Source: a virus
Strand: one strand, 5' to 3'
Length of the DNA stretch: 26,961 nt
IMG/VR virus record: IMGVR_UViG_3300019889_000033
Location: 1-26,961 of that record
Below, piece after piece: positions 1-26,961 of this stretch (its first letter is position 1; each line of letters opens with the position of its first letter). The notes beneath the pieces were generated by a model. The model made no database searches. It worked only from the letters and a program-made list of their open reading frames with translations, and was not told where the DNA came from. The translations under genes were made by a program, and so were the position numbers.

Positions 1-199
1 ACGCCGACCAGTAGAAATTCATATGCTTGGCAAATGCCATCTCGGCCAGTGCGCCGTCGATGTCGGTTGCCCAATCGCTTTTTAGAGCATGCTTGTTTTT
101 GTCGTAGCCTTCTTTGACGCTTGTCACGCGACGGGCACAGCCAGCGACCGATGCCTGCCATATCTCCGCATAGGTTAGGTTGATCACGATCGCGGTCAT
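1..199 (-). CDS. Uncharacterised protein, N-terminal part (runs off the window)
   Basis: A leftward reading frame begins with ATG at 199 and stays open to the window edge, giving about 66 residues that begin MTAIVINLTYAEIWQAS and contain a charged stretch ending in a DIDGALAEMAFAK segment. Its ATG overlaps the stop of the RuvC-like gene as ATGA, the linkage used throughout this operon, so it is very likely a real downstream gene. The remainder lies beyond position 1, so the function is not readable. The position after two nuclease genes is compatible with another DNA-processing function, but that is inference only. Confidence 0.7.
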   Translation of the reverse strand, partial: MTAIVINLTYAEIWQASVAGCARRVTSVKEGYDKNKHALKSDWATDIDGALAEMAFAKHMNFYWSA

Positions 200-723
200 C
201 GCCCGATCCTTTGGAATAGCGGCGTCGGGGCTATGGCGAGCCTTGGTTCGATGAGCGAGCACATATAGGACCACGTCGCCAGGGCATCTGCCTCGTTGTC
301 GTCGTCGACGGGCCAGCCCATGGCGCGGCACTGGCGCATGACCTTTGGCTTTGCCTCGGCGCGCTTCGGGTTGCAGCCGATGAAGTGCAGGCGCACATCG
401 CGGGTGTCGGCCTTGCGGATGTCATAGACGCCGCGCAGGTACACCACCGCGCCGATCACCGCTGGCAGGCCGAACAGGATCGTGGTGACGTCGTTCGTCG
501 TCTTGCCGCCCTTGAAGCCTGCGAGCGGCGCTTCCCAGACCACGGTGCGCGGTTCGTATTCGTTGAGGAGGCCGTTGATCCACTTCACTGCGCCCGCGAA
601 GATCGCCTCATGGCTGGCCCCGGCGCGCGCGAACCGATGCGAACCATGCGCGGGCTTGCCGCCCGGTTCGCCAACGGCCCAGCCAGATGTCGAAGCCAAA
701 TCGAGGGCGAGAACGGTCACCAT
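196..723 (-). CDS. RuvC-like Holliday junction resolvase (RNase H fold)
   Basis: A 175-residue protein with the layout of phage RuvC-type resolvases. The N-terminal strand ALDLASTSGWA carries the first acidic residue (D8), VVWEAPLAG carries the second (E64), and the C-terminal DDDNEADALATW (about 140-151) supplies the last acidic cluster typical of this fold. Such enzymes cut four-way DNA junctions with metal ions, in phages to resolve recombination or replication intermediates. The ATG at 723 overlaps the upstream stop as TGATG; a GTG three bases earlier is a possible alternative. It sits downstream of a PD-(D/E)XK nuclease and a methyltransferase in one leftward operon. The fold call is strong; the exact substrate is inferred. 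Confidence 0.85.
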   Translation of the reverse strand: MVTVLALDLASTSGWAVGEPGGKPAHGSHRFARAGASHEAIFAGAVKWINGLLNEYEPRTVVWEAPLAGFKGGKTTNDVTTILFGLPAVIGAVVYLRGVYDIRKADTRDVRLHFIGCNPKRAEAKPKVMRQCRAMGWPVDDDNEADALATWSYMCSLIEPRLAIAPTPLFQRIGR

Positions 724-1145
724 CACCCGACAACCTCCTTCGCAGCCTTCGTTTCGTCGATCATGTCGGACCAGCGCTTCACAAAGGCGTGCAGATCGGC
801 GAACGTGCGTTCCTTGAACTCATTGAATTCACCTTTCCAAAAATAGCTGTAGCCGCGCACATCCATCGTCTTCGGATCGCCATGCACAACCACGACCACG
901 CTGCGGTCGAGGGCTGACACGGCGCGAAAGGCGATCTCTTGCCCTTCGGTTACAGCGCCGCCATCGGCTTTCCATTCAAGCATGATGAACGCGCCGTCTC
1001 GCTCAGCGAAAGCATCAACATCCATGAAGCCGATCCTCCCCGGAAAGCAGTCGTGAAACATTTCGATCTTGGGACGGAGCTTCCAATTGAAGCATCCGTC
1101 CTCAAGACAATTCCATCGCATCGGGTTGAAGCCGCCATTGGCCAT
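723..1145 (-). CDS. PD-(D/E)XK-type phage nuclease (predicted)
   Basis: A 140-residue protein. An aspartate-bearing strand GFMDVDAFAE (about 39-48) is followed by a turn and the strand FIMLEWK (about 53-59); together D42/D44 and E57-x-K59 fit the PD-(D/E)XK nuclease core used by Holliday junction and RecB-like nucleases. An N-terminal CLEDGCFN stretch gives two cysteines but no full zinc ribbon. It starts three bases after the methyltransferase stop and overlaps the resolvase start. Established: this motif order marks a metal-dependent nuclease fold. Inference: it processes phage DNA with the neighbouring resolvase. Specificity cannot be read from the sequence. Confidence 0.6.
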   Translation of the reverse strand: MANGGFNPMRWNCLEDGCFNWKLRPKIEMFHDCFPGRIGFMDVDAFAERDGAFIMLEWKADGGAVTEGQEIAFRAVSALDRSVVVVVHGDPKTMDVRGYSYFWKGEFNEFKERTFADLHAFVKRWSDMIDETKAAKEVVG

Positions 1146-1148
1146 TGT

Positions 1149-2066
1149 TCACTGTCGCGCTAGAGGCCCCGCAACAAAACCGCGCGAAGAAAACACCTCG
1201 AAGAAGCGAGCGGGCGCGTTGCCGAAATAGAAAAACGCCTGCCCCTGTGTCGGCGCGGCAAGCGTGCCATCCGGCGCGACGAACCGGATGCGCCCCTTTG
1301 GAAAGCAGACGGCGTCGGCCTGCGCCGCCAGCTTCTGAAACCACGCCGTATCGGTGTAATTGTGCGTCAGCATGATCGCCTGCGTGACGCGGCACGCTTG
1401 CACTTCCGCGATCATCTTGTCGGCGAACTGCTCGATGAACGGCTGCGCATAGGGCGGGTTGAGCCACACGTTGCCGTGCCACATCCGCATCAGCCCGTCG
1501 TCAGCAAGCGAGAAGTATTGCCGCGCCTGAACAACGGTTTGTGCCTGCTCGCTCGACGCGGGATCGAGATCGATCATGCCGAGCACCCGGCGGGCATCAG
1601 CGATGATCTCGGCGGGCGTGTACCATTCGTTTTCGCCAGTGCCCTCGGTGCCGCGAACGTTCTTCTCGCCCTCAACAATACGCAGGGCACGAGCCTTAGC
1701 GTCCTCCAATGCCAGCGCCATCTTGTCCTGATCGATGATGGTGCCGGTGTCGCCTTTGAGACAGAACGCCTTGCGCCAGCGATGGGCAGTCAGATCGCCG
1801 GGATCGGCGGCTGGCAAAACTCTTTCAGTGCTGAAAGAGTTTTTCTTCGGCCTATGTGCAGGCTTCGCCTTGCCGTCACGCCAGACGACATATTCCGCCT
1901 GCGCCTTGACCTTGGCCGCGATGGCATCGAACAGCTTCGCCGGGTCTTTCGCGCGCGCCCAATGCTTCTCGCCAGCCTCGGCAATAGCAACTGTCTGCAA
2001 GGCTTTGTCGGGATCGAACAGCGTGAGTTCGCCCGCGTCTGGCTTTCGTGCAACTGCGTTGTCCAT
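1149..2066 (-). CDS. dam: Phage DNA N6-adenine methyltransferase (Dam type)
   Basis: A 305-residue protein. The C-terminal half has the order typical of phage-type Dam enzymes: NEWYTP (about 146-151), the SAM-side DLDPAS (about 166-171) and the catalytic NPPY (about 203-206), followed by a conserved LTHNYTDTAWFQ region. It would transfer a methyl group from S-adenosylmethionine to adenine N6. About 140 N-terminal residues, helical and charged, precede the catalytic domain and probably form a separate domain of unknown role. The ATG at 2066 overlaps the upstream stop as TGATG. Possible roles are protection from host restriction or marking of replicated DNA. The recognition sequence cannot be inferred. 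The symbol follows the phage Dam family name. Confidence 0.9.
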   Translation of the reverse strand: MDNAVARKPDAGELTLFDPDKALQTVAIAEAGEKHWARAKDPAKLFDAIAAKVKAQAEYVVWRDGKAKPAHRPKKNSFSTERVLPAADPGDLTAHRWRKAFCLKGDTGTIIDQDKMALALEDAKARALRIVEGEKNVRGTEGTGENEWYTPAEIIADARRVLGMIDLDPASSEQAQTVVQARQYFSLADDGLMRMWHGNVWLNPPYAQPFIEQFADKMIAEVQACRVTQAIMLTHNYTDTAWFQKLAAQADAVCFPKGRIRFVAPDGTLAAPTQGQAFFYFGNAPARFFEVFSSRGFVAGPLARQ

Positions 2067-2446
2067 CACGCACCCATCCGCGCCAGAGTTTCTGCCCCGG
2101 TGGCTTTGGCAAGCGCCGCAGCGCCGAGCGGCGTGTCAGCGAACTCGCCCAGCTTTTCCGACAGCATCTGGTATTCGCTGCGCTCGTCCTCTTCCAGGTC
2201 GGCGGTGACGCCCGCGACCTTGCGCTTGAGGTCGCGTTCCTTGATCTTTTTCTTCAGCAGCTTCTTGCTGATACCCTGATCGCTGGCGTGATCGTATTGA
2301 TCGGCCTTCCTAATCCGCAATTGTTTGCACGCGCTCATGTACGCCATCTTCTCGGCCAGCAGATCGCTGTCGATTTTTTCGAGCGCGTTGACGGCTGCCA
2401 ACACGGTCTCGGCTGACGGCTCGTTTGCGGTGGCTGGATTTGCCAT
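2066..2446 (-). CDS. GapR-like (DUF2312-type) DNA-binding protein, tentative
   Basis: A 126-residue, highly charged, helical protein. Its middle, with a YDHASDQGISKKLLKKKIKER segment followed by an acidic helix, resembles the GapR/DUF2312 pattern in which a YAEAKGNGF-type stretch precedes a basic helix. GapR proteins of alphaproteobacteria clamp overtwisted DNA ahead of replication. The C-terminal FADTPLGAAALAKA extension is absent from chromosomal GapR as I know it. The ATG at 2446 has AAAGGAG seven bases upstream. It overlaps the HTH gene at its start and the methyltransferase at its end. The family assignment rests on pattern resemblance only; any coiled-coil accessory protein remains possible. 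Confidence 0.5.
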   Translation of the reverse strand: MANPATANEPSAETVLAAVNALEKIDSDLLAEKMAYMSACKQLRIRKADQYDHASDQGISKKLLKKKIKERDLKRKVAGVTADLEEDERSEYQMLSEKLGEFADTPLGAAALAKATGAETLARMGA

Positions 2447-2663
2447 TCGGGAACTCCTTTGAGGGGTCTGGATAGATATCCTGGCGGATCAGGTGCCGTG
2501 GAATGCCCGTGATCCGCTCGACCGCGATGACGCGTGTCGGTGGCACGCGCCGCCATTGCTTGATCGCGTCCATGCTGATCTTGCACGTCTTAGCGATGGC
2601 TTCCCGGAGTTTTGTCTCTGCGATGAGCAGGATAACGGCATCGCGTTTCGATGATCTCGACAT
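2310..2663 (-). CDS. YdaS/Cro-like helix-turn-helix regulator
   Basis: A 117-residue frame whose first 55 residues match the YdaS/Cro-like layout: a helical N-terminus, ISMDAIKQWRRVPPTRVIAVE as helix-turn-helix, then TGIPRHLIRQDIYP. The RxDIYP ending is characteristic of these phage Cro-type proteins. ATG at 2663 has GGAAG upstream. The C-terminal roughly 45 residues overlap the GapR-like gene by 137 bases in another frame and look like unselected read-through (Arg/Ser rich). It is the first gene of the leftward operon and faces the repeat-rich region at 2664-3278, so it probably controls that divergent region. Confidence 0.65.
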   Translation of the reverse strand: MSRSSKRDAVILLIAETKLREAIAKTCKISMDAIKQWRRVPPTRVIAVERITGIPRHLIRQDIYPDPSKEFPNGKSSHRKRAVSRDRVGSRQRARKNRQRSAGREDGVHERVQTIAD

Positions 2664-2777
2664 TCGCGTCTTCCATCGGCTGCTACTTCAACAGTCGACA
2701 TTGTTGCTCTCTGCTAAATTCATTCGTCAAGAATTAAAAAAAGTTCCTGACGAAAACGCGATGAGCGGTGCTCCTCG

Positions 2778-2825
2778 GTTGGCACTATCGACATACTCGG
2801 CATACGCGTTGGCACTTTCGACATA
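2778..2825 (+). repeat. Two 18-bp direct repeats (GTTGGCACTWTCGACATA)
   Basis: GTTGGCACTATCGACATA at 2778-2795 recurs as GTTGGCACTTTCGACATA at 2808-2825, 30 bases apart start to start, with one mismatch. The next palindromic repeats begin immediately after the second copy. They are probably protein-binding sites for a regulator or initiator; no consensus known to me matches. Confidence 0.75.
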
Positions 2826-2827
2826 TC

Positions 2828-2867
2828 GATCGACCATTTGGTCCTCACTGATCGACCATTTGGTCGA
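2828..2867 (+). repeat. Tandem palindromes GATCGACCATTTGGTC, 22-bp spacing
   Basis: GATCGACCATTTGGTC at 2828-2843 recurs at 2850-2865, exactly 22 bases apart. In the second copy the symmetric arms extend to TCGACCA-tt-TGGTCGA. About two helical turns of spacing would put bound proteins on the same face of the DNA. The left arm TCGACCATTTG is also the core of the repeats at 17396-17453. Confidence 0.8.
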
Positions 2868-3113
2868 CTGCGCGATTGTTGCCACATTCCGTTAGGCAAC
2901 TTCCGTTAGGCGATTTATTTTCGCGGTTCCGAAAATCGGCTGGCACATTCGTTGCTACGCGCGGCTAAAGAAAGAAAGGAAGAAAGAAAGCAAGAAGGGA
3001 GCGCAATAGCGCGACCCCCTTGTTGCCGTGCGATTTATTTTCCGTTCGCTGCCCGTCGTCAAATTCCGTTAGCAACCGCGTTAGATCGCGTTCGCGGAAA
3101 ATATTTCGCATCG

Positions 3114-3131
3114 ATCGACCAAATGGTCGAT
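3114..3131. repeat. Inverted copy of the TCGACCA palindrome
   Basis: ATCGACCAAATGGTCGAT is the reverse complement of the 2.85 kb palindrome, including the outer AT/AT pair. It lies about 165 bases upstream of the exonuclease start codon, where an operator would act on the rightward operon. Confidence 0.7.
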
Positions 3132-3183
3132 ACAAGCCGCAAAATTTATGGTTTTTTAATTTGCATAGACGCTGCGGGATCGG

Positions 3184-3200
3184 ACCTCTGCACCAGAGGT
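3184..3200. promoter_or_regulatory. Perfect inverted repeat ACCTCTG-cac-CAGAGGT
   Basis: Seven-base perfect arms separated by three bases, about 80 bases upstream of the exonuclease start. It could be an operator half-site pair or a short hairpin in the leader transcript. No T-run follows, so it is not a terminator. Confidence 0.45.
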
Positions 3201-3278
3201 TGTGTTCGAACTTTTTCAACTCAAATGCCGGGCCTGACCCGAAACAGCGCAAGTGCAGCAATTGCAGGGAGGTTTGCT

Positions 3279-4223
3279 ATGCCGTCGAGCATGATCCAGT
3301 CGATCAAATGGAACGGCCAGCAGATCACGGTTCCTGGTGTCTACTCCCGGTTGCCGCTTGATGATTACCACCGCGGCGATATCTGTGACGGGCCGAGCGT
3401 GTCGTCGTCGACGTTGCGCACGTTGATCAACACCTCGCCCGCGCATGCATGGGCAGCTTGCCCGCTCAATCCGAGCCGTGCCGAGCCGAAAGAAACCGAA
3501 GCGTTCGCGCTGGGCAGAGCTACGCACCATCTGCTCGCCGCCGAGATCGGGTTCGAAAACGTGTTTGCTGTCAGGCCCGAGCAGATCGGCGGTGAAGCGT
3601 GGCAGGGCAATCGCACGGTTTGCAAAAAGTGGCTGGCGCAGGCGAAGCGCGAGGGCAAGACCGTGCTGACACCAGCGCAGGTCGAGCAAATACGTGGCAT
3701 GGCGGTGAGCCTTGGCCAACACCCCCTGGTGCAGGCGGGGATTCTCAACGGGCTGATCGAGCGCAGTATGTTCTGGAGCGATCCGGAAACCGGGCTGTGG
3801 CTGAAGGCGCGGCCCGACGCGATACCATCGGATGACGGCGATTTTAGCGATTTGAAAACCTGCCTGTCGACGCTGTACCTCGACCTGCAACGATCGATCT
3901 CCGACTTCGGCTATGCGCAGCAGGCCGCATTGACGTTCGAGGGCGCGCGAGCGCTCGGCATCGAGGCGAACAGTTTCAATTTGGTCTGGATCGAAAAGAC
4001 GCCGCCGTATTGCGTGCGGGTGCAGCAATTGCGCGATGAGGATATCGATCGCGGCAGGAAGCTGAACCGGGTTGCGATCAGAATGATCAGCGATTGCCTG
4101 TCGACCGGCATCTGGCCCGGCCCCGGCGATGATAGGCCAGATGCTGAATTTGTCGATTTGCCCGAATGGAAGCGCACGCAGATTGATGAACGCCTGCGCC
4201 TGCAACTGAGGGAGGCCGCATGA
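3279..4223 (+). CDS. PD-(D/E)XK exonuclease of the RecE / lambda-exonuclease type
   Basis: A 314-residue protein from ATG 3279, chosen because GGGAGG lies six bases upstream and because residues before it read like non-coding sequence; the frame itself is open back to 2952. Landmarks: a LNPSRAEP/AFALGRATHHLL helix (the G-x-x-x-H motif of the family), WLKARPDAI providing the first catalytic aspartate, and DFSDLKTC giving the D-x-K of the PD-(D/E)XK core, then a Y-x-x-Q-like FGYAQQAAL helix. This is the pattern of the RecE C-terminal domain, which degrades the 5' strand of duplex ends to leave 3' tails for an annealing protein. The RecT-like protein downstream at 5940 is its expected partner. 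Confidence 0.8.
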   Translation: MPSSMIQSIKWNGQQITVPGVYSRLPLDDYHRGDICDGPSVSSSTLRTLINTSPAHAWAACPLNPSRAEPKETEAFALGRATHHLLAAEIGFENVFAVRPEQIGGEAWQGNRTVCKKWLAQAKREGKTVLTPAQVEQIRGMAVSLGQHPLVQAGILNGLIERSMFWSDPETGLWLKARPDAIPSDDGDFSDLKTCLSTLYLDLQRSISDFGYAQQAALTFEGARALGIEANSFNLVWIEKTPPYCVRVQQLRDEDIDRGRKLNRVAIRMISDCLSTGIWPGPGDDRPDAEFVDLPEWKRTQIDERLRLQLREAA

Positions 4224-4230
4224 AATAAAC

Positions 4231-4305
4231 CGCGCAGCGCTACGCCGCGCACCGCTGCGCCTCGCAACACCGCGCTTCGCCGCGCATCGCACCGCAACGC
4301 AACGT
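4231..4305. repeat. Pentanucleotide array 1, about 15 units of NNCGC
   Basis: Read in steps of five from 4231, this 75-base stretch consists almost wholly of NNCGC units (for example CGCGC AGCGC TACGC CGCGC), with one clear deviation (AACAC). The two variable bases differ from unit to unit while CGC stays fixed. It starts seven bases after the exonuclease stop and ends in AACGTCCTATTCC; two further units and a partial one follow near 4320-4340. The same unit builds the much larger array at 5440-5880. It is not a CRISPR, as there are no long repeats or spacers. Confidence 0.85.
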
Positions 4306-4376
4306 CCTATTCCAACGAGGTCGCACCGCAAACGCTTCGGCAACAGTCGGTCAATCCCTCACAGAGAAACCAAAGG

Positions 4377-4391
4377 ATGAACACCCCATGA
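4377..4391 (+). other. Four-codon leader ORF overlapping the next start
   Basis: ATG-AAC-ACC-CCA-TGA begins directly after CAAAGG and its TGA overlaps the ATG of the next gene at 4388 (ATGA). It may couple translation of the RAMP-like gene to ribosomes already loaded at the leader, but coding is unproven. Confidence 0.3.
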
Positions 4392-4948
4392 GAACAGTAG
4401 CCGTGACCCTTCAATCGATCACACCCTATTCGCAGAGCCGTCAGCATGAGACTCCGAAATTAAACGGCGAGACCAATGACGCGCATGAGCTGCGCACGTG
4501 GCGCGACAAGTGCAACTGCAACGACAAGGGCGAGATTTTCATTCCAGCGATGGGGCTAAAGCAGTGCTGCGACAGCGCGGCTAAGAAAAGCGGTCTGCAA
4601 ATTCCAGGCAAGGGCAAGTCGACCTATGCCAAGTATTTTCTGGCCGATGTTATCTGCGACAACGATGTGTATCTCGGCGTTTACAAGGCTGATGTCGCTT
4701 CGGTTCGGATCAGCGCCAACGTCGATGGCATTCGCGGGAGCGGCAAGCGGGTTTGGAAAACCTTTCCAGTGATCCCGACATGGGTCGGAATAATAGCAAA
4801 TTTCACAATCATGGACGACACCGTGACGCGCGAGGTGTTTGAACAGGTGCTCAAGATCGGCGGGGCCAGTATTGGCATCGGTCGCTTTCGCCCAGAGAAG
4901 GGCGGGTTAAATGGTCGCTTCAAGCCTACCAAATTCGAGTGGAGTTGA
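4388..4948 (+). CDS. RAMP/Cas7-like protein in the recombination operon (tentative)
   Basis: A 186-residue protein. The first strand VAVTLQSITPYS is followed by GEIFIPAMGLKQCCDSAAKK (about 49-67), which resembles the xIPGSSLKGxxR segment of RAMP-fold proteins (Cas7, Csm3, Cmr). Near the C-terminus GIGRFRPEKGGLNGRF (163-178) resembles the glycine-rich loop of the same fold. There are no obvious catalytic nuclease residues. It lies between the exonuclease and the RecT-like gene with no CRISPR-Cas genes nearby, so if the fold is right it is probably a single-strand nucleic-acid-binding accessory of recombination or an RNA-binding protein. The resemblance is by eye; a phage-specific fold without homology remains possible. 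Confidence 0.45.
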   Translation: MRTVAVTLQSITPYSQSRQHETPKLNGETNDAHELRTWRDKCNCNDKGEIFIPAMGLKQCCDSAAKKSGLQIPGKGKSTYAKYFLADVICDNDVYLGVYKADVASVRISANVDGIRGSGKRVWKTFPVIPTWVGIIANFTIMDDTVTREVFEQVLKIGGASIGIGRFRPEKGGLNGRFKPTKFEWS

Positions 4949-4952
4949 GCCG

Positions 4953-5435
4953 ATGACGGTGCAAACCCTATTTGTGAAACGGCCAGAGACGGCAGACCTG
5001 ACGCGCAAGATTATCGCGGTTCTGATCGGGACGAATGATGAGATGTCGGACGAAGCCCTGTCACAAATGGTTGGCGTGCCGGTTCGATCGGACACATATG
5101 CGCTGCGCGCTGCTTTGCGTGACCTGGAACGGGCTGACCCGCCCGTTCTGTTCCGTCGTGTCCGTAAATTCGGGTGGAAGCGGATGCGCGATACCGACAT
5201 TGTCGTTGGGTCGGAGGGTGATCTCAAAAAGATCGCGCGTGGCGCTCGTCGTGGTCGCAAACGGTTGGGAAAGGTGGTCTTCGACCGCTTGTCGAACGGT
5301 GAGCAGCTTCACGCTGCCCGCAACAATACACGGTTTGCCGCAATCGAGGATGCGGCGACGACCGTCAAGCCCCGTCACACCTCCACGATTCCTGATCTGA
5401 GTTCTGTGCTGCAAAAGATAAAGGAAGTAAAATGA
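4953..5435 (+). CDS. Uncharacterised, winged-helix-like basic protein
   Basis: A 160-residue protein starting at ATG 4953, four bases after the previous stop. Residues about 15-60 (KIIAVLIGTNDEMSDEALSQ, then a YALRAALRDLERA helix and a VLFRRV strand) have the helix-helix-helix-strand rhythm of a winged-helix domain, followed by a basic RRGRKRLGKV patch. This suggests DNA binding, perhaps in replication or recombination, but no family is recognised. Its stop is immediately followed by pentanucleotide array 2. Confidence 0.6.
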   Translation: MTVQTLFVKRPETADLTRKIIAVLIGTNDEMSDEALSQMVGVPVRSDTYALRAALRDLERADPPVLFRRVRKFGWKRMRDTDIVVGSEGDLKKIARGARRGRKRLGKVVFDRLSNGEQLHAARNNTRFAAIEDAATTVKPRHTSTIPDLSSVLQKIKEVK

Positions 5436-5439
5436 TCGA

Positions 5440-5880
5440 CCCGCGCCGCGCGTCTCAACGCAACGCCACGCCGCGCGTCGCCACGCAGCGCAACGTCTAT
5501 AGAGATTTTCGCAGCGCAGCGCCGCGCGAGGCTTCACGACGCACCGCTACGCCGCGCAGCGCTTCGCAACGCATCGTCTATCGAAAATTGCCCGCGCTTC
5601 GCTCGGCACCGCAGGGCTACGCGACGCCACGCTTCGCAACGCTTCGCATCGAATTTCCCCGCCGCGCAGCACTACGCAAGGCCGCGCGTCGCATCGCTCG
5701 GCTTCGCAACGTCTATCAACCATTTTCCTCCGCCACGCAGGGCAGTGCCGCGCAAGGCTCCGCATCGCAAGGCTCCGCACCGCACCGCATCGTCCATCCA
5801 CCCGCTCGGTTAGGCTTCGCCTCGCAACGCCGCGCTCGGCAACGCTCGGCACCGCTGCGCCACGCTTCGCAGCGCAACGA
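5440..5880. repeat. Pentanucleotide array 2, six blocks of degenerate CGCNN units
   Basis: About 440 bases made mainly of five-base units CGCNN. Blocks are roughly 5441-5495, 5511-5575, 5593-5651, 5661-5710, 5731-5790 and 5814-5878, separated by short non-repeat spacers. Several spacers begin with CGTCTAT (5494-5500, 5575-5581, 5710-5716) and one with the related CGTCCAT (5791-5797). Within the central part the five-base phase is kept across the spacers. An open frame (5432-5935) runs through, starting with an ATGA overlap and encoding an Arg/Ala/Ser/Gln/Thr-rich low-complexity product, and another frame is open on the opposite strand; both are expected from a stop-poor GC repeat. I treat it as a repeat element, with a disordered basic protein as the alternative. 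Confidence 0.85.
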
Positions 5881-5939
5881 TTTGTATTTAGGAAATTGGG
5901 ATATCGGCCATGAGCGACGAAACGATGAGGGGTAATTCA

Positions 5940-6908
5940 ATGGAAACGGCAATGGCTGACGAAGTGCCAGGCGTGAAGTCACGTGAACCGGAAGACACTG
6001 GCCGCGTGACGCGACGGATGCTCGCCGAAGGCCAGATCGAACGGGTGATGACCGAGCGCACCACCATGGTCCCGATCTCCGACTTTGGTTTGAAATTCGA
6101 GAACGCTTTCCAGATGGGCGAGGCGGCGAAATTGATGGCGACCGCCGGTCCGATGCTGCCTGAATGGCTGCAAGGCAATGTCGGCGGCTGCTGGGGCATC
6201 ATCTTGCGGGCAACCGAGCTTGGCATCTCGCCGCTGACGTTGGCGAACTGGAGTTATTTGGTCGAAAACAAAGGCGTTAAGCGGGTCGCCTATGAATCGC
6301 AATTCTATCACGCCATCATCGAGGCCCGCGCGCCGCTGAAGGAGCGGCTGCAATACGAGATCATCGGCGAAGGCGACGATCGCAAGTGCCGGGTATGGGG
6401 CACCTTCAAGGGCGAGACCATCGTGCGCGAGCTGACCAGCGCGACGCTGGGCGAGCTGCGGCCCGGCAAAAACCAGTATGGCCAGACCAAAGGGTCGCCG
6501 TTGTGGGACCGCAAGCCCAACGTGCAGATGTTCTATGACACCTCGCGCGACTGGGCGCGGATGTTCTGCCCCGACATCCTGGGCGGCGTTTACGCGCGCG
6601 ACGAAATGGAAGAGGCAGAGGAGCGCCGCATCGGTCCCGATCACGCCAAGGACGTTTCGCCGAAATTGCGCGAGCGCCTGCGCGGCCCGGTGGGTGAAGG
6701 CTTCGAGCATACCAAGTCATCGATCGAAGCGTCGATCGCAGCCGCGACGACGGTCGATCACAAGAGGTCCGGCAGGAGTTCCGCTGCTGCCGGTCAATCG
6801 GCGGATGTTGTGATGCCATCCGCCGAGGCCGCGTCGTCGTCGCTACAGCCCCCAGCTCATGACGACGGCGCGGCTATTTCTGATCAACCAACGGGAGCCG
6901 ACGTATGA
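5940..6908 (+). CDS. recT: RecT-family single-strand annealing protein
   Basis: A 322-residue protein from ATG 5940, preferred over the in-frame ATG at 5910 because GAGGGG lies eight bases upstream. The core matches the RecT layout: FENAFQMGEAAKLMATAGPM, then LPEWLQGNVGGCWGIILRATELGISPL, a YLVENKGVKRVAYESQF strand pair, and the C-terminal WDRKPNVQMFYDTSRDWAR. RecT proteins coat the 3' single strands made by a partner exonuclease and anneal them to complementary DNA, here with the nuclease at 3279. The last roughly 80 residues are Ala/Ser rich and probably disordered. Symbol given by family. Confidence 0.85.
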   Translation: METAMADEVPGVKSREPEDTGRVTRRMLAEGQIERVMTERTTMVPISDFGLKFENAFQMGEAAKLMATAGPMLPEWLQGNVGGCWGIILRATELGISPLTLANWSYLVENKGVKRVAYESQFYHAIIEARAPLKERLQYEIIGEGDDRKCRVWGTFKGETIVRELTSATLGELRPGKNQYGQTKGSPLWDRKPNVQMFYDTSRDWARMFCPDILGGVYARDEMEEAEERRIGPDHAKDVSPKLRERLRGPVGEGFEHTKSSIEASIAAATTVDHKRSGRSSAAAGQSADVVMPSAEAASSSLQPPAHDDGAAISDQPTGADV

Positions 6909-7249
6909 ACCTCGCCAATGAAATCTCGTCGCTGGAAAGCGAACTGCAATCGCTGCGTTCGGAGAACGAAGTGCTGAAGCACAACAAGGCGATCATCGAA
7001 TTTGAAAATGAGAGCCTGCGGCGCGCGCTGGCCAAGACCCAGCAGGATCGCGACAACTTCATGCGGCGCGCCGAGGCGATCAAAAGCCTGCTGGATCAGA
7101 CCGGGGCCAGTCTGGTGAGCGGGATCAACAAGTATCACGAGAGCGAGCGGGAATTGCAGGAGCGGCGACTTGCTGAAGCCGATAACGATGACATGCCGAT
7201 GTTCCTGACCAACGGCACCCGCACCGACGACACGGCGAAGGTGAATTGA
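6905..7249 (+). CDS. Small coiled-coil protein
   Basis: A 114-residue protein with a long heptad-patterned helix from the N-terminus to about residue 60 (LANEISSLESELQSLRSENE and onward), followed by a second helix and an acidic tail. Its ATG overlaps the RecT-like stop (ATGA), so the two are probably translated together. A coiled coil suggests an oligomerising accessory, perhaps of the annealing protein. No family recognised. Confidence 0.65.
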   Translation: MNLANEISSLESELQSLRSENEVLKHNKAIIEFENESLRRALAKTQQDRDNFMRRAEAIKSLLDQTGASLVSGINKYHESERELQERRLAEADNDDMPMFLTNGTRTDDTAKVN

Positions 7250-7253
7250 TCCA

Positions 7254-7838
7254 ATGACCGAGCAGGCCCAGGCATATCCGCTGCACTGGCCGCCCGGCTT
7301 TCCGCGAACCAAATACGCGGAGGCCGGTCGCTTCAAGGTGTCGCATGATGCTGCGCTTGCGAATGTCGTCCGCTCGCTAAACCTGTTCGCCAAGGACAGC
7401 GGCAAGGTGATTGCCGACGCGATCATGTCCTCGAACATGAGCCTGCTTGAACGGGTTCCGGCCGACGCGGGCGTGGCGGTCTGGTTTCGCTGGGACGGCT
7501 TGCAACTGTGCATTCCCTGCGACCGCTATTCGTCCACGGCAGCGAACCTGCAAGCCGTGCATCACATCGTCGAGGCGCGGCGCACCGAGCTGCGCCACGG
7601 CAGCCTGCATCTGGTGCGGGCGAGCTTCGCGGGCTTCAAGGCGCTGCCCGCGCCGAAGGGCAAGCACTGGCGCGACGTGCTGCGGCTGACCCATGTCGGG
7701 AAGCCCGACGCCGGGGCGATCGAGAAGGCGTATCGCGAGCTTGCCGCCAAGCGGCACCCGGACAGCGGCGGCTCGCAGGAAGCGATGGCCGAACTGAATG
7801 CAGCGCGTGACACGGCAAAGGCGGAGATGTGCCCATGA
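7254..7838 (+). CDS. Protein with a C-terminal J-domain (DnaJ-like)
   Basis: A 194-residue protein. The last 60 residues form a J-domain-like unit: an AIEKAYRELAAKRHPDSGG segment with the HPD signature at about 168-170, followed by a final MAELNAARD helix. J-domains stimulate the ATPase of Hsp70 (DnaK), and phages can use this to remodel replication complexes. The N-terminal 130 residues are of unknown fold, with a FRWDGLQLCIPCDRY stretch. The J-domain being C-terminal, behind a non-chaperone domain, suggests that the N-terminal part supplies target specificity. It lies in the replication/recombination operon. Confidence 0.75.
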   Translation: MTEQAQAYPLHWPPGFPRTKYAEAGRFKVSHDAALANVVRSLNLFAKDSGKVIADAIMSSNMSLLERVPADAGVAVWFRWDGLQLCIPCDRYSSTAANLQAVHHIVEARRTELRHGSLHLVRASFAGFKALPAPKGKHWRDVLRLTHVGKPDAGAIEKAYRELAAKRHPDSGGSQEAMAELNAARDTAKAEMCP

Positions 7839-8062
7839 ATGATCACCCTTTCGATGAAGTGGCCCGCGAGGCCGAGGCCTGGGCGAAAGCGGGTCACACC
7901 ATCTTTCAGAAATTCACCTGCGGTCGCTGCGGATCGCGCCAGACCATGGGCCAGCCGAACAAGTTTTTCACGTTCGGGCAATGCCAGGAGTGCGGGGCCG
8001 AAACCGACCTCAAGGCGCGCGGCTGCAACTACATGCTGATGGTCGACGCGACGGTGCACTAA
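7835..8062 (+). CDS. Zinc-ribbon small protein
   Basis: A 75-residue protein from ATG 7835, overlapping the J-domain gene stop. A CGRC knuckle and a CQEC knuckle 23 residues apart, with FTFGQ between, fit a zinc ribbon. Zinc ribbons of this size bind nucleic acid or mediate protein contacts; no finer assignment is possible. Confidence 0.65.
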   Translation: MNDHPFDEVAREAEAWAKAGHTIFQKFTCGRCGSRQTMGQPNKFFTFGQCQECGAETDLKARGCNYMLMVDATVH

Positions 8063-8077
8063 CGGGAGGGCGTGTCC

Positions 8078-8197
8078 ATGGATTTTGTCGGCGGATTGAT
8101 TACTGGCCTCGTCATCGGCTGCACCGTCGGTGCAATGGGCGTCGCGGCGGTCGCCGCTGGCAAGATCGAGGACATCAGGCGCGGGCGAGATGCATGA
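8078..8197 (+). CDS. 39-residue single-span membrane protein
   Basis: ATG 8078 with GGGAGGG seven bases upstream encodes a 39-residue peptide. Residues 3-27 are a glycine-rich hydrophobic helix (VGGLITGLVIGCTVGAMG) followed by a basic tail. The small-xxx-small spacing favours helix packing in the membrane. It overlaps the HNH gene start as ATGA. Function unknown. Confidence 0.6.
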   Translation: MDFVGGLITGLVIGCTVGAMGVAAVAAGKIEDIRRGRDA

Positions 8198-8568
8198 GCC
8201 GCACGGTCAATGAGTGGATTGGCAAGAGCGATGACGACCCGGTGCCGCCACGGGTTCGGCTCCGGGTGTTCCTGAAGTTCGACGGCGTCTGCTGCGAGTG
8301 CGGCGTCAAGATCAGGGGCCGCCGCTGGGTCTGCGATCACCGCAAGGCGATCATCAACGGCGGTCAGAACCGCGAGCGCAATCTCGGGCCGATCCATGAG
8401 GCTTGCGACAAGAAGGTGAAGACGCCGCGCGACGTCGCCGAGAAGAAAATCAACAACCGGGTGCAGATGAAGCATCTCGGGATCAGGAAACGAAAGGGCC
8501 GCCCGATGCCTGGATCACGCGACAGCGGCATCAGGATGAAGATCGGCGGCGGATGGGAGCGGCGATGA
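8194..8568 (+). CDS. HNH endonuclease
   Basis: A 124-residue protein. FDGVCCECGVKI supplies a zinc-binding Cys pair, VCDHRKAIINGGQN the catalytic D-H and the Asn-containing loop, and NLGPIHEACDKK the final His/Cys, together the HNH/beta-beta-alpha metal core. The basic C-terminus (RKRKGRPMPGSR) probably contacts DNA. In phages such enzymes can nick or cut at packaging or replication sites, or be free-standing homing nucleases; no structural genes are near, so packaging is not supported here. Start chosen for the ATGA overlap with the preceding small gene. Confidence 0.8.
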   Translation: MSRTVNEWIGKSDDDPVPPRVRLRVFLKFDGVCCECGVKIRGRRWVCDHRKAIINGGQNRERNLGPIHEACDKKVKTPRDVAEKKINNRVQMKHLGIRKRKGRPMPGSRDSGIRMKIGGGWERR

Positions 8569-8744
8569 CGGGCAAGCAGATATTTGTGCGGACGACGCTG
8601 ACCCTTGCGCTGCCGCTGATCCTGATCTTCGCGTTTGTCGGGACGCTGCTCCATGAAATGCGGTCGGCGTTCTGGTTCGCTTGGCAGGAGGTCTGGTTAA
8701 ACGTCGAAGCCTATCGCTATCACATGCGGCGGGACGACTACTGA
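8565..8744 (+). CDS. Small single-span membrane protein
   Basis: A 59-residue protein from ATG 8565, overlapping the HNH stop. Residues about 10-30 (TLTLALPLILIFAFVGTLL) form one transmembrane helix; the rest is an aromatic, basic tail ending YHMRRDDY. Function unknown. Confidence 0.6.
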   Translation: MTGKQIFVRTTLTLALPLILIFAFVGTLLHEMRSAFWFAWQEVWLNVEAYRYHMRRDDY

Positions 8745-8911
8745 TGGCGAAGGCGATGCAACAGCGACCGTCCAAGCGCGAGCGGCTGCACGAAATTCTC
8801 GGGCTGTTCGGCGACGGCCTGATCACGGCCGAGCAGTTCGCCGAGATGATGCACGATCACAAGCTGACCGCCGACGACATCGATCTGTATTGCAGGGGCG
8901 AACTACAATGA
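8744..8911 (+). CDS. Small uncharacterised helical protein
   Basis: A 55-residue protein, ATG 8744 overlapping the previous stop (TGATG). It reads HEILGLFGDGLITAEQFAEM with a DIDLYCRG end, resembling a short EF-hand-like or helical pair, but calcium-loop residues are incomplete. No family recognised. Confidence 0.55.
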   Translation: MAKAMQQRPSKRERLHEILGLFGDGLITAEQFAEMMHDHKLTADDIDLYCRGELQ

Positions 8912-9129
8912 TCGACAAGCCGACATCTCGCGAGATCGAGAACCTGATTTACCGGACCCAATCGACCCGCGACAAGTGGCGCGACGATCCCGGCTATCCA
9001 CGGGGCGTCGCGCGCTGCCTCGACATCGAGCTGCACGCACTGCGGCTGCTGCTGTTGGTGACGCTGATCGTCGAGGAGGAAGCCGACATCGCCGCAACCC
9101 ATGGCATGGGAGGGATTACCGATGGATGA
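8908..9129 (+). CDS. Small uncharacterised helical protein
   Basis: A 73-residue protein from ATG 8908 (ATGA overlap). A REIENLIYRTQSTRDKWRDD helix is followed by a Leu-rich helix ALRLLLLVTLIVEEEADI that looks amphipathic rather than membrane-spanning. Unknown function. Confidence 0.55.
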   Translation: MIDKPTSREIENLIYRTQSTRDKWRDDPGYPRGVARCLDIELHALRLLLLVTLIVEEEADIAATHGMGGITDG

Positions 9130-9421
9130 GCCAACACTGACGCCGCGCGCATTGTTGCATGCGGTGATTGCCGAAGTGGCGCGCGAGCGCGGCGTTGATC
9201 CAGAGCTGATCAAAGCGCGCTGCAATATCCCAAGAATCGTTCGTGCGCGCGCCCTGGTCGCCAAGCGGCTGATGGCTCGCATCGCCTATGCGCGGTTCGA
9301 TGAACCTGAACAACGGGTTGCCGACATGATGCATGTCAGCCTTGGGACCGTGCAGATTTATCTTGGCAGGCGCGCGCGGTCCGACAGCAAGGTTACCCAT
9401 CACAAGGAGGACGCGAGGTGA
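9122..9421 (+). CDS. DnaA domain IV-like helix-turn-helix protein
   Basis: A 99-residue protein from ATG 9122. The helix order LLHAVIAEVARERGVDPELI, then a VRARALVAKRLMARIAY helix and a VADMMHVSLGTVQIYLGRR end, follows the C-terminal DNA-binding domain of DnaA, in which the last helix-turn-helix recognises DnaA boxes. There is no AAA+ ATPase domain, so it cannot replace DnaA. It could bind host or phage DnaA-type sites as an accessory or competitor. The DnaA signature motif itself is diverged, so this is a resemblance call. Confidence 0.55.
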   Translation: MDEPTLTPRALLHAVIAEVARERGVDPELIKARCNIPRIVRARALVAKRLMARIAYARFDEPEQRVADMMHVSLGTVQIYLGRRARSDSKVTHHKEDAR

Positions 9422-9615
9422 GCAAGCCGCCGGGACCAAAGGAAGCGGCGTTGCGGGCGCAGCGTGAGGCGCGGGTTGCCGCCAACAAGCGGCTGATCGA
9501 CACCGAGCTGATTTCCGCCAAGCCGAAGCGATCGGCGGCGACGCAGAAAAGGATCAAGGACGACATCGAGGCCGCCGCAAAACGCAAACCAAAGAAAGGG
9601 AGGCAAACGCCATGA
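9418..9615 (+). CDS. Small Lys/Arg-rich protein
   Basis: A 65-residue, very basic protein (about a third Lys/Arg), GTG start at 9418 overlapping the previous TGA, with AAGGAGG upstream. Long helical repeats of Ala/Lys/Arg suggest nucleic-acid binding or partial disorder. No family recognised. Confidence 0.55.
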   Translation: MSKPPGPKEAALRAQREARVAANKRLIDTELISAKPKRSAATQKRIKDDIEAAAKRKPKKGRQTP

Positions 9616-9794
9616 GAATTCCGAAAGGCACCGACATCCGCGTCGACACCAGCACTTCGCCGGTCGAGGTGCACATCGTCGGCAACATCACCACCAAGGC
9701 GCAGGCCAACGAACTGATCGCCGCGATCCGGCAGTGCGCCGCGCTGCTGGAGGGCGAGCGGCGCGTGCGCAAGCCGAAGGTCGAGGCAGCATGA
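9612..9794 (+). CDS. Small uncharacterised protein
   Basis: A 60-residue protein with ATGA overlaps at both ends. A short beta segment (VEVHIVGNITT) precedes a helix (AQANELIAAIRQCAALLE) and a basic tail. The layout resembles that of the later 46-residue product at 19345, but I see no clear homology. Unknown function. Confidence 0.55.
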   Translation: MRIPKGTDIRVDTSTSPVEVHIVGNITTKAQANELIAAIRQCAALLEGERRVRKPKVEAA

Positions 9795-10012
9795 CCGAGA
9801 TCGTCAAGGTGCAGTTGCCGCTGTCGACCAACGATCCCGATCAGCGCGACTTCGCGCTGGTCTATGCCGAGGGCCGCAGGTGCATGGTGCAGCAGCGGAT
9901 CGATCCCGGCACACGCGCGGCGATGGGCGGCGATGTCAAGGCGTTCTTCGAGGCCGACTACAAGCGCGGCGCGTGGAAGATCGGCAGCCGCGTCGGGGAC
10001 CGGCGGTGGTGA
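9791..10012 (+). CDS. Small uncharacterised protein
   Basis: A 73-residue protein from ATG 9791. It reads VQLPLSTNDPDQRDFALVYA, a basic middle, then KAFFEADYKRGAWKIGSRV, an alpha/beta pattern seen in many phage filler genes. It is the last gene before the hairpin at 10053, so it probably closes a transcription unit. Confidence 0.55.
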   Translation: MTEIVKVQLPLSTNDPDQRDFALVYAEGRRCMVQQRIDPGTRAAMGGDVKAFFEADYKRGAWKIGSRVGDRRW

Positions 10013-10052
10013 GGGTTTTTCCAATCCGGGTTCGTTATGCCCCGGACACCTT

Positions 10053-10081
10053 GCGCGGGAGGGCGCGAATGCCTCCCGCGC
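10053..10081. terminator. Strong hairpin, possible terminator
   Basis: GCGCGGGAGG (10053-10062) pairs perfectly with CCTCCCGCGC (10072-10081) around a nine-base loop. It is followed by CCTTTCC rather than a T-run, so it may attenuate transcription or stabilise RNA instead of terminating efficiently. Confidence 0.5.
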
Positions 10082-10119
10082 CCTTTCCAGAATGAGAAAT
10101 CTCAAGGGAGACTAACAGC

Positions 10120-10461
10120 ATGAAAATGCGCGATCTGGGTCTGAGTTACGAGGAGGCGGGGCACGGCGTTCAGTCGGCGATCCGCTTTGAGATGAGCCAA
10201 CAGGGTTTTGCCGACGACGAGCATCCCGGCTCACGCGGGGGGCAGGACAAGATCGTCCATATGCTGAAGCACCTTCGCGTCGGTATCGACATGCGCGCCG
10301 CCGATCACTCGGGGCTGGCGGCGCTGCTGGTCGCCAAGGGCCTGATCACCGAAGCCGAGTACATCGAGCAGATGCGGCTCGCTGCCAACGAGGAATTGGC
10401 GCGCTATGAGGAGCACTGCCGCGAGGCATACGGCTTGCCGAAGGGGACGGACTTTCGGTGA
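10120..10461 (+). CDS. Uncharacterised phage protein
   Basis: A 113-residue protein with AAGGGAG ten bases before its ATG. A GLSYEEAGHGVQSAIRFEM helix and an LRVGIDMRAADHSGLAALL middle are followed by LVAKGLITEAEYIEQMRLA. The acidic helical C-terminus suggests a protein partner. This kind of gene is common in alphaproteobacterial phages, but I cannot name a function. Confidence 0.65.
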   Translation: MKMRDLGLSYEEAGHGVQSAIRFEMSQQGFADDEHPGSRGGQDKIVHMLKHLRVGIDMRAADHSGLAALLVAKGLITEAEYIEQMRLAANEELARYEEHCREAYGLPKGTDFR

Positions 10462-10492
10462 GGAGGGGAATTGTAATGTCGAGGTCGCATCC

Positions 10493-10711
10493 ATGACCGA
10501 TGCCCTGGTCCAGGCGGTGCCGATCGGCGAGGACAATGCCGCGAGCGCGAAAGCGATCTGGCATGCGCTGGATTGCTGGGCGCTTGAAACAATCTCCCAC
10601 CGGCTGAACCGGCTCGCCGAGGCGGGGACGATTCGGCGGCGCAAAATGTCATGGGGGAGCGGGGGGCGGTGGGTTTATTGGCGGGAGTTGCCCAGCGATG
10701 CGGCGGCTTAG
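10493..10711 (+). CDS. Small winged-helix-like regulator
   Basis: A 72-residue protein. ASAKAIWHALDCWALETISHRLNRLAEAG is a helix-turn-helix pair and the following TIRRRKMSWGSGGRWVYWR is a two-stranded wing, an ArsR/MarR-like miniature. ATG 10493 overlaps the stop of a six-codon ORF (10476-10496) that carries the strong AGGAGGGG, so translation may be coupled. It lies just before the integration module and may regulate it. Confidence 0.6.
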   Translation: MTDALVQAVPIGEDNAASAKAIWHALDCWALETISHRLNRLAEAGTIRRRKMSWGSGGRWVYWRELPSDAAA

Positions 10712-10796
10712 TGATCCGCAAATGCGCATGCGTTTTTGCGTGCTTTGCGCGACACCGTGGAGGCGAAAGCGCCCCTTGGCCCTTAGAACTGGGCCT

Positions 10797-10814
10797 AAAT
10801 GGTTGAAATGGTTG
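10797..10814 (+). repeat. Tandem 9-bp repeat AAATGGTTG x2
   Basis: Two adjacent copies of AAATGGTTG lie in the 167-base gap upstream of the excisionase-like gene. The core AAATGGT also occurs in the palindromes at 2.8-3.1 kb (AAATGGTC). A small inverted repeat GGCCC/GGGCC sits just upstream (10778-10795). Likely an operator, unproven. Confidence 0.4.
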
Positions 10815-10878
10815 CTATTTTCTAGCTTTTTTAGTGGTCGTCTGGGGCCGAGTTCCCGTGTAAATTGAGGTGCGTTCG

Positions 10879-11229
10879 ATGGGTCAAAATCTGAAGACCA
10901 CGCGGCAGACGGCGACAGAACTGGCGGTCAATCCAGAGCAGGTCCGGCGGCTGGTCAAGGACGGCGAATTGCACCCCATCAACGTCGGTCGAGGGTCGAA
11001 ACGCGAGAGCCTCCGGTTCGAAGATGACGACATCGCGGCATTCAAGGAACGACGAAAGCAGAGGACCGTCACGCCATGCCCAGCGTCTACAAACGCGGCC
11101 ACTCGAAATACTTCGGCACCGACATCTGGATCGACGGTGTTAAGTTTTCGCGCTCGACTAAGAAAACAAGCGAGCGAGAAGCAAACACCGCCGCCATCCA
11201 AATCGAAAAAGACCTCCGCGCCTCTATAG
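10879..11229 (+). CDS. Excisionase-like helix-turn-helix protein
   Basis: A 116-residue frame from ATG 10879 (GAGG eight bases upstream; GTG 10870 in frame is an alternative). The first 60 residues, TRQTATELAVNPEQVRRLVK followed by a wing-like DGELHPINVGRG and a DDIAAFKERR helix, match MerR/Xis-type winged helices that bind beside att sites and steer integrase toward excision. The last 51 codons overlap the integrase gene in another frame and look like unselected Thr/Ser/Pro sequence. Position directly before int supports the assignment. Confidence 0.7.
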   Translation: MGQNLKTTRQTATELAVNPEQVRRLVKDGELHPINVGRGSKRESLRFEDDDIAAFKERRKQRTVTPCPASTNAATRNTSAPTSGSTVLSFRARLRKQASEKQTPPPSKSKKTSAPL

Positions 11230-12326
11230 CGGCGGCAGGCGTCTCGCAAAACTCGCTGCGCCTCGATCACGTGGCCGAGCGCTACATGCGCGACGTCGGC
11301 GACCACCATGCGGGCGAGGGTGCCGCGATCACGCAAAGCAAGGTCGCGCTGGTCGTCAAATTTTTCGAGGATAGCTATGGGCCGGAAATCGACCTGCCCT
11401 CGATCGACCATGGCAAGGCGACCGCGCTGCTGAACTGGCGGCGCAAGCACAAGGTCGGCGAAGCCGCCGCGCTGCTCGACCCGACCGGCAAGCGCAAGGT
11501 CGGCAAGAAGGCCAAACCGATCACCGCGTTCACGATCAATGACACCACCGAGCAACTGAAAAAATTGTTCACCTATGCGAAGGCGAACAAGGCGGTTCTG
11601 CCGGACGCACCAGACTTCAAAAAGTTATGGCTGCCCGAGCCGAAGGTTCGTCCGAGGGTTCTGTCCCTTGGCGAGAGCGACCGGCTGGATGATGCCAGCG
11701 CGACGCTGCGGGCGGACTATGATCCGCTGATCCAGTTTGCGCGCACCACCGGCAAGCGCAAATCCGAATGCTACAAGCTGGAGCACGAGCACTGCAAATG
11801 GGATCGCGGCATCATCATCCTGAAAGGCAAGGGCGACAAGGAACTGATCATCAAGATCACGCCTGCGATCCGGGCGATCCTGTGGCCGCTGCGCTCCCAC
11901 CATCCTCAGTTCGTGTTCACCTATATCGCCCAGCGCACGCGCACCCAGAAGCGCAAGGATGGCACGGTCGAGAAGCTGGTTGCGGGCAAGCGCTACCCGA
12001 TCACCAAGGATGGGCTGCGGCGGCAATGGACCAACATCCGGGTCGAGGCGGGCATCCCGATCGCGGGCAAGGACCGCTTCCGGTTCCATGACATCAGGCA
12101 CGATTTCGCCTCCAACCTGCTGGCCTCGGTGGAGACCGCAGACGGCATCAAGATCGTGCAGGAGGCGCTGGGGCACGCCGATATCTCGACCACGATGAAT
12201 ACCTATGCCCACGTCAATGCCGCGCGGGTGGCTGCGGCGATCGAGGAGCAGGCTCAGGCGCGGATGCAAAGGCGGGCCGAAAACCACCGCAGTGACCGCC
12301 GCAGCCGCAGGCTGAAATCGGTTTAA
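11076..12326 (+). CDS. int: Tyrosine recombinase / phage integrase
   Basis: A 416-residue protein with all expected catalytic positions: R228 in TTGKRKSE, K near 250-252 in ILKGKGDKE, H338 and R341 in HDIRHDF, H367 in LGHADIS and the nucleophile Y377 in NTYAHV. The N-terminus (SVYKRG, DGVKFSRSTKKTSE) fits a small arm-site-binding domain, followed by a SAM-like core-binding domain at about 60-190. It recombines attP with a chromosomal attB; the tRNA fragment at 12368-12411 just downstream is the expected core. The C-terminal tail is Arg/Gln rich, and its gene segment carries one of the candidate arm sites. Confidence 0.95.
   Translation: MPSVYKRGHSKYFGTDIWIDGVKFSRSTKKTSEREANTAAIQIEKDLRASIAAAGVSQNSLRLDHVAERYMRDVGDHHAGEGAAITQSKVALVVKFFEDSYGPEIDLPSIDHGKATALLNWRRKHKVGEAAALLDPTGKRKVGKKAKPITAFTINDTTEQLKKLFTYAKANKAVLPDAPDFKKLWLPEPKVRPRVLSLGESDRLDDASATLRADYDPLIQFARTTGKRKSECYKLEHEHCKWDRGIIILKGKGDKELIIKITPAIRAILWPLRSHHPQFVFTYIAQRTRTQKRKDGTVEKLVAGKRYPITKDGLRRQWTNIRVEAGIPIAGKDRFRFHDIRHDFASNLLASVETADGIKIVQEALGHADISTTMNTYAHVNAARVAAAIEEQAQARMQRRAENHRSDRRSRRLKSV
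12277..12293 (+). repeat. Candidate integrase arm site, left arm
   Basis: CCGAAAACCACCGCAGT lies inside the last codons of int, about 75 bases left of the tRNA-derived core. It matches the repeats at 12489-12526 except for one extra A. Arm-type sites on both sides of a core are the known arrangement of lambda-like attP. Confidence 0.55.
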
Positions 12327-12367
12327 GCGCTGCGACACTAGGCTAACTCTTGACAAGCCCCCTTTAC

Positions 12368-12411
12368 TGGGAGACTAGGGGTCGGAGGTTCAAATCCTCT
12401 CGCTCCGACCA
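12368..12411 (+). other. attP: Attachment-site core: 3' part of a proline-type tRNA gene
   Basis: The 44 bases from TGGGAGACTAGGGG to the CCA end contain the anticodon 3' side, a T-arm GGAGG-TTCAAAT-CCTCT, the acceptor strand CGCTCCG, discriminator A and an encoded CCA. An acceptor ending in G72 with A73 implies a C1-G72 pair, a hallmark of tRNA-Pro. The sequence to the left is not tRNA, so no 5' half is present and this is not a functional tRNA. Integration into the chromosomal gene would restore a complete tRNA from this half. The exact core limits cannot be set without the host sequence. Confidence 0.8.
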
Positions 12412-12414
12412 AAT

Positions 12415-12440
12415 AAGCCCCTAGAAATAGGGGCTTTTTT
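12415..12440 (+). terminator. Rho-independent terminator after int and the tRNA fragment
   Basis: AAGCCCCTA pairs perfectly with TAGGGGCTT around GAAA, followed by a run of T (12435-12440). It begins four bases after the tRNA CCA end, so it would terminate int transcription in free phage and the restored tRNA after integration. Confidence 0.9.
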
Positions 12441-12488
12441 GCATTTCGGGGGCAGCGACCGAAGGGTACGAAAGTCGAACAAAACCTC

Positions 12489-12538
12489 CCGAAACCACCG
12501 CAGTTTAACCGAAACCACCGCAGTTTCCACCGCAGTGG
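12489..12538 (+). repeat. Candidate integrase arm sites, right arm (three copies)
   Basis: CCGAAACCACCGCAGTTT occurs at 12489-12506 and 12509-12526, 20 bases apart, and a third CCACCGCAGT at 12527-12536 directly follows, extended to a small palindrome with CCAC/GTGG ends. They lie about 80-130 bases right of the attachment core, and a related copy lies on the other side at 12277. Confidence 0.7.
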
Positions 12539-12866
12539 TGCCCCTTTGTTCCTGCCTTTGGAGGGTTGGTATGCCAGAGAATACGCGGTTTTTGGGAGGG
12601 GGCGAGCTATGCCTACCCGCCGCGCGCCATGCGGGCTGAGACCGCCGCCAACCGGCGCGCGCCTCCCGCTCAAGCGCACGCCAGGGTCGGGGCCGCCCGG
12701 CGGGTGGGGCCAGGATAGCCCCGGCCAAGCTAGAGCCTACGGGCGGGGCGCGGTGGGGCTTGGCGCGCGCCGGTAGCGGCGGGCGGGCGGCATTGCGCCA
12801 GGGAGACTGGCCGGGCCTACGGGCGGGACGCTATATGGGCCGGGGGCCAATTGGAGGGTAACATTT
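12539..12866. other. GC-rich gene-free stretch between attP and the next operon
   Basis: No convincing gene. It contains a 13-base direct repeat GCCTACGGGCGGG (12735-12747 and 12815-12827) and many G-runs. An ORF at 12608-12776 follows GGGAGGGGG but encodes Pro/Gly/Arg-rich sequence with no protein-like pattern. A promoter for the next operon must lie near the right end, where TAACATTTGTGA (12858-12869) echoes the TAACATTTGTTA at 17465-17476. Confidence 0.5.
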
Positions 12867-13445
12867 GTGACAGTCAAAATCCCCGAGCGTATGGCCCATT
12901 TGAAAGTCGACCCTCGCGGCCATGCCATTCCCTACGGGGTGGTAATCGACAAGGTTGGCACCGCGCACTTTGCGATCAATGACCACCTGATCCGCGAGCA
13001 ATCGATTGCCGAGGACCGTTGCGGCATTTGCGGCACCAAGCTGTTCCGGGGCCGCTGGTTCGTCGGCGGATCGAAGTCGGCGTTTCACGCGCATGGCGCA
13101 TATATCGACCCGCCGATGCACGACGAGTGCGCGCACTATGCGCTCCAGGTTTGCCCGTACCTGGCCGCGCCGAAATACGCGCGGGAGATCGGTTTCACAA
13201 AGGCGAAGGCGGCGGGCGCGGCGCTGGGCAACCATGCCATGTTTATCGATCCCACCATGATCCCCGGCAGGCCAGAGGCCGAGGTTTTTGTCGCGGTCAT
13301 GGCGACCGGGCAAAAGCATAATCGAGAGAGCGGCTACCTGATCCCGAAGCGGCCATATCTCAAGGTCGAGTTCTGGCGGCATGGAAAGCAGATACCGGAG
13401 GAGGAAGGCAAGCGCCTGATCGCGGCGGCCGAGGCGGAAGCATGA
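12867..13445 (+). CDS. Cys/His-rich putative zinc-binding phage protein
   Basis: A 192-residue protein with a GTG start at 12867 and GGAGGG eight bases upstream. CGICGTKLFRGRWFVGG gives one Cys pair, and HDECAHYALQVCPYL provides His and Cys residues that could complete a zinc site; between them lies a PPMH motif. The same C-x2-C ... PPxH/C ... CPYL/F layout belongs to a family I know from alphaproteobacterial phages without a known function, and it recalls the broken gene at 20267. First gene of the rightward cluster after attP. Confidence 0.7.
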   Translation: MTVKIPERMAHLKVDPRGHAIPYGVVIDKVGTAHFAINDHLIREQSIAEDRCGICGTKLFRGRWFVGGSKSAFHAHGAYIDPPMHDECAHYALQVCPYLAAPKYAREIGFTKAKAAGAALGNHAMFIDPTMIPGRPEAEVFVAVMATGQKHNRESGYLIPKRPYLKVEFWRHGKQIPEEEGKRLIAAAEAEA

Positions 13446-13738
13446 CCGGCCCAGAATTCCAACCGGGCTGGCGCGACGAGTTCGTCGAGCGCGGCCGGAT
13501 CCATCCGAATCAGGCACGGCATTACCCGCACAAGCGATTGCCGCGAGGCCATGAGATCGCCCGCCAGATGGCCCGCCGGGGTATGGTGCAGATGGTCGAG
13601 GACCCGATTTTTGAATGGACGCTGATCGTCGGGCGCGGGCGCAGGCACACCATCCGGCACCTGCCGGGCGGGTTTCAGGTGGCGGGTGACCGGCAGGTTT
13701 ATCGGACGCTGCGCGAGGCGGCGATTTCTAAAATCTAA
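13442..13738 (+). CDS. Uncharacterised basic protein
   Basis: A 98-residue protein overlapping its neighbours on both sides (ATGA and TAATG). Central RGHEIARQMARRGMVQMVED, followed by alternating strands TLIVGRGRRHTIRHLPGGFQ, suggests a small alpha/beta protein with a basic surface. No family recognised. Confidence 0.6.
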   Translation: MTGPEFQPGWRDEFVERGRIHPNQARHYPHKRLPRGHEIARQMARRGMVQMVEDPIFEWTLIVGRGRRHTIRHLPGGFQVAGDRQVYRTLREAAISKI

Positions 13739-13974
13739 TGGTTGGTTTTCCCGATGCCCCCCAACGGGCCATGCGCCTAATCCGCGTGGTGGCCCCGCAT
13801 TTCGTGGCCGGGTTCGAGAGCGACGGAACCGTGCGGCGGGCGGCCCCGATCCTGCGGTTCATGGTGGGCTGGTCAGACGAGCGGGCGCGGGTTTATATCG
13901 CGGGGAAGGGCTGGCGGGCGGCAGTCATTGAAGCGGAGACTGAAAAGCATGGCGATAGGACCGGGCAAGTATGA
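13738..13974 (+). CDS. Uncharacterised small protein
   Basis: A 78-residue protein. Its AMRLIRVVAPHFVAGFESDG and AAPILRFMVGWSDERAR segments are typical of a small phage family whose function I do not know. The ATG at 13738 overlaps the previous stop as TAATG; its end overlaps the next gene by 26 bases. Confidence 0.6.
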   Translation: MVGFPDAPQRAMRLIRVVAPHFVAGFESDGTVRRAAPILRFMVGWSDERARVYIAGKGWRAAVIEAETEKHGDRTGQV

Positions 13975-14173
13975 CGACCTCTGCACCTTGGTGCGCGAGC
14001 GGGCCGGGATCGGGACCGAGTTGCGCGGCGAGGGCGGTGTGATCCTGATCGTGGTCGGCGGCAACAAGGGCAGCGGCTTTTCGTGTCAGGCCACTCTCGA
14101 CACCACGCTGGCGCTGCCGGACATACTGGAGGACATCGCGAAGCAGATGCGGAAGCCGGAGGTCAAACGATGA
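13949..14173 (+). CDS. Uncharacterised small protein
   Basis: A 74-residue protein from ATG 13949 with GGAG about ten bases upstream. YDDLCTLVRERAGI and GGVILIVVGGNKGSGFSCQA suggest a compact alpha/beta fold ending in a helix (LPDILEDIAKQMR). I have seen this pattern among phage proteins of unknown function. Confidence 0.6.
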   Translation: MAIGPGKYDDLCTLVRERAGIGTELRGEGGVILIVVGGNKGSGFSCQATLDTTLALPDILEDIAKQMRKPEVKR

Positions 14174-14544
14174 CTGAAAAAGCGGATGCCGAATTGAGAG
14201 CTGTGTGGAAGAGGTGGTGCGAGCAGGTCGCCGCTGCCAATGACATGACCTATATGAGCAGGGTGGCCGCAGAGCTTGAGGCTGGCCGGGCCGCGCTGGA
14301 AATCTCGGTCACGATCCCGCCGCCCACGGTGATCGACTTCACCAAGCTGCCGCTCGCGCCGGACCCCGACCCAAAGCGCACGGAAGAACGGACCAGAGAC
14401 CTGCTGATCGCCGAGGGGCGGGCCGCGTTTCGCGCTGGTCTGCCGGTCACGAAGTGCCCACCGTTCAAAGACCCAGACATGGGCATCGATTGGCGCTTCG
14501 GCTGGCGCTGGGAACAAGAGGATGAGGCAGCACGGAAACGATGA
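14170..14544 (+). CDS. Protein with a C-terminal Rmf-like domain
   Basis: A 124-residue protein. From about residue 83 it reads EGRAAFRAGLPVTKCPPF followed by a DxxMGIDWRFGWRWE segment, the layout of the ribosome modulation factor (Rmf/CrpP-like) family: a G-x-x-A-x-x-A-G helix, a CP pair, and a W-x-x-GW ending. Bacterial Rmf inactivates 70S ribosomes by dimerising them. Here the domain follows an 80-residue helical and proline-rich N-terminal part, unlike stand-alone Rmf. A role in controlling host translation is possible but inferred. Confidence 0.65.
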   Translation: MTEKADAELRAVWKRWCEQVAAANDMTYMSRVAAELEAGRAALEISVTIPPPTVIDFTKLPLAPDPDPKRTEERTRDLLIAEGRAAFRAGLPVTKCPPFKDPDMGIDWRFGWRWEQEDEAARKR

Positions 14545-14807
14545 CAATGAAATTTCAAACCGAACAGGTCGATGAGACCATGATCCTGATCAAGCGTGAC
14601 GAGAACATCGTCGCGGGATCGATCTGCCGGGCCGGGGATCACTGGCACGTCGAAATCCTGTGGATGGGACCGACCGGCGACATCGTCTATGACGCGCCGT
14701 CGCTACCCACCGCGATGGCGTTCATTGCCGGGGTCGAGCAGGCGTTCGCGGCCATGGTGCTGCCTAGCGCGGCGGCCGGTTCAATTCCCGAAGCTGATCG
14801 ACCTTGA
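14541..14807 (+). CDS. Uncharacterised small protein
   Basis: An 88-residue protein, ATG 14541 overlapping the previous stop. Beta-strand-rich VDETMILIKRDENIVAGSI and HWHVEILWMG segments precede a helical Ala-rich end. Its last 44 bases overlap the convergent XRE gene, with no terminator between them. Unknown function. Confidence 0.6.
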   Translation: MTMKFQTEQVDETMILIKRDENIVAGSICRAGDHWHVEILWMGPTGDIVYDAPSLPTAMAFIAGVEQAFAAMVLPSAAAGSIPEADRP

Positions 14808-14988
14808 CGCCCAGCGCCCGCGCAATATGCGGCAAGTTTTTCTCGTGGATGTATTTCGCCTTTTCCCATCGGTAAACGGTGGGCCGGGCGATCATTGCCG
14901 CGTCAGCGAAGTCGATCAGTAATATTTTTTTCTTGAGCCGCGTCGTGCGAATGAACTCGCCGATCGATAGCTCCTTCCTTTTGGCCAT
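14764..14988 (-). CDS. XRE-family regulator, small
   Basis: A 74-residue protein from ATG 14988 (AGAGGA upstream). After a basic N-terminus, IGEFIRTTRLKKKILLIDFA followed by an ARPTVYRWEKAKY recognition helix and LPHIARALGVKVDQL forms a Cro/C1-type helix-turn-helix. No oligomerisation domain remains, as in Cro or small antirepressor-type proteins. It ends against the rightward cluster at 14807. The 167 bases upstream of its start hold GGCAG/CTGCC and ACTCGC/GCGAGT inverted repeats that could be operators. Confidence 0.75.
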   Translation of the reverse strand: MAKRKELSIGEFIRTTRLKKKILLIDFADAAMIARPTVYRWEKAKYIHEKNLPHIARALGVKVDQLRELNRPPR

Positions 14989-15155
14989 GCAATCCTCTAC
15001 AGCGCACGGTTGCGTTAGTGCCTCTTCTCTTGGCAGAGCAACTGCCGAATGAAAAGGCTGTCTGTGCACTTTTACACCCAATTTCGAACAACTCGCGAAA
15101 AAGGCGAGTGCGGATTAGTCGATCACCAGAGATCGACCGCATGGAAGCCGAACCA

Positions 15156-15758
15156 TCAATCGCCCCCATAAAGTCGCCGCTGGTTCTCGATCCGCTGGCG
15201 CTTGCCATCGTCGAGGCGGCGCTCGATCTCGCCGAAGTCGAGCGAACGCATGGCATCCTGGACCGGGGCGAGACTTTCGAGGAACATCTTGGCGTCGGGT
15301 GATAGCAGGCCCATCGAGACCACTTGCGTTCGAAGGTCGAGGCTTTGATGTTCGATCTTCGTCATCGCCGCTTTCGTCATCGCCTCGATTGACGATTTGG
15401 CGACGCGTCGCAACTCCTCGCGCCTGGACGCCATCATGTTCTGGCCACGCCCGGCCCAGGTAAGATTGAGCGACGGCGCGAATGCCGCCGGGATGCCGAG
15501 CGCCTTGCATCGCTCCATGATCTTTTCCGTGGCCTCGGCGACCACGCGCTGCGAGGCGAGCGCGGCCTCCTTCCATACCTCGTCATCGTCATATTTATAG
15601 ACGGTTGCCATCTTGGCCTCGAACTCGGCGAGGCATTGCGCCGCCTGTTCCTCGGCGTGCGCCTTGAGCACCTTGGTCCGATCCTTGATGATCATTGATA
15701 GATCGTGGGTCTCGGAGCGCGATAGCTGACGGGGCTTGTCCTGTTCCTGCTCCATCAT
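15156..15758 (-). CDS. Uncharacterised helical protein
   Basis: A 200-residue, almost wholly helical, charged protein with segments such as AEEQAAQCLAEFEAKMATVY and EVWKEAALASQRVVAEATEK. The second half has ASRREELRRVAKSSIEAM. Start ATG 15758 overlaps the previous stop (ATGA). It resembles proteins of unknown function in rhizobial prophages. It could be a DNA-mimic or structural accessory; nothing decides this. Confidence 0.6.
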   Translation of the reverse strand: MMEQEQDKPRQLSRSETHDLSMIIKDRTKVLKAHAEEQAAQCLAEFEAKMATVYKYDDDEVWKEAALASQRVVAEATEKIMERCKALGIPAAFAPSLNLTWAGRGQNMMASRREELRRVAKSSIEAMTKAAMTKIEHQSLDLRTQVVSMGLLSPDAKMFLESLAPVQDAMRSLDFGEIERRLDDGKRQRIENQRRLYGGD

Positions 15759-16105
15759 CGCGCGCGCCTCCCACCGCAGTTGTCGGATTTTGCGTGCATC
15801 TCGCCAGCGGCGGCGCGGCGGTCGATCAGCGCGCGAGCTGGGCCGAATTTTTCACACGACCAGCCGTGCCCCCTCATGGTCAGGTAGCGGCAGGTCGCGG
15901 CATCGCGGCCAGGTTTGCACCATGTCATGACATGCTCGTCGGTCGGCAAGTCATCGACAAAGCAGCGGTCGCGAATCGCGGCGGAAATTGTCATCGCATC
16001 GCCGCCAGCGGCATGAAGGTCCTCGGCTATCAGCGCGCAAGCGTCGTTCTCGGCGGTCGCCGCATCGATCATCAAGCGGTCGAGATCGGCACGCGCATCG
16101 ATCAT
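15755..16105 (-). CDS. Uncharacterised protein with Cys residues
   Basis: A 116-residue protein. An acidic helical N-terminus (IDARADLDRLMIDAATAEND) precedes a segment with several Cys and His residues (RDRCFVDD, VMTWCKPG, ATCRYLTMRGHGWSCEKFG), possibly a zinc site. Joined to both neighbours by ATGA overlaps. No family recognised. Confidence 0.6.
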   Translation of the reverse strand: MIDARADLDRLMIDAATAENDACALIAEDLHAAGGDAMTISAAIRDRCFVDDLPTDEHVMTWCKPGRDAATCRYLTMRGHGWSCEKFGPARALIDRRAAAGEMHAKSDNCGGRRAR

Positions 16106-16359
16106 TGTCTGTTCCAGCCCTCGGGCTTGCCGATGTGCTCGAACTGCAGCGCCTCATTGATCGGGATTAGGCCGCGCATGGCGGTCAGCCAGTGCCCGAT
16201 CATTTCCTCGCGCATTGCCGGGTGATGCCCGGCAAAGAATATCGCGACCAGATCGGCGAGTGCCGCGCCCTGAAGCTCGGGGCCTTGGCCCCGCAGCAGC
16301 AGCTTGATCCGCTCGACCAGCGCGTCGACCTCATGCGGCGTTGGCGTCGTCATACTCAT
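16102..16359 (-). CDS. Uncharacterised small protein
   Basis: An 85-residue helical protein (EVDALVERIKLLLRGQGPEL, then LADLVAIFFAGHHPAMREEM). It begins 29 bases inside the end of the upstream gene; ATG 16353 is an equally possible start. The AIFFAGHHP stretch is a recognisable phage pattern without a known role. Confidence 0.6.
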   Translation of the reverse strand: MSMTTPTPHEVDALVERIKLLLRGQGPELQGAALADLVAIFFAGHHPAMREEMIGHWLTAMRGLIPINEALQFEHIGKPEGWNRQ

Positions 16360-16669
16360 TGATTTCGCTGCGCATCTCGATGGTGTTCAGGATCAAATCG
16401 ACGAAATTGATCAGCATGGACAACTGCTTCTCTGCTTCTTTGGCTTTGGGTTCGCGGATGTCGATCATGTTGACGAGTAGGCCGCCCATCTCGCTTGACC
16501 GGAACGGGGTCAGCGCGGCGACCAGCGCTTGGAACTGGTCATCGCGGTTCACTGCACGCGCGATCTTGCGGGCCATCTCCGGGTTCTTGCTTTGCACAAT
16601 GACGGTGTCGTCCTCGTCGAGGTAAAGGGTGGTGCTGGTTTCAGCGGAGGTTCCAAATGTCAGTTTCAT
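16331..16669 (-). CDS. Uncharacterised small protein
   Basis: A 112-residue protein. Beta segments KLTFGTSAETSTTLYLDEDD and TVIVQSK precede helices ARKIARAVNRDDQF and EKQLSMLINFVDLIL. It starts 20 bases after the Crp-like gene, so probably shares its transcript. Function unknown. Confidence 0.6.
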   Translation of the reverse strand: MKLTFGTSAETSTTLYLDEDDTVIVQSKNPEMARKIARAVNRDDQFQALVAALTPFRSSEMGGLLVNMIDIREPKAKEAEKQLSMLINFVDLILNTIEMRSEINEYDDANAA

Positions 16670-16688
16670 TTGCGAAAACGTCCTCGTT

Positions 16689-17369
16689 TTATTTGCTCAT
16701 TTCATCGGCGTTGCACAGGTATTCGCGAAGCGGCTCTCGGTAGAGGTAGATCGTTCTGTTCTCCTTCGTTTTTTTCTTCCTCGCTAACATGCCATGCCGC
16801 TCTGCCATTCGGACAAATCGTTTCGCCGTCGAGTGACTACAGCCGATTAATTCTGCCATCCCGGCCATCGACATGTCGATTGTCAGCGTCGTGACATTTT
16901 TATTACCCGCCGGAAACCTTTCGTGAAGCGCGCGGGTGAGCCGCCATTCGGCTCTGTGGAAAGTATGATCATCTTTCGCGGCACCCTGCACGACCATATG
17001 GTGAGCCAAGGCCTGCACCAGTAGGCGGTTGAGACAGGGATACTCCATAGTCATCTGATGAAACAGCGGTAGCTGGAAGACAACGACCTCGCTCGGCTCT
17101 GTCGCGATGGCAGTGTAGGCATGAACGGTATGGCCACCCAGCGCGCGAAGCGCGAGCCAGCATTCCGGCCCGGCTAATTCATGCAGGGCGGTTGTGCCGT
17201 CTGGTCCCGTGGCGTTCACTCTGAAATTACCGTCTCTGATGAAGAAAATCTCTGTCACTGGATGGCCTCTGGCGAATAGCTTTTCGCCCGCCAAAAGGCG
17301 GCGGAGTGTCTTGCCCAGCACTGGGGTTTCAATAAAGCCCTTGATCCAGGCGACGTCGTTGTCGCTCAT
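16689..17369 (-). CDS. Crp/Fnr-type transcriptional regulator
   Basis: A 226-residue protein from ATG 17369 (the upstream frame is open but runs through the direct repeats). Residues about 25-105 form a cNMP-binding-like beta barrel (GEKLFARGHPVTEIFFIRDG); the canonical cAMP phosphate-binding segment is not evident, and there is no Fnr cysteine cluster, so its signal is unknown. Residues about 168-193, MAGMAELIGCSHSTAKRFVR, are the Crp-family winged-helix DNA-binding unit. It faces three 21-22 bp direct repeats at 17396-17453, presumably autoregulatory sites. Crp-family regulators are uncommon in phages, so it may be a captured host regulator. Confidence 0.85.
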   Translation of the reverse strand: MSDNDVAWIKGFIETPVLGKTLRRLLAGEKLFARGHPVTEIFFIRDGNFRVNATGPDGTTALHELAGPECWLALRALGGHTVHAYTAIATEPSEVVVFQLPLFHQMTMEYPCLNRLLVQALAHHMVVQGAAKDDHTFHRAEWRLTRALHERFPAGNKNVTTLTIDMSMAGMAELIGCSHSTAKRFVRMAERHGMLARKKKTKENRTIYLYREPLREYLCNADEMSK

Positions 17370-17395
17370 CAATGTGTTATCCGCCCTTCCGTGCG

Positions 17396-17453
17396 TCGGC
17401 CATTTGACCCGTGTGCATCGACCATTTGACCCACTGCATCGACCATTTGACCC
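17396..17453 (+). repeat. Three direct repeats, 21-22 bp spacing (TCGACCATTTGACCC)
   Basis: TCGGCCATTTGACCC (17396-17410), TCGACCATTTGACCC (17418-17432) and TCGACCATTTGACCC (17439-17453). Spacing of 22 and 21 bases equals two helical turns. The core TCGACCATTTG is identical to the left half of the palindromes at 2.8 kb, where spacing is also 22. They lie just upstream of the Crp-like gene and opposite the XRE gene. Confidence 0.85.
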
Positions 17454-17688
17454 ATCTGGTAGCGTAACATTTGTTAAACGCGCAATGCTTGACGTCAAAA
17501 CGCTTCCTGACATACCTTGCCGAAAATTGTCAAAGGGAAACGGGGAGGTTTACGGCTGAACAAAATTTTATCGGATGTGTGCGGAATAACTTGGAGTTCA
17601 CCCGAAGGATGTATTGTGCTTGACCTCTCTTCGCGTTGCGCGGCAATTGGCGACGGGTCACAATCAGAAGAAAGGAAGCATGCTTATT
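17454..17688. promoter_or_regulatory. Divergent control region between Crp-like and XRE genes
   Basis: No gene. Immediately after the direct repeats, TAACA-tt-TGTTA (17465-17476) is a palindrome with the same 5-2-5 geometry as the 2.8 kb palindromes. GCTTGACGTCAAAACG contains a -35-like TTGACG followed about 17 bases later by a TACCTT, a weak rightward promoter candidate. The leader of the XRE gene is about 170 bases and ends in AAAGGAAG. Confidence 0.45.
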
Positions 17689-18078
17689 ATGTCAGGAAAC
17701 ACGAGAATGGTTACGCCGGTCGACGCCTACATCGGCGAGAAAATCCGGGGCTACCGCAACCAGCAAGGCATCTCGCAGGACGAACTCGGGCAAAAGCTCG
17801 GCGTGTCGTTCCAGCAGGTCCAAAAGTATGAGAAGGGCGTCAACCGGGTGTCCGGGTCGCGCATGGAGCAGCTTGCGCAGATTTTTGACATTGCGGTCTC
17901 TGACCTTCTGCCGGTGCGAATCAACGGCAACGGCAAGAAAAAAGTGAAGCTGTCGAACGTCGATCGCATTGTTGCGACGCGCGACGGATCGAAGCTGGTC
18001 GACAGCTTCGTCACCATCAAGGACGAAAACCTGCGGGCAGCGCTCGTCGATCTGGCGAAGCGGTTCGAAGGACTGTGA
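17689..18078 (+). CDS. XRE-family transcriptional regulator (rhizobial type)
   Basis: A 129-residue protein; ATG 17689 chosen because AAAGGAAG lies ten bases upstream (ATG 17680 is too close). Residues about 9-70 form an XRE domain, VDAYIGEKIRGYRNQQGISQ then LGVSFQQVQKYEKGVNRVSG, very like the short regulators common in Hyphomicrobiales. The C-terminal half (ending in a RAALVDLAKRFEGL helix) probably dimerises. First gene of the long rightward operon and divergent from the Crp-like gene, so a good candidate for the lysogeny or early switch. Confidence 0.85.
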   Translation: MSGNTRMVTPVDAYIGEKIRGYRNQQGISQDELGQKLGVSFQQVQKYEKGVNRVSGSRMEQLAQIFDIAVSDLLPVRINGNGKKKVKLSNVDRIVATRDGSKLVDSFVTIKDENLRAALVDLAKRFEGL

Positions 18079-18114
18079 AAACCAACTCTCATCACACAAA
18101 GAGGAAACAGCGGA

Positions 18115-18894
18115 ATGGCAAAGAAAGAACCAGAGACGATAGATCGATACCGAATTTTTGCAGAGACCTCGATGGAGCAGATGGGCTTCGTGCTCGCTGC
18201 GCTGACGAAAATGGGCCTTCAAAATATCAGCTATGAGCTGATCACCGACGTCAATCGGTTCAAGACCAGAGAGCGCAAGGTGCACGAGGTCAGCGCGGAA
18301 GATTTTGCCGCCGCCTTCGTGAAGCAGAATGCCCGGTTCAAATCAGCAGACATGCTCGCGCACTTCAAGGCGGCGGGCCGCGAGCCGAGTTCTGCGTATT
18401 ACGCCGTCAAGAAATTGAGCGACGCCAATGTGGTCCGAAAGAGCGTCGGCGGTGAGTTCGTCCGCGTCGAGGCGCTGCCAGCGCCAGCGAAAGCCGCCAC
18501 GACGCGCCCCGCGAATCCCGTGCATCGGTTCGAGGTGTTGAACAAGGACGTGATCGCTAATGCCATCAAGGGGCGGAAGCAGTTCACGATGCGAGAGCTT
18601 CGGGATGTGTTCGCCAAGGAAGGCCGCAACGATAAATCGATCAGCCCGATCCTGACGGGCATGGTGGCGGCGAAGCGGATCAAGATCGTCAGCCCCGGCC
18701 ACTACCTCGTTCTGGCAAAGGGTGCGAAACCCGCCGCCCCGCCCGTGAAACAGAAGGTGGCGGCAGAGCAACGGCGGGAGAATGACAAGCTGCGCAAGCA
18801 GGCCGCGCGCGATGCTGCAAAGAAGAAAACCGCCGAAGCACCGGCCCTCGCCCATAACGGCGCGTTGATGAATGGAGACGCGGCACATGGCTAA
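18115..18894 (+). CDS. Two-domain winged-helix-like protein
   Basis: A 259-residue protein with GAGGA before its ATG. Two similar units can be seen: residues about 60-115 (FAAAFVKQNARFKSADMLAH, then SSAYYAVKKLSDANVVRKS) and about 145-200 (VIANAIKGRKQFTMRELRDV, then ISPILTGMVAAKRIKIVSPG), each reading like helix-helix-recognition helix-wing. A basic, Lys/Ala-rich tail follows. It probably binds DNA as a bipartite regulator or replication accessory. No named family is recognised. Confidence 0.65.
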   Translation: MAKKEPETIDRYRIFAETSMEQMGFVLAALTKMGLQNISYELITDVNRFKTRERKVHEVSAEDFAAAFVKQNARFKSADMLAHFKAAGREPSSAYYAVKKLSDANVVRKSVGGEFVRVEALPAPAKAATTRPANPVHRFEVLNKDVIANAIKGRKQFTMRELRDVFAKEGRNDKSISPILTGMVAAKRIKIVSPGHYLVLAKGAKPAAPPVKQKVAAEQRRENDKLRKQAARDAAKKKTAEAPALAHNGALMNGDAAHG

Positions 18895-19264
18895 GAAGGC
18901 GAAGGCAACGAACGGACACGGCAAGCCTGGACACAACCGGCGAGGATCGATTCGGCTCTACAGAAAAATTGTCGAGCACGATCATGATCCTGACATGGAC
19001 GAAATTTGCAGTGTCATCGCCAAGGAAGGTCTGACCGTCAGTCAAGCCGCGATGCTGTCCGGCGTCGGCAATGCGACCATCGCCAATTGGCAAAAGAAAA
19101 AGACCAAGCGCCCGCAGCATCTCACCATGAAAGCCACGCTCGCGGGCATGGGCTACTCGTTCACCATCAAGCAGGTCGAGAAGATGGACTATTCGACCGA
19201 GATGGCGAAGGCGGAACGCTGGCACGAGAAGCGCGATACCGATCGCAACCAGCAAAAGAAATAA
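18887..19264 (+). CDS. HTH-containing phage protein
   Basis: A 125-residue protein from ATG 18887 (GGAG ten bases upstream). After a basic, Gly-rich N-terminus, EICSVIAKEGLTVSQAAMLS followed by VGNATIANWQKKK is a helix-turn-helix. TMKATLAGMGYSFTIKQVEK recalls small phage regulators. It overlaps the end of the previous gene and is followed by the long hairpin at 19272. Confidence 0.7.
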   Translation: MAKKAKATNGHGKPGHNRRGSIRLYRKIVEHDHDPDMDEICSVIAKEGLTVSQAAMLSGVGNATIANWQKKKTKRPQHLTMKATLAGMGYSFTIKQVEKMDYSTEMAKAERWHEKRDTDRNQQKK

Positions 19265-19271
19265 CGAGCTT

Positions 19272-19335
19272 GCTCCGGGGCCGGGTGGTTCCTGGCGAAG
19301 GGGACGCGCCATCGCGATATCCCGGCCCCCGGAGC
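19272..19335 (+). promoter_or_regulatory. Long hairpin that may mask the next ribosome-binding site
   Basis: GCTCCGGGGCCGGG (19272-19285) pairs with CCCGGCCCCCGGAGC (19321-19335) with a single bulge. The only SD-like GGAG for the gene at 19345 is at 19331-19334, within the 3' arm. No T-run follows, so it is not a simple terminator. A translational switch or an RNA stability element is likely. Confidence 0.6.
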
Positions 19336-19344
19336 GAGACCTAA

Positions 19345-19485
19345 ATGGAATTCCGCATCGACATAATGAAGGGCAACGACGGCCTCGTCTTGAAGGTGGC
19401 GGCGGATTGCAGAAGCCGGGAGGACGTCGCCGAGTTGATCGCCGCGATGAAAAACGAAAGGCCAACAATTGACAAAGGAAACTGA
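19345..19485 (+). CDS. Small uncharacterised protein
   Basis: A 46-residue protein, MEFRIDIMKGNDGLVLKVAA followed by a REDVAELIAAMKNE helix: a beta-beta-alpha layout. Codon usage is coding-like and its end overlaps the next start. The start lies 10 bases after a GGAG buried in a hairpin arm. Confidence 0.5.
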   Translation: MEFRIDIMKGNDGLVLKVAADCRSREDVAELIAAMKNERPTIDKGN

Positions 19486-19672
19486 CGGGCTGGTGGCCCG
19501 GCTCGAAGGCCTGATCGTTCAAGCCACCGAGGCGGCGCGCGGGGGCGATGGCGAGACGGCCACACTTCTCATTAGAGAAGCCTTGGCGACCGTCAAACGA
19601 TTGCCCCAACGCCATGCCGCGAGCCTCGCGACGCTGCTGGAGGCCGCGAGCATCATCGCAAAGAGGCCTTGA
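19469..19672 (+). CDS. Small helical protein, TTG start
   Basis: A 67-residue, Ala/Leu-rich helical protein (LVARLEGLIVQATEAARGGD, then ETATLLIREALATVKRL). TTG 19469 is the best start, with AAAGG about nine bases upstream and a 17-base overlap with the previous gene. Unknown function. Confidence 0.5.
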   Translation: MTKETDGLVARLEGLIVQATEAARGGDGETATLLIREALATVKRLPQRHAASLATLLEAASIIAKRP

Positions 19673-19680
19673 AACAAACG

Positions 19681-19914
19681 ATGAGCACCGATGACCCGAT
19701 CAAAGTAGTCGATGAGGCCGAGGCGGCGACCGCTGACGTGGTGGTGTGCGTCCCCTATCGGCCCGATGAGGGCCTGATGTTGCCGGATAATGTTTTGGAT
19801 TGCTGCGCGCATTGCGCCCAGCAAATTCAGCTTCGGCCCAATGTGCCGCCCCAGCCGATGCGGCTTTGTCTGAAATGCGCCGTCGATTTTATGGGCAAGG
19901 GTGCGACCCAATGA
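19681..19914 (+). CDS. Small zinc-ribbon-like protein
   Basis: A 77-residue protein from ATG 19681. CCAHCAQQIQLRPN and LCLKCAVDFM give two C-x-x-C knuckles about 20 residues apart, a zinc ribbon. The acidic N-terminus (EAEAATADVVVC) is probably flexible. Function unknown. Confidence 0.6.
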   Translation: MSTDDPIKVVDEAEAATADVVVCVPYRPDEGLMLPDNVLDCCAHCAQQIQLRPNVPPQPMRLCLKCAVDFMGKGATQ

Positions 19915-20075
19915 GCGACAAGTATCTCATAAAACTGGTGCTCGAATGGCGCGCGGCACAGTTGGCGATTGACCGGCTGACGGTGGAGGAGCGGCGGAAT
20001 AACCGTGAGCCCCTAGACAGATTGGTCGCCGCCCATAACGCTTTGGTGAAATACGTCGATGAGGAAATGGGATGA
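19911..20075 (+). CDS. Small helical protein
   Basis: A 54-residue protein joined by ATGA overlaps to both neighbours. One long amphipathic helix pair (VLEWRAAQLAIDRLTVEERR, then DRLVAAHNALVKYVDE). Unknown function. Confidence 0.5.
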   Translation: MSDKYLIKLVLEWRAAQLAIDRLTVEERRNNREPLDRLVAAHNALVKYVDEEMG

Positions 20076-20254
20076 CGGAAACGTATCTGGGCGACGGTTG
20101 CTACGCTTCCTTTGACGGCTTTCAATTTTGTCTTCGCGCGCCGCGTGAGGAAGGCGACCATGTTGTTTATCTTGACCCCGAAACCTTGGCCTCGTTTGAA
20201 AAGTATGTCGCCGACGTGCGCGCCGCGATGAACGCCCGCGAGCCATTGCCATGA
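20072..20254 (+). CDS. Conserved small phage protein (YLGDGxYASFDG type)
   Basis: A 60-residue protein that begins MTETYLGDGCYASFDGFQF, continues with LRAPREEGDHVVYLDPETL and ends in a helix. The YLGDGxYASxDGxQ opening is a pattern I know from small proteins of many phages and prophages; their function is unknown. It overlaps the previous gene as ATGA. Confidence 0.7.
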   Translation: MTETYLGDGCYASFDGFQFCLRAPREEGDHVVYLDPETLASFEKYVADVRAAMNAREPLP

Positions 20255-20266
20255 GAGGCGCGTCCG

Positions 20267-20611
20267 ATGAACCAGAAACTCAATCAGTCGATATGGTCGA
20301 TCCCGATGCCGGATCGAATCAAGAGGCTGCCGATCTCGGCGACCGGCTTTCCAGTGCCCTGGTTCGTCGCGTGGATCGATGGCTTGCCGGACTTCCGCGT
20401 CATCGGCCCCGACAAAATGGTGCAGGCGGTCAACCGCAAGCTCTGCTGGGTTTGCGGCCAGCCGCTGGGCGTGCACAAGGCGTTCCCACTGGTTGATACT
20501 TCGAGACCAGCGTGGCGTGGACGATGCACGGGTACTACGAGTCGCGGTTCTTCGACGTGCAGGGGAACGCCCAAGACCACAAGGGCAATCAAGTGTGGGA
20601 TGTGCTCGTGA
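20267..20611 (+). pseudogene. Truncated phage protein (FPVPWFVAW family), frame broken near 20490
   Basis: From ATG 20267 (GAGGCG upstream) residues 1-75 are convincing: IKRLPISATGFPVPWFVAWI, a VIGPDKMVQAVNRKLCWVCG zinc knuckle and GVHKAF. In the family I know, the next part is a GPMC ... EPPSH ... C segment ending in CPFL. Here this is missing; after about position 20490 the frame yields Thr/Ser/Arg-rich sequence without protein character up to the stop. The downstream coding signal is in another frame (see 20497). I read it as the remnant of a gene that lost its 3' part by deletion. A sequencing error alone would not restore the missing residues. Confidence 0.65.
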
Positions 20612-20640
20612 GCGAGCTTGAGAACGGAGTATGGGGATGA
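20497..20640 (+). pseudogene. C-terminal remnant of a second gene, start missing
   Basis: In the third frame, directly after a TGA at 20494-20496, the sequence reads YFETSVAWTMHGYYESRFFD and continues to a clean stop whose TGA overlaps the next ATG. Amino-acid composition is strongly protein-like, but there is no start codon before an internal GTG 20512 or ATG 20524. It looks like the 3' end of a gene fused to the broken gene at 20267. A 38-residue product from ATG 20524 cannot be excluded. Confidence 0.55.
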
Positions 20641-20816
20641 AGTCCCGATCAGAACAACTACGAATAGTCGCATCTAACATCACAGGCTTCTGGCTTGGCC
20701 TCGCGACTAGCGCGGAAGGCTTCGTCGATACCGACGGCACGCTGAAGAAGGCAGCGGAGGACGAAGCCGCGTTACTCCTCGAAGTCGCGAACGAACTGGA
20801 GAAAGCCAATGCGTGA
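20637..20816 (+). CDS. Small uncharacterised protein
   Basis: A 59-residue protein, ATG 20637 overlapping the previous stop (ATGA). RIVASNITGFWLGLATSAEG and an acidic LLLEVANELEKA helix. In-frame ATG 20631 is an alternative start. Unknown function. Confidence 0.5.
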   Translation: MKSRSEQLRIVASNITGFWLGLATSAEGFVDTDGTLKKAAEDEAALLLEVANELEKANA

Positions 20817-21133
20817 TCACTGGAAAACCCATGCCCGACGGTCATCAGGAGCCTGCGGGCGTCATGATCCGGCGCAATCCTGGCGCGGTCTGCATTTGGG
20901 TGACGAAAGAATTCCGCGTCATGCGCGAAGGCGACGGCGTGCTGTTTCGGCTCGGCGATCCCGAGCAGGTGCTTTGGTTCGCCGAGGGCCGCAAGGCGAC
21001 GCGGGCCGAGGTGCTGCATTCGATCGAAACCGGACTGCCGCTGTTGATGGAGGTCGCCGAGCAAGAGGGACCGGGGGCGGTCGCCGAACTAAATCGATAC
21101 ATTGAAAGGGCGCAGCGATGGCTACCGGCATGA
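20813..21133 (+). CDS. Uncharacterised protein
   Basis: A 106-residue protein with a GTG start overlapping the previous TGA (ATG 20831 is possible). NPGAVCIWVTKEFRVMREGD and VLFRLGDPEQVLWFAEGRKA, then a HSIETGLPLLMEVAEQ helix. The pattern KATRAEVLHSIETGLPLL is familiar from other phages' hypothetical proteins. Function unknown. Confidence 0.6.
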   Translation: MITGKPMPDGHQEPAGVMIRRNPGAVCIWVTKEFRVMREGDGVLFRLGDPEQVLWFAEGRKATRAEVLHSIETGLPLLMEVAEQEGPGAVAELNRYIERAQRWLPA

Positions 21134-21549
21134 CGAAACAGTTTCGGGCGATCGTGATCGACCCAGAGAAGCAGATTGTCGACGTGGTCGTAACCACTGG
21201 AACGCATGAGGACACGCGCGCCCTGGTCGGCGCGAGCAGCCTCGATAATTTCCGCATCGCCGATCACCCGGAAAGCTTCGACTATGGCTGGGTCGACGAT
21301 ACGGGCCTGACGCGCGGCCAGCCGATCTATGCGTTCAAGTTCAACATCCGCCCCGACAACCCGATCGCCGGGCGCTGCCTGTTTATCGGTGCCGATAAGG
21401 AAACCGGCGCAACCACCGACACAAAATTCCCGCTTGATGTTTTGAGGGACAGCATCGAATGGCTTGGCCTGATCGTCCCGGAGGTGTTCTGGGAGGAGAC
21501 CGAGCAGGGCTCCCGCGCGATCGTCACCTATGCGAGGGTAAAGGCATGA
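21118..21549 (+). CDS. Uncharacterised DUF3846-like alpha/beta protein (weak)
   Basis: A 143-residue protein, ATG 21118 with AAGGG upstream. It opens FRAIVIDPEKQIVDVVVTTG and then SLDNFRIADHPESFDYGWVD, with GRCLFIGADKETGATTD in the middle. This order recalls DUF3846-type phage proteins (numbers tied to DNA or cell metabolism without known activity). The assignment is weak. Confidence 0.55.
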   Translation: MATGMTKQFRAIVIDPEKQIVDVVVTTGTHEDTRALVGASSLDNFRIADHPESFDYGWVDDTGLTRGQPIYAFKFNIRPDNPIAGRCLFIGADKETGATTDTKFPLDVLRDSIEWLGLIVPEVFWEETEQGSRAIVTYARVKA

Positions 21550-21785
21550 AGCTGCAAAAGGGCGACGACATCCTTGTGACGTGCGAGGACCGAACGGTCG
21601 AGGGCACGATCTTGATGATATCGGACAATGAGGTCTCGGCCATGATCAGCTTCGACACGATGATAGGCAGCCACGCGGGCATGATGCCGGTCACGCGATG
21701 GGATGCGGCGCGCGGCGTCTATCGTTCGATCATCGACGGCACCGAGATCACCATGCGGAAGAAACCAGAGAGAGACCGACGATGA
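21546..21785 (+). CDS. Small beta-rich protein
   Basis: A 79-residue protein from ATG 21546 (ATGA overlap). KGDDILVTCEDRTVEGTILM followed by SDNEVSAMISFD looks like a small beta-barrel (SH3- or OB-like), then a basic tail. No family recognised. Confidence 0.55.
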   Translation: MKLQKGDDILVTCEDRTVEGTILMISDNEVSAMISFDTMIGSHAGMMPVTRWDAARGVYRSIIDGTEITMRKKPERDRR

Positions 21786-22072
21786 CCCCAGAATTCATTA
21801 GGCTGAAAGAAAAGATCGCGACCAGCAATGACTTCACGGTCGAGGAGCGCGAGATGATGCTCGATTGCTTGAACCTCGGCGACTACGCCGGGAAGCACGC
21901 CTATCCCGCGTCGTTTCCACCGGGCTCAAATAAGTGGGCGACCGCCACCTGGGCCATCCTCGACCAGATGAATCCGAACGCGCTCAAGACCCGCGACCGT
22001 TTCATGCTCGGCGGCCTGATCGCTGGCGCATTATCCGAGATGTACGAAACCGGCCGGAGGAGGGGGAAGTGA
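21782..22072 (+). CDS. Small uncharacterised protein
   Basis: A 96-residue protein (ATGA overlap). LKEKIATSNDFTVEEREMML and an ILDQMNPNALKTRDRFMLGG helix, with a basic C-terminus. Mostly helical; unknown function. Confidence 0.55.
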   Translation: MTPEFIRLKEKIATSNDFTVEEREMMLDCLNLGDYAGKHAYPASFPPGSNKWATATWAILDQMNPNALKTRDRFMLGGLIAGALSEMYETGRRRGK

Positions 22073-22605
22073 CACGCCGCGAGTGTGGATCGTGTCAAAG
22101 TTGCTGCAAGCTGCTGCCGGTGCCGCCGCTCGAAAAGAAGGCTGGCGAGCGCTGCCGCTATCAGAAGTTCGGCAAGGGATGCACGGTCTATAACACGCGG
22201 CGCATGCCGCCCGAATGCTCGATCTGGAATTGCAGATGGCTCGTCGGCGACGATACCGCCGATCTCTCGCGGCCTGACCGGTCGAACTATATCATAGACG
22301 TGATGCCTGACTTCGTGACGGTCCGCGACAACCAAACCGGCAAGACGTTTCCTCTTGAGGTGGTGCAGGTCTGGTGCGACCCTAAGCATCGCGACGCCCA
22401 TCGAGACCCGGCGCTGCGTGCTTACCTGTTCCGGCGGGCGCTAGAAGGCAAGGCCGCGATCATCCGCTACTCGGCGACCGATGCTGTCACGCTGCTGGCA
22501 CCGCCATTGAACACCGATGGCGAATGGCTTGAGATCGGCGGCGAGAGCGAGGAACGCACCCATAGCGCCGCCGAGATCATCCAAGCGTTGGCGGGCAGGC
22601 CATGA
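22069..22605 (+). CDS. YkgJ-like cysteine-cluster protein
   Basis: A 178-residue protein, GTG start overlapping the previous TGA. The first 60 residues carry CGSCQSCC (6-13), a GERCRYQKFGKGCTVYN segment and RRMPPECSIWNCRWL, eight or more Cys residues in the order of the YkgJ/FliB-N-like CxxCxxCC family, predicted to bind zinc or an Fe-S cluster. The second half has alternating strands and is specific to this protein. Biochemical role of the family is not settled. A second member lies at 22889. Confidence 0.7.
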   Translation: MTRRECGSCQSCCKLLPVPPLEKKAGERCRYQKFGKGCTVYNTRRMPPECSIWNCRWLVGDDTADLSRPDRSNYIIDVMPDFVTVRDNQTGKTFPLEVVQVWCDPKHRDAHRDPALRAYLFRRALEGKAAIIRYSATDAVTLLAPPLNTDGEWLEIGGESEERTHSAAEIIQALAGRP

Positions 22606-22889
22606 GCTATCTATCATTCACCGTCTGCGCCTATTGCGGCCAGCATCATGAGCTTGTGAGCGCCGTCACCGAGAAGGGCGAATTGCGCGAGCCACGACCG
22701 AACGATGGCGACGTAACGATCTGCTTCGCATGTGGGCAATGGAACGTCTTTGATGACGGGAGTGATGGCGGCCTCCGCAAGGCGACCGATAAAGAGATCA
22801 AGCGGCTGATGAAAAATAAGATGTGGCGCGAGCTGGCCGAGGCGTGGCGGCTAGCGGAGCAAGACCGCCAGCGCGGGGGGGCGTCGTGA
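22602..22889 (+). CDS. Zinc-ribbon protein with helical tail
   Basis: A 95-residue protein. CAYCGQHHEL and CFACGQWNVF form two Cys knuckles about 34 residues apart; then helix KATDKEIKRLMKNKMWRELA. It sits between the two cysteine-cluster genes, overlapping both. Function unknown. Confidence 0.65.
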   Translation: MSYLSFTVCAYCGQHHELVSAVTEKGELREPRPNDGDVTICFACGQWNVFDDGSDGGLRKATDKEIKRLMKNKMWRELAEAWRLAEQDRQRGGAS

Positions 22890-23275
22890 TGACCAAGCTT
22901 GGGGACGTTGCCTGCGGCGCATGTCACGCCTGCTGTCGGTCTGAGTTGATCGCGGTGCTACCCGATGAGGGCGACAAGCTGGCCGACTATGAGCACGATG
23001 CTCTATTCGTTCCCGGTCTCGGCGAGATCGCCTATCTCAAGCACAAGCGAAACGGCGACTGCTTTTACCTTGGTCGCGACGGCTGCACTATCCATCACCG
23101 CAGGCCGCACATCTGCCGGATATTCGACTGCCGCGCTTTCTATCTGAGCAAGGCGAGATCGGAGCGGCAGGCGATCAGCAAAGGCTCGCCATTGTCGCGC
23201 GTGATCTTCAACGCCGGTCGCGAGCGGGTCAAAACACTGGACATCGACGAGTTGCGGAAGGTGCCGAAGCCATGA
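22889..23275 (+). CDS. Second YkgJ-like cysteine-cluster protein
   Basis: A 128-residue protein starting at ATG 22889 (TGATG overlap). CGACHACC (9-16), a RNGDCFYLGRDGCTIHHRRP segment and HICRIFDCRAFY repeat the order of Cys seen in the protein at 22069, the compact form of the YkgJ family. Metal or Fe-S binding is predicted; the target is unknown. Confidence 0.75.
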   Translation: MTKLGDVACGACHACCRSELIAVLPDEGDKLADYEHDALFVPGLGEIAYLKHKRNGDCFYLGRDGCTIHHRRPHICRIFDCRAFYLSKARSERQAISKGSPLSRVIFNAGRERVKTLDIDELRKVPKP

Positions 23276-23652
23276 GCGAGTGGCCCCGCTATTACGTCCT
23301 CGTTGGCCGCACGGCGATCGCGGTCGACATGCTGTCGTGGGCCGAATCACTTGAGAAACGACTTCGAGATGGCAGAACAACCGGCACTGATCCATGGCGC
23401 GTTGCGCGCGAGGAGCTTGATGGGTGCGACGTGTCGACCGTCTTCCTTGGTCTCAATCATCGTTTCGGGGGGGACGGTGATCCGATCCTGTTCGAGACGA
23501 TGATCTTCGGCGGTCCGCTCGATGGTGAACAATGGCGGGCCGCCACGTATGACGAGGCCGAGCGCTGTCATGCGGCGGCGGTGACGAGGGCACGAATCGC
23601 GGGTGCCAAGATCAAGGCGATAGCGGATGCCGTAGGAGCAACGGAGAAATGA
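23272..23652 (+). CDS. Conserved phage protein of unknown function (TVFLGLxHxFG type)
   Basis: A 126-residue protein. DVSTVFLGLNHRFGGDGDPI followed by LFETMIFGGPLDGEQ and an acidic helix is a pattern I know from many phage and prophage proteins without assigned function. It is joined by ATGA overlaps on both sides. Confidence 0.7.
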   Translation: MSEWPRYYVLVGRTAIAVDMLSWAESLEKRLRDGRTTGTDPWRVAREELDGCDVSTVFLGLNHRFGGDGDPILFETMIFGGPLDGEQWRAATYDEAERCHAAAVTRARIAGAKIKAIADAVGATEK

Positions 23653-24062
23653 GAGTGCTTGTCTATGGCGGTCGGAGATACAGCGACCAGGAGAGGGCCT
23701 TCGCAGAGCTTGACGCGATCCATGCGGAGACACCGATCACTCTGGTCATTCAGGGTGAGGCAACCGGTGCTGACGCTCTCGGCAAGGCATGGGCACAACG
23801 GCACGACGTTCCAACCGCTGATTTCAAAGCTGAGTGGGATGACTTTGACGTGCCGCAGGTCAGGCGCAAGGTTCGGGTCGATGGATCGGCCTATAACGCG
23901 GCGGCGGGCGGCACGCGCAATAAAAAAATGATGGTCGAGGGCAAGCCAGACATCGCGCTTGAATTCCCTGGCGGCGACGGGACAAGCAACATGCGCAGAA
24001 TCGTGCTTCAAGAGAAGATGCGCCGCGATCTGCGACATCATGTGGTGGTGGGAAAACGATGA
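23649..24062 (+). CDS. SLOG-fold nucleotide-binding protein (DUF2493 type)
   Basis: A 137-residue protein with the signature elements of the YspA/YpsA-related SLOG family: RVLVYGGRRYSD at the N-terminus, the VIQGEATGADALGKAWA loop (about 32-48), GGTRNKKMM (about 86-94) and EFPGGDGTSNM near 105-114. SLOG domains bind nucleotides or nucleotide-derived ligands; some act in phage-defence signalling, while many phages carry stand-alone copies of unknown role. An insertion (KVRVDGSAYNAA) precedes the GTRN motif. Confidence 0.8.
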   Translation: MRVLVYGGRRYSDQERAFAELDAIHAETPITLVIQGEATGADALGKAWAQRHDVPTADFKAEWDDFDVPQVRRKVRVDGSAYNAAAGGTRNKKMMVEGKPDIALEFPGGDGTSNMRRIVLQEKMRRDLRHHVVVGKR

Positions 24063-24238
24063 CCGTCTTTACATTCAAGATATTCAACTCGCCGTGCCCC
24101 GACTACATGAACGAAGTCGCTTGCACGGGAAAGACCGAGCAGGAAGCACGCGACGTGGCCGAAGACCTCCTGACACGCACAAGCGAGGTGGGCGGCTACG
24201 ACGTTCCCAAGGTATGGGATTTGAGGCTGTTGCATTGA
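24059..24238 (+). CDS. Small uncharacterised protein, last gene of the operon
   Basis: A 59-residue protein from ATG 24059, overlapping the SLOG gene. TVFTFKIFNSPCPDYMNEVA then an EQEARDVAEDLLTRTSEVGG helix. Ends 50 bases before the bidirectional terminator. Unknown function. Confidence 0.6.
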   Translation: MTVFTFKIFNSPCPDYMNEVACTGKTEQEARDVAEDLLTRTSEVGGYDVPKVWDLRLLH

Positions 24239-24287
24239 GACGATAATCCCGCGAACAATATTCCAAATCAAAAAATGAGCAAAAAAA

Positions 24288-24322
24288 TAAGCCCCCGCCG
24301 AAATCCCGGCAGGGGCTTTTTT
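24288..24322. terminator. Bidirectional terminator between convergent operons
   Basis: AAGCCCC-CGCCG and CCGGC-AGGGGCTT pair around a short loop, followed by TTTTTTGCTT on the plus strand and by a T-rich run (TTATTTTTTT) on the minus strand. It serves both the rightward operon ending at 24238 and the leftward one ending at 24346. Confidence 0.9.
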
Positions 24323-24345
24323 GCTTAGGTGATAAAATTGTCCCT

Positions 24346-25095
24346 TTAGCGCCTGCGCGCCGCCGCCATGGTCAAGGTGCCACCGCCAGCGGCATTCGGG
24401 TCAGCGGCAGCAAGTGCCGCAGCATCCGACTTCGCCTTGGCATCGATCGCAGCCTGCGCCAGGACGGGGTCATTCGGGCTCGCAGCAGCCGCAGCAGCGG
24501 CGGCGTCGGAAGCCGCCAGCGCATCAGCCGCAGCCTGTACGAGAACCGGGTCCGGCACGAACACGGGCGGGGTGACAGGCGGGACGTTCGCCGGGATGGC
24601 GGTCGTGAGCGCGCCCAGCGTGCCCTTGAGGCTGTCCGTCATGGCCTTGATCGCCGCAAGGTTCTCGGCGTTAACCGGGACATTTGGCGGGATCGCCGCG
24701 AGGGCCGCTTGCAGATCGGCAACCTGCGTCACGAGCAGTGTGAGCGCAGCAGTAGCCGAGGCTTCGGCGGAGGTGTTGAGCGCAATCTGATCGACTGCGG
24801 CCTGAACGTCTTTGTCTAACATGGTGATCTTCTCCCTGAGTTGCTGGATTGCGTGATGCAGCGCATCTTGACGCTGGTCGTCCCGCTGGCGGGATTGCCA
24901 GAGGGCATCACGTAGTTCGGTAACCGCGTGCAAGATTGCTTCGCTTTGATGTACTTCGCGTTCTTTCTCTTCGAAAAATTGGAGCCTATCGGCAACCCGG
25001 AGCATGACTGTCGTCTCAACGTCGGTCAGATCGAGTTCATGGATGCGGGCGCGAAGCGAGAGGCTCAGAGATGTCATGGTGTTCAGAGATGCCAT
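24346..25095 (-). CDS. Ala-rich coiled-coil protein with internal repeats
   Basis: A 249-residue protein; ATG 25095 chosen because GGGAGA lies nine bases upstream (an upstream in-frame ATG at 25161 would run across the parS-like site). Residues about 20-110 are heptad-patterned helix (VADRLQFFEEKEREVHQSEA), then an Ala/Leu helix, a Pro-rich hinge (IPANVPPVTPPVFVPDPV) and two copies of DPVLxQAAxDAxAxSDAAA separated by an Ala tract. It resembles fibrous phage proteins but nothing identifies it as a tail or capsid part. The last gene of the leftward cassette. Confidence 0.6.
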   Translation of the reverse strand: MASLNTMTSLSLSLRARIHELDLTDVETTVMLRVADRLQFFEEKEREVHQSEAILHAVTELRDALWQSRQRDDQRQDALHHAIQQLREKITMLDKDVQAAVDQIALNTSAEASATAALTLLVTQVADLQAALAAIPPNVPVNAENLAAIKAMTDSLKGTLGALTTAIPANVPPVTPPVFVPDPVLVQAAADALAASDAAAAAAAASPNDPVLAQAAIDAKAKSDAAALAAADPNAAGGGTLTMAAARRR

Positions 25096-25128
25096 GGCGT
25101 GGTCTCCCGCGTCGGTGCGCGTTGGATT

Positions 25129-25144
25129 TGTTTCACGTGAAAGG
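25129..25144. promoter_or_regulatory. parS: parS-like site (14 of 16 bases)
   Basis: TGTTTCACGTGAAAGG matches the bacterial chromosomal ParB site TGTTTCACGTGAAACA at the first 14 positions; only the last CA differs. The palindromic core TTTCACGTGAAA is perfect. It lies in the 165-base gap between two leftward genes. No parA or parB gene is visible in this window. See findings. Confidence 0.45.
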
Positions 25145-25260
25145 AAATGGATGCGGACCAACGCGAGCGACGTTGGGTGCGCAAGTTAAATCTTAGTTAG
25201 CATCCGCGACAGATTGATGGCGGCGCTGGCGGATAGGGGGGGAGCGGATCAATATTGTGT

Positions 25261-25476
25261 CTATCGTCGAAAGGACATCGACGTGCTGCCACCTCCCGAA
25301 AGCAGCGTGAGCGCACCGATGATGCAAAGGATCAGGACGATGACCCAAATCAGTTGCTCGATGCGCGGCGGCACCGGAAGAAACAGCTTGATTGCGTACA
25401 GCGCCAGCCAGATGCAGCCGCAGAGGGCGAGCACGCCGATGGCGAGCCAGAGAACCGAAATTGCGAGGGCGACCAT
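25261..25476 (-). CDS. Small membrane protein with two spans (holin-like)
   Basis: A 71-residue protein with AAGGAAA eight bases before its ATG. Two hydrophobic helices, ALAISVLWLAIGVLALCGCI and EQLIWVIVLILCIIGALTLL, are linked by FLPVPPRIEQ. The PPRIEQLIW linker is familiar from small membrane proteins in phages. Size and layout fit a class II holin, but no lysin is visible to support it. Confidence 0.6.
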   Translation of the reverse strand: MVALAISVLWLAIGVLALCGCIWLALYAIKLFLPVPPRIEQLIWVIVLILCIIGALTLLSGGGSTSMSFRR

Positions 25477-25498
25477 GGCGGCGTTTCCTTTTCAGGGT

Positions 25499-25966
25499 TT
25501 AAAGCGCGCGCAGCGCCAGCGCGCCGACTATTGAAGCGCCGAGCGGCAATGCCCATCCGCGCCAGCCGCCCATACTGGTCGCGATCGTGCCGCGCACCAG
25601 AATGTTGGAAAGCCACACAATCGCAAAGCCGATGATGAGGCAGCTAAATTCCCAAACCGGCAAATACGACATCCATTGAATGTCCCAATCTTCATTGATC
25701 GAATGCCAGGACAACCAAGTCCAGCCACGAAAAATCGTGTGGCCGATCAATTGCAGGTAAACCGCCTCGGCGACGACATTGCGCTGGGTGCGCCATGTGC
25801 GGATCAGGAGCGGCACAAACACGGTCAGCGCATAGAGGCCGATCAGGAACAAAAAGCCGTTCATCAATTCGAGTCGCACGCTCGACGATGCGGTCTGGAT
25901 CGTGCCGACCGGGTCTCCCGAGGTGACACCGAACACTTGCAGCAGATCGGAAGGAACGCGGATCAT
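25499..25966 (-). CDS. Multi-span membrane protein
   Basis: A 155-residue protein with about four hydrophobic stretches: GFLFLIGLYALTVFVPLLI, a weaker one around EAVYLQLIGHTIF, FSCLIIGFAIVWLSNILV and ALPLGASIVGALALRAL. The N-terminal 30 residues are soluble. The function is unknown; membrane location within a possible lysis cassette. Confidence 0.6.
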   Translation of the reverse strand: MIRVPSDLLQVFGVTSGDPVGTIQTASSSVRLELMNGFLFLIGLYALTVFVPLLIRTWRTQRNVVAEAVYLQLIGHTIFRGWTWLSWHSINEDWDIQWMSYLPVWEFSCLIIGFAIVWLSNILVRGTIATSMGGWRGWALPLGASIVGALALRAL

Positions 25967-26172
25967 GTCGTGCCGTCCTTTCTGTCTTCCTGATCATGTT
26001 TTTGTTGAAGTGCCCGAGCGTCCCACTCAAACATATACAGAAGGTGTTCGAATGCCTCGCGGTGCTTCAGGTCGAGTTCGCGCACCTGTTTAAGCTGCCG
26101 CCTGATTTGTTCGTCGTTCGGGGGGGTTCGCGGCAACATCATTCGACATATCCAACGCCGCAGGCATTTCAT
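25963..26172 (-). CDS. Small charged helical protein
   Basis: A 69-residue protein; ATG 26172 overlaps the previous stop (ATGA), with ATG 26139 as alternative. An EQIRRQLKQVRELDLKHREA helix dominates, followed by an acidic and basic tail. Unknown function. Confidence 0.5.
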   Translation of the reverse strand: MKCLRRWICRMMLPRTPPNDEQIRRQLKQVRELDLKHREAFEHLLYMFEWDARALQQKHDQEDRKDGTT

Positions 26173-26513
26173 CCCCTGACCCTTCCGCGCATGTTGATGA
26201 CATCAGTCCGTAGAGCCTGAATTGACGCGAGCTGCGCTTCATGTAACGAGCGGATTTCCATAACTCGCCCTGTCTCGACCCTTGCCAATTCATTGAGCGC
26301 CCCCGTCGAGCGCTCCGTCTGGGTGATCGCGCGCTCCAATGTGGAGCCAAGGCTATCGATCTGCACGCGATACGCCAGCTCAATGGCTTTTTGCAGCGCT
26401 TCGATGCGCTTCTGTTGAAAAAACGCCCATGCCGCCAGCATGATCACGAAAATGCCGAGCACGCCATTTTGCAGCAACGCCTGGACGATCGTCTTGACCG
26501 TGTCTTCGATCAT
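26169..26513 (-). CDS. Single-span membrane protein with coiled coil
   Basis: A 114-residue protein. Residues about 17-33 (GVLGIFVIMLAAWAFFQ) cross the membrane; the rest is a long helix (KRIEALQKAIELAYRVQIDS onward). This N-in, coiled-coil-out layout is like an i-spanin or a phage membrane scaffold, but the sequence alone does not decide. Confidence 0.6.
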   Translation of the reverse strand: MIEDTVKTIVQALLQNGVLGIFVIMLAAWAFFQQKRIEALQKAIELAYRVQIDSLGSTLERAITQTERSTGALNELARVETGRVMEIRSLHEAQLASIQALRTDVINMRGRVRG

Positions 26514-26525
26514 GCCTCATGCCGA

Positions 26526-26735
26526 TCATGCCGCTGGCTTGCAAAATTCCCGATAGGTTTTTTCATTGGCGAGCAAGCGGCGTTTGACGCCGGGCGTCGC
26601 GACGATTGAGCCGTCACCCTTGTTGACGACAACCTGATTATAGACCTGACAGTAACTGTCGATTTGTTCCGGCGTGCAACTACTTGGGTTCAAGGCCAAG
26701 AAGCTCACGGTCGACATCGTCATCAGTAAGCGCAT
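26526..26735 (-). CDS. Small possibly secreted, Cys-containing phage protein
   Basis: A 69-residue protein from ATG 26735 (GGAG nine bases upstream). A short hydrophobic N-terminus (RLLMTMSTVSFLALNPSSC) could be a weak signal sequence with a non-canonical lipobox. The rest, CQVYNQVVVNKGDGSI then a VKRRLLANEKTYREFC end, is a layout I know from small phage proteins near lysis genes. An o-spanin-like role is possible. It overlaps the upstream gene by 56 bases. Confidence 0.55.
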   Translation of the reverse strand: MRLLMTMSTVSFLALNPSSCTPEQIDSYCQVYNQVVVNKGDGSIVATPGVKRRLLANEKTYREFCKPAA

Positions 26736-26907
26736 TGACTTGCTCCATGATTGCCTTTCCCCGCGTGGTCTTTGCAAGGATCGCTGCCGACACCTTTGCA
26801 ATCTCGGCATCGCGGCCAGCCTGTTCCGCTTCTGCGAAATTGACGTAGTCCATGACGCTGTTGATGACCTTGAGAACCGCCAGGATCAGCGATGCCCATG
26901 TAAACAT
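26680..26907 (-). CDS. Small protein with one hydrophobic helix
   Basis: A 75-residue protein, ATG 26907 directly after the upstream TAA (TAAATG). An N-terminal hydrophobic segment WASLILAVLKVINSVMDYV is followed by a charged helix with an Ala-rich centre and an acidic end. It probably sits at the membrane. Function unknown. Confidence 0.55.
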   Translation of the reverse strand: MFTWASLILAVLKVINSVMDYVNFAEAEQAGRDAEIAKVSAAILAKTTRGKAIMEQVNALTDDDVDRELLGLEPK

Positions 26908-26961
26908 TTACTTGGTCACGTTGTCCGGCGTCGCGGTCACCAACGACTGCGGCGCGTCCGG
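26908..26961 (-). CDS. C-terminal end of a leftward gene (runs off the window)
   Basis: On the minus strand the last 54 bases read PDAPQSLVTATPDNVTK followed by TAA directly against the next ATG. This is the end of a gene lying mostly beyond the window; no function can be given. Confidence 0.5.
   Translation of the reverse strand, partial: PDAPQSLVTATPDNVTK

Follow-up and report, generated by a model that had tools for sequence, protein, structure and literature searches.

In the window analysed here, the whole stretch of 26,961 nucleotides of viral DNA, two tracts of five-base units lie at gene junctions of an operon with exonuclease VIII-like, RAMP-like and RecT-like genes. The question raised by this locus is what a repeat of constant triplets and variable letter pairs does at these junctions, and whether it serves the adjoining genes as DNA, as RNA or as coding sequence.

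Two pentamer arrays occupy gene junctions of the window

Both CGCNN arrays (4233-4302 and 5444-5877) lie on the sense strand, the plus strand, as do all operon features given below. A sequence-only reading had proposed periodic pentamers here, and its check by identity at lag 5 bore this out; identity was 0.62 at 4231-4306 (0.286 in 2000 first-order Markov shuffles, sd 0.073, maximum 0.55) and 0.51 at 5440-5880 (shuffles 0.291, sd 0.026, maximum 0.385), each above the maximum of its shuffles, and about 0.25 in the rest of the window. The pattern (CGCNN)5, with at most two mismatches, was matched 66 times in the window when 2.3 matches were expected. The pentamer arrays are confirmed as real and far above chance.

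The same reading took CGC as fixed, which holds for 67 of the 83 units; the others carry GGC (11), CAC (3), CTC (1) or TGC (1), and the sole invariant base of the triplet is the third, C (83/83), with G at the second position in 79 units and C (71) or G (11) at the first. The two NN positions have entropies of 1.77 and 1.95 bits and are nearly random. The first array starts 9 nt past the stop codon of the exonuclease VIII-like gene (3249-4223; phrog_412, E 5.6e-72) and the second 8 nt past that of the gene at 4953-5435, slightly farther than the seven bases first reported. Downstream lies the RecT-like gene (5910-6908; phrog_561, E 5.6e-37); this gene and the exonuclease gene are context, outside the system described below.

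The first array comprises 14 units, with the variable letters AG TA CG AC TG CT AA CG TT CG AT AC (AA AA), and is followed by a putative 3' tail, CGTCCTATTCCAACGAGG (4303-4320), assigned from the sequence and the tails of relatives, its end being an estimate. The long array is made of six modules of 10-15 units each, most with a short tail behind: M1 (10 units, 5444-5493) with CGTCTATAGAGATTTT (5494-5509), M2 (13 units, 5510-5574) with CGTCTATCGAAAATTGCCCG (5575-5594), M3 (11 units, 5595-5649) with the short CGAATTTCCC (5650-5659), M4 (10 units, 5660-5709) with CGTCTATCAACCATTTTCCTC (5710-5730), M5 (12 units, 5731-5790) with CGTCCATCCACC (5791-5802), and M6 (at most 15 units, 5803-5877) with CGATTTGTATTTAGGAAATT (5878-5897, end estimated). 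Irregular units occur in some modules. The typical tail is CGTCTAT plus an A/T-rich stretch; tails of this type recur in the window and its closest relatives (for example CGTCTACCAAGTTTATCCA and CGTCTGCGAAATTTGCCAC in contig L129), and those of M3 and M6 deviate. The CGTCTAT and CGTCCAT spacers noticed earlier are real, and stand behind the unit modules. In Rfam searches of the window and six relatives nothing reached the gathering score, hence no hammerhead ribozyme was recognised in them, and the array had no DNA similarity to phage and plasmid records.

The adjoining genes encode homologues of Vipr and Vap1

A RAMP-like gene in the operon had already been noticed, but the link from the arrays to it had not been drawn. 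Its 186-aa product (4388-4948) was modelled with AlphaFold2 (pLDDT 95.8), and the model shares the RAMP fold of Csm3/Cas7, aligning over about 160 residues at an rmsd of 3.6-4.1 (Z 12.4). The protein matches phrog_4652 (E 7.5e-6), to which Vipr of Escherichia phage SUSP1 also belongs, and hhalign aligned it to SUSP1 Vipr with 96.5% probability over the C-terminal part; tblastn of the window protein against phage records gave no match, so that profiles were needed for the link to SUSP1. Likewise, BLASTP between the window and SUSP1 Vap proteins returned nothing, whereas the profile of the next protein (4953-5435, 160 aa) matched SUSP1 Vap1 (E 9e-15); its AlphaFold2 model (pLDDT 91.8) gave winged-helix-like matches of middling Z, placed in its N-terminal part.

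VIPR, a minimal relative of CRISPR, was reported in April 2026 in a preprint (PMC13142463), which describes a RAMP protein (Vipr) encoded by phages, together with the accessory gene vap and with vrRNAs that consist of 9-16 YNNGG units plus a 3' tail. It states that VIPR binds double-stranded DNA, passing over one base from each NN pair to the next, and silences competing phages, that vap1 enhances protection, and that all VIPR types have GGY/NN "or a related consensus" (PMC13142463). The earlier statement that no named element has this form was true until that preprint appeared. In SUSP1 (KT454805), its model phage, the stretch at 27.5-29.5 kb shows vipr, vap1 and GGYNN arrays, and our array-finding method recovers its GGT/NN arrays.

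The window and the type II system of SUSP1 are alike in being phage-borne, in a phrog_4652 RAMP gene followed by vap1, in one vrRNA upstream and several downstream, and in tandem pentamers of a fixed triplet and NN with a tail behind each tract, the NN coming after the triplet's pyrimidine; targets with a 1-nt skip are a further likeness, seen for the window's close relatives. Each component of a VIPR locus has its counterpart here: the Vipr protein, about 20 kDa in size and of RAMP fold, in the 186-aa protein, the vap accessory gene in 4953-5435, the pentamer tract with hypervariable NN in units whose triplet is CGC, and the invariable 3' tail in the tails behind the tracts, M3 and M6 deviating. 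In contrast to SUSP1, the window triplet is CGC and not GGY, which the preprint's "related consensus" may or may not cover; its tails are short and unstructured, whereas the SUSP1 tail is folded with a pseudoknot; its tracts end in near-invariant CGCAA units; and the system sits between exonuclease and RecT genes. Because Vipr and Vap1 homology, gene order, array layout and register all agree with SUSP1, we conclude that the window holds a VIPR system, a variant of the one recently described, and we hold with high confidence that the arrays are its noncontiguous guide RNA (vrRNA) genes. By its vap1 and its SUSP1-like layout the system appears nearest to type II.

The RAMP fold is also that of the backbone subunit (Csm3/Cas7) of Class 1 CRISPR-Cas. 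Unlike a Class 1 operon, the window has no contiguous-guide repeat-spacer array; its arrays are pentamers and the predicted guide is gapped, and a Pfam and PHROGs scan recognised no other cas genes among the flanking genes.

The carrier is probably a phage or prophage of an alphaproteobacterium. A tyrosine integrase is encoded at 11076-12326 (37% to Sinorhizobium phiLM21, the nearest phage record), and an exact 20-bp tandem repeat lies behind it at 12489-12526, within the region 12338-12679; this may mark an attachment region or the end of a prophage. No tRNA was found.

CGCNN arrays accompany the Vipr family in other phages

A scan of viral contigs for nine CGC triplets, all exact and five bases apart, a type of search that the sequence-only reading had proposed, recovered at least 120 stretches with one anatomy. 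Among those listed, tracts mostly of 8-18 units are followed by a tail and then by the next tract; the arrays lie on the operon sense strand, the first tract right behind a stop codon and the last directly 5' of the ribosome-binding site that follows. Tracts very often close with two or three CGCAA units, and the tails, of 18-69 nt, are near-identical within one contig (for example CGTTTCTTTTGGCAATTTATC in L088, and likewise in L106). Tails of 56-69 nt that form stable hairpins, unlike those of the window, were seen at L106:608-1111 (a 56-nt hairpin, z -4.8) and L059:8967-9035 (z -4.0). One long array, L014:137-434, fits CGCNN on both strands, has no vipr gene in the stretch examined and is probably a different, palindromic repeat.

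Among the matches listed, profile searching found a vipr homologue in 84 of the 120 array stretches, mostly adjoining the array, a count that excludes the window's own copies and two protein-selected loci; a profile from a 51-row alignment was too diverse for the collection search. Conversely, 89 loci were picked by protein similarity alone, and a sense CGCNN array lay within 2.5 kb in 75 of them; as a control, the other sequence of these loci, 787 kb in all, held 8 weak arrays. Thirteen of the remaining 14 loci (L163, L168, L175, L180-L183, L189, L197, L199 and L202-L204) carry pentamer arrays with GGC, CTC, CAC, GAC, GTC or CGA, and in the last, L213, the array is degenerate and close to CGC. 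The arrays associate near-exclusively with the Vipr protein family. On a tree of 115 Vipr proteins the triplet label requires 10 changes, and each of 200 shuffles required more; for CGC versus the rest, 8 changes suffice.

Guides of close relatives match mobile-element genes with a one-base skip

The reading rule was examined with 355 non-repetitive guides, scanned at skips of 0-3 against 2.38 Mb of sequence with arrays masked; low-complexity guides, which gave false matches at every skip, had been filtered out. At E<0.01, four guides matched at skip 1, none at the other skips, and none when guides were shuffled; these E-values are simple binomial ones and rough, and the argument rests on the controls. 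The best guide, from L051, agreed at 26 of its 28 letters with L024, a related phage contig. In the near-identical VIPR phages L051, L137 and L024, orthologous guides differ only at a few NN letters, a case of guide evolution in action; these guides read as degenerate peptides, with NN as the first two codon positions.

A Paracoccus litorisediminis contig, L205, carries a related prophage whose Vipr falls with that of the window in a supported clade of nine rows. Its guide 9900, searched as 20 letters with at most two mismatches, was found exactly in 2 of 125 genomes of the genus and with one mismatch in a third; the reversed control gave one 2-mismatch match, and 0.001 exact matches were expected. 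The gene for the phage terminase large subunit gpA (PF05876, PF20454, phrog_15 for L217) contains both exact sites and two of the near sites, one with 1 mismatch and one with 2; the sites are in frame with it, and the skips fall on wobble positions, which vary between genomes. In two genomes eleven units pair, at 22/22 letters, and the two closing CGCAA units are unmatched, which suggests that such units are part of the handle. With skips of 0 and 2 the same letters had no match, and with a skip of 3 they matched their own array alone.

Guide 9299 of the same contig matched 22/22 letters at 77 sites, and in the five loci read these encode, antisense and with skips on wobble positions, the VDVVVVYKIDR motif of serine recombinases; its reversed control gave about 10 matches at up to 3 mismatches, and since the sites share one conserved motif, they amount to roughly a single independent event. 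Guide 10580 matched the YTRKSSEEGL motif of the same serine recombinase family with 2-3 mismatches in 23 genomes, and its control gave none. Sites of these two guides lie about 210 bp apart in that family (for example G024:C112:89598 and 89808). Since all three tested guides of L205 point to mobile-element genes, we do not ascribe the matches to chance. Together, the natural targets of close relatives indicate that the 1-nt-skip code holds in the CGC branch.

For the window's own seven guides no target was found, either in the searches described next or in the window itself; recognition with a 1-nt skip was found for relatives with the same triplet, not for these guides. Nine-unit skip-1 patterns from array 1, M2, M3, M5 and M6 gave only four matches in viral contigs, all to M5, which do not extend and sit in low-GC contigs and were therefore rejected as chance. 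In 200 genomes of the Rhizorhabdus family, array 1 had one 3-mismatch match, below the reversed control.

Alternative readings of the arrays

The TRAP RNA leader resembles the arrays in its (G/U)AGNN repeats, with a fixed triplet and 2-nt linkers at period 5; its linkers carry no targeting information, it involves no RAMP protein and it is not related. By analogy, the arrays could be repeated mRNA or DNA binding sites through which the RAMP protein, or RecT, autoregulates as TRAP does (NAGNN), the NN being uninformative, and a fixed triplet with a 2-nt linker, on the sense strand and adjoining the gene's own start, would suit such a role. However, in related prophages the NN letters, read in a gapped register, fit mobile-element genes at 22/22 letters, and a locus holds several modules with their own tails, also downstream of genes, so we consider this reading improbable. 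A binding site for RecT or the exonuclease was rejected because the arrays do not track those genes, which are near only 19 of 83 vipr loci. Nor is the proposal of half-turn DNA spacing, with NN as free, meaningless variation, supported; in the vrRNA reading the variable letters would carry the guide information and the constant triplet would be scaffold.

A disordered Arg/Ala-rich protein, suggested by a 167-aa open frame over the array (5432-5935) whose start adjoins the vap stop codon, is very improbable: no forward frame of (CGCNN)n can form a stop codon, so the open frame is no evidence of a protein and the earlier view that selection acts on nucleic acid stands, and the same arrays occur as short, separate intergenic tracts, also with other triplets. 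The translation has a weak PHROG match, to the uncharacterised phrog_31265 (E 2e-4), and no Pfam match; such arrays may sit in databases as proteins. A functionless filler repeat, self-propagating or slippage-born, would account for the tandem structure and simple unit and is equally improbable, since the arrays keep to the gene of one protein family across phages whose Vipr identity falls to 34%, are few and weak elsewhere in the same loci, and change triplet along with the protein, and since slippage would give uniform rather than nearly random NN.

Discussion

As vrRNA genes, the modules would each be read in operon sense, the constant triplet (CGC, with GGC, CAC and CTC tolerated) serving as a scaffold bound by Vipr subunits, and the closing CGCAA-type units forming the handle together with the short tail. 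In each unit, the two variable letters would pair with double-stranded DNA, with one skipped base between target letter pairs, so that a guide of n units would read 2n letters across 3n bases, the skip usually falling at codon wobble positions. The complex would silence genes of competing phages and mobile elements. RNA expression, the ribonucleoprotein, DNA binding and silencing are here carried over from the preprint (PMC13142463); that Vap1 probably helps silencing is suggested by its middling winged-helix matches and the preprint's vap1 result.

While VIPR itself is already known, the breadth of triplet switching under an unchanged reading rule and the alphaproteobacterial targets may be new. 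We give about even chances to the view that the triplet is a switchable code, changed some ten times (CGC, GGC, CTC, CAC, GAC, GTC, CGA) along with the protein while neither the skip-1 rule nor the position of the guide letters changes, with CGCAA units in the handle; as the triplet changes along with Vipr in one branch, coexisting VIPR systems may be mutually orthogonal.

For annotation, the warning is that such arrays always form open reading frames. The repeated triplet switches would offer a direct route to the residues of scaffold specificity and to orthogonal minimal RNA-guided DNA binders. For the family, the sequences by themselves show that the noncontiguous guide code of GGY-type VIPRs extends to a large branch, mostly from alphaproteobacteria, whose scaffold triplet differs, and the natural targets to which it points are phage terminases and serine recombinases, at conserved protein motifs and with wobble positions skipped.
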